From a virus, in the IMG/VR virus record IMGVR_UViG_3300044620_000396, positions 1-34,429 of that record: 34,429 bases of DNA; one strand, 5' to 3'. Within the stretch, counting starts at the first letter, position 1. The number at the start of each line of letters is the position of its first letter. The translations under genes were made by a program, and so were the position numbers. Positions 1 through 34,429 of the stretch are shown here, one piece after another. The notes beneath the pieces were generated by a model. That model worked only from the letters and a program-made list of their open reading frames with translations. It was not told the origin of the DNA and did no database searches.

Positions 1-126
1 GAATTTTGGGGGTTTCTGTTTGAATGATGGATTGTGGTTGAACAATCATTTTGTTTTCGGTCAACCAGGTTTCAAAGGACCAACCATTTGGATGGATGGC
101 CCGTTCGGATTTTTCCCCCTGGTCGT
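1..126. repeat. Terminal direct repeat, left copy
   Basis: Bases 1-126 are identical to 34298-34423. After position 126 the copies differ, and the right copy has only 6 further unmatched bases. The simplest reading is an end overlap from assembling a circular or circularly permuted molecule, because a coding frame continues across the join. A true short terminal repeat is a less likely alternative. Confidence 0.95.
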
Positions 127-214
127 TTGTGGTTGATTCGATGGAACATTCGCCAATGTATTCGCGTTTGAGCAAAAACAAAATGGCGGTTCCGGGGTTG
201 ATTGGTTTATTCAT
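1..214 (-). CDS. Hypothetical protein, 5' part; gene spans the circular junction
   Basis: The ATG at 214 overlaps the end of the upstream gene (stop at 207) by 8 nt. The frame stays open to base 1 and, if the ends are joined (base 1 followed by 34297), continues to a TGA at 34284. The whole product is 75 residues, starts MNKPINPGTAILFLLKREYI and contains a Trp/Phe-rich stretch (NGWSFETWL). Its stop overlaps the SSB start as ATGA, the same coupling seen throughout this genome, which supports both the gene and circularity. I recognise no family. Lying between the replication gene block and SSB, it probably belongs to the early or replication operon. Confidence 0.75.
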   Translation of the reverse strand, partial: MNKPINPGTAILFLLKREYIGECSIESTTNDQGEKSERAIHPNGWSFETWLTENKMIVQPQSIIQTETPKI

Positions 215-1097
215 ACTGTTGATTTTTGATGTTTTCGACAACCGCGCGAAAATCGGTGTTTTGGCGACGGAAGGTTTGGAAAAAATGGTCCATCGTCAAT
301 TCATAACAACGGCGCCGGGTGATGTCTGCCAAATTTTGGTCCTGTTTGAATGCCAATTCGCCCGTTTCCAATGATTCGCGCAATGAACGGATTTCGCGCG
401 CTCGTTCACGGGTTTCTGGTTTCTCGGTTTCGATTCTGTTTGTCACCTGTTGTTTGGCGACTTCGAAAATTTTGTTTTTGTCATCGACATTCATGACGAA
501 ACCCAATTGTTCCATCGTCCGAAAAACATGTTCGATTCCGGCGACGGTTTGCCAATTGATGGTTCCGCCATTTGCGAAAATGTCCCAACGTTTCAACAGA
601 CATTCGTCAACAAAGCCCCAAAAAATCATTTTTTTTTCGTCATCCGACGGGTCCGGTTTGGTTGTCATTTCGTGAATTTTTGAATTGTACTCGGTTAATG
701 CGGCGCCCCGTTTTTCCCGGTAGGCGTTCGCGATTGTGGCAAAGTAAACAGGGGAAAAATTTTGAAAATGGTTCACCTCCACATCCAATTTGCCGGCGAC
801 GGCCATTCGGAACGCCAATTTCATTTCCTCCGGGGTCATCCATCCAAATTCCGATTCGATGAATTCCATTAAAACCATTTTTTGCAATTCTGAGGGTAAA
901 TTTTCGACTTTGACGCCAACCAATGTGAAAATGTACCTCAAAGACATTTTGATTGATTCTTGGTCGGTTAAATTGCGAATTTGGGTGTCCTTTGATGCTT
1001 CGACAATCTCGCGTCCGTTAAAACTTCGAAATTGCATGGTCGAAATCGGGTTTCGGATTTCGATTTCCGTTCTGGTTGTTTTTTGTGTTGTTGTCAT
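207..1097 (-). CDS. Hypothetical replication-region protein
   Basis: This 296-residue protein follows the putative initiator. Its central part (about residues 45-130) resembles a protein type I associate with replication regions of Bacteroidota phages: a helical stretch with SELQKMVLMEFIESEFG, then a region ending in FATIANAYREKRG. The C-terminal half is charged and helical (ETRERAREIRSLRESLE). No Walker motif is visible, so it is not an obvious helicase loader, although its place next to the initiator would suit an accessory replication role. The start is uncertain. The ATG at 1097 overlaps the initiator gene by 80 nt, while an in-frame ATG at 1037 would cut the overlap to 20 nt. The function is inferred from position only. 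Confidence 0.85.
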   Translation of the reverse strand: MTTTQKTTRTEIEIRNPISTMQFRSFNGREIVEASKDTQIRNLTDQESIKMSLRYIFTLVGVKVENLPSELQKMVLMEFIESEFGWMTPEEMKLAFRMAVAGKLDVEVNHFQNFSPVYFATIANAYREKRGAALTEYNSKIHEMTTKPDPSDDEKKMIFWGFVDECLLKRWDIFANGGTINWQTVAGIEHVFRTMEQLGFVMNVDDKNKIFEVAKQQVTNRIETEKPETRERAREIRSLRESLETGELAFKQDQNLADITRRRCYELTMDHFFQTFRRQNTDFRAVVENIKNQQYE

Positions 1098-1830
1098 TTT
1101 TCTTCCGGACTTTCATCCAATTTTTAATTGTCAAAAATGTTGATTTGTATTTGGTGGCAATTGTCGGAACATTTTCCATCGCCTCCAAAATTTCGATGAC
1201 TTCAGTTTTTGAAAATTCGGTCAACAGTTGTTCCGCCTGGTCGTCGGTCAACGGCAATTTCATTTTCGAAACTGCCGGAAACAATTTTTGAATTTCCAAA
1301 ACAAGCGGGTGTGCAAATACACATTCGTTAGAATGGGTATTTATATATGAATATGAAGATGAAGATGAAGGGGTTGGAAATTGGTTTAGGTGGGTGTTAA
1401 CCTTGGGGTTAACCTTTGGGTTATCCTTTTTTTTCAATTTCGGATTCCCGCCCAATTTACCAAACGCCCGTCGTTGCTCGCGATTCGCTTCGTCGGCGAC
1501 CATCCGTTTGGAAAAATATCGCCCCAATTCGTCCCTCTGAATGATTCCAAATGTGGTAAGTTCATGGAACACTTTTTGGAACATTTTTGGACTAATTTTG
1601 GACAACTTTTGGATTCCATTCGCGTCCAAAACGATGTCGCCAAAAACCAAAAATCCGGGTTCATCTGACAAATACATGTGGCAAATGATGTCCATCCAAA
1701 CGCCTTTTGTCGCCGGTGAACAAAGATTCAATTTCGGGTCGGTCAACCAATCGCCGGGGTAAAATTGGAACGACGGCGCCCGGTCACGGCCATTGGATTT
1801 TGGTTTGTTGTTGTTGTTCATCTGGTTCAA
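1018..1830 (-). CDS. Putative replication initiator (lambda O-like / replisome organiser)
   Basis: The 270-residue protein begins, after a polar leader, with an N-terminal domain (residues about 20-125) containing FQFYPGDWLTDPKLNL. That kind of opening is seen in phage replisome-organiser or DUF1376-like DNA-binding domains. A low-complexity linker follows (about 130-170, Lys/Asn/Pro then Ser-rich), then a helical C-terminal domain (about 170-245) and a polar tail. The DNA encoding the linker holds three 12-bp direct repeats and an AT-rich tract, as in lambda O where the origin lies inside the initiator gene. Expected role: bind the iterons, open the origin and recruit the host helicase. The ATG at 1830 overlaps the upstream stop by 4 nt. 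The initiator role is inferred from domain pattern and embedded repeats. Confidence 0.8.
   Translation of the reverse strand: MNQMNNNNKPKSNGRDRAPSFQFYPGDWLTDPKLNLCSPATKGVWMDIICHMYLSDEPGFLVFGDIVLDANGIQKLSKISPKMFQKVFHELTTFGIIQRDELGRYFSKRMVADEANREQRRAFGKLGGNPKLKKKDNPKVNPKVNTHLNQFPTPSSSSSYSYINTHSNECVFAHPLVLEIQKLFPAVSKMKLPLTDDQAEQLLTEFSKTEVIEILEAMENVPTIATKYKSTFLTIKNWMKVRKKNDNNTKNNQNGNRNPKPDFDHAISKF
1318..1430. other. Putative replication origin: three 12-bp iterons plus AT-rich tract
   Basis: On the minus strand three consecutive 12-mers read AAGGATAACCCA, AAGGTTAACCCC and AAGGTTAACACC (plus-strand positions 1417-1428, 1405-1416, 1393-1404). Each contains or nearly contains the palindrome GTTAAC. 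Downstream on the minus strand comes a pyrimidine-rich TTCATC repeat, then an AT-rich segment near 1330-1350. Iterons flanked by an easily melted tract inside an O-like gene match the lambda origin arrangement. The repeats also encode repeated Pro-Lys-Val-Asn residues, so protein-level repetition is the competing explanation. Confidence 0.6.
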
Positions 1831-2231
1831 TTTTGCAACGTATCAATCAACGCCAACACGCGGTCATCAACTCGTTTGCGTTTGCCGGCGATTACATTGT
1901 GAACAAACGTCAAAGAAAATTGCGGATTCTGCCGGCAAAAGTTTTGAAGGGTTGCGAACCGGGTTTTCACGGCGTTTTCAACAAATTTTCGTTGGTCGTC
2001 GTCGATGCACCAAATACACGGGGCCAAATCCGTTTCATGGATGGATTGTTTCGCCTGGTTCAAAATTGATTGGCTCCGGGGCGTTGACATGCGGCCATTG
2101 ATGGCCGACGTCATGACGTGATATTTGATTCCGCTTGCATGGCAAAAATTGCGGATGGTTTTGAATTTGCGTTTGATGGCCGTTGATACGTCCAACGGGT
2201 CAACGTATTGGTTTTGAATTTTCGTTTTCAT
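1827..2231 (-). CDS. Tandem helix-turn-helix-like protein
   Basis: 134 residues from the ATG at 2231. Two segments align with each other: residues about 20-62 (RKFKTIRNFCHASGI) and about 88-132 (TRFATLQNFCRQNPQF). Both carry the pattern F-x-T-(I/L)-x-N-F-C followed by an (A/V)-I-x-G-(R/K) turn, as expected for two copies of a small XRE-type helix-turn-helix fold. Two DNA-binding units in one chain could read a direct or inverted repeat, and the initiator gene with its iterons is immediately downstream. A regulator or origin-accessory role is therefore plausible but inferred. The ATG lies inside the preceding 42-codon gene (32-nt overlap), and a TTG further upstream is less likely. Confidence 0.75.
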   Translation of the reverse strand: MKTKIQNQYVDPLDVSTAIKRKFKTIRNFCHASGIKYHVMTSAINGRMSTPRSQSILNQAKQSIHETDLAPCIWCIDDDQRKFVENAVKTRFATLQNFCRQNPQFSLTFVHNVIAGKRKRVDDRVLALIDTLQN

Positions 2232-2328
2232 GTCTGTCGTATTTTGATTTTCTGTTGCGATGAATGACGGCGTCAATTGTCCCAATTAGGCCAATTGTAA
2301 CCAACACAAATGGAATCCATTCAATCAT
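2200..2328 (-). CDS. Small single-pass membrane protein
   Basis: A 42-codon frame whose ATG (2328) overlaps the RecT stop as ATGA, the usual coupling in this genome. The product opens MIEWIPFVLVTIGLIG, a clear hydrophobic membrane-spanning stretch to about residue 22. A basic segment (HRNRKSKYDRH) follows and would stay in the cytoplasm. It overlaps the start of the tandem-HTH gene by 32 nt in another frame. I recognise no family. The function is unknown; short membrane proteins in phage early regions are often host-takeover or superinfection factors, but nothing here shows that. Confidence 0.65.
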   Translation of the reverse strand: MIEWIPFVLVTIGLIGTIDAVIHRNRKSKYDRHENENSKPIR

Positions 2329-3251
2329 TTGGTTTCAAATAAGTCTGTTTGAACTCCGCCGTTGATTTGTTCCAACCTGGTCATGGCGGCGTCCATGATG
2401 TCGGGGTCTGTTTGGTCAATGGTCAATTCCAAAATGGATTCCGTTGATTCTGCGGTCATGATTTGACCAATCAATTTTTCGACGGGGTTTTCCTCGGACG
2501 AATTGGCGGCGCCCGGTGTGGGCGCCTCCAATGCTTTTTTCCGGTCCGTCATTGCGGTTTTGAACACGGGGTTTCCGTGATGCTCCGGATGTTTTTTCCA
2601 AATGTCAATCAAATCGGATTTCGATTTCGCGGCCTCAACTTGGGCAATCAACACGTCCACATTGATGACGGGTTTTTGTTCCAATGGTTGTTTCTGCGTC
2701 TGAATGGTTTCGGCCTCCATTGCGTTCAATTCTTCGGCGGTGTATGGCATTCCGCCCAATTCATCCGAAAAACAAAGTCGGAACCCTTGGGCCATTGCGA
2801 CTTTCTTTGTCATCGTCACCGGTTTGTTTTTCCAAAAATCGGTCAATGTTCCGTCGCGTCTGGTTCCATAATACTCCGAAAAATGAACCTCGTGAACGAA
2901 TGGAAATTGGAAATCCTTTCGATGGATGGTGATGGTCGCGACCAATGTTGATTCCTTTGGCTTGGTGAAATTGACGGCGCCGGTCGTCACAACGGACCAT
3001 CCGGCCAACAGGCCCGAACGTTCCGCGCGTTTGATGTAAGTTTCATAACCGACGATGACCGAAAATTTGTCGCCGTATTTGTTGGCGTAGATTTCGCGTT
3101 TGAACGGGTTCAATCCAAACCCTTGGGCGATTTCAACGAATTGTTCGAATTCACCTTGGGTCAAATTGTTCGCCATTCCCATGGCGTTCAAATACGTTTG
3201 CAATTTGGCGACATCAATGGTGTTGATGCGGTTTTTTGAAATTTCATTCAT
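2325..3251 (-). CDS. RecT/Bet-family single-strand annealing recombinase
   Basis: 308 residues from the ATG at 3251, which follows a CAACAACATC leader and a promoter-like site. The core (about residues 10-180) has the Bet/RecT signature: a helical N-terminus, then GFGLNPFKREIYANKYG, VIVGYETYIKRAERSG and a conserved region ending KKVAMAQGFRLCFSDELGG. These proteins anneal complementary single strands during phage recombination and replication, usually with a 5'-3' exonuclease partner and SSB. SSB is present (34.1 kb); no exonuclease was recognised. The C-terminal third is Gln/Pro/Ala-rich and variable, typical of the SSB-contacting tail region. The family call is firm; the choice between RecT and Bet subfamily is not. 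Confidence 0.92.
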   Translation of the reverse strand: MNEISKNRINTIDVAKLQTYLNAMGMANNLTQGEFEQFVEIAQGFGLNPFKREIYANKYGDKFSVIVGYETYIKRAERSGLLAGWSVVTTGAVNFTKPKESTLVATITIHRKDFQFPFVHEVHFSEYYGTRRDGTLTDFWKNKPVTMTKKVAMAQGFRLCFSDELGGMPYTAEELNAMEAETIQTQKQPLEQKPVINVDVLIAQVEAAKSKSDLIDIWKKHPEHHGNPVFKTAMTDRKKALEAPTPGAANSSEENPVEKLIGQIMTAESTESILELTIDQTDPDIMDAAMTRLEQINGGVQTDLFETK

Positions 3252-3275
3252 GATGTTGTTGTGTTTTGATTTTCG

Positions 3276-3304
3276 CAAATATAATTGAAAAACTATTTTC
3301 CCAA
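3276..3304 (-). promoter_or_regulatory. Promoter-like site upstream of RecT
   Basis: On the minus strand, TATATTTG (3276-3283) matches the Bacteroidota -7 consensus TAnnTTTG. A TTG (3302-3304) sits 18 nt upstream in the -33 position. It overlaps the end of the preceding gene, and the RecT start lies about 25 nt downstream behind a CAAAACACAACAACATC leader. Confidence 0.5.
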
Positions 3305-3793
3305 TGTGATTTCAACAGTGGTTTTTGAACTTTTGATTGGCGGGTTCATCACGTTGATTTCACCGGTTGATTCATCCAACATGGACATTGGTTTCATTAA
3401 TCCTTTCAATTGGGTTTCCAATGCCTTTTGGCCGTTCTTCAGCGCTTCAATTTCGGCCTCCATTTGATTCCACATCATTGTTTTGGTGAAATCGTATTTG
3501 ACGGCGGTTTCCTTTTGTTTGAATGTGACGCCATAACGGGTGACGCCGGTTTTGGCCTCTGGTCCGTACAAATCGAGTTCGTCAACGGCGGCGGTTCGGT
3601 AGTTGGTTTTGACCTGGTCAATGATTTGGGACAAAAATTCCAACCGGGCCAACGCGGTCAATGTGTCAACGTGACCATCGTTGTTCAATTGAATGAGTTT
3701 GGCGGCGAATTCTGCGACCTTTGTTTTGGTCAAATTTTCTTCGGCGTTTACTTCTGCCAAAAACGTGTTTTGATTTTCAAAAATGTTGTTCAT
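3293..3793 (-). CDS. Hypothetical early protein upstream of RecT
   Basis: 166 residues from the ATG at 3793. An upstream in-frame start would extend into non-conserved-looking sequence. The protein is mostly helical: an N-terminal segment with Asn/Glu, then AKLIQLNNDGHVDTLTALAR, a middle beta-like part (GVTRYGVTFKQKETAVKYDF) and a coiled-coil-like stretch (QMEAEIEALKNGQKALETQL). Phages often encode a protein of this type directly before RecT/Bet, so a recombination-accessory role is possible, but I cannot name a family. It is 11 nt from the gene upstream and 41 nt from RecT. Confidence 0.85.
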   Translation of the reverse strand: MNNIFENQNTFLAEVNAEENLTKTKVAEFAAKLIQLNNDGHVDTLTALARLEFLSQIIDQVKTNYRTAAVDELDLYGPEAKTGVTRYGVTFKQKETAVKYDFTKTMMWNQMEAEIEALKNGQKALETQLKGLMKPMSMLDESTGEINVMNPPIKSSKTTVEITLGK

Positions 3794-3804
3794 GATGTAA
3801 AAAA

Positions 3805-4134
3805 TTAAATGATTGATTTGGTGGCCAATTTTGCGTTGATGCAATCGATGACGGATTGGCCAATGATTCCGACGTTGATTGATTTGATGAATGGAATGAT
3901 TTCGACAATTGGAAACAATTTGAGTTGGTCAACAGAAACGGAACGCCCCAATGGCAACCCGGCGTTGTAATGATGAACCAAAAATTTCAATTCGAAATCC
4001 GTCAAACAGTCAACAAACGAACCGAACAACATCAAATCGGATGTATATTCGCCATGTTGTTGTTGTCCGATAGTGTCAACATTGTTTTGGACCGGGGCCG
4101 AATTGCCCCGGTTTTTTTGTGCCTGGTTCATCAT
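3805..4134 (-). CDS. Hypothetical protein (start uncertain)
   Basis: The frame from ATG 4134 (ATGA overlap with the upstream gene) gives 109 residues. The first 34 are low-complexity and their DNA contains a strong GC hairpin with an adjacent A-run (4091-4118), which looks non-coding. A CAACAACAACATG leader at 4053-4065 opens a 7-codon frame (MANIHPI) whose TGA overlaps an in-frame ATG at 4032 as TGATG. Starting there, the gene makes a compact 75-residue protein beginning MLFGSFVDCLTDFELKFLVH. Coupling through the mini-frame, or an indel, would explain the layout. No family is recognised. The C-terminal 75 residues are clearly protein-like. Confidence 0.7.
   Translation of the reverse strand: MMNQAQKNRGNSAPVQNNVDTIGQQQHGEYTSDLMLFGSFVDCLTDFELKFLVHHYNAGLPLGRSVSVDQLKLFPIVEIIPFIKSINVGIIGQSVIDCINAKLATKSII
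4091..4118 (+). terminator. GC hairpin with U-tract on the plus strand
   Basis: ACCGGGGC and GCCCCGGT form an 8-bp stem with a 6-nt loop, followed on the plus strand by seven T. On the minus strand the same element is an A-run followed by a hairpin. Since no plus-strand gene is evident, it could stop antisense transcripts or act as an RNA structure upstream of the CAACAACAAC leader at 4055. Confidence 0.55.
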
Positions 4135-4628
4135 GCCATGAATGTTTGGATTCGACAAACGTTTTCGATTTGGCGGAACGCGGATTCCATCGAATGGAAT
4201 TCCATCGAACAAAACAATTGGAATGTTTGGCCATTGCGCTGAAGAATGAACATCCGATTTTCGTATTGCCAAAATTCCATGTTCACGTCGTCATTGATGG
4301 CAACCAGACGCGCGCCCAATTGATACAATTTGCCTTTGACGCGGTCGATGTTGGCGACATCATTTTCCTGAATCCGGGAAAATGGTTTTTCGGCGGTCAA
4401 CTCGATTCGAACATCATGACCAATTCCGCCGGCTGACATGATGGTGAATTCACCGAACGTTTCATCGTCCAAAAACCATTGGTCGAATGTGTCATCGAAA
4501 TCGACATCGTTGATGTTGTTGGCGTCCATGTATTCGTTGAAACGGGACATGGCGATTTTTTTGTTGTTGAACTCGAATGAACGACATCCGCCGTCATTCT
4601 GCATTTGGTAAACTGTGATTTTGAACAT
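4131..4628 (-). CDS. Hypothetical early protein
   Basis: 165 residues starting MFKITVYQMQNDGGCRSFEF. The ATG at 4628 sits behind a GGAACAACAACAATC leader. The N-terminal part is acidic (MDANNINDVDFDDTFDQWFL) and the middle has beta-like segments (HDVRIELTAEKPFSRIQEND). The end holds residues around FWQYENRMFILQRNGQTFQL. The composition and acidic surface are those of a small soluble protein. Acidic early phage proteins sometimes mimic DNA, but there is no specific motif here, so no function is proposed. Its stop overlaps the next possible start by 4 nt. Confidence 0.8.
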   Translation of the reverse strand: MFKITVYQMQNDGGCRSFEFNNKKIAMSRFNEYMDANNINDVDFDDTFDQWFLDDETFGEFTIMSAGGIGHDVRIELTAEKPFSRIQENDVANIDRVKGKLYQLGARLVAINDDVNMEFWQYENRMFILQRNGQTFQLFCSMEFHSMESAFRQIENVCRIQTFMA

Positions 4629-4691
4629 TGTGATTTGATTTTGATTGTTGTTGTTCCGCGTTATGGATGCGACGGCCCCCGTTTTGATTAT

Positions 4692-4883
4692 TTATTTTTT
4701 GCGATTGTTTCTGCGATTCATTTCCATAACACAATAATGGATTTCGTCCATGTAATATCCGGCCTTTGCACCAAACGGCATGGCCTCAATTGCCTGTTTT
4801 GCGTCGGTGATAATGTATTGCAATGATTCTTCAGTCAATGTTTTGACTTTCTTCATGTATTCGGTGTGATTGATTTGTGTCAT
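4692..4883 (-). CDS. Small hypothetical protein with GYYMDEIHYC motif
   Basis: 63 residues from the ATG at 4883, which directly follows an ACAAAACAACAACGCC leader and a strong promoter. The helical N-terminal half (LTEESLQYIITDAKQAIEAM) leads into PFGAKAGYYMDEIHYCVMEM and a basic end (NRRNNRKK). A similar motif (Gly-Tyr-Tyr-x-Asp-Glu-x-His-Tyr-Cys) is one I associate with small early proteins of Bacteroidota phages, but its role is not known to me. Its own promoter and an upstream terminator make it the head of a short transcription unit. Confidence 0.8.
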   Translation of the reverse strand: MTQINHTEYMKKVKTLTEESLQYIITDAKQAIEAMPFGAKAGYYMDEIHYCVMEMNRRNNRKK

Positions 4884-4904
4884 GGCGTTGTTGTTTTGTG
4901 TTGG

Positions 4905-4935
4905 CAAAGATACACGCGTTTTTTGTTTCTGCAAA
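4905..4935 (-). promoter_or_regulatory. Bacteroidota-type promoter P1
   Basis: Minus strand: TTTG (4932-4935), exactly 19 nt, then TATCTTTG (4905-4912), a perfect TTTG-N19-TAnnTTTG match. It lies between the terminator at 4975-5000 and the gene starting at 4883. The flanking bases (a CAAAAATATTTG segment upstream, GCCAA and CAACAAC downstream) are nearly repeated at the promoter at 5652-5682. Confidence 0.8.
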
Positions 4936-4974
4936 TATTTTTGAAAAAAGTTTTTCAACAATTGGGTGTTGGGC

Positions 4975-5000
4975 AAAAAAAAACGGGGCCATCGCCCCGT
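4975..5000 (-). terminator. Rho-independent terminator
   Basis: Minus strand: ACGGGGC, 4-nt loop, GCCCCGT, then nine T, directly after the stop of the gene ending at 5007. A textbook intrinsic terminator in the gene direction. Confidence 0.85.
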
Positions 5001-5006
5001 GAATTT

Positions 5007-5303
5007 TCATTTTTGCTCGATTATAAAATGTCTGCCAACTTTCTTCGCGCATTCGGAACCAATCGGAAAACAACCTTGTGATTCCAAATTGCGGAATTCC
5101 AATTCCGTTTCGTCGATGTCTGCCGGAATCAAAAACCCTTCGACGGTGTAATGGACGAACGTGTTTTTGGCGGTCTGTTTGCCGCAAACGAAACATGTGT
5201 TGGAATGTTCGCCCAAACGTTCCAAATTGTCATAATACTTTGTTGAACGGATTGAATTGAGTTCGATGACTTCGATTCCATTGTGGTTGATGGTGTTTTT
5301 CAT
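5007..5303 (-). CDS. Small putative zinc-binding protein
   Basis: 98 residues from the ATG at 5303 (leader CCAAAACAACAACATC). Four cysteines in two pairs (C37-x2-C40 in TCFVCGK, and C78/C85 in GCFPIGSECAKKVG) suggest a structural zinc site resembling small treble-clef or ribbon folds. The phrase GSECAKKVGRHFI near the C-terminus is typical of such modules. No enzyme motif is seen. The context is the cluster of small early genes, each with its own leader, and an intrinsic terminator follows. Role unknown; nucleic-acid or protein binding is a reasonable guess for a zinc knuckle of this size. Confidence 0.75.
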   Translation of the reverse strand: MKNTINHNGIEVIELNSIRSTKYYDNLERLGEHSNTCFVCGKQTAKNTFVHYTVEGFLIPADIDETELEFRNLESQGCFPIGSECAKKVGRHFIIEQK

Positions 5304-5354
5304 GATGTTGTTGTTTTGGCGTTTGCCTGGTTGATGTTTTTGTGAATGCGCGTT

Positions 5355-5381
5355 AACCGGCCGCGCCCCCGGTTTTTTTTT
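5355..5381 (+). terminator. GC hairpin with U-tract on the plus strand
   Basis: AACCGG and CCGGTT pair around a GC-rich loop, followed on the plus strand by a run of T into 5381. In the minus direction it is an A-run then a hairpin, located in the leader of the gene starting at 5303. Same architecture as the elements at 4091-4118 and 33788-33820. Confidence 0.5.
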
Positions 5382-5616
5382 ATTTATAAATATAAAAATG
5401 GCTAATTTCCCGGTGGCTAATTTGTTTGCCACCTTGCATTGGTTTGTCGTACAACCAATAATCCGCTCTGTCCGGTGCGATATACACAATTTTTGGTTCG
5501 TAACCCAACTCCATTGGAATTAATTTGTACGCATAATAACCCTTACAGTCCGAATTAATCAATTCCATTTCGTGTGATACGCCGTGAATTTTGATGCAAT
5601 AAATTTTTGTTCCCAT
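5380..5616 (-). CDS. Small hypothetical early protein
   Basis: 78 residues from the ATG at 5616, beginning MGTKIYCIKIHGVSHEMELI. An upstream in-frame ATG exists but would place promoter DNA inside the gene, so 5616 is preferred. The protein looks like a small mixed alpha/beta domain, rich in Tyr (GYYAYKL, DYWLYDKP), ending HFYIYK. It is driven by the promoter at 5652-5682 and preceded by a terminator at 5711-5753, so it starts a new transcription unit. No family recognised. Confidence 0.78.
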   Translation of the reverse strand: MGTKIYCIKIHGVSHEMELINSDCKGYYAYKLIPMELGYEPKIVYIAPDRADYWLYDKPMQGGKQISHREISHFYIYK

Positions 5617-5651
5617 GTCTTTAAATTTTTTGATGTTGTTGTTTTGTTTGG

Positions 5652-5682
5652 CAAATATACACAAACATTTTGTTTCAACAAA
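5652..5682 (-). promoter_or_regulatory. Bacteroidota-type promoter P2
   Basis: Minus strand: TTTG (5679-5682), 19 nt, TATATTTG (5652-5659). It has the same spacing and similar flanks as P1 at 4905-4935. Both have a TTTTCAAAAATATTTG stretch at the -33 end, GAAACAAAA inside the spacer, and GCCAA then ACAAAACAACAAC after the -7 box. It starts the unit 5616 to 5007. Confidence 0.8.
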
Positions 5683-5710
5683 TATTTTTGAAAATATTTT
5701 TTTGATAAAC

Positions 5711-5753
5711 AAAAAACCCGGAACGAATCCGGGCCAACCCGGATTCCGGGTTT
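5711..5753 (-). terminator. Rho-independent terminator ending the late operon
   Basis: Minus strand: nested stem AACCCGGAA / TTCCGGGTT with inner TCCGGG / CCCGGA, followed by six T. It lies downstream of the gene ending at 5814 and upstream of promoter P2. It separates the long virion operon from the early small-gene cluster. The stretch 5754-5813 holds no convincing gene. Confidence 0.85.
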
Positions 5754-5813
5754 AAACGCTTAACAACTAAACCTTAAATGTATATCAAAACAACAAATAG
5801 AGAATTGAACCCG

Positions 5814-6233
5814 TCATCCGTTGACAATCGGTTCCAATATCGAAACGGTGACATGTGCAATCGCCGCCGCCGGCAACATCAACCACAACGTCAATCCGGT
5901 GTGGTAAACTGCCAACGCGTAAATTCCAAACGTCACCCATGTATTCAAACAGTAAAGACAACCGCCCATTGGTTTAAACAGAAACCGGAACGGGTTTTTT
6001 GGATGGTTGACAACGCGTTCCAAAAACCAGGTGTACAAACCAAAGATTTGGCCCGGCTGAATGATGAAATCAATGAATATCGTCATCGCTCCGGCGCCAA
6101 TGCCAATGATGGACGCCAAAATGATAGAATCGAAAATAGGTCCATGTTCTGCAATGGCGGACAAACCCAAACCGGCAAATCCGCCCAAAACGAACCCGGT
6201 CATTTCATTCAATATTTTGCGAATTTTCTCCAT
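5814..6233 (-). CDS. Membrane protein with CxxC motif
   Basis: 139 residues from the ATG at 6233, whose A is shared with the upstream TGA (TGATG). Three or four hydrophobic segments are visible: about 11-28, 38-59, 97-112 and 115-133. A Gly-Gly-Cys-Leu-Tyr-Cys-Leu-Asn motif (C92, C95) precedes the third. CxxC next to a membrane helix resembles small membrane proteins found in Bacteroidota phages, including DUF1360-like ones with a C-x-Y-C-x3-W element. I cannot assign a role. Being last in the late operon and near lysis genes, it could serve in lysis or envelope modification, but that is inference. Confidence 0.78.
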   Translation of the reverse strand: MEKIRKILNEMTGFVLGGFAGLGLSAIAEHGPIFDSIILASIIGIGAGAMTIFIDFIIQPGQIFGLYTWFLERVVNHPKNPFRFLFKPMGGCLYCLNTWVTFGIYALAVYHTGLTLWLMLPAAAIAHVTVSILEPIVNG

Positions 6234-6547
6234 CAACAAACGGGTGAAATTCCATCGACGGTCCATGAACACGCGCCATCGGATGTGGTGAAATAATAAA
6301 AACCGGGCATCACGTCGCGAACACATTCCGGTGTCCGGATTTTGATTGTCGTTGTTGCGTTTTCGTTGAACGTCATTGGCAACACAACCAGGTCATCCGC
6401 GTCGAAATCGACGGGAATTTCCGTGTATGTTCCATTTGCGCCCCAAATTTCGAAAATATATTCACCCGGACATGGCGCCTGAAAACCAAAATCAATGGTT
6501 TGATTTGGGGCGAAACATCCAATATGTTTTGAACATCCACAATTCAT
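6233..6547 (-). CDS. Putative virion-associated protein, Cys-rich N-terminus
   Basis: 104 residues from the ATG at 6547, starting MNCGCSKHIGCF. The N-terminal Cys cluster is followed by a beta-rich domain (FGFQAPCPGEYIFEIWGANG, TTTIKIRTPECVRDV) resembling an Ig- or jelly-roll-like fold. Several neighbouring virion proteins share this Cys-rich, beta-rich character. A minor structural or attachment role is likely from context. No family recognised. A promoter-like TATATTTG lies just upstream (6550-6560 region) but has no good -33 box. Confidence 0.7.
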   Translation of the reverse strand: MNCGCSKHIGCFAPNQTIDFGFQAPCPGEYIFEIWGANGTYTEIPVDFDADDLVVLPMTFNENATTTIKIRTPECVRDVMPGFYYFTTSDGACSWTVDGISPVC

Positions 6548-6571
6548 GGTTTCAATTTTTCTCAAATATAA

Positions 6572-7138
6572 TCAACACGGCGGACCGTCGCATGGATTCT
6601 CGCAATAATTTTCCAACGCCAAATCACGGTCGCCAACCAAATCGAAATCAAAGGCAACCAACGTCAAATTTTTGTCAAATGCGCGGCCTTTTTTGCCCGG
6701 TGATTCTGCAATCACAACCGAAACGGGGTCAATGGTCGATTCGAGCGGAATGATTGAAACGTTGGCAAATGTGGCGGTCGATGGCAAATTCGCGTTCATA
6801 ACTGCGGACCTCAAATGTTCTTCAAACATCCATGGTTCGGCGCCGCGCAAACACGCGACAACTCGCAATTGGTATCGGATTTGAAAAAACGATTGGAATG
6901 ATGCGAATTTTTTAGTTGTTGATGGCGATTGATATTCAATCCGGCCATCGTTCCGAAAACGAATGTAGAACCATGCGGAATCCTGGTCATGGATTCCGGC
7001 AAATTGATATTCGTTTGAATTCTTATCACGAACCAACACGCGGCCATCGTCATCAATTTTCGCCAAATACACCGATTTGGTCAATGATGGAATTTTTGCA
7101 TGGATGGCGTCGGCAATTGTGCAAATGAATTGTTCCAT
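6572..7138 (-). CDS. Putative neck/tail-terminator-type protein
   Basis: 188 residues beginning MEQFICTIADAIHAKIPSLT. The pattern is a helical N-terminus, a beta-rich centre (VYLAKIDDDGRVLVRD, WFYIRFRNDGRIEYQS), YQLRVVACLRG then a helix, and a beta C-terminus, ending in a Cys/Pro tail. This resembles the size and topology of siphophage tail-terminator or head-tail joining proteins. It directly follows the gp10-like neck candidate, which is the usual order (gp10-like, then terminator). No diagnostic motif, so the assignment comes from position and fold impression. Confidence 0.6.
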   Translation of the reverse strand: MEQFICTIADAIHAKIPSLTKSVYLAKIDDDGRVLVRDKNSNEYQFAGIHDQDSAWFYIRFRNDGRIEYQSPSTTKKFASFQSFFQIRYQLRVVACLRGAEPWMFEEHLRSAVMNANLPSTATFANVSIIPLESTIDPVSVVIAESPGKKGRAFDKNLTLVAFDFDLVGDRDLALENYCENPCDGPPC

Positions 7139-7141
7139 TCC

Positions 7142-7582
7142 TCAAAAATAACCCAACACGCGTTCGGAAATCAAATCGTTCAAATAATTTTCGACGTCGG
7201 TTCGTTCTTCAGCGCTCGGAATGAATATCGGTTTTTTGCGGCGTTGTTCCTGTCCTTTGGCTTTGACATAATCGGTCGCGTTTATAATGGCCAAAAAAAC
7301 TTCGTCGCCGGATTTGACAACCTGAATGGAATCGCGCAAAGAACCGGTGAATTCCAAATCAACCAATCCGGTTTGTCTGCCATTCTCGGAACGCTTTTGA
7401 ATCCATTGTTTGGATTTGTATTTGCCAATTTTCCCGCCATCCGCATCGCCGCCCTGGTTGAAAATGCGTTGTTTCATTTCCCCCTCCAAAAGTTTTCCGC
7501 CCAACAACAACAGGTTTGGAACGTCGCGTTCAACTTTGGCGACGGTGGTTTGAATTTTTTTGGCGAATTCCTGTGGCGTCAT
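7142..7582 (-). CDS. Putative HK97 gp10-like neck/tail completion protein
   Basis: 146 residues from the ATG at 7582, which overlaps the upstream stop as ATGA. An N-terminal helix (TPQEFAKKIQTTVAKVERDV) and a second helix (LLEGEMKQRIFNQGGDADGG) precede a basic segment around KSKQWIQKRSENGRQTGLVD. Then comes FTGSLRDSIQVVKSGDEVFLA and a C-terminal helical segment. Residues of the type GSLRDS followed by a beta hairpin are common in HK97-gp10-like and related virion-morphogenesis proteins, which sit at the head-tail interface. A likely neck protein, but the family call is tentative. Confidence 0.6.
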   Translation of the reverse strand: MTPQEFAKKIQTTVAKVERDVPNLLLLGGKLLEGEMKQRIFNQGGDADGGKIGKYKSKQWIQKRSENGRQTGLVDLEFTGSLRDSIQVVKSGDEVFLAIINATDYVKAKGQEQRRKKPIFIPSAEERTDVENYLNDLISERVLGYF

Positions 7583-7995
7583 TTGAACATTTTGTTGATT
7601 GTGAACATGGCTAAGATAAGAACAATAATCGACGGAATCAACCACAACCAACGTTTGGTTTCCTCGTTAACAACAATCGTCCGAACCGTTTCGGTGTGGT
7701 AATTTTCCACGCGGACGGTGTCGGACGGACATTTGGTGTCAACAAATATTGAATCGCCCGGCAACCATCGAATTTCGGTTTCAATCCTGGTTTCATGGTC
7801 GCGGATGAAAATTGTGTCATGGCCATCGAACGCGACGATGGTGTCCATTCTCGCGCCATTGATGTGAATCACGGTGTCTTTGACCATGGTTGTCGTCCAT
7901 TCCTTTTCAATGTAACATGGATATGGCGAAACGTGACGTTGGCATGATGTCGCCAACATGGCGATGGCAACCATCGCAAACAATAGTTTTTTCAT
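7579..7995 (-). CDS. Candidate unimolecular spanin (lipoprotein with C-terminal TM)
   Basis: 138 residues. The N-terminus is a lipoprotein signal: MKKLLFAMVAIAMLATSC, basic residues, a hydrophobic core, and a lipobox ending at C18. The central part (20-112) is a polar, beta-rich periplasmic-type region (e.g. DTVIHINGARMDTIVAFDGH). The C-terminus (about 114-134) is a hydrophobic helix starting WLWLIPSIIVLILA, then a short basic end. An outer-membrane lipid anchor plus an inner-membrane helix in one chain is the defining topology of u-spanins such as T1 gp11, which fuse the two membranes in the last lysis step. It overlaps the holin gene by 4 nt, and the amidase lies 1.8 kb upstream. Identification rests on topology and context. 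Confidence 0.72.
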   Translation of the reverse strand: MKKLLFAMVAIAMLATSCQRHVSPYPCYIEKEWTTTMVKDTVIHINGARMDTIVAFDGHDTIFIRDHETRIETEIRWLPGDSIFVDTKCPSDTVRVENYHTETVRTIVVNEETKRWLWLIPSIIVLILAMFTINKMFK

Positions 7996-8438
7996 TTTTT
8001 GGCCTCCAAAAATTCGTTTTTGTAATTGTCAATTTTGTCTGTTATCATGCGGGCGAATCCTTTTTTTATCCAACCCAACAACGCCAAATTTTTGACCAAC
8101 GACATCAAATTCACAACGACGATTGGAACAAATACGGCTTCATTCAGCCAAAAAAGAACGTCGGCGCCCTTGCTCAAATTGGTGGCAAACATCAACAACG
8201 CCGTATGTGACAACAGGGTCCAAAATATTCGAAGCGCAATCCGGGTGTCGAATCTGTTGTGTTTAAATGCCAAATATGTGGCCGACAAATGGTCGGCGGC
8301 AATCAATCCAACCAGGGTGAAATATGAAATTGACGGGTCAAAAATCCAATCCGAAACGAACGCGGAAACCGCGCCGGCGGTGACGCCGAAAAATAAAGTA
8401 GAAACTACCATTGGCGATTTCATTTTTGATTTGTACAT
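7992..8438 (-). CDS. Putative holin
   Basis: 148 residues with about four membrane segments (roughly 11-28, 37-57, 70-88 and 93-120). A conserved-looking middle, VGLIAADHLSATYLAFKH, lies between helices two and three. The C-terminal tail is charged (ARMITDKIDNYKNEFLEAKK). Size, helix number and the polar tail fit the holin group related to toxin-secretion/phage-lysis holins seen in Bacteroidota phages. It sits directly before the lipoprotein spanin candidate (ATGA overlap) and in the same operon as the amidase. An alternative ATG 15 nt downstream is possible. The function is inferred from topology and neighbours. Confidence 0.72.
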   Translation of the reverse strand: MYKSKMKSPMVVSTLFFGVTAGAVSAFVSDWIFDPSISYFTLVGLIAADHLSATYLAFKHNRFDTRIALRIFWTLLSHTALLMFATNLSKGADVLFWLNEAVFVPIVVVNLMSLVKNLALLGWIKKGFARMITDKIDNYKNEFLEAKK

Positions 8439-8494
8439 GTTCCGGGTGGCGGTTCATGTACGGGGCCAATGGTTCGAATGTTACATGATAAACC

Positions 8495-8584
8495 TCACAA
8501 CTTTGGACGCGGACGCGCGGTTGTTGGTCTGCTTACCGGACGCGACGTTGATGGACGCGATGGTTTGGAACAATTGCATTTCAT
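8495..8584 (-). CDS. Possible Arg/Pro-rich micro-protein
   Basis: The 8439-8585 gap holds two overlapping short frames. The first starts one base after the RHH gene stop (ATG 8584) and encodes 29 residues opening MKCNCSKPSRP, with Arg-Pro repeats. The second (ATG 8579 to TAA 8481, 32 residues, MQLFQTIASINVASGKQ) uses another frame. The Cys-rich opening resembles that of the 104-residue protein at 6547, and the tight spacing suggests translation, so the first is preferred. Neither has a recognised family. The remainder (8439-8494) shows nothing clear. Confidence 0.35.
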   Translation of the reverse strand: MKCNCSKPSRPSTSRPVSRPTTARPRPKL

Positions 8585-8585
8585 G

Positions 8586-8858
8586 TCAATAGGGTTTTTT
8601 GTTCAACAATTCTTCAGCGTTGGAACCATCAAAACCGGTGTACCATTCAACCGCCGCCATCACAAGTTCGGAAACGGTGATGTTGTATTTGGCGGCGTAT
8701 GCGGTCAAAAACTTTTTTGTTTCATCTGTTACGCGCGCGGCCAAAAGTTTGTCACACGGATGGTCAACCTTAACAAAACCGCGAACGCCTTTGACGCTCC
8801 GGTTCTGTTTGGCTCGGTTCAATTTGGACGATTTGACGCCTGCGGTGATTGTTTTCAT
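8586..8858 (-). CDS. Putative ribbon-helix-helix DNA-binding protein
   Basis: 90 residues. A basic N-terminus (residues 1-30: many Lys/Arg, KSSKLNRAKQNRS) is followed by a segment at about 40-72 that reads as beta-strand, helix, helix: ARVTDETKKFLTAYAAKYN, then ITVSELVMAAVEWY. This is the usual pattern of MetJ/Arc-type ribbon-helix-helix proteins and plasmid or phage CopG-like regulators. It lies alone among virion and lysis genes, so it could control the late operon or bind packaged DNA. The fold call is by pattern; the target is unknown. Confidence 0.65.
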   Translation of the reverse strand: MKTITAGVKSSKLNRAKQNRSVKGVRGFVKVDHPCDKLLAARVTDETKKFLTAYAAKYNITVSELVMAAVEWYTGFDGSNAEELLNKKPY

Positions 8859-8867
8859 GGTTTCTTT

Positions 8868-9809
8868 TTATGGCATTCCGTAAACATAGCGCGATTGATT
8901 GCAAATGACGCAAATGTCATCCATCCGGTTGAATAACTCCGGCAATTGTTGAATGGCTGTTTTCATTTGCGCGTCATATTGGGCCGACCAATTTTCCAAA
9001 CAAAAATTCCATGTGTCGCTATCCAACAGGGTCACGGAATTCAAACGGTCGGTCGTCAACGCTTCTTTGGCGATTTCCATTCCGGCCCGATACAATATCG
9101 GAAAACGTAATTTTTGGGCAATGACGCAACCGATTTCGTCCATGCTACATTCTGCGGCGGCGCCAACCTGCAATCCAAATGACGTTCCGGTTGTTGTCGT
9201 TCCGGACCATCCGTTGGCAATCAAAAATTCGGATTTTTTGGTGGAACATTTGCAACCTCCCTTGACTTTGGTTTTGTTGGTGTTGATGGCGGTGTTGTCA
9301 GTCAACACAAATATTTCGTCCGTTTCGGATAAATAATTGGGGAAAATTTCCGCGTCACCGTTGGCGTCTGTTGTAAATGGAAACGACGTTGTTTTGATGC
9401 CATCCAAAATGTCAACGGTTCCGGAAAACGCGGTTTCCTGAATCTTTATTTTTACCGATTGAACGCGGATTCGCAACATCCGCGAATCACGGGTGTTAAT
9501 GCGGACGCCTCGGTCCAATGGCGCCGGGGCGTTCCATGCGTTGTCCCATTCGCCAACCTTCAGTTCATCAACCAATGAATTCATTCGGAAATATGGCATG
9601 GCAAACCGGGCCATTTCGTCCAAAATTATTTGTGTGGCGAAATTGATTTTCGATTCGAGCAATTGAACGCCGGATGAAAAACCCGAATCCGCCATGTCTG
9701 CGGCCCGTCGGATGTTGATTCCCTCCAAATCGTCAATGTACAATCCGGATTTCGGGGTCGTCTGCGAAACGCATCGAACGCCAATGAAATTGTCAAAACA
9801 TGTCGCCAT
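8868..9809 (-). CDS. Putative virion structural protein
   Basis: 313 residues from the ATG at 9809, starting MATCFDNFIGVRCVSQ, with a 17-nt overlap of the amidase gene. A longer in-frame start was rejected because it would read deep into the amidase. The N-terminal half is mixed alpha/beta, then a beta-rich region (VQSVKIKIQETAFSGTVDIL) resembling an Ig- or lectin-like insert. A Cys cluster (KGGCKCSTKK) follows, and the C-terminus is helical (IQQLPELFNRMDDIC). The MA-Thr/Leu-Cys opening is shared with the protein starting at 12202. A virion protein is likely from context; no exact role is assigned. Confidence 0.65.
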   Translation of the reverse strand: MATCFDNFIGVRCVSQTTPKSGLYIDDLEGINIRRAADMADSGFSSGVQLLESKINFATQIILDEMARFAMPYFRMNSLVDELKVGEWDNAWNAPAPLDRGVRINTRDSRMLRIRVQSVKIKIQETAFSGTVDILDGIKTTSFPFTTDANGDAEIFPNYLSETDEIFVLTDNTAINTNKTKVKGGCKCSTKKSEFLIANGWSGTTTTGTSFGLQVGAAAECSMDEIGCVIAQKLRFPILYRAGMEIAKEALTTDRLNSVTLLDSDTWNFCLENWSAQYDAQMKTAIQQLPELFNRMDDICVICNQSRYVYGMP

Positions 9810-10302
9810 AGCCAAAAGGGTCTTTTTTAAAAATGTTTTTTTCTGGTATCCACAAAGATTCCAAATATTTTGGAACCCAAAACGATGGACACGCTTTGTT
9901 GTCGAATTGATTGTGTCCGGCAATCAACACGTCGGGTTGATATCGGATGACTTCGTCAATAATGGACGCCAATGTTTGTGATTGTGCATCGTTCAACGTG
10001 TTTTTGACACGTGAACCATCCTTGGACAATCCGCCAACAATAACGACGTGACGCGAAATTGAATTGATGCCTTTGACGCCATTGGTGATTTCCCGGTCAT
10101 CAATCCATTTGTCGCCATTATGTTTGACAAACGTTCGACGCGTTCCATCCAACAAAATCATGTCGGAATATCCAACCCGTGACCATCCGCGCCCCTGCGG
10201 CGGCGGTGACGTATGCCAACGGACGATGTCATCCGGGGTCACGTTTTGTCCTTCTCTGGTCGCGGTGCAATGAATTATCAAATATTTGAATGGTTGTTTC
10301 AT
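9793..10302 (-). CDS. Endolysin: N-acetylmuramoyl-L-alanine amidase, T7-lysozyme type
   Basis: 169 residues, the length of a single Amidase_2 domain. It carries the complete T7-lysozyme active-site set at matching spacing: H11 (YLIIHCTAT), Y45 (VGYSDMILLDG), H130, K136 and C138 (AGHNQFDNKACPSF). H11, H130 and C138 would bind zinc; Y45 and K136 correspond to the catalytic Tyr46 and Lys128. It cuts the amide bond between MurNAc and L-Ala in peptidoglycan. There is no signal peptide, so it needs the holin encoded 1.4 kb downstream to reach the cell wall. ATGA overlap with the following 142-residue gene's stop. The enzyme class is firm. Confidence 0.95.
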   Translation of the reverse strand: MKQPFKYLIIHCTATREGQNVTPDDIVRWHTSPPPQGRGWSRVGYSDMILLDGTRRTFVKHNGDKWIDDREITNGVKGINSISRHVVIVGGLSKDGSRVKNTLNDAQSQTLASIIDEVIRYQPDVLIAGHNQFDNKACPSFWVPKYLESLWIPEKNIFKKDPFGYGDMF

Positions 10303-10727
10303 TGCTCCGGTTCTGGTTGTATTGGTTCAACCGGTTCAACGTCGTCAACATCTTTGGTTTTTTTGTTGGTTTTTATGCCAAAGAAAAAAACCGAAAATTT
10401 TGAATTCTCAATCACGTCAACGGTCAAACCCTCGTTTTCGGCCTTTGTGTATTCGATGGCCTCCCGGATTTGACGGTCATTTTTACGGCGAAACATTCCG
10501 GATGTGATGGTAAAAATCACGCCTTTGTTTTCGTTCACCTGTTTAATCCATGATGGTTTGGAAAACGCGCATTTGGCGACGGATTCCATTCGTTTCATCC
10601 GGTCAATGTGTTTTTCGTCTGCGGCGACGATGAAAACATCATGTGGCGGAATGGCTTTGTATAATGTGACAACGGCGGAATGTAGAATATCCGCCGAATG
10701 TTCGATTTTTTCGCGGTGGTATATCAT
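10299..10727 (-). CDS. Hypothetical protein before endolysin
   Basis: 142 residues from the ATG at 10727, 2 nt after the upstream stop; the longer open frame reads into the upstream gene and was rejected. Alpha/beta pattern: helix (KIEHSADILHSAVVTLYKAI), strand (DVFIVAADEKH), helix, strands (GVIFTITSGMF) and a terminal strand (KFSVFFFGIK). The tail is acidic and Pro-rich (DVDDVEPVEPIQPEPEQ). It looks like a small soluble domain with a flexible C-terminal tail. No family or catalytic motif seen. Coupled to the endolysin gene by a 4-nt overlap. Confidence 0.75.
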   Translation of the reverse strand: MIYHREKIEHSADILHSAVVTLYKAIPPHDVFIVAADEKHIDRMKRMESVAKCAFSKPSWIKQVNENKGVIFTITSGMFRRKNDRQIREAIEYTKAENEGLTVDVIENSKFSVFFFGIKTNKKTKDVDDVEPVEPIQPEPEQ

Positions 10728-10729
10728 TT

Positions 10730-11575
10730 TTATCGAAAGTTTGTTCCACGCCCGGCGCCCCCTTTTGGACGCGTTACACGTGAAATTTGGTTGATGGAAT
10801 TTTTGGTGGCTTGGGCGAACCCTGGTTGGCCGTTTGCCAATCTGCAATCCGACGTCGGACAATCAACAACGCTTCGTTTTGGCGAAACCGGGTTTCCGCC
10901 TCCGGACGGTGGTTCGGGCGGCGTTATGGCGTTTCCTGTGACGGGAAAATCAAAAGTTTGACAATCGGTCGTTACTGTGATGGTGCAATCAATTGGACCA
11001 ACTGCGGATGGACTCCAATCTAATTTGAAACCGGTTTGTTTTTCACCCGGACAAATGGTGTTTGAAACGTCCGGAGTGATAACAAATTCCGGACATGTTG
11101 TTGAAATATTGTATCCATAACAACATCCGATTGTTGGGTTTTCAATTTGAAATTCCAATGTTTTGGTTTGACCAACATTGACGTTCCCAAATCCAAATGA
11201 CGTTGGACTGACAGACGTTGACAAATCAATTGCCAAAAAATCAAAGTTGAAATCGGTTTGATTGACAAATTCATCAATAAACGTCAATTTCAATGTGTCA
11301 TCGTTTTCGGCTCCGGACGCGCAAATTTCCATTTGAATTTCAAATGTGTCATTTGCGGCCAACACCAACGGCAAAGTCTGTAAAACGGCGCCAATGTAAA
11401 TTTTTGGCGGTGATGACAACACAAAGAATTCATTCACAAATCCTCCCGTCAATGAATCCAAAACAACGGCCTCTGTTGTTGTGACGGTGCAATTGAATTC
11501 ACAACAGCAATCGCCATACATCAAATTCGTTCCGCTACCTTGTGGAATCAAACAATTGTCAAAAACAAACGCCAT
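10730..11575 (-). CDS. Virion protein with Ig-like (ASH/HYDIN-type) domain
   Basis: 281 residues. The first about 217 residues are clearly related to the N-terminal 220 residues of the 1056-residue protein at 19057-22227. The shared features are a Cys-rich opening, a beta domain ending in ANDTFEIQMEIC versus DGGTFTMEFQVC, then an ASH/HYDIN-like domain. In that domain F-G-F-G-N-V-N-V-G-Q-T and W-S-P-S-A-V-G are followed by DC and F-P-V-T-G-N. The C-terminus (218-281) is Pro/Gly-rich then basic and looks unstructured. Such Ig-like domains decorate virions and bind sugars or host surfaces. The start at 11575 follows the terminator at 11599-11637. Confidence 0.75.
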   Translation of the reverse strand: MAFVFDNCLIPQGSGTNLMYGDCCCEFNCTVTTTEAVVLDSLTGGFVNEFFVLSSPPKIYIGAVLQTLPLVLAANDTFEIQMEICASGAENDDTLKLTFIDEFVNQTDFNFDFLAIDLSTSVSPTSFGFGNVNVGQTKTLEFQIENPTIGCCYGYNISTTCPEFVITPDVSNTICPGEKQTGFKLDWSPSAVGPIDCTITVTTDCQTFDFPVTGNAITPPEPPSGGGNPVSPKRSVVDCPTSDCRLANGQPGFAQATKNSINQISRVTRPKGGAGRGTNFR

Positions 11576-11598
11576 GGTTTTTCATTTTTTTCAAAGTT

Positions 11599-11637
11599 AA
11601 AAAAAAAACCCAACCAACGAACGTTGGTCGGGCTTTT
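11599..11637 (-). terminator. Strong intrinsic terminator, possibly bidirectional
   Basis: Minus strand: CCCGACCAACG, short loop, CGTTGGTTGGG (one wobble position), then ten T. On the plus strand the hairpin is followed by five T. It sits between the tail-tube candidate (ends 11660) and the Ig-domain gene (starts 11575), and would reduce readthrough after the highly expressed capsid and tube genes. Confidence 0.85.
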
Positions 11638-11659
11638 TATGACTCAACATTGGACCGAA

Positions 11660-12202
11660 TTAGATTCCATCCAAATTCACGGCCACGCCACATGGCATGG
11701 TCACGGCGTTCCAACTCACGGTTCCATCAAAGTAGATTGAACCGGTGTTGTTGTCCTCGATAACCTGGTCAACCTCCATCGTGAACGATGTGATTGGTCC
11801 ATAAAAGTATCCGTCACATGTGTAGTATCCGAATTGATACAACGGGGCGTTCAATTGGATTTGATTATAAAATGTGATGTCGGTGCAATCGTCCGGGTCG
11901 CCGTTATAATCTTGAAACGTCACGGATTTTTCGCCGCCAACGATTGATTCAGGACTGCAAGATGAAACGCGTTTTTTGGTGAACGTTCCTTTTGCCTTTT
12001 GGCCCAAAATCAAACCAGTCAAAACAACGTCGCCGGATGCAATCGCGGCAATCCATTCGTCGCGGTCGCCAACATCGTCAAACGTGTAATCGCATTTGAT
12101 AAACGCCAATTTAGAAATTCCGCCGTTTCGGGTTGCCACGCCGCAACCCAATGATGGCGCGGGCGGTAATGCCGGCGCGCATGCTGATGTACATAATGCC
12201 AT
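11660..12202 (-). CDS. Putative major tail (tube) protein
   Basis: 180 residues starting MALCTSACAPALPPAPSLGC. After the Cys/Pro-rich opening comes ATRNGGISKLAFIKCDYTF, then a beta-rich body (SVTFQDYNGDPDDCTDITFY, GPITSFTMEVDQVIEDNNTG) ending in a strand-rich domain. Size, beta content and position directly after the major capsid gene, followed by a strong terminator, suit an abundant tail-tube subunit. The GGISKL region resembles openings of tube-like proteins I associate with Bacteroidota phages. A head-decoration protein is the main alternative. Confidence 0.6.
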   Translation of the reverse strand: MALCTSACAPALPPAPSLGCGVATRNGGISKLAFIKCDYTFDDVGDRDEWIAAIASGDVVLTGLILGQKAKGTFTKKRVSSCSPESIVGGEKSVTFQDYNGDPDDCTDITFYNQIQLNAPLYQFGYYTCDGYFYGPITSFTMEVDQVIEDNNTGSIYFDGTVSWNAVTMPCGVAVNLDGI

Positions 12203-12233
12203 TTTTTTACTTTTTTAAATTAGTGTTTTTGAA

Positions 12234-13259
12234 TTAGTCGCAACCAACAATTGTTGAACAATCCGCAAAATGGAATGTGTAGTTCACGCCGTTGTTCAAA
12301 TCGTCAACGCCAAACGCGTTCGCCGGAATAAAGAACAAGCCCCAATTCAATTGGAGTTTGATTGACCATTGGTCGGCGCAATCGTCATAGTGAACCTTCA
12401 AATCGTATGTCAACCCGGTGAATGGGTCCGTGATGGTGCCATGTTCGAACACGTCGTTTCGCTTGGCATAATCGCCAACGTATTTGTTCCATGTCAACAG
12501 TTGAACCGCGCCCGGTGCCAATACGATGAATTCGTTCGCTCCGATAACTGTGTCAACAAAACGGTCGTTATAATAACGATAATCCGTCCAACGCGAAAGG
12601 TCCATTCCGGTTGATGAATTGCAACATGCAATCTGTTGCGTTTTCGCGTACAAATCAAAGTTTCCGCCGCCAATAATCATTGGCGCTCCGGATGCTCCGG
12701 TCAAATCGTATTCGTGACGGATTTGGGCCGCCGCAATTCCGCGCGGTGCGTTTGATGTCGCCTCAAACAATTGGATGTCCTTTTGGGTTGTTCCATCGCT
12801 GAATTTTCCAAAGTTAGTTGATTGTTCTGCCAACAATTGGTTGTTCAACGCCGTGTTCATCGCGTTCATTTGCGCCATGATAACGTTGGAAACATAAACC
12901 GCGTCCGCCTCACAAAGTTTTCGCATCTGGTCCTCGGAAAACAACATTCCTTTGGTTTCGATACATTCGGTGATTGAAACGATTGTTTCAAGTGGTGAAA
13001 TTTCCTGGTCGGTGTCACATGATGCGGTGCATGTTAGATTAACCGAATCCGCGTTTCCACGCTGAATGTAATTCACCTGAACCGAACGATTTTTTCCGTT
13101 TGTTGGAATTGGAATCGCTTCAAAACCCATGCGGTTTTCTTCAGACATCAACGCGTCCAAATATCCGACGCGGTCACGCTTCAAAGCGGGTGCGTTCATC
13201 CCGGCAACCGCGTTCAAATCGGTTTGCAATTTTTGACAAAGTCCTTGAGTAAATGCCAT
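12234..13259 (-). CDS. Major capsid protein
   Basis: 341 residues from the ATG at 13259, starting MAFTQGLCQKLQTDLNAVAG. A longer in-frame ATG would run through a terminator hairpin and was rejected. Reasons for the call: it directly follows the scaffold gene, has an HK97-like length, and has a capsid-like composition. It contains NPY/NDR-type helical segments, an internal region LSEDQ-like (GMLFSEDQMRKLCEADAVYV), and GANEFIVLAPGAVQLLTWNKY near the end. Several cysteines (CTASCDTD, QQIACCNSS, ADCSTIVGCD) are unusual for a capsid shell and could form cross-links. It is preceded by its own terminator and a long A/T leader, as expected for very high expression. Confidence 0.82.
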   Translation of the reverse strand: MAFTQGLCQKLQTDLNAVAGMNAPALKRDRVGYLDALMSEENRMGFEAIPIPTNGKNRSVQVNYIQRGNADSVNLTCTASCDTDQEISPLETIVSITECIETKGMLFSEDQMRKLCEADAVYVSNVIMAQMNAMNTALNNQLLAEQSTNFGKFSDGTTQKDIQLFEATSNAPRGIAAAQIRHEYDLTGASGAPMIIGGGNFDLYAKTQQIACCNSSTGMDLSRWTDYRYYNDRFVDTVIGANEFIVLAPGAVQLLTWNKYVGDYAKRNDVFEHGTITDPFTGLTYDLKVHYDDCADQWSIKLQLNWGLFFIPANAFGVDDLNNGVNYTFHFADCSTIVGCD

Positions 13260-13307
13260 TTTTTTAAATTTTTTAAATTGATTTTTTGATGTGATTTTTT
13301 GGGCAAC

Positions 13308-13362
13308 AAAAAACCCAAACGCAAAAATGGTCGCCGTGTTGGCGGTCATTTCCGAATTTGGG
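13308..13362 (-). terminator. Putative terminator between scaffold and capsid genes
   Basis: Minus strand: CCCAAA ... TTTGGG outer stem enclosing CGCC-AACAC-GGCG, followed by six T. It occupies much of the 172-nt gap 13260-13431. A partial terminator here could set the ratio of scaffold to capsid messages, provided a promoter for the capsid gene follows; none with a clear TAnnTTTG was found. Confidence 0.6.
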
Positions 13363-13431
13363 TCGGTTCCCCGGTTGGCGTTTATGGTTCGCCATCAACC
13401 CGGTGATTCGTTTACGGCCCGACGGCCCGGT

Positions 13432-14268
13432 TTATTTGGATTCGTTTCCGAATACCTTCATTGTCTGCAATGATGCGGCGTTCGCTTGGGCCTTTGCCAT
13501 TCCTGCCAATTGATATTTGGCCGGTTCGGCTCCATTTGGAACCGGTGATGGCGTTGGCGCTCCATTGCCTGGTTTTGGTGGCGTTTGGCCTCCGTTGGAT
13601 TGTTTAATCACGCCCAACGTCGACAAATGGCCGTCCAATATTTCGTCAAAGGTAACTATTTTCGTTCCATCGTTGTTCAACGGGTTCAAATTATTTTTGG
13701 TCTTGACAACCAATTCGCCGTTGTCATCAACGTCGACATTGAAATTGGATTCCAAATAACTTTGAACAGCGGGTTTCACAACCTCCGGCGAAACAATCAA
13801 CGAACGTTTGGCGATGGCGGATTGGATGAACGATTCGCGTTTGAATGATTTGATGGCCTGTTTGGCCTCGTTTTCCTTTGCCGGAATGATTTCATCAACC
13901 AGACGTTTGTTCTCGTTGGTCAACTCAATCAATCTCGTTTGCAATTCTTCAGCGCCGGCGCCCGCTGTTTTGGTCATCTTATCAAATGCGATTCCAATGA
14001 TGTCGTCGAATTTTTTATCCTTGACATCTTCAGCGGATAAACCAAACGTTTTTTTGATTTTTTGTTCAATCTTGGAAAGTTCGGTTCCTTTTACTTCGCC
14101 TCGGATGGAACCGATGAAATCCGGATTGTTTTTCAAAACGTCGCGTTGGATGTTTTGGAATTCTGCGGCGATGTCATCGACGTTCAATTCCTGGTCATCG
14201 CCGTTCAACTTTGTAATGGCCTCGGATGGAACGCCAATTTTCTTCAAAAATTTTTCAATGTTGGTCAT
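13432..14268 (-). CDS. Scaffolding protein
   Basis: 278 residues, highly charged. An N-terminal helical region with an acidic stretch precedes a long predicted coiled coil (about residues 100-150: ELQTRLIELTNENKRLVDEI, then KENEAKQAIKSFKRE). The centre contains AKRSLIVSPEVVKPAVQSYLESN, a segment type I associate with phage scaffold proteins. A Pro/Gly/Asn-rich linker (about 225-245) and a helical C-terminus (AKAQANAASLQTMKVFG) follow, the usual capsid-binding end. It sits immediately before the major capsid gene. It guides shell assembly and then leaves the prohead. Confidence 0.85.
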   Translation of the reverse strand: MTNIEKFLKKIGVPSEAITKLNGDDQELNVDDIAAEFQNIQRDVLKNNPDFIGSIRGEVKGTELSKIEQKIKKTFGLSAEDVKDKKFDDIIGIAFDKMTKTAGAGAEELQTRLIELTNENKRLVDEIIPAKENEAKQAIKSFKRESFIQSAIAKRSLIVSPEVVKPAVQSYLESNFNVDVDDNGELVVKTKNNLNPLNNDGTKIVTFDEILDGHLSTLGVIKQSNGGQTPPKPGNGAPTPSPVPNGAEPAKYQLAGMAKAQANAASLQTMKVFGNESK

Positions 14269-14274
14269 GGTCTG

Positions 14275-14568
14275 TTAGTTTTTTGGTTTACGTCCTTTTT
14301 TCACCGGCTTGGATTCCACGCCATTGGATTCGATTTCGTCAATCGCGTCGTCCTGGTCGTTGTCTTCAATTTCCGGTTCTGCAATGGTTTGTTCAACGAC
14401 AACCGGTTTGGTGATTGTTGGGGCGCTGAATTTGACCGGCTCGGATGGTTTGTTCAATATTTCATAGAACTTCGATTTGCCGCCCTTTTTAAGGGTGTTC
14501 CATGCGAATTGTGTCACCTCGGCAATTTTGCCCGTTTTGACGTTCTGAATGCGGATTTTTTGGGTCAT
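14275..14568 (-). CDS. Small protein between MuF and scaffold genes
   Basis: 97 residues. An N-terminal 40-residue domain (KIRIQNVKTGKIAEVTQFAW) precedes an acidic, disordered-looking stretch (EPEIEDNDQDDAIDEIESNG) and a basic end (KKGRKPKN). Position between the MuF-fusion gene and scaffold makes it the first gene after the putative toxin domain, where an immunity gene could be expected. However, small proteins of this type are also common at this place in capsid operons without toxins. A promoter-like site lies at 14585-14613. Function not assigned. Confidence 0.75.
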   Translation of the reverse strand: MTQKIRIQNVKTGKIAEVTQFAWNTLKKGGKSKFYEILNKPSEPVKFSAPTITKPVVVEQTIAEPEIEDNDQDDAIDEIESNGVESKPVKKGRKPKN

Positions 14569-14584
14569 TTGTGATTTCTTTGGT

Positions 14585-14613
14585 CAAATATATTGCGAAA
14601 ATTACATTTTCAA
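14585..14613 (-). promoter_or_regulatory. Promoter-like site inside the end of the MuF gene
   Basis: Minus strand: TTG (14611-14613), 18 nt, TATATTTG (14585-14592). It could drive the 97-residue protein, scaffold and capsid separately from the upstream portal/MuF genes. The TAnnTTTG match is exact; the -33 box is weak. Confidence 0.45.
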
Positions 14614-16275
14614 TTTTTTCCAATTTTTCAATGATTCTTCATTGTATGAACCAAAAGTGTTCAATACTTCATCAATAAAATCTTTTGTTTCTTTTGGCAA
14701 TTGCTCAAATTTTGGATTCCATTTGGTCGCCCACAATTCCGCCGCGAATTCGGTCGCGCGCGTTCCTTCTGTTGCATATAATGAAATTAGTGAATCAATT
14801 TTTTTGAAATTTTCTTTAAAAAATTTTTCATTATTTCCCCATGAATTAATGTTTCGGGAAATCCGTTCACTTTGTGGTTGAACGGTCAAATCATAAAAAT
14901 GACCATATTCATGAGAAAAAACGCCCAAATATTTATTTTCATATTTGTCAACCGCAAATCCAATATTTGCGGCGTCAATTGATTCGGTTTTTTCCCGTTC
15001 AAAATCTCTTAGATTTTTTTTGTTATTGTAAACGATTGAATTTGTGTTCGGTTCAAATAATGCCACATTTGTTTGATTTTTTTCATCGTAAATCACCAAA
15101 TCAATTGGTCTTTTTCCGGCGTTATTAAACAAAAATTCGTTGGCAGAATTGACAATTTTCAATTTCGTTTCATTATCAAATTCTACAATTTCGCCGTCTT
15201 TAAAAAGTTTTTTGATATTATCGCGTTTTTGTTTATCAGTCAAACCAAAATTTTCACCAATGATTTCGGTTTTGGCGATTTTATCAATTAATTCATCGCC
15301 TTCATGGTAAACCTCAAAACCATTTTGTTTGGCTCTTTTGATGGCATCATTCAAATTTGAATCGGGTTGAAATTGGTTTTCAATCTTTTGTTTTTCTTCA
15401 GGCAAATTCAATTTTTCCCGTTGTGATTTGGTCAATTTGAATGGAATGGCTGAATGGCGACAATTGTATCCGCCCCGGTAGATGGAAAACGTTTCGGGCG
15501 ATGTTCCCGGAATTGCTCCGGTTCCATTGGCGTTCATCCATGCGATTTCATCCGGCAAATCCTTTGTCTGAATTACACCCATTGCAACCCAACGGCGACA
15601 TTGGGGCCGTGAATCTTCAATCAATGAACCAACGTATCGATAGGCATCCAATCCAAATTGGTTGGCAATCTTCGCGTTCACCTGCCCGTCAAATTGATTC
15701 AACGCGTCCCGGCTGACCTGTTTGACGTAGCGTGACAACGTCCCGTCAACCTCCGGCGTCCCTAAAATGTAGCGTTTCAAATATGCTTCCAAATCCGATT
15801 TGGTTGAACCTGCGACGATGTTTTGAAATATGCCGGTTCGGATTGGTTCGATGAAATTGGTTGAAACGCCGGAACCCGTCAACCCTTGCAATGTTTGTTC
15901 GACTGTTGCGCGTTGGACCGGGTTTATCAATTCGCTCAATTGATCCGGCGACAAATCGTTGACGTTTTGGTGAATGTCCAAATTGAATTGTTTCAACGTT
16001 TCGAAATTCCGCAAAAACTCGTTGACGTCCTTTGGATATGTGGAACCCTGAATGGCGTCCAAAATGATTTTTTCGACCTGGTTGGTCAACAGGACATTCC
16101 CGTCATCGAACACAAAACGTTCACCATCGCTCGAAAACTTTTGGACGTGTTTGGACAACGCCGCGAAAATCCGTTGTTCTGTTGCCGGCAATGAATCAAA
16201 AAAAGTTTGATTCGCTGCGGAAACGGTTTTGTCCTGTTTGCGGATTATGGCAATGACTTTGTCATCGAATTCCAT
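14602..16275 (-). CDS. MuF-type minor head protein fused to HEYGH metallopeptidase-like domain
   Basis: 557 residues. Residues 1 to about 280 are a Mu gpF-like head-morphogenesis domain. It has helical repeats, QVSRDALNQFDGQVNAKIAN, and the hallmark ending EDSRPQCRRW ... YRGGYNCRHSAIPF. It follows portal directly, as MuF proteins do. Residues about 300-557 are an added domain with H455-E-Y-G-H459 (GVFSHEYGHFYDLT), a zincin active-site motif. E509 or E513 (in TEFAAELWA) could be the third zinc ligand. Such C-terminal enzyme domains define MuF polymorphic toxins, carried in virions. The domain's DNA is markedly AT-richer (14 G+C in the 60 bases from 14761, versus 28 in the 60 from 15841), consistent with separate acquisition. 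Protease activity and toxicity are inferred. Confidence 0.88.
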   Translation of the reverse strand: MEFDDKVIAIIRKQDKTVSAANQTFFDSLPATEQRIFAALSKHVQKFSSDGERFVFDDGNVLLTNQVEKIILDAIQGSTYPKDVNEFLRNFETLKQFNLDIHQNVNDLSPDQLSELINPVQRATVEQTLQGLTGSGVSTNFIEPIRTGIFQNIVAGSTKSDLEAYLKRYILGTPEVDGTLSRYVKQVSRDALNQFDGQVNAKIANQFGLDAYRYVGSLIEDSRPQCRRWVAMGVIQTKDLPDEIAWMNANGTGAIPGTSPETFSIYRGGYNCRHSAIPFKLTKSQREKLNLPEEKQKIENQFQPDSNLNDAIKRAKQNGFEVYHEGDELIDKIAKTEIIGENFGLTDKQKRDNIKKLFKDGEIVEFDNETKLKIVNSANEFLFNNAGKRPIDLVIYDEKNQTNVALFEPNTNSIVYNNKKNLRDFEREKTESIDAANIGFAVDKYENKYLGVFSHEYGHFYDLTVQPQSERISRNINSWGNNEKFFKENFKKIDSLISLYATEGTRATEFAAELWATKWNPKFEQLPKETKDFIDEVLNTFGSYNEESLKNWKKLKM

Positions 16276-16284
16276 GTGGTTTGT

Positions 16285-17970
16285 TTACGCGGTTTGAATC
16301 AATTGGGCGGTGACATACGAATCAATCGTTGGTTGGATTCTGCGGTCCAATTCTGCGAATATTTCGCCCAATGGTTTTTCCAAAAATTCGGTTCCGAATT
16401 CTGCGGTCACTCCAATCAATGTTTTGTAAGCAAACAACGAACGAATCAAATCGTCACGTTTGATGGAACCCGCCGCCAACAACATTTGTTTGTCCTTTGT
16501 GTTCAAATGGAAAATTGGGTCATAAGAAACCAAAACTTCGACCATCCGCGAAACGGATTTGTTGCCGGAAAAACGTTTTCGCGCTAAATCTTTGGTTGAT
16601 TCAACCAGAAACGCAATTGGGGCGTTTTTGTCTGTCAACTTATTCAATTCATCAATCAAATCGTCTTCGGTTTTCATCGAAAACGAAATTGGCTTGGTGA
16701 TGACCGGGTTCATTGGCTCGTTGACATTCCGATATTTTTCAATGAACAACAACGATTTGAAAATGATTTCATCAAATATGTTGTTGGAAATTTTGGTCAA
16801 CTGCGAAAACGAATCTTCGCGGTCAATCATTTTGGCCACTCCGGATTGGCTTTCGTCAATCACGTTCAAATGCAACGATTCTTCAGCCTTTTTCAAAAGG
16901 GTTTGCCATGCCTGTCCCGAATATTCAATGATACTTACATCCGGCGATATGAAACGAATCATTGGCCCGTTGACATCACCATCGACGCCCAACGCCGGAT
17001 TTGATTTTTCACGCAAAAAAACGCCAAATGGCGAACGTGAAATCACGCGTCCGGTTCCTTTGCAAATGCCACACGTTTCGTGTTCCTCGGATTCGTGATT
17101 GTACACAATACCATCGCGGCAACCCTTACCATTGCAATTTTCTGCGATTTCCTCGCGATACGGAAACGCGGATGTGGTCATGACTGCGGTCCAATCGCTG
17201 TATTGGCGAATCGCTTCATTGGCGAATGGAACGAACGCGGAAAAATAGGAATCAAAAAAGTTTTCATCCGTCAAATCGCCGCCCAATATAACGCCCGGAA
17301 TCGCTCCAATGTTGTGTTGGTATATGACAACCGTTTCAAATTTTTTGTCAATGGATTGTCCGACCTGGGTATGTTTCAAAAACTCGGTGTCCGTCAATGA
17401 ATAAAAAACGGCGCCGGTCTGTTGCAATTTGCCGTTCACCATGATGTTTGAAAATTCATCTGGTGAACGCCATGTCAAAAGTCTTGGTTCCAAAACTTTG
17501 ATGTGGTCGGACATAATCAACAGGGGTTCGACGTCAACTTTGACCGATGGATTGGTCAACCCTTCACCAACAGGAATCCAAACCAACCATCCGTTCGGGT
17601 CCTCAATCATGCGGCGAACGACAAATTTTTGAATGTACGAATAAAAATATTGTCCGTCAAATTTCCGTTCTGTTAGATATGTGTTCAATTCGTCGGAAAC
17701 GGAAATTGAAAAATTGGCGTTTTGGAATATCCGGAACAACTTATCAATGGCCCGGTTCATGGAACCTTTGGTGATTGGTTCGTATATGCTCAAACGATAT
17801 TTTTGAACGTCGGGGTCCTCGTTGGGACGACGTGACGTCAAAATTTCACCGGGGTTTTTGCCCCGTGTATGGATGAACATGGTGCTCCGAACCTGGTTCC
17901 AATGGTCCCAATTTTTCGGTTTATATTGTTCGCTCGACAACGCGGTCGATATGTTTTCAATCGTTATCAT
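16285..17970 (-). CDS. Portal protein with zinc-knuckle insertion
   Basis: 561 residues, directly before the MuF gene as portals usually are. N-terminal segments such as KYRLSIYEPITKGSMNRAID and later helical parts (DSFSQLTKISNNIFDEIIFK) fit the portal wing and stem. FFDSYFSAFVPFANEAIRQY resembles the corresponding stretch in SPP1/DUF1073-like portals. Residues about 279-308 hold a four-Cys unit: C279 and C284, then C300-G-I-C303-K-G-T-G. This is like the CxxCxGxG zinc-finger repeats of DnaJ. The ring of about 12 subunits would carry as many zinc sites. Portal identity is inferred from position plus pattern; the zinc site is visible in the sequence. Confidence 0.85.
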   Translation of the reverse strand: MITIENISTALSSEQYKPKNWDHWNQVRSTMFIHTRGKNPGEILTSRRPNEDPDVQKYRLSIYEPITKGSMNRAIDKLFRIFQNANFSISVSDELNTYLTERKFDGQYFYSYIQKFVVRRMIEDPNGWLVWIPVGEGLTNPSVKVDVEPLLIMSDHIKVLEPRLLTWRSPDEFSNIMVNGKLQQTGAVFYSLTDTEFLKHTQVGQSIDKKFETVVIYQHNIGAIPGVILGGDLTDENFFDSYFSAFVPFANEAIRQYSDWTAVMTTSAFPYREEIAENCNGKGCRDGIVYNHESEEHETCGICKGTGRVISRSPFGVFLREKSNPALGVDGDVNGPMIRFISPDVSIIEYSGQAWQTLLKKAEESLHLNVIDESQSGVAKMIDREDSFSQLTKISNNIFDEIIFKSLLFIEKYRNVNEPMNPVITKPISFSMKTEDDLIDELNKLTDKNAPIAFLVESTKDLARKRFSGNKSVSRMVEVLVSYDPIFHLNTKDKQMLLAAGSIKRDDLIRSLFAYKTLIGVTAEFGTEFLEKPLGEIFAELDRRIQPTIDSYVTAQLIQTA

Positions 17971-19037
17971 TCACACGTCAATGGTTTGTCGCATTCACAA
18001 CGTTCGAAATTGATTTCCAAAAACCATTGTGAACCCGTTTCGTTGTTTTTGGCGATGTCGCCTTGGATTTGATATTCTGTCCCGTTGACATACACGTCAC
18101 GCCCGGTCAACAGGTTGACCAAATATTTGGTGTAAACCTCCGGAACGTTCGCCGTCCGCATCAACCAGGTTTCGCAATATTGCGCGGCGGTTGTCCGCAA
18201 TGTTGCCCCAATCGTTTCTTTGGTGATGGTGAAATTGGTTCGTTCAAATGAACCAGGGACGCGGATTCTGTTTGAATATTGGAACGGCTGTGAACCGCCC
18301 ATTCCCGGTTCGAAATTGGTTCCATAATATGTACCGAAACAATCCGTTCGCGGATAAACCGATTCGACCATTTGTGATTTTTCTCCGTCCGAACATGGAA
18401 TCATTTTGAACGGCTCGGAATAAAATGATTGTTCAATTTCCGATTCTCCCAAACATTCACGCGAACCGGTGAACGTGAATTTGAAATAAAAGCATGGTTC
18501 CAAACCTTCGCCAACCAAATATGTGGCAATCGCGTTCAAATCAAAACGGATTTGTTGAATGGATTGTTGGGTCACATTCCCGGAATAATCTGTTGAATTG
18601 AAAAATCCAACGTAATGTTCCGGCGCAATGGCGGCGAATATTTCGTTTGTAACCTCCAACGGCGTATCACTGCAACATGAACGGATTTCAAATGTTGCGA
18701 ACGCGTAATTGGTCGGACTTAACAAATCTGACGGCAACCATCCGTTTTCACATCCAACAGAAAGTTTGTTTGGCTGTTGAAATTGAAAATCGAATGTGTC
18801 ACCGGTTTCGAATGGAATCCAAAATGGAACGTCATTCGCGCACAAATTACAATTCCACGAATCTAATGTGGAACACAAAATCAATCCATTGTCCACGCCC
18901 AACGAACCGCATCCAACCGCGCAAAAGTTTTCCAACTCCGTACAAAGAACCCGTGAATTGGGTTCGGGAAACGTTGGCGCCGTTGTTGAATCACAAAAAA
19001 GTGAATTTCCGATGGCGTATGAATTGAACAATTCCAT
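17967..19037 (-). CDS. Cys-rich virion protein upstream of portal
   Basis: 356 residues starting MELFNSYAIGNSLFCDSTTA. Cysteines are abundant and paired (CAVGCG, WNCNLCAND, RSCCSD, CECDKPLTCE at the C-terminus). The body is beta-rich, with stretches like EPCFYFKFTFTGSRECLGES. The C-terminal region (LMRTANVPEVYTKYLVNLLT, GTEYQIQGDI) resembles repeat-type structural domains. Coupled to portal by ATGA overlap and to the large tail protein by an 18-nt gap, so a tail-tip or neck component is likely. No family recognised. Cys-rich content is shared with the neighbouring virion genes. Confidence 0.68.
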   Translation of the reverse strand: MELFNSYAIGNSLFCDSTTAPTFPEPNSRVLCTELENFCAVGCGSLGVDNGLILCSTLDSWNCNLCANDVPFWIPFETGDTFDFQFQQPNKLSVGCENGWLPSDLLSPTNYAFATFEIRSCCSDTPLEVTNEIFAAIAPEHYVGFFNSTDYSGNVTQQSIQQIRFDLNAIATYLVGEGLEPCFYFKFTFTGSRECLGESEIEQSFYSEPFKMIPCSDGEKSQMVESVYPRTDCFGTYYGTNFEPGMGGSQPFQYSNRIRVPGSFERTNFTITKETIGATLRTTAAQYCETWLMRTANVPEVYTKYLVNLLTGRDVYVNGTEYQIQGDIAKNNETGSQWFLEINFERCECDKPLTCE

Positions 19038-19056
19038 GTTTCAAAGATAATTCAAA

Positions 19057-22000
19057 TTATGGACATAATGTGTTGCCAATCCTAAATGTTGCCGTGTTGG
19101 TCATAACCGGGCCAATTGGTTTAACCATTGTCCACGCGCCCGCCGTTGACGCGCCCCAAACGACCGATTGTGAACCGGACGTTGAACCGATTGGCAATGT
19201 GATTGGTGTTCCGGCGTTTGAATGTTGGCCAAACCAAAATTCCAAAACTGCGGTGGTTGGTGATGCGAACGACCATTCGAAAACATAGGTTTGGCCCGGA
19301 ATTGGGTTCGGTTCAAAACCTGTCGTCGTCCACATCCATAAATATCCAAAGTTACTTCCAACGAAATTGACTACACAATCAATTCCGAATTGAGTTATCG
19401 ACGGAACGTTGACGCCCGTTCCGCCATTGCGACGATGTTGAACAAATCGTTCACATATTGTCGGCGCCTCCGGTGTACTGATATAACCACAAAACAAATA
19501 ATTGTCTGCGGTCATCTGTTGCGCGTCCAAAATCACTTCAGCAGTAAACAACGCCGGGTCAAAAACGGTGTCCATGCTCACAACCAATGGCGATGTCAAT
19601 TGTGTCAACGCCTGTGGTGATGAAACTTCGTTGTTTTCCTGCAATACAGGCAAACCAAACGGCGCCGGTTCTGCAAAAAATATGAAATTGCCTTCGCGGT
19701 CCGCCTGGTAAACCAAACGGATTTGGGCAAAATCTTTGAAACAAATTTCGCCGTCCAACTCCGTCCACGCTCCGGTCAATGATGTTCGGCCATAAATGGC
19801 AACATCGTTCAAATAATTTCCGAACCCTGAAAATGGTTCGAAATCAATGGCCCGAACCGGAAACGCCCGAACGATGTTCCAAAGGAATGGCGAACCCGTA
19901 ATTGGCGCCAAATTGAATGTGATGGTATATTCAAAAAACACATCGTATCCAATCCATGAATCGACGGCGCCGGCTGTGGCGATGTACGTTGACGACATGG
20001 CCCCGGCGGAAACTCGGTTCATATATGACGCCGTGTTGGCTGTTTGAACAATTCCCGAATTGAACGGAATGTTCTGCCAACGAACGCGGCGATTTGAAAT
20101 CGTCACGTCCAATCCGCCCGTTGTATTGTCCAAAACAATCATGTTGTTCTGGTTGTTGAAATTCCCGGCGAATCCAACGTCGCGCGATGAAATATGTGTT
20201 TCGTATTGGAAAAACGTTGTTTGTGGCGGATTTGGGAAACCCGTTTGGCGTTTGTATATGTTCAACCGAACGAATCCAATCAAATCCCTCCAATCGCCCG
20301 TGTATCCCCAATTTTCCAAACAGTCAACGAACGGTCCGCCGTCAATGGTCAACGTTTGACCAATGCGTTCTTTGGCGCTCGGTTGAAACGCGTTCGCGGC
20401 GGTGTTCTGCCAATATTGTTGGAATGTTGAATTGATGTCCAATTCGCAATCGCAATCAAAATCCGGAATGGTTTGAACGCGCCATTCATTTGACAAAAAT
20501 GTGTTGACCATGGTTCCATCGCTGTCATAAACGATGGCGGCCATCCGGTAACGTGACGACGGGTTGACGGTCGTTCCAACGTACAAATTGAAAACCCAAT
20601 CGCCCGAAATATTGACGACCGAACCAGGACGAACCAAATGATTGTCCAACACGCCCGTTCCGCCATAACCATCCACGCGGAAACGCGATGAATCGGATGA
20701 CGTTAAAAAATCAACCGTGTTGTCAAAATTGGTCACGTCAAACAGGTGATAAATGCAAACCGGTTCACCGGCTCCATATATTCCCGGAATGGTGATTTTG
20801 AAACGAACGTTTGTTTTCTCCAATGTGGACAATCCGGTCACGGGTCCAATGTTGCGCGACAATTCCCATGTTGGGTTCAAAAACTCGGATGGTTGATTGT
20901 ACAATCCAAGGTCATAAAAACGCGCCGTGTAATTGGCGCAACTTACAAACTGACAACGCGTGAAATTGAAATTTTCATCCAAAACATTGGGGTCCACAAC
21001 CATGACCGCCCCGGAAATCACTTTGTTGGCGTTATAAACCGACGGCGTTGAATTGGTCCAATCTGTTGGCGCTGAAATCGTGTTGCGCGTTAATTTGCCC
21101 AAATTGTCCCATGATGTTGGCGTGATGAAATTTTCCAAATCCTGAAGATTGAAAAACGTCAACTCAATTTGGAACGTTCCCAATGCGGCGTTCAATGGCG
21201 TGAATGTACATTCCCAATTTTTACGGTTTGCCGCGTTTCCTGCGGTTCCGGTCAATGACATTGGTTGCGCCACGCCATCCGGCATGAAACTCTGAAGATA
21301 GGTGATTGTGTAACCTGCCGGCAACAATTGACCGGGCAAAAACGGTGAATCACACAACCTCAAAAACAAACCAGGGTTGAACTGCAATTGCCATTGGGAA
21401 TTGATTCCGGATGGATAAACCAGGGAAAACACAACCGTTTTTCGCTCCAAAAATGACGCGGTCGAATACAAATTCCCGTCATTGCATAAACCCGAAACAT
21501 CCGGCAAATATCCGTTCTCTGTTTTGACGGTGATGTCAACGCAACACAAACAGTTTTCACACTCCAACGCAACCGAATTTCCGGTCAACGTAAACGAACC
21601 GCCGCAATCGTCATCAATCGAACATGACAACGTTTCGCCAACTGTTGCCGGCGTCCATGTGACGTCAAATGATGTTCCGACGCCTTGGGTGATGACCATC
21701 GGATTTGGGGTGATGGTCACGCCCGTACATCCGGAAATCGTCAACGGATAAAGTGACGAAAACAACATCGATTGATTGGCGAAAATTGTTTGTGTGGTTG
21801 GAACGCCAACCGGGGCGTCAACGAAATCCAATGATAAGGTTGACCAATCCAAATAAGTTGAATCCGTGCAAACCATGTCGAACGAATAGGGCGTGTCCGG
21901 TGCATGTTCGAACGTATCAAATCGACCAATCCATGAACCCAATGGCGACGTCACACCGTCCCAACAAACCTGAAATTCCATCGTAAATGTTCCGCCATCC

Positions 22001-22227
22001 GGAACTAAAAATGGAAACGACGGTGGCAACCCGTCAATGGCCGTCAATGTCACCGTGACGCCCGAACCGGTTGTGTCAATCAAAAAACTGACAACATTCA
22101 AATCCGAACCATGTGTGTTTTGGAACGTCGAAACATTTGTTCCGCATCCATCACCGGCGCAACACAACAGACGGTTCAAATTGCCGTCAACATAAAGGCC
22201 GTCAATGATTTCAATTCTGTTTGGCAT
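19057..22227 (-). CDS. Large tail-tip/baseplate protein with Ig-like domain
   Basis: 1056 residues. The first about 220 residues match the N-terminus of the 281-residue protein at 10730-11575, including an ASH/HYDIN-like domain (about 129-219: WTPATVGETLSCSI, then F-T-L-T-G-N). A Cys motif (LECENCLCCVDITVK) follows. The remaining 800 residues are beta-rich with many Asn, Thr, Gly and aromatic residues, as in receptor-binding or central tail-tip proteins. Position two genes after the tape measure suits a tip or fibre protein. The exact role is unknown. It is 11 nt downstream of the hub candidate gene, so all tail-tip genes form one unit. Confidence 0.72.
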   Translation of the reverse strand: MPNRIEIIDGLYVDGNLNRLLCCAGDGCGTNVSTFQNTHGSDLNVVSFLIDTTGSGVTVTLTAIDGLPPSFPFLVPDGGTFTMEFQVCWDGVTSPLGSWIGRFDTFEHAPDTPYSFDMVCTDSTYLDWSTLSLDFVDAPVGVPTTQTIFANQSMLFSSLYPLTISGCTGVTITPNPMVITQGVGTSFDVTWTPATVGETLSCSIDDDCGGSFTLTGNSVALECENCLCCVDITVKTENGYLPDVSGLCNDGNLYSTASFLERKTVVFSLVYPSGINSQWQLQFNPGLFLRLCDSPFLPGQLLPAGYTITYLQSFMPDGVAQPMSLTGTAGNAANRKNWECTFTPLNAALGTFQIELTFFNLQDLENFITPTSWDNLGKLTRNTISAPTDWTNSTPSVYNANKVISGAVMVVDPNVLDENFNFTRCQFVSCANYTARFYDLGLYNQPSEFLNPTWELSRNIGPVTGLSTLEKTNVRFKITIPGIYGAGEPVCIYHLFDVTNFDNTVDFLTSSDSSRFRVDGYGGTGVLDNHLVRPGSVVNISGDWVFNLYVGTTVNPSSRYRMAAIVYDSDGTMVNTFLSNEWRVQTIPDFDCDCELDINSTFQQYWQNTAANAFQPSAKERIGQTLTIDGGPFVDCLENWGYTGDWRDLIGFVRLNIYKRQTGFPNPPQTTFFQYETHISSRDVGFAGNFNNQNNMIVLDNTTGGLDVTISNRRVRWQNIPFNSGIVQTANTASYMNRVSAGAMSSTYIATAGAVDSWIGYDVFFEYTITFNLAPITGSPFLWNIVRAFPVRAIDFEPFSGFGNYLNDVAIYGRTSLTGAWTELDGEICFKDFAQIRLVYQADREGNFIFFAEPAPFGLPVLQENNEVSSPQALTQLTSPLVVSMDTVFDPALFTAEVILDAQQMTADNYLFCGYISTPEAPTICERFVQHRRNGGTGVNVPSITQFGIDCVVNFVGSNFGYLWMWTTTGFEPNPIPGQTYVFEWSFASPTTAVLEFWFGQHSNAGTPITLPIGSTSGSQSVVWGASTAGAWTMVKPIGPVMTNTATFRIGNTLCP

Positions 22228-22238
22228 TCTGTTTATTT

Positions 22239-23906
22239 TTAAACGATTCCGGAAACGCCAATGGTCCGTTTCACAAAATCAATTTGTAGTTCTTTGATTT
22301 CCCCAAATTTAACGGAATTCCCAACGCGGATTCTGACGGATTTTGAAAAATCAATGGCGTCATATTGCCCGCAATCGAAAGAAAACGTGAAATTGAAATT
22401 GAACAATCTGGTTCCGGGCAACCTCGGATTGTCGATGTAATGAAACAACGTGTACAAATTATTTGTGTTGTCCTCGTTGAATGTCATTGGATAATTGTAC
22501 AAATTAGCCGGCGGAATTGGTGTGACATTCACCAACAAAGGGTTTGAAACGCCGGGCGGCCAATACGGACGATTGACGTTTCCCCCGGTGAATGTTGTCG
22601 AATAGTTGAAATTTGCGCGCGCGAAATCGTTTCCACTGCCTGCATTCCAAATGATGAATTTGTAGTTGGACGCCGTATGGTTGGCCATCAACAAATTTCC
22701 ATTGGTTGATTGGATGAACGCGTTGGTTGTTAGACTGAAAAGGAAATTGGATGACGCCTCCAACAAAACATCCGGACCGGCGGCATCATTCCGGAAACGT
22801 GATTTCGATGACGCCAATGTCAATTCCAACGCGTCTTTTTGCCGTTCGGATGGCGGCGAATTCCATTCAACTATGTCCTCGTATCGTCCGCCGGCTTCGT
22901 TTGATGTGATGTCAAACGCGTCCATGTTGTATTTGTAAATGGCGAACGCCTTTTGTGGTTTATCAATCCATGAAAAACAAATTTGGTTGTCAACGATTCT
23001 GCCATCATTCAACAATTGTTCGGAATCAATCCATTGGTTTGTGTTGCTGAAAAAATCTTTGCGTTCAAAAACTAATGTATTGCCGACAATCCAATATTTC
23101 GCATTGAAAATGGAATTCAAATGGCGGGTGAATAATGTGTCCAATGTTTCGATTGGGACATTTTGTTCAATTAGTTTTGACTCTGTGTCGCTCGGTTTGT
23201 AACCCTTTTGAATTGGCGCCGAAAACAACAATAAATCGAAATAAGGTGAACCAGGGTCGTTCAAAATGGACGATTGAAACGTCAACCCGCATTTGCGACA
23301 AACGTTTTGAATGTAGTCACGAACCAATGGCGTTGGATGGTAAAAATTACATTGAATCATGCGCGCTTTGAAATTGTCCATGAATCCGAATATTTCAGAC
23401 GTTCCAAGGGTGACAATCGCAATCAACAAATTGATGGCGCCATAAACGTAAAACAAAATGACGTAAATGAATTCCGGACGCGGTTCAACGCAATATCTCA
23501 ACTTTTTTTGCGCCTGGTCCAAAAAACCATCATGGTCGTCGGTGATTAGCGTTGATTTGACGCAATTCAATGCGGCTTTTTTTTCAATCACGCTTCCGGA
23601 AATCCAACATTCAGGGTCACACCAATCAATTGAACTGCCGGAAATAAACCCGTCGAAAACCAACCGACCACAACATTCGTCAAAGATTTGAACGTCAACC
23701 TCGTTGATGAATCCATTCGGGTCATCAATCAACAGACTTTTCAAAATGGAATATCCGTCGTCATAAAAACGCAATTCCGACGAATAAGATTTGGCCAATC
23801 CGCCATCGTCATCGTTTTCGCGCCATGTGACGTTGAATTGTTCAACGCCATCAATCCGCCCGGTGATGGTGATTCCGTTTAATTTTATGACAATCGGTGA
23901 TTTCAT
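22239..23906 (-). CDS. Putative tail hub / distal tail-type protein
   Basis: 555 residues, overlapping the tape measure stop by 4 nt. The N-terminus is beta-rich (PIVIKLNGITITGRIDGVEQ, ELRFYDDGYSILKSLL) with an early Cys pair (DECCGRLVFDGFISG), like domains of hub/baseplate proteins of the gp27 type. A hydrophobic helix around residues 147-172 (YVILFYVYGAINLLIAIVTL) is unusual for a tail protein. The centre holds a Cys pair (CRKCGLTFQ), and the C-terminus is beta-rich. The first gene after the tape measure usually encodes the distal tail or hub protein, which supports the call; no diagnostic motif proves it. Confidence 0.68.
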   Translation of the reverse strand: MKSPIVIKLNGITITGRIDGVEQFNVTWRENDDDGGLAKSYSSELRFYDDGYSILKSLLIDDPNGFINEVDVQIFDECCGRLVFDGFISGSSIDWCDPECWISGSVIEKKAALNCVKSTLITDDHDGFLDQAQKKLRYCVEPRPEFIYVILFYVYGAINLLIAIVTLGTSEIFGFMDNFKARMIQCNFYHPTPLVRDYIQNVCRKCGLTFQSSILNDPGSPYFDLLLFSAPIQKGYKPSDTESKLIEQNVPIETLDTLFTRHLNSIFNAKYWIVGNTLVFERKDFFSNTNQWIDSEQLLNDGRIVDNQICFSWIDKPQKAFAIYKYNMDAFDITSNEAGGRYEDIVEWNSPPSERQKDALELTLASSKSRFRNDAAGPDVLLEASSNFLFSLTTNAFIQSTNGNLLMANHTASNYKFIIWNAGSGNDFARANFNYSTTFTGGNVNRPYWPPGVSNPLLVNVTPIPPANLYNYPMTFNEDNTNNLYTLFHYIDNPRLPGTRLFNFNFTFSFDCGQYDAIDFSKSVRIRVGNSVKFGEIKELQIDFVKRTIGVSGIV

Positions 23907-26900
23907 CGCGCCGCGTTTTTGATTCTCTGTTGCTTGTAAGACAAACGCGAAACGATGCCATTGATTCCGCGTTCGTCGATGGACAATTCCAAACCGCGTT
24001 GGCCTTTGATGGCCTTTTCGATTCGCTCCAATTTGGATTCCATGGATTTGTTTTGGACGGCCATCATGCCATCGGAAAAACCTTTGACCAACATTGGATT
24101 TCGTCCGGCATGGATGGCCTCCAAAATTGGACGATATTTTTGCGTTTTTTCTTTGGTGATGACGAATTCGCCTTTGTGGACAATACCGGCGGGTTGATAT
24201 TTTCCGCCATCGCCGGTGTAACCTCCGACGGCGAATGATGCGGCGGCTTGGGCTTGTGCGCGCGCTTGTGCGAATCCTGCGGCCAATGCAACCACGGCGG
24301 CGGCAACCGTCAACGCGGTCGCCACTCCATTTCCTGCGGCGGCGGCCTTTGCAATTGCCAACGCTGAATTGGCGGCAATTTCAATCAACGTCAACGCCTG
24401 TTGCGCTTCAACATATTTTTGGCGTTGTCTGGTCAAATCGTCCAAACGTTTTTGTTCCAACTCCAACAATTCGGCGTTTCCGTTTTCCGCAATGTCACGG
24501 GCGGCGTCAACGCGTTTTTGTTGTTGGTCAATCAATGCGTCCGTCTGTTGAATTTGGGCGTCAATGAATTGATTGACGGCGGCTTTGGTTGCGTCAATCA
24601 ATTGTTGTTGCGCGTCCTCAATTTGCTTTTTTCGTTTTTCTGCATTCGCGGCCTCGGAATCAACCTCCTCACCATTCAATTTTTTGCGGGCGTCGGAATA
24701 TTTTTTGGCCGTGTTGTAAATGTCTAATTCGGCTTGGGCGTTTATGGCCGTGATTTCGTCGGCGGTCACGCCTTCAGCGTTGACGGCGGCCACACGTCTG
24801 GTTTCAATTGCGGCCAACTCCAATTGTTCGGCCTTTTTATTGGCTTCGCGTATTGCCTGCAAATTGTCGTTTAATTTCAATTTGATGGCGTTCCGTTCTT
24901 CAGCGTTTTGGGTTTCTGACAACTGTTGAATCAATTGTGAACGCTCGGATTCCAATTCGCGAACCGCGTCCAATTGTTGTTGTAATACCAAATCCGCGTT
25001 GGTTTGCGCGGCTTGGGCAATGAAATTGTTTCGTTCGGTTTCCGCGTCAACGGTCAATTTGGTGATGGCTGTTTGCGCTTCGCCTCGGATTAACTTTTCG
25101 CCATTGGCCCGAATTTCGGCAAACTTCAACGCGTTGGCCGTGAACGTTCCATCCGCTTTGGCCTGTTGTTCGCGTTGGTCCATTTCGGCGTTGAACGCCT
25201 CCAATGATTTGGCCGTTTCAACTTCAATCCGGTTCAATCGGTCCCGGAACGTTTTCGGGTCGTCTGCCAACTGTGGTTGGAATTTCAATTCCAATTGTTG
25301 TTTGGCGATTTCCTTTGCAAGGGTGTTTGACAAATCGTTGATGGCCTTTTTTAAATTGTCGGCGGCCTTTGTTGCGTTTGCATTGACGTTTGTCGCGTTG
25401 GAATTTTTGAACGGGTCAATGACGAATTCTTTGTTGACCGCATCCAACGCGTTCGAACTGTCGGTGTATTGTTGCAAGAAAAAATCGAACGATGTGATGA
25501 ATTTGTCGCGGACGGCGTTTTGTTCCTCCAATGCCTCCAATTCACTTTCGGTCGTTGTCAAAAATGATTTGTTCAATTCATCCAACGCCTGTTGTTCCTT
25601 TTCGGTCAATGTGGTGAACGCGCCCCCAATCAATTCAACGCCTCCGAACTTTACAATTTCGGCGTTCAAACGTTTGATTTCATCCGTCGCGCCCTCCTGT
25701 CCGGCTTTGGCGTTTTCTGTTGCCAATTGCAATTGTTGATAAAGCGGAATGAGTTTGTTGACGGCTTCCTGTTGTGATGGAACCAGCGTGTTGATGAAAT
25801 CCAAAATGTTTTGATTTCCTGTTGCGGCTTCCTTCGCCAAATTGCCGGTTGAATTGGCCAAAAAATCCGCCGCCCTTGCTTGGTCCGCATAAAGTTTTGT
25901 TAGAACCGTTTGTTTGGCTTCGGCCCTTGCTTTGTTTTGAATTTGCGTCACCAAATTTTTGTAAGCAACATCTAATTGTTCAACGAATGCCTTTTCATCC
26001 GTCAAATTTTTCAACGTCGTTCCATATTTGCCATTGATTTCATCAATCAACCGCGCGCGTTCGGCGCTTCCGGCGTTGGTGTTCTTCAGGCTTGCAAACA
26101 ACGAATTCAATTCTCCGGTTTCCTTTGCGATTTGTTCATTGGCAATGGCGTTCACCTCGTTGACCGCCTTTTGTGACGCGGTCAATTCTTCGGTCGCGGC
26201 AACCGCTTCGTCTGTCGCGAAAATGTAATCCGAAAACAACAACAACAAAGCGGTGATGGCCCCAATCACCAAACCAATTGGATTGGCCTTCAATGCGGTG
26301 TTGAACGCTTGGGTGGCGATGGTCGCGCCCCTGGTCGCAACCGCCGACGCCGTTGTGGCTCCGGTCAATAAATTGGTGACTGTTGTTGTTGCTCCGGTCC
26401 AAAACGCCCGTAATTTTTGCGCGGCAACAGACAATTGTTCTTGAATCAACAATCGTTTGAATCCGATTTCATAACGCAATTGGGCAATCGCCGCCGCGTT
26501 TTGAACTGCCAAATACACGCCAACGGCCCCGGCCAACAAAATGAATGTTCGGCGGTTTTCTTCAATGAACGATGGTAAACGTTGCAATCCTGCAATCAAC
26601 GCAAACGCGGCGTCGGTTAACGTTTCGAATATTGGCAACACGCCTTCACCAACGGTTCGTTGTAACTCCGTCCAATTACCTTCCAATGTCGACAATCGCC
26701 CGGCGGTTGATTGACTCAATTTGTCCGTCAATCCGAAAAATCGTCCGCCCTCGGATGTCAACGTCGAAAACGCTTGTTCCAAATTGGCGAATGAAATTTT
26801 CCCTTCCGAACCCAATTTTTTCACCTCACCGGCGGAAACGCCCAATTGGTCAGCAAACAACTGAATGACCGGAACGCCGGCTTCCGTCAATTGGTTGATA

Positions 26901-27421
26901 TCTTCAGCGAATAATGTTCCCTGAACACGGGCCTTGCCATATATGACCGACAATTCGTTGAAATCTTTGCCGGTGGCGGATGCGACATCACCAATGCGGC
27001 TCAAAGTAGTTTGCAACCCTTCGACCGGTTCACCAAACGCCAAAAGTGATTTGGCGGCGTTGTTGACCTGTTCGGGCGTGAACGGTGTTTTGATGCTGAA
27101 TTGTTCCAATTCTTTGAACAAATCTTTGGCGGCTGTTGCAGAACCCAAAAACGTTTCCAATGATATTTGGACGGATTCATAATCCGCGACGGCTTTGATG
27201 GCGCCCTTTGCGAAATCAACCGACGCCCCGGCAATCGACAATCCGCCAAACGCGGCGGCGGCTCCGGCGATGGTTGTTTTCAAACCCTTCAATCCGGATT
27301 CTGCGGCCTTGGTGTTGGTTTGGATGCCTTGGATTCCCGTGTTCAATTTGGCGAATTCGCTCCGGAGTTGGGCGGTGTCCGCTTGCAATTTGAACAATAT
27401 ATTGTTGACCTCTGTTGCCAT
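23903..27421 (-). CDS. Tape measure protein
   Basis: 1172 residues. N-terminal tape-measure domain (about 90-260) with KTPFTPEQVNNAAKSLLAFG, FAEDINQLTEAGVPVIQLFA and a following STAGRLSTLEGNWTELQRTV, all typical of the TMP domain in siphophages. Hydrophobic segments follow (about 290-320 starting RRTFILLAGAVGVYLAVQ, and about 380-400, IGLVIGAITALLLLFSDYIF). Then comes a very long alpha-helical, coiled-coil region rich in Ala, Gln and Glu up to about residue 1000. The C-terminus has a small hydrophobic Ala stretch and a basic end. The protein sets tail length and carries the membrane-passing part for DNA entry. A length of 1172 suggests a tail of roughly 150-180 nm by the usual 1.5 angstrom per residue. 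Confidence 0.95.
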   Translation of the reverse strand: MATEVNNILFKLQADTAQLRSEFAKLNTGIQGIQTNTKAAESGLKGLKTTIAGAAAAFGGLSIAGASVDFAKGAIKAVADYESVQISLETFLGSATAAKDLFKELEQFSIKTPFTPEQVNNAAKSLLAFGEPVEGLQTTLSRIGDVASATGKDFNELSVIYGKARVQGTLFAEDINQLTEAGVPVIQLFADQLGVSAGEVKKLGSEGKISFANLEQAFSTLTSEGGRFFGLTDKLSQSTAGRLSTLEGNWTELQRTVGEGVLPIFETLTDAAFALIAGLQRLPSFIEENRRTFILLAGAVGVYLAVQNAAAIAQLRYEIGFKRLLIQEQLSVAAQKLRAFWTGATTTVTNLLTGATTASAVATRGATIATQAFNTALKANPIGLVIGAITALLLLFSDYIFATDEAVAATEELTASQKAVNEVNAIANEQIAKETGELNSLFASLKNTNAGSAERARLIDEINGKYGTTLKNLTDEKAFVEQLDVAYKNLVTQIQNKARAEAKQTVLTKLYADQARAADFLANSTGNLAKEAATGNQNILDFINTLVPSQQEAVNKLIPLYQQLQLATENAKAGQEGATDEIKRLNAEIVKFGGVELIGGAFTTLTEKEQQALDELNKSFLTTTESELEALEEQNAVRDKFITSFDFFLQQYTDSSNALDAVNKEFVIDPFKNSNATNVNANATKAADNLKKAINDLSNTLAKEIAKQQLELKFQPQLADDPKTFRDRLNRIEVETAKSLEAFNAEMDQREQQAKADGTFTANALKFAEIRANGEKLIRGEAQTAITKLTVDAETERNNFIAQAAQTNADLVLQQQLDAVRELESERSQLIQQLSETQNAEERNAIKLKLNDNLQAIREANKKAEQLELAAIETRRVAAVNAEGVTADEITAINAQAELDIYNTAKKYSDARKKLNGEEVDSEAANAEKRKKQIEDAQQQLIDATKAAVNQFIDAQIQQTDALIDQQQKRVDAARDIAENGNAELLELEQKRLDDLTRQRQKYVEAQQALTLIEIAANSALAIAKAAAAGNGVATALTVAAAVVALAAGFAQARAQAQAAASFAVGGYTGDGGKYQPAGIVHKGEFVITKEKTQKYRPILEAIHAGRNPMLVKGFSDGMMAVQNKSMESKLERIEKAIKGQRGLELSIDERGINGIVSRLSYKQQRIKNAAR

Positions 27422-27423
27422 GC

Positions 27424-27528
27424 TTATTTCATTTTTTCCGTTTGTTCATTCCGTTCATCTTGAATCCTGAAGAATGTTGAAATTGTTTGGTAGTATTCAT
27501 CAACCGACAAAGATTCCAACGCCTTCAT
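27424..27528 (-). CDS. Short coupled ORF or -1-frame extension of the tail assembly chaperone
   Basis: From ATG 27528 (overlapping the upstream stop as ATGA) this frame encodes 34 residues, MKALESLSVDEYYQTISTFF onward, ending two bases before the tape measure ATG. The same frame stays open backwards through the end of the upstream gene. There it reads AEIGRYIDDINFTNQIICEN, which looks more protein-like than the Ser/Thr/Lys-rich end of the annotated frame. The place before the tape measure is where siphophages make a longer chaperone form by -1 frameshifting (lambda G/GT). No canonical slippery heptamer was found. Either a coupled mini-gene or a frameshift product fits. Confidence 0.6.
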   Translation of the reverse strand: MKALESLSVDEYYQTISTFFRIQDERNEQTEKMK

Positions 27529-28172
27529 TTCGGTGACTTTGTTTTCACAAATGATTTGGTTCGTGAAATTGATGTCGTCAATGTACCGTCCAATTTCAGC
27601 GTTTGCAAAATGCGGTTGAACCTTTCGTTTTCCTGGGCGCTGACCTTCAAAAATTCGCGGATATCGTCCGACGATAATTCCGAAAATTTGATTGTGGATT
27701 CCAACGCCCTTTGGACAAAAAAATCGCGGACCAATGGATTTTGGTTCAACTTATCAATTTTTTTCTGTTTGAAAACGTCGTTGAATTCCGTTTCGTTTTC
27801 TCCATTCAAAACATAATAACACGCGGCCAATTCCATCAATGTTGATTCTTCGCCAATGAATTCCAACCTCCATTCGATTTCGGCCAACAAATGGAACATT
27901 TCAACGATGTTGCCGGCGTTGGCGGATTTTTTCATGGCTTCGACCATTGTTTTCAATTGGTCTTTGGTCATGTTCATTTCAACAAACCTGGTCGCCACTT
28001 CTGCGGCGATGGCTCGTTTGGATGGCATCATCAACGGGTTGGTGTATTGGAACCAATCATCGCCGTCGGAATCCGTGAATATTTTGGTCAATGGAATGAT
28101 TGAACCGGTGACGTGTTTTGACCGGGTGTTTTTCTCCGGCTCTGGTTGTTGTTTTCGTTTGAACCAATTCAT
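27525..28172 (-). CDS. Putative tail assembly chaperone
   Basis: 215 residues from the ATG at 28172, starting MNWFKRKQQPEPEK, with ATGA overlap of the 42-residue gene; a longer open frame through that gene was rejected. The body is helical: KRAIAAEVATRFVEMNMTKD, MFHLLAEIEWRLEFIGEEST, LMELAACYYVLNGENETEF, then NPLVRDFFVQRALESTIKF. It sits exactly one step before the tape measure gene, the canonical position for the chaperone that loads tape measure and tube. The C-terminal about 25 residues of this frame are low-complexity (SISRTKSFVKTKSPK), while the -1 frame over the same DNA reads well. Function by context; no sequence motif is diagnostic. Confidence 0.65.
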   Translation of the reverse strand: MNWFKRKQQPEPEKNTRSKHVTGSIIPLTKIFTDSDGDDWFQYTNPLMMPSKRAIAAEVATRFVEMNMTKDQLKTMVEAMKKSANAGNIVEMFHLLAEIEWRLEFIGEESTLMELAACYYVLNGENETEFNDVFKQKKIDKLNQNPLVRDFFVQRALESTIKFSELSSDDIREFLKVSAQENERFNRILQTLKLDGTLTTSISRTKSFVKTKSPK

Positions 28173-28297
28173 TTTTTGGATTTTGGATTGGCCCGTTTGG
28201 CTTTGTTGATTGACGATTGACAAATGGCATACGCCGACGATTCGGATTTTCCGGTTCGAATCACATCCGCCACACAACGTTCCAATTTTTTGGGCAT
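28169..28297 (-). CDS. Micro-protein with LERCV...SAYAIC motif
   Basis: A 42-codon frame between terminase and the chaperone candidate: ATG 28297, stop overlapping the next ATG by 4 nt. The product contains LERCVADVIRTGKSESSAYA followed by IC, then a basic end (KAKRANPKSKK). The pattern Cys-Val-x7-Gly-x-Ser-x2-Ser-Ala-Tyr-Ala-Ile-Cys is familiar from short conserved phage segments, stand-alone or inside larger head proteins, so this is very likely a real gene despite its length. Role unknown. A TACCTTTG box lies just upstream, in the end of the terminase gene, but without a convincing -33 element. Confidence 0.75.
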   Translation of the reverse strand: MPKKLERCVADVIRTGKSESSAYAICQSSINKAKRANPKSKK

Positions 28298-28336
28298 GTC
28301 CTTTGATTTTTTGTTCGCTCAAAGGTAGCGAAAAAA

Positions 28337-29611
28337 TCAATTCCGATATTTGACGAAATCATTGTGGAACGTCCACAAATAATAACGGAAACAATCCAAC
28401 AGGTGGGACAAATTCGAATCTTTGGTTTTTTCAATGTCGCCGTTGGCCGTCGTTTCGACATTCTGCAAATCATGAATCAACCATTGACATGATGAATCAA
28501 TTTGGATGTCCGGATGTTTTTCCAATATTGAATTCAACAGAACCCGCGAATTTTTGATTGACGGGTTCACGCTCGGAACCTTAAACGCCGTTTTGGGCAA
28601 TTGTAATTCGTCGCGGATTATTGTGTAATAATTGACCGCGCCCCTGGTCATGGCCGAACGGTTGGCCCCGGATGCGTCACCAGTGACGATGAACAATCGG
28701 TCGCCGAATTCAACCCGGATGGTTTCGCATAACCTGAAGATGTCGGAATTTTTCAACCTGAATTCGCGAATGATTCGGATTTTGTCGCCATATGATTGGC
28801 CCGCAATGCACGTGATTGGGTCAACGTTGAAATCGAACGACAAAATGATTGGTTCGTTTGCATGGATGGCGACGTTTGTTTTCACTGTTTTGAACTTGTT
28901 GAATGCGTAGGCGAACGGACGTTCAACGTCGGAAACGTCCCAATCACCGTTCACAAATACGGCCCTGGTCAATTCATCCAATGAATCCATGGCGGCCAAA
29001 TATTCGCGCGGCAACGACGGGTTGTCCATCATTAACGCTCGTTTGTAAAAATATCCATCCGGCAATGTTCCCGCCATCGCCGGTTCATGGAATGTCGTTT
29101 TGGTCCATGTCTGCGACGGGTTGCATGTGGCCATGATAAGACGGGGCGGTTGGTTTGGAATGATGTGACGACCGACGCGCAATTTGCATTTTTCGAAGGT
29201 CTTTTTTTGTAACTCCTGCGCTTCCTCCAACAGAAAAAAATTCGTTTCCAATCCATCGAACCGGGTCAAATTTTTATCCATGACGAAATTTTCAGGGAAA
29301 AACTCCAACGTTGAACCATTGGTGAACGTGACGATGTGGTCGGTTTGGTGATACGACCGGATGAACGGTTTGGGGCAAAGTTTGAAAAACGTCGGAATGG
29401 TTGTCCGCTTCAGCGTCGGCAATGATTCCCGGATGACGTGTGATTTGGAATTCGGGAAAATCTTCGCCAACAAAATCAATGTCGCCAATGAAACATAGGA
29501 TTTTCCGCCCCCTGCGGCCCCTCCATACAACAGATATTCATATTGGCCCGAAAATACGGCCTCCATGAATTCATGTTGTTTTTGATGCGGCTCAAATACA
29601 ACCATGGGCAA
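28337..29611 (-). CDS. terL: Terminase large subunit
   Basis: 424 residues with the full ATPase-nuclease layout. Walker A GGAAGGGKS (30-38); Walker B hydrophobic run FFLLEEAQ (125-132) with E129/E130; coupling motif MATCN (160-164). The RNase H-like nuclease has D260 and D264 (SFDFNVDP), D312 (VTGDASG) and D406 (HLLDCFRY). This is the motor that pumps DNA into the prohead and cuts it. The start overlaps the upstream gene by 20 nt; a second Met at position 3 is possible. Unlike most siphophages, the next large genes are tail genes, with portal 10 kb further on. Confidence 0.97.
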   Translation of the reverse strand: MPMVVFEPHQKQHEFMEAVFSGQYEYLLYGGAAGGGKSYVSLATLILLAKIFPNSKSHVIRESLPTLKRTTIPTFFKLCPKPFIRSYHQTDHIVTFTNGSTLEFFPENFVMDKNLTRFDGLETNFFLLEEAQELQKKTFEKCKLRVGRHIIPNQPPRLIMATCNPSQTWTKTTFHEPAMAGTLPDGYFYKRALMMDNPSLPREYLAAMDSLDELTRAVFVNGDWDVSDVERPFAYAFNKFKTVKTNVAIHANEPIILSFDFNVDPITCIAGQSYGDKIRIIREFRLKNSDIFRLCETIRVEFGDRLFIVTGDASGANRSAMTRGAVNYYTIIRDELQLPKTAFKVPSVNPSIKNSRVLLNSILEKHPDIQIDSSCQWLIHDLQNVETTANGDIEKTKDSNLSHLLDCFRYYLWTFHNDFVKYRN

Positions 29612-29858
29612 CCATCAATTCGTCAAATTGGTCGATTGGACAATCCAAGATGTATCCGCTTCCGTTTATCAAATGGACGGTGATTGTCGTTTCGCTCGCG
29701 AAATTCCATGAAACAATTCGGCCAATTTCAAATCGGACCGGGGCCGATTCGCGCGGCTGTGGAATTCCAATTGATTCATAATCAATGTTATCGTCAACGT
29801 CGAAAAACCCGTTGGCGAAAATGAATGGTTTGATGTATCGGATGGCGGGCATGGTCAA
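29592..29858 (-). CDS. Hypothetical protein before terminase large subunit
   Basis: 88 residues, starting MTMPAIRYIKPFIFANGFFD. A short acidic part (DVDDNIDYESIG) is followed by a beta-barrel-like half (FEIGRIVSWNFASETTITVH, INGSGYILDCPIDQFDEL), resembling small SH3-like folds. It overlaps terminase by 20 nt and the gene upstream by 4 nt, so it is co-translated with the packaging genes. No known family or motif identified. Confidence 0.75.
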   Translation of the reverse strand: MTMPAIRYIKPFIFANGFFDVDDNIDYESIGIPQPRESAPVRFEIGRIVSWNFASETTITVHLINGSGYILDCPIDQFDELMVAHGCI

Positions 29859-30115
29859 TAATTGATTTTTAACATTCGAGCAATTGCGAACCTGTGGCGT
29901 TCAAAGTAACGTTGAACCAACGACCATTCGTCACGGCGGACGATGTTTTCGTTTGTCAAACCATCCATGGCGATGTCATGATGGATTGAATGAACCTTGT
30001 TTCGAATCCATTTTTCGGCGCTGTTGATGTCGCCGGTGTCATCGACAATTTTTTGAATCAACAATTCAATTTCGGCCTCTGTTAAGGTTATCGAAAACGC
30101 TTTGTGTCTGGTCAT
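29855..30115 (-). CDS. Hypothetical helical protein in packaging operon
   Basis: 86 residues, almost entirely helical: ITLTEAEIELLIQKIVDDTG, then AEKWIRNKVHSIHHDIAM and a basic C-terminus with RYFERHRFAIARMLKINY. It is coupled by 4-nt overlaps to the small terminase gene before it and to an unknown gene after it. The helices and basic end could suit a protein or DNA contact in packaging, but no family is recognised. Confidence 0.75.
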   Translation of the reverse strand: MTRHKAFSITLTEAEIELLIQKIVDDTGDINSAEKWIRNKVHSIHHDIAMDGLTNENIVRRDEWSLVQRYFERHRFAIARMLKINY

Positions 30116-30747
30116 GTGAATTCAATCGTTTGGTTTCCAATTTTGAAAACCTGTGGTTCACCGGTCATTTCAACCTGAATGTTTTCGTTCCAATTTGCCG
30201 GGTCGGAATTCTTCAGCGTGAAAATGACTGCGGTTGTTGATGGCGCAATGTACCGTTTTTTTGTTTTGATTTGTCGACCTGCCAATTCACCGTTTTTGCC
30301 GAACAATTCAACGGTTTCGGATTCCTCGACATAAAAACCAACAACCAGGCGTTCCAATGCGTCAACGGCCTTTTCGCGGATGCGTTCTTTGCCGTTTTTG
30401 GAATGGTTTTGTTTGGCAATTTTGAAACGGGCGGCAATTTGGGCATCCAATTCAACCCAATTTCGGAACGTTCGAATGGCGATTCCATGTTCGCCGCAAC
30501 ATGATTCCAATGTGACGTTGGCGGATTCATACGCCAAACATATTTGTTCGCATAACTCGCGTTTTTCATCCATTGTCCGTTCTGCGGCGGATGGTTTTCG
30601 CGGTTTGGGTTTGTTCTTTTTTTCTGCCATCGGTTTTTGGTACGATGGCGAACCACTTTTTGTTTTTTTCATGTCGCCAATTTTTCGGCCTTTGGTTCGG
30701 CCCTGGTTGTTGTTGTTGGCGATGTGTCGTTTTTTATTCTGTTGCAA
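30112..30747 (-). CDS. terS: Terminase small subunit
   Basis: 211 residues. A long basic, low-complexity leader (1-55, Lys/Asn/Pro) precedes a helix-turn-helix (about 65-95: ELCEQICLAYESANVTLESC, GIAIRTFRNWVELD). An oligomerisation-type helix follows (GKERIREKAVDALERLVVGF), then a beta segment containing TKKRYIAPSTTAVIFTLKN and SDPANWNENIQ. The ending TLKN-x-DPANW is a common mark of small terminases. It recognises phage DNA and hands it to the large subunit encoded 0.5 kb downstream. Start at 30747, 14 nt inside the previous gene; a later Met at position 26 is possible. Confidence 0.85.
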   Translation of the reverse strand: MQQNKKRHIANNNNQGRTKGRKIGDMKKTKSGSPSYQKPMAEKKNKPKPRKPSAAERTMDEKRELCEQICLAYESANVTLESCCGEHGIAIRTFRNWVELDAQIAARFKIAKQNHSKNGKERIREKAVDALERLVVGFYVEESETVELFGKNGELAGRQIKTKKRYIAPSTTAVIFTLKNSDPANWNENIQVEMTGEPQVFKIGNQTIEFT

Positions 30748-30988
30748 TCACCGGTTCGGTTTGCCCGGTGACGTAATTGATGAACGCCCGGCGGTCCGGT
30801 TTCATCAAATGCGGCGATTTTTCCCAATGGTCGCAAAATTGAATCCAAATGGCGTTGAACCGTTTGGCCAAATACGATTCGGTTTCGGCGGCCTCGGTGT
30901 ATTGATGGAACGTGTTGACAACAGTCCAAAATTCGCGTTGAATCTTGGATTGTTCACGTCCTGCGGCCCTTCGAATTTGACGGTTCAT
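30734..30988 (-). CDS. Hypothetical protein with MNRQIRRAAGR opening
   Basis: 84 residues from the ATG at 30988, one base after the upstream stop; a longer frame into the previous gene was rejected. The basic opening (MNRQIRRAAGREQSKIQREF) is like that of several small phage proteins. The rest is helical and aromatic (ESYLAKRFNAIWIQFCDHWE), ending in VIATE. Context: last gene before the small terminase, overlapping it by 14 nt. Function unknown. Confidence 0.75.
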   Translation of the reverse strand: MNRQIRRAAGREQSKIQREFWTVVNTFHQYTEAAETESYLAKRFNAIWIQFCDHWEKSPHLMKPDRRAFINYVTGQTEPVIATE

Positions 30989-30989
30989 T

Positions 30990-31190
30990 TCAAAATGGAT
31001 GTTCGGGTTTCCCTTTTGCCAAATATACGAATTTGACATAATCGTTGGCCCGGCTGAAAAATTCATCCAACGCGTCCACGGATTGGATGAACATGTCGAC
31101 GGTCATTTGGTCGTCATTGGTCAAATTTTCGACGGCTTCATTGCGGATGGACTGCAATTCGGCCATTTTTTCAAATATGGTCATGGTCAA
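30990..31190 (-). CDS. Small helical hypothetical protein
   Basis: 66 residues, starting MTMTIFEKMAELQSIRNEAV. It is predicted to be a helical hairpin (ENLTNDDQMTVDMFIQSVDA, then DEFFSRANDYVKFVYLAKGK). ATGA overlap with the upstream 43-residue gene. A TATATTTG box occurs inside its 3' end but is explained by the codons for Val-Tyr-Leu, so it is not called a promoter. No family recognised. Confidence 0.72.
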   Translation of the reverse strand: MTMTIFEKMAELQSIRNEAVENLTNDDQMTVDMFIQSVDALDEFFSRANDYVKFVYLAKGKPEHPF

Positions 31191-31318
31191 AAAAGGGTTA
31201 AAACGTTTGTTTGTTGTTTCTGCGGCTCCAATTTGTCCAACAATTCCATCACCTGGTCACGGTTGAAATATTGTTGTTGTCCTGCCATGATTCGTTGTTT
31301 CAATTGTTCGATGGTCAT
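31187..31318 (-). CDS. 43-residue hypothetical protein
   Basis: From the ATG at 31318 (ATGA overlap with the preceding stop) the frame encodes 43 residues opening MTIEQLKQRIMAGQQQYFNR, then DQVMELLDKLEPQKQQ. The longer open frame upstream was rejected because it covers the previous gene's end. It is a short two-helix peptide with no recognised family. Coupling at both ends by 4-nt overlaps is the main support. Confidence 0.68.
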   Translation of the reverse strand: MTIEQLKQRIMAGQQQYFNRDQVMELLDKLEPQKQQTNVLTLF

Positions 31319-31551
31319 GATTTGATGACGGATTTGATTTCGTAATGATAAAAAAGCGGATTCAACCATTTGGGTTTGTCAACCCTCAATTCAACGTATT
31401 GGTGACCAATTGTTGGTCCCTTCAAAACTGTTGCCGGGCCGGATGCGGTGTCAACTCTGTCGCCTGGTTGTAATTTCCAAAACGTTTGGATGTCGATGTG
31501 TTCCATGGGTACTTTTATTATTCGTCCACTGTTTAATATCAACCAACGCAT
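31315..31551 (-). CDS. Small beta-rich hypothetical protein
   Basis: 78 residues from the ATG at 31551, one base after the upstream stop; the frame's earlier ATG would overlap the winged-helix gene by 47 nt. The content is strand-rich: RWLILNSGRIIKVPMEHIDI, LQPGDRVDTASGPATVLKG, YVELRVDKPKWLNPLFYHYE, ending VIKS. The GDRVDTASGPATV part has the look of a small SH3/KOW-like barrel. Function unknown. Confidence 0.72.
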   Translation of the reverse strand: MRWLILNSGRIIKVPMEHIDIQTFWKLQPGDRVDTASGPATVLKGPTIGHQYVELRVDKPKWLNPLFYHYEIKSVIKS

Positions 31552-31552
31552 G

Positions 31553-31942
31553 TCACGCGAAAATGGTTTGTTGGTTTTGGTTCTGCAATAACTGAACATG
31601 ACGTTCGGCGACTTCGCGGATTTCGCGGATGGCGGATTCTCGCGCCTTCAGCGATTCAATCCATTGGTTGATTTCGGCGACGGTTTCGGCGGTGTAATAT
31701 CCGCGCGATGTGGCAATCAAACCCGGAACCAGGTTGTTCACCCGGATGAACTGAATGATTTTCCGGATGCGGGTGTCCTTCAATTTTAGTCCATAGGCTT
31801 GGGCGATTCCTGCGGTCATCGTTTCGGCTGTCACGATGTTTTTGATTCCTCGTTTGTTTTTGAAACGGTCAACCATCATTGGAATCAATCGACGTTCGTT
31901 TGGCGTCAATTCAATGGTGAATTCCTCGAAATTTTTTATCAT
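31553..31942 (-). CDS. Winged-helix-type phage protein
   Basis: 129 residues. An N-terminal helical part is followed by a segment typical of a winged helix: KDTRIRKIIQFIRVNNLVPG, then LIATSRGYYTAETVAEINQW, where the wing ends in S-R-G-Y-Y. A terminal coiled coil follows (LKARESAIREIREVAERHVQ). A Leu-x-Ser-x-x-Gly-Tyr-x-x-Ala wing followed by a long helix is common in small phage DNA-binding proteins. The start follows an AAACAACAGCAAC leader. It is probably a regulator or DNA-binding helper in the early/packaging junction; the exact role is unknown. Confidence 0.75.
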   Translation of the reverse strand: MIKNFEEFTIELTPNERRLIPMMVDRFKNKRGIKNIVTAETMTAGIAQAYGLKLKDTRIRKIIQFIRVNNLVPGLIATSRGYYTAETVAEINQWIESLKARESAIREIREVAERHVQLLQNQNQQTIFA

Positions 31943-31961
31943 GTTGCTGTTGTTTGGGTGA

Positions 31962-32210
31962 TTAGTTGTTTTTGACTCGTTTGTCGATTTCGGCCATCAT
32001 TTCGTCGGTTTTCTGCAATCTTCGCCATGTGGCCCGGTTAAATTTTTTCCTCACTTCGCGGACCATCATGATTGACGCCCCGGCGGTTCCGGAATATATC
32101 AAAACGGCTTTGAGCAAATACAAAACTGTTGAAACGATTCCCAATCCAATGATGGCAATGGCGAACAACGGGGCGGTCCAAATGACCGCGATTTTTTCAA
32201 TTGTTTTCAT
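31962..32210 (-). CDS. Small membrane protein
   Basis: 82 residues. One long or two short hydrophobic segments occupy about residues 8-45 (AVIWTAPLFAIAIIGLGIVS, then YLLKAVLIYSG). A basic amphipathic tail (VREVRKKFNRATWRRLQKTD) follows and probably lies in the cytoplasm. It overlaps the upstream gene by 14 nt. Nothing identifies a family. It could act at the host membrane early in infection, for example in exclusion, but that is speculation. Confidence 0.7.
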   Translation of the reverse strand: MKTIEKIAVIWTAPLFAIAIIGLGIVSTVLYLLKAVLIYSGTAGASIMMVREVRKKFNRATWRRLQKTDEMMAEIDKRVKNN

Positions 32211-32436
32211 AATGGTTCAAAAATAAATCAACTGTTTGTTCAATGTTCATGTCCGAATCGGTGATGAACCGGGCGAATTCTGCCAACATTTTGTGTTCTG
32301 CGGCCATCATTTGGGTTTTGTGTTCTGCCATCCATTTGGCGAAATCCGGATGGAATTGGAATCGGTGATAAATAATTTTGACGGGGCGGCGGTTCATCAA
32401 TTCGTTGACGTCACCAAAATGGTCATGTTCGTTCAT
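32197..32436 (-). CDS. Small hypothetical protein after methyltransferase
   Basis: 79 residues starting MNEHDHFGDVNELMNRRPVK. A short strand (KIIYHRFQFHPDFAKWM) is followed by Met/His-rich helices (AEHKTQMMAAEHKMLAEFAR) and an acidic C-terminal helix. It overlaps the methyltransferase end by 14 nt. His and Met enrichment is notable but without a binding motif. No family recognised. Confidence 0.72.
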   Translation of the reverse strand: MNEHDHFGDVNELMNRRPVKIIYHRFQFHPDFAKWMAEHKTQMMAAEHKMLAEFARFITDSDMNIEQTVDLFLNHYENN

Positions 32437-33292
32437 TTATTTGTTCAAATTTTTCGATTGACTTGAATATTTCAAAAACTACCTGTGGAACAACGGCGTT
32501 TCCATATGCTTTGATTGATTCGTTTCGCCATTTTGAAAAGGTAATTCCGTCCAATCCGGAGGGAACCCCATCATTTCGGCCACAAACCGGGTATTGAGTT
32601 GGGAAATCTGCCCACTCATTAACCGGACGCGTTTTGTCAATGAATCTTGATTTTCTAAACCTGTTATTTTTTCCCCCTCCATCGCCTGTGGGGTTGGCAA
32701 CATGGTTGTCATCCATTTCGCTATTGATTCCTCCAAATTGCCTTTGTTGCGATTTGCAAGATTCGTTGAATTCAAATTTGCTCCGTTTACTTTGTTCGCT
32801 CTGGGTGTTGGCAGCAATAAACCAAATTCGTTCCCGTTTGTGTGGCGCATTGGTCGCGCATGCAGGTATAAGATAGGGCGTGACTGAATAGCCAATATTT
32901 TCCAAGTTAGAACACACTTCGTCGAATACCATTCCCCCGTTCCAATTAGTAAGTCCGCGAACGTTTTCGCCCACAACGAAACGCGGGGCAATTTCCTCAA
33001 TCGCTCGCAACATGTGGGGCCACAAATGGCGTTCATCCTCATTTCCAAGTCGTTTTCCCCCAATTGAATAGGGTTGACAAGGGAATCCGCCGGAAATAAT
33101 ATCAATTGTTCCATGGTATTTTGTGAAATCTGTTTTTGTTATATCTTCAAATGATTCGGCGTTTGGCCAATAATGTTTCAAAACTCGTTGGCCAAATGGG
33201 TTCCATTCGCAATGGAAAACATTTTCCCAACCCATCCATTCGGCGGCCAAATCGAAACCGCCAATTCCTGAAAAAAGCGAACCATGTTTCAT
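32423..33292 (-). CDS. DNA (cytosine-5) methyltransferase
   Basis: 289 residues with all main C5-MTase motifs. Motif I is LFSGIGGFDLAAEW (6-19). Motif IV is SGGFPCQPYS with catalytic C72. Motif VI is ENVRG (109-113), and motif VIII is HKRERIW (151-157). Motif X is YGNAVVPQV near 263-271. It transfers methyl groups from SAM to cytosine C5 in a specific DNA site. The recognition region (about 160-255) is short and polar, rich in Gln, Ser, Lys and Asn. No restriction enzyme gene is next to it, so it is an orphan enzyme, likely protecting phage DNA from host restriction. Its ATG overlaps the upstream stop by 4 nt. A second long frame overlaps it (32479-33114). Confidence 0.95.
   Translation of the reverse strand: MKHGSLFSGIGGFDLAAEWMGWENVFHCEWNPFGQRVLKHYWPNAESFEDITKTDFTKYHGTIDIISGGFPCQPYSIGGKRLGNEDERHLWPHMLRAIEEIAPRFVVGENVRGLTNWNGGMVFDEVCSNLENIGYSVTPYLIPACATNAPHKRERIWFIAANTQSEQSKRSKFEFNESCKSQQRQFGGINSEMDDNHVANPTGDGGGKNNRFRKSRFIDKTRPVNEWADFPTQYPVCGRNDGVPSGLDGITFSKWRNESIKAYGNAVVPQVVFEIFKSIEKFEQINERT
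32479..33114 (-). CDS. Overlapping ORF inside the methyltransferase gene (possible overprinted protein)
   Basis: A 211-codon frame on the same strand, one base out of register with the methyltransferase (covering its codons about 60-271). It reads as a familiar phage protein type: MEQLILFPADSLVNP, then ICGPTCCERLRKL, STKCVLTWKILAI, LLLPTPRAN, MLPTPQAM and a close FVAEMMGFPPDWTELPF. I recall similar LLPTPTA...MMGFP-x-WT proteins from many phages. These same phrases arise from shifting the methyltransferase frame (IWFIAANTQ gives FGLLLPTPR; HVANPTGDG gives TMLPTPQAM). So this may be a true double-coding locus or a recurring annotation shadow. Expression is not shown. Confidence 0.4.
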   Translation of the reverse strand: MEQLILFPADSLVNPIQLGENDLEMRMNAICGPTCCERLRKLPRVSLWAKTFADLLIGTGEWYSTKCVLTWKILAIQSRPILYLHARPMRHTNGNEFGLLLPTPRANKVNGANLNSTNLANRNKGNLEESIAKWMTTMLPTPQAMEGEKITGLENQDSLTKRVRLMSGQISQLNTRFVAEMMGFPPDWTELPFQNGETNQSKHMETPLFHR

Positions 33293-33762
33293 TCTTCGCC
33301 CTCTGTTTGATATTTCAACCGGTCATTGGTTCCATGGATGACCAATTGGTCAAAATCCTTTTGGTCAATCCATGCCCGGAATGGTTCGTTTCTGTCAAAA
33401 TTTGCGTTCATTCGTTTGATGTCGTTTTCGGATTTGAGAATCGCGGCGAATCCGTCCAATTCGGTCCAATATTGTTGACGGGTTCCGTTCATCAATTCAA
33501 TTTTCACAACCTCCGGGTCCATCTGGTGAACCATCACCAAAATTTCGGACATGTTGATGACGCCAATGATTCGGGTTTGATAACCTGTTGCAATGGTCGC
33601 CAAAAAATCGTCCAACTCGGATTCCGTCAAATTCATCATGATGGAAACAAAACGCGGTTGGTGATTCTCGGTGATTAAACGGTCGGCGAATTCTGCGGCG
33701 ACTTTGAATGATGGCAAATGTTGTTCAATTTCGATTCGCCACAATTGTTTTTTTGGATTCAT
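33289..33762 (-). CDS. Hypothetical protein before methyltransferase
   Basis: 157 residues starting MNPKKQLWRIEIEQHLPSFK. It has an alpha/beta composition, with NLTESELDDFLATIATGYQT, RIIGVINMSEILVMVHQMD and a C-terminal basic/acidic mix. The start directly follows an AAAAACAACAACAACATG leader. No domain is recognised, and there is no sign that it is a restriction partner: no PD-(D/E)xK or HNH motif is visible. Coupled to the methyltransferase by a 4-nt overlap, so the two are co-translated. Confidence 0.8.
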   Translation of the reverse strand: MNPKKQLWRIEIEQHLPSFKVAAEFADRLITENHQPRFVSIMMNLTESELDDFLATIATGYQTRIIGVINMSEILVMVHQMDPEVVKIELMNGTRQQYWTELDGFAAILKSENDIKRMNANFDRNEPFRAWIDQKDFDQLVIHGTNDRLKYQTEGEE

Positions 33763-33787
33763 GTTGTTGTTGTTTTTGCAAATATGG

Positions 33788-33820
33788 CCAATGGCCCGGA
33801 TTGACCATTGGTTTTTTTTT
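33788..33820 (+). terminator. Hairpin with U-tract on the plus strand, in leader of 33762 gene
   Basis: CCAATGG and CCATTGG pair around a 10-nt loop and are followed on the plus strand by nine T. In the gene direction it is an A-run then a hairpin, just before a CATATTTGC box and the CAACAACAAC leader. Similar elements occur at 4091-4118 and 5355-5381. Confidence 0.5.
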
Positions 33821-33843
33821 AAGTTGTTTTGAACGATTATTTG

Positions 33844-34287
33844 TTAAAACGGCAAATCGTCGTCGCCTTCAGTTTGTGAAATCTTATTTGATGCGGAACC
33901 GGCCATTGGTGTTTGAACGGGTTGTTTCGCCGCGCCTGTATTGGCTCCGGCTGTTTGACCGTCATTTGATTGGCCATCGGATTTGGACAACAATTCAACA
34001 TGTTCGGCGACAACGTTGGTGAATCGTTTTTTGTTTCCGTCCTGGTCGGTTCGCTCAGTGATGTTCAACCGGCCTTCAATCATGATTTTGGTTCCTTTGT
34101 GAATCCATTTTTCGGCGAAATCAGCGTTTTGGCCCCAATGGACGACATCAACCCACATGGTTTTGTCTGTCCATTCGCCATCGACGCGCGTTCGTTCTTT
34201 GACTGCCAACGAATAATTGATTCCGGTGCCATTGGTTGTTCGCTTGGGTTGTTGGCCAACATGACCAATCAAAAACATTTTGTTCAT
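33844..34287 (-). CDS. ssb: Single-stranded DNA-binding protein
   Basis: 147 residues. The N-terminal OB fold (about 1-105) begins MNKMFLIGHVGQQPKRTTNG and includes YSLAVKERTRV, TMWVDVVHWGQNADF and KWIHKGTKIMIEGRLNITER, all standard SSB signatures. A flexible Gly/Gln/Asn-rich linker follows. The acidic tip DDDLPF matches the canonical SSB C-terminal tail that docks replication and repair partners. It protects single strands during replication and would cooperate with the phage RecT. Its ATG overlaps the junction-spanning gene's stop as ATGA. The identification is firm. Confidence 0.97.
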   Translation of the reverse strand: MNKMFLIGHVGQQPKRTTNGTGINYSLAVKERTRVDGEWTDKTMWVDVVHWGQNADFAEKWIHKGTKIMIEGRLNITERTDQDGNKKRFTNVVAEHVELLSKSDGQSNDGQTAGANTGAAKQPVQTPMAGSASNKISQTEGDDDLPF

Positions 34288-34423
34288 TTGATTAATTGAA
34301 TTTTGGGGGTTTCTGTTTGAATGATGGATTGTGGTTGAACAATCATTTTGTTTTCGGTCAACCAGGTTTCAAAGGACCAACCATTTGGATGGATGGCCCG
34401 TTCGGATTTTTCCCCCTGGTCGT
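34284..34423 (-). CDS. Hypothetical protein, 3' part (same gene as 1-214)
   Basis: This is the second copy of the repeated end plus the final 14 nt of the junction-spanning 75-codon gene, ending in TGA at 34284-34286. The complete gene is obtained by joining base 1 to 34297; see the left-end entry. It is cut at the right edge, where the last six window bases do not match. Confidence 0.75.
34298..34423. repeat. Terminal direct repeat, right copy
   Basis: Identical to bases 1-126. Followed by six bases (34424-34429) that differ from 127-132. Best explained as assembly overlap of a circular or circularly permuted genome of about 34,297 bp. Confidence 0.95.
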
Positions 34424-34429
34424 GTTTTG

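What the first reader, a model, noticed from the sequence alone, without database searches (positions are those of the whole stretch)
14602..16275. MuF capsid protein carrying a HEYGH metallopeptidase-like toxin domain
Seen: a MuF-type N-terminal half ending in YRGGYNCRHSAIPF, then a C-terminal half with H455-E-Y-G-H459 and possible third ligand E509/E513. The DNA of the second half is much AT-richer (14/60 G+C from 14761 versus 28/60 from 15841). Known: MuF proteins with variable C-terminal enzymes form a polymorphic-toxin family, mostly in temperate phages. Inference: the virion could deliver a zinc protease into the host or a competitor. No integrase is visible here, which makes the setting unusual, and no obvious immunity protein is adjacent.
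Basis: partly seen in the sequence, partly recalled or inferred. Interest (0 to 1): 0.8.

Follow-up and report, generated by a model that had tools for sequence, protein, structure and literature searches.

The report
Phage capsid protein with swappable protease tail
This phage's minor head protein ends in a probable zinc-protease domain that relatives replace with other enzymes; the phage is probably strictly lytic, a setting where such 'toxin cassettes' had not been reported, although nobody has yet shown that the enzyme works or is injected.

Summary
The ORF is real: 557 aa, window 16275→14602, minus strand, directly after the portal gene. Residues 1-290 are a diverged MuF domain. Residues ~291-557 are a separate AT-rich cassette (31.6% versus 46.6% G+C) with H455-E-Y-G-H459 and E509/E513, conserved in both homologues found (96% and 57% identical).

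The cassette is swapped between phages. Relatives 95-100% identical on both sides carry unrelated C-termini, and across 46 related MuF N-termini the tree needs at least 18 changes of C-terminal type: three zincin-like families (A here, B, C), ADP-ribosyltransferase, PARP-like, Zeta toxin, or none. HExxH plus a downstream Glu is intact in all 33 zincin-type C-termini checked. Families B and C have a dedicated small downstream ORF (15 of 15; 15 of 16). Family A has none (0 of 3).

Family A aligns remotely but collinearly with bacterial ATLF-like zincins, above all 100 shuffles. No Pfam domain reaches threshold, and AlphaFold2 models were too poor to confirm the fold.

The window is a complete genome (126-bp terminal repeat) without integrase, resolvase or transposase; the literature ties MuF toxins to temperate phages.

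Verdict: a new variant of MuF polymorphic effectors, probably virion-delivered zincins in virulent phages. Activity, toxicity and delivery are untested.

The parts
14602..16275 (-). MuF-zincin fusion gene, 557 aa
   Evidence: full-length homologues L001 and L023
15406..16275 (-). N-terminal MuF-like (portal-associated minor head) domain, residues 1-290
   Evidence: 12-member alignment; Phage_min_cap2 in 8 of 12 members, best 1.2e-6; Pelagibacter phage hits
14605..15405 (-). C-terminal cassette, family A zincin-like domain, residues 291-557; swapped between phages
   Evidence: identity to L002/L003 drops from 95-100% to about 43-61% exactly here; to L001 it rises to 89-98% on an ~85% backbone
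14899..14913 (-). H455-E-Y-G-H459 motif codons
   Evidence: H, E, H invariant in 3 of 3 family A members and HExxH present in 15 of 15 B and 15 of 15 C
14737..14751 (-). E509-F-A-A-E513, candidate third zinc ligand (E509) and neighbouring Glu
   Evidence: invariant in family A; E509 column invariant in the 16-sequence A+B+C alignment
14569..14601 (.). 33-base gap where B and C relatives carry the partner ORF; none here
16285..17970 (-). portal protein, 561 aa
   Evidence: phrog_7376 portal, 1.3e-9
14275..14568 (-). 97-aa conserved gene downstream, in most relatives whatever the CTD type, hence not a cognate partner
12234..14268 (-). scaffold-like (13432-14268) and major-capsid-like (12234-13349) genes; assigned by position only
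   Evidence: conserved order in relatives; no informative family match
1..126 (+). terminal repeat, identical to 34298-34423: complete, terminally redundant genome assembly

Best explanation
The gene encodes a MuF-type polymorphic effector. The N-terminal MuF domain places the protein in the head at the portal vertex. The C-terminal ~265 residues are a diverged ATLF/M90-like zinc peptidase (H455, H459 and E509 as ligands, E456 as general base) that enters the infected cell with the DNA and cuts a host protein, either to help takeover or to damage a rival occupant. Phages exchange this domain, with a small partner gene when there is one, as a cassette between two conserved flanks. SHOWN here: the cassette structure and its repeated swapping, conservation of the catalytic residues, purifying selection, family-specific partner ORFs for families B and C, and absence of integrase. 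INFERRED: fold, zinc binding, proteolysis, virion location, injection and target.
For: Between portal and scaffold/capsid genes. Window versus L002 and L003: 95-100% nt identity on both sides, ~55% inside 15400-14605. L001 versus L012: 98.9% identical through the MuF N-terminus but CTD A versus C. Window/L001 dS 0.27 in the CTD against 0.72 in the N-terminus. At least 18 changes of CTD type on the tree of 46 N-termini. Other CTDs on the same N-terminus: ADPrib_exo_Tox 3e-17, Zeta_toxin 2.7e-14, PARP 2.3e-4 (sub-cutoff), Peptidase_M90 1.3e-5 (sub-cutoff). All B and C CTDs tested keep HExxH and E[FWI]xx[EH]. Family A versus bacterial ATLF-like zincins: collinear hhalign over 168 columns, score 38.4, best of 100 column shuffles 25.2; versus family C, 41.5 against 22.8. 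Family A dN/dS 0.06-0.25.
Against: No usable structure: pLDDT 55 and 42, no significant Foldseek match. No informative Pfam, PHROG, NCBIfam or PDB match for family A. No partner ORF for family A, although 89% of published MuF toxins have a small ORF next to them (PMC5576092). Only three family A members are known. No virion, toxicity or protease data.
Confidence: 0.66

Rival explanations
1. The zincin is an internal processing enzyme: it cuts its own linker or head proteins during assembly, or releases itself after ejection, as proposed for metallopeptidase domains of phage polyvalent proteins, and does not attack the host.
For: Phage virion proteins with zincin-like domains have been proposed to self-process (PMC5512222). 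Family A has no dedicated partner ORF, as expected if it is harmless to the producing cell.
Against: Eight relatives have no C-terminal domain and four carry ART, PARP-like or Zeta-toxin domains in its place, so assembly does not need a protease here. Families B and C travel with their own small genes.
Confidence: 0.17
2. The conserved HExxH/E residues belong to a fold that is not, or no longer, a peptidase, and the C-terminus is a variable structural or DNA-binding extension.
For: No domain-database match, and models too poor to show a zincin. HEYxHFYD can occur by chance in unrelated proteins.
Against: Catalytic residues kept in all 33 zincin-type CTDs checked; family A alignment to ATLF-like zincins beats all shuffles and is collinear through HExxH, the Glu helix and the C-terminal helix. 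Replacement by known effector classes argues for an effector.
Confidence: 0.12
3. These phages are temperate by a route that carries no integrase gene (for example plasmid-like), so this is an ordinary temperate-phage MuF toxin in the published sense. (Concerns lifestyle; compatible with the best explanation.)
For: A 90-aa gene at 8586-8858 has weak similarity to a phage repressor family (phrog_876, 3.2e-5). Distant short MuF homologues occur in Bacteroidota genomes.
Against: No integrase or resolvase in 20 records and no rve transposase in 12, including the complete window genome and collinear permuted relatives. No partition protein among the genes scanned, but not every gene was scanned.
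Confidence: 0.25

Closest known systems
MuF polymorphic toxins (Jamet et al. 2017, PMC5576092)
   Same: MuF N-terminus behind the portal, variable C-terminal enzymes (metallopeptidase about 20% and ART 14% of known cases), short forms without C-terminus, small downstream ORFs in relatives
   Different: published cases are in temperate phages, mostly of Firmicutes; [quoted passage not shown] Here: complete genome without integrase, a C-terminus no library recognises, and no downstream partner ORF
Tox-ALFMetallopeptidase / ATLF (Pfam PF07737) and Peptidase_M90 zincins (Zhang et al. 2012, PMC3482391, for the former)
   Same: HExxH plus Glu on a later helix; families B (hhalign P 8e-11 to ATLF-like proteins) and C (M90, 1.3e-5) match; family A matches remotely
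   Different: family A reaches no curated threshold; that survey listed the ALF class with PVC and T2SS delivery, not with MuF
Zincin-like MPTase of phage polyvalent proteins (Iyer et al. 2017, PMC5512222)
   Same: zincin domain in a phage virion-associated protein, thought to be delivered with DNA
   Different: those are multi-domain polyvalent proteins; here a single swappable C-terminal cassette on a MuF domain
Apk2 MuF toxin with IapK/Aph1 (PMC12226406) and Bxa of Bacteroides prophages (PMC11699363)
   Same: phage-encoded C-terminal toxin with dedicated immunity proteins
   Different: different enzymes; encoded by prophages; immunity tested there, not here

Membership tests
MuF polymorphic toxin family | N-terminal MuF superfamily domain | tested here: met
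   Phage_min_cap2 in 8 of 12 family members, best 1.2e-6; the window's own match (0.011) is below the curated cut-off
MuF polymorphic toxin family | gene immediately downstream of the portal gene | tested here: met
   portal at 16285-17970 minus, phrog_7376 1.3e-9
MuF polymorphic toxin family | variable C-terminal effector domains on a conserved N-terminus | tested here: met
   seven C-terminal states, at least 18 changes on the tree of 46; ART and Zeta toxin above Pfam cut-off
MuF polymorphic toxin family | small immunity ORF directly downstream | tested here: not met
   none for family A (33-base gap in the window; 0 of 3); present for B 15/15 and C 15/16. A usual feature (89% of published cases), not universal
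MuF polymorphic toxin family | carried by temperate phages | tested here: not met
   no integrase, resolvase or rve in the complete genome or relatives; absence evidence only
MuF polymorphic toxin family | C-terminal domain is toxic to bacteria | not testable with these tools
   needs expression
gluzincin peptidases, ATLF (M34)/M90-like | HExxH plus third-ligand Glu on a later helix, conserved | tested here: met
   residues invariant in 3 of 3 family A and present in all B and C CTDs tested; that they sit on helices is not shown
gluzincin peptidases, ATLF (M34)/M90-like | sequence homology to the family | tested here: inconclusive
   family A: no informative Pfam hit; hhalign to ATLF-like set 66% probability, score 38.4 versus shuffle maximum 25.2
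gluzincin peptidases, ATLF (M34)/M90-like | zincin fold with clustered ligands | tested here: inconclusive
   AlphaFold2 pLDDT 55 and 42; only the low-confidence A+B+C model puts helices on HEYGHFYD and EFAAELW
gluzincin peptidases, ATLF (M34)/M90-like | zinc-dependent proteolysis | not testable with these tools
   needs biochemistry

The most novel reading that the evidence does not exclude
An obligately lytic phage lineage runs a polymorphic effector system in its capsid: exchangeable zincin, ART, PARP-like and Zeta cassettes, most zincins with cognate inhibitors, act in conflicts over the infected cell (host defences or competing phages) instead of protecting lysogens; family A is a partner-less zincin whose extra N-terminal part may keep it inactive until ejection.
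Probability: 0.3. Interest if true: 0.8.

Novelty: new variant of a known kind. Interest (0 to 1): 0.62.

Why it matters
Published surveys tie MuF toxins to temperate phages and explain them through lysogeny or competition between lysogens. A swappable MuF effector system in complete genomes without integrase is hard to explain that way, and points to conflicts inside the infected cell. Because near-identical phages differ so sharply in this cassette, the set is a natural experiment: closely similar virions with protease A, B, C or, in more distant relatives, ART, Zeta toxin or nothing. It also supplies two candidate zincin-inhibitor pairs and a zincin family that present libraries miss.

Tried and rejected
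Structure prediction with 3 family A sequences and with a mixed A+B+C alignment: too poor, Foldseek matches not significant. Family A in bacterial genomes: the search for related loci found none; an exact HEYxHFYD search gave TrmFO-like and other unrelated proteins; a profile search of 395 Bacteroidota genomes gave five weak hits, of which the three inspected lack HExxH and are chance. Family A in annotated phages and plasmids: none. Alternative-frame or antisense genes inside the family A cassette as a hidden partner: the long open frames are antisense; none was seen kept in L023, but this was judged by eye only. Partner families B and C elsewhere in the window: none. PADLOC: nothing convincing. 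Considered and set aside: capsid maturation protease, because relatives without the domain or with non-proteases exist.

Full report
WHAT IS THERE. The feature is one minus-strand ORF, 16275→14602, 557 aa. It follows the portal gene (16285-17970, phrog_7376, 1.3e-9) and precedes a 97-aa gene, a scaffold-like gene and a major-capsid-like gene; the last two are assigned by position only, in an order kept in relatives. Residues 1-290 are a diverged MuF domain: the window's own Pfam match to Phage_min_cap2 is sub-threshold (0.011), but 8 of 12 relatives match, best 1.2e-6. Residues 291-557 are AT-rich (31.6% versus 46.6% G+C; GC3 27% versus 53%). In all 36 relatives measured the C-terminus was also poorer in G+C than its N-terminus, in some by only a point or two.

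THE C-TERMINUS IS A SWAPPED CASSETTE. Portal and MuF N-terminus queries brought in about 80 viral loci. Relatives L002 and L003 are mostly 95-100% identical to the window on both sides of the cassette, apart from a less similar patch (57-93%) inside the MuF domain at about 16000-15700, yet inside 15400-14605 identity is about 43-61%, the level of unrelated DNA. Conversely L001 has an ~85% backbone but an 89-98% identical family A cassette; synonymous divergence is 0.27 in the cassette and 0.72 in the MuF part. L001 is in turn 98.9% identical to L012 through the MuF N-terminus, but L012 carries a different C-terminus. On a tree of 46 N-termini at least 18 changes of C-terminal type are needed.

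WHAT SITS AT THE C-TERMINUS. Three zincin-like families: A (window, L001, L023), B (15 sequences) and C (16). Others: ADP-ribosyltransferase (L055, 3e-17), PARP-like (L081, 2.3e-4, below cut-off; L083 is its near copy), Zeta toxin (L075, 2.7e-14), and eight short proteins without C-terminus. Fifteen of 15 B and 15 of 15 C C-termini tested keep HExxH and a downstream E[FWI]xx[EH]; the three A members keep H455, E456, H459, E509 and E513. Family C matches Peptidase_M90 (1.3e-5, just under its cut-off). Family B matches bacterial ATLF-like zincins (L132-L137, themselves ATLF at 2e-5, just under cut-off) with hhalign P 8e-11, and its profile weakly ranks two kinds of solved zincin of this type first (0.0075 and 0.05). 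Family A has no library match. Its profile aligns collinearly over 168 columns to the ATLF-like proteins, putting HEYGH on HEFGH, the EFAAE segment close to EYWAE, and the following helix in register: score 38.4, best of 100 column shuffles 25.2; against family C 41.5 versus 22.8. This is evidence for remote homology, not proof of fold. Two AlphaFold2 jobs were too poor (pLDDT 55 with the catalytic half mostly below 40; pLDDT 42) and gave no significant structural match. The low-confidence second model does put helices over HEYGHFYD and over EFAAELW.

PARTNER GENES. Directly downstream of family B C-termini lies a 57-60 aa ORF (15 of 15 loci, start codon unsure in some), downstream of family C an ORF of about 70-77 aa (15 of 16; L076 is a weak hit and L007 a very weak one at a contig end). 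Each profile finds its own family only, except for the remnant described next; neither is found with A, with short forms or with the other effectors. dN/dS for these ORFs is 0.07-0.58, below 0.5 in most pairs. L003, a type C locus, has its C partner followed by a 32-aa remnant of a B partner (profile E 2e-4), a trace of an earlier type B cassette. Family A has no such ORF: 33 bases separate it from the next gene in the window, and the gap is similarly short in L001 and L023. By analogy with published MuF immunity genes (PMC5576092; PMC12226406) the B and C ORFs are candidate inhibitors; this is inference.

LIFESTYLE AND HOST. Bases 1-126 equal 34298-34423 exactly; relatives G001-G003 are collinear and circularly permuted relative to the window, so the window is a complete genome. 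No phage integrase or resolvase was found in 20 records, nor rve transposase in 12, while controls rang. The phages are therefore probably virulent, though a 90-aa protein with weak repressor similarity (8586-8858) keeps the question open. Distant short MuF homologues occur in 4 of 395 genomes of one Bacteroidota class, with a portal-like gene beside one, so a Bacteroidota host is a plausible guess, not shown.

MECHANISM, AND WHICH STEPS ARE SHOWN. Shown: a modular, repeatedly exchanged C-terminus with conserved catalytic residues under purifying selection, in a head-gene position, in a complete genome without integrase. Inferred: zinc binding, proteolysis, packaging, injection with the DNA, and a host or rival target. 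The processing-enzyme rival is weakened by relatives that have no C-terminus or a non-protease there. For family A the missing partner could mean low toxicity to the producer, a target met only after injection, or self-inhibition by its extra N-terminal ~90 residues, the only part modelled with confidence in the first job.

COMPARISON WITH THE KNOWN. It works like, and in most defining features belongs to, the MuF polymorphic toxins. Two usual features were tested and not met (downstream immunity ORF; temperate phage), so I file it as a new variant. [quoted passage not shown]

Noticed in passing
L008:9332-9550 and equivalents (L011, L012, L003, L070, L082, L086 and others): Family of about 70-77 aa ORFs directly behind family C zincins, 15 of 16 loci and nowhere else among the loci searched; candidate inhibitor.
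   Followed up: partly
L015:9909-10079 and equivalents (L002, L017-L020, L026, L069 and others): Family of 57-60 aa ORFs directly behind family B zincins, 15 of 15 loci; candidate inhibitor.
   Followed up: partly
L003:6864-6965: 32-aa remnant of a family B partner behind a family C cassette and its own partner: a fossil of cassette replacement.
   Followed up: partly
L055:10727-10927 and L081:4857-4988: Both the ART and the PARP-like C-terminus are followed by small ORFs sharing a 'AFPEGIPEEIL...H' / 'AFPNGIPCEIL...H' motif; possible shared partner family for ADP-ribosylating effectors.
   Followed up: no
window 32423-33292: C-5 cytosine DNA methyltransferase (Pfam 9.3e-47) that does not align to relatives G001 and G002 at DNA level, so apparently an accessory gene.
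   Followed up: partly
window 2325-3278: RecT-family annealing protein (8.1e-27); could promote the cassette exchange seen here.
   Followed up: no
window 8586-8858: 90-aa protein with weak similarity to a phage repressor family (phrog_876, 3.2e-5), the only hint of a lysogeny-type regulator.
   Followed up: no
window 19057-23399: Second region of strong divergence among otherwise similar genomes (64-76% nt identity with unaligned stretches), probably tail or receptor proteins.
   Followed up: no
L132-L137: Bacteroidota ATLF-like zincins of about 225-240 aa, apparently with N-terminal signal-like segments, just under Pfam's cut-off; function unknown.
   Followed up: partly
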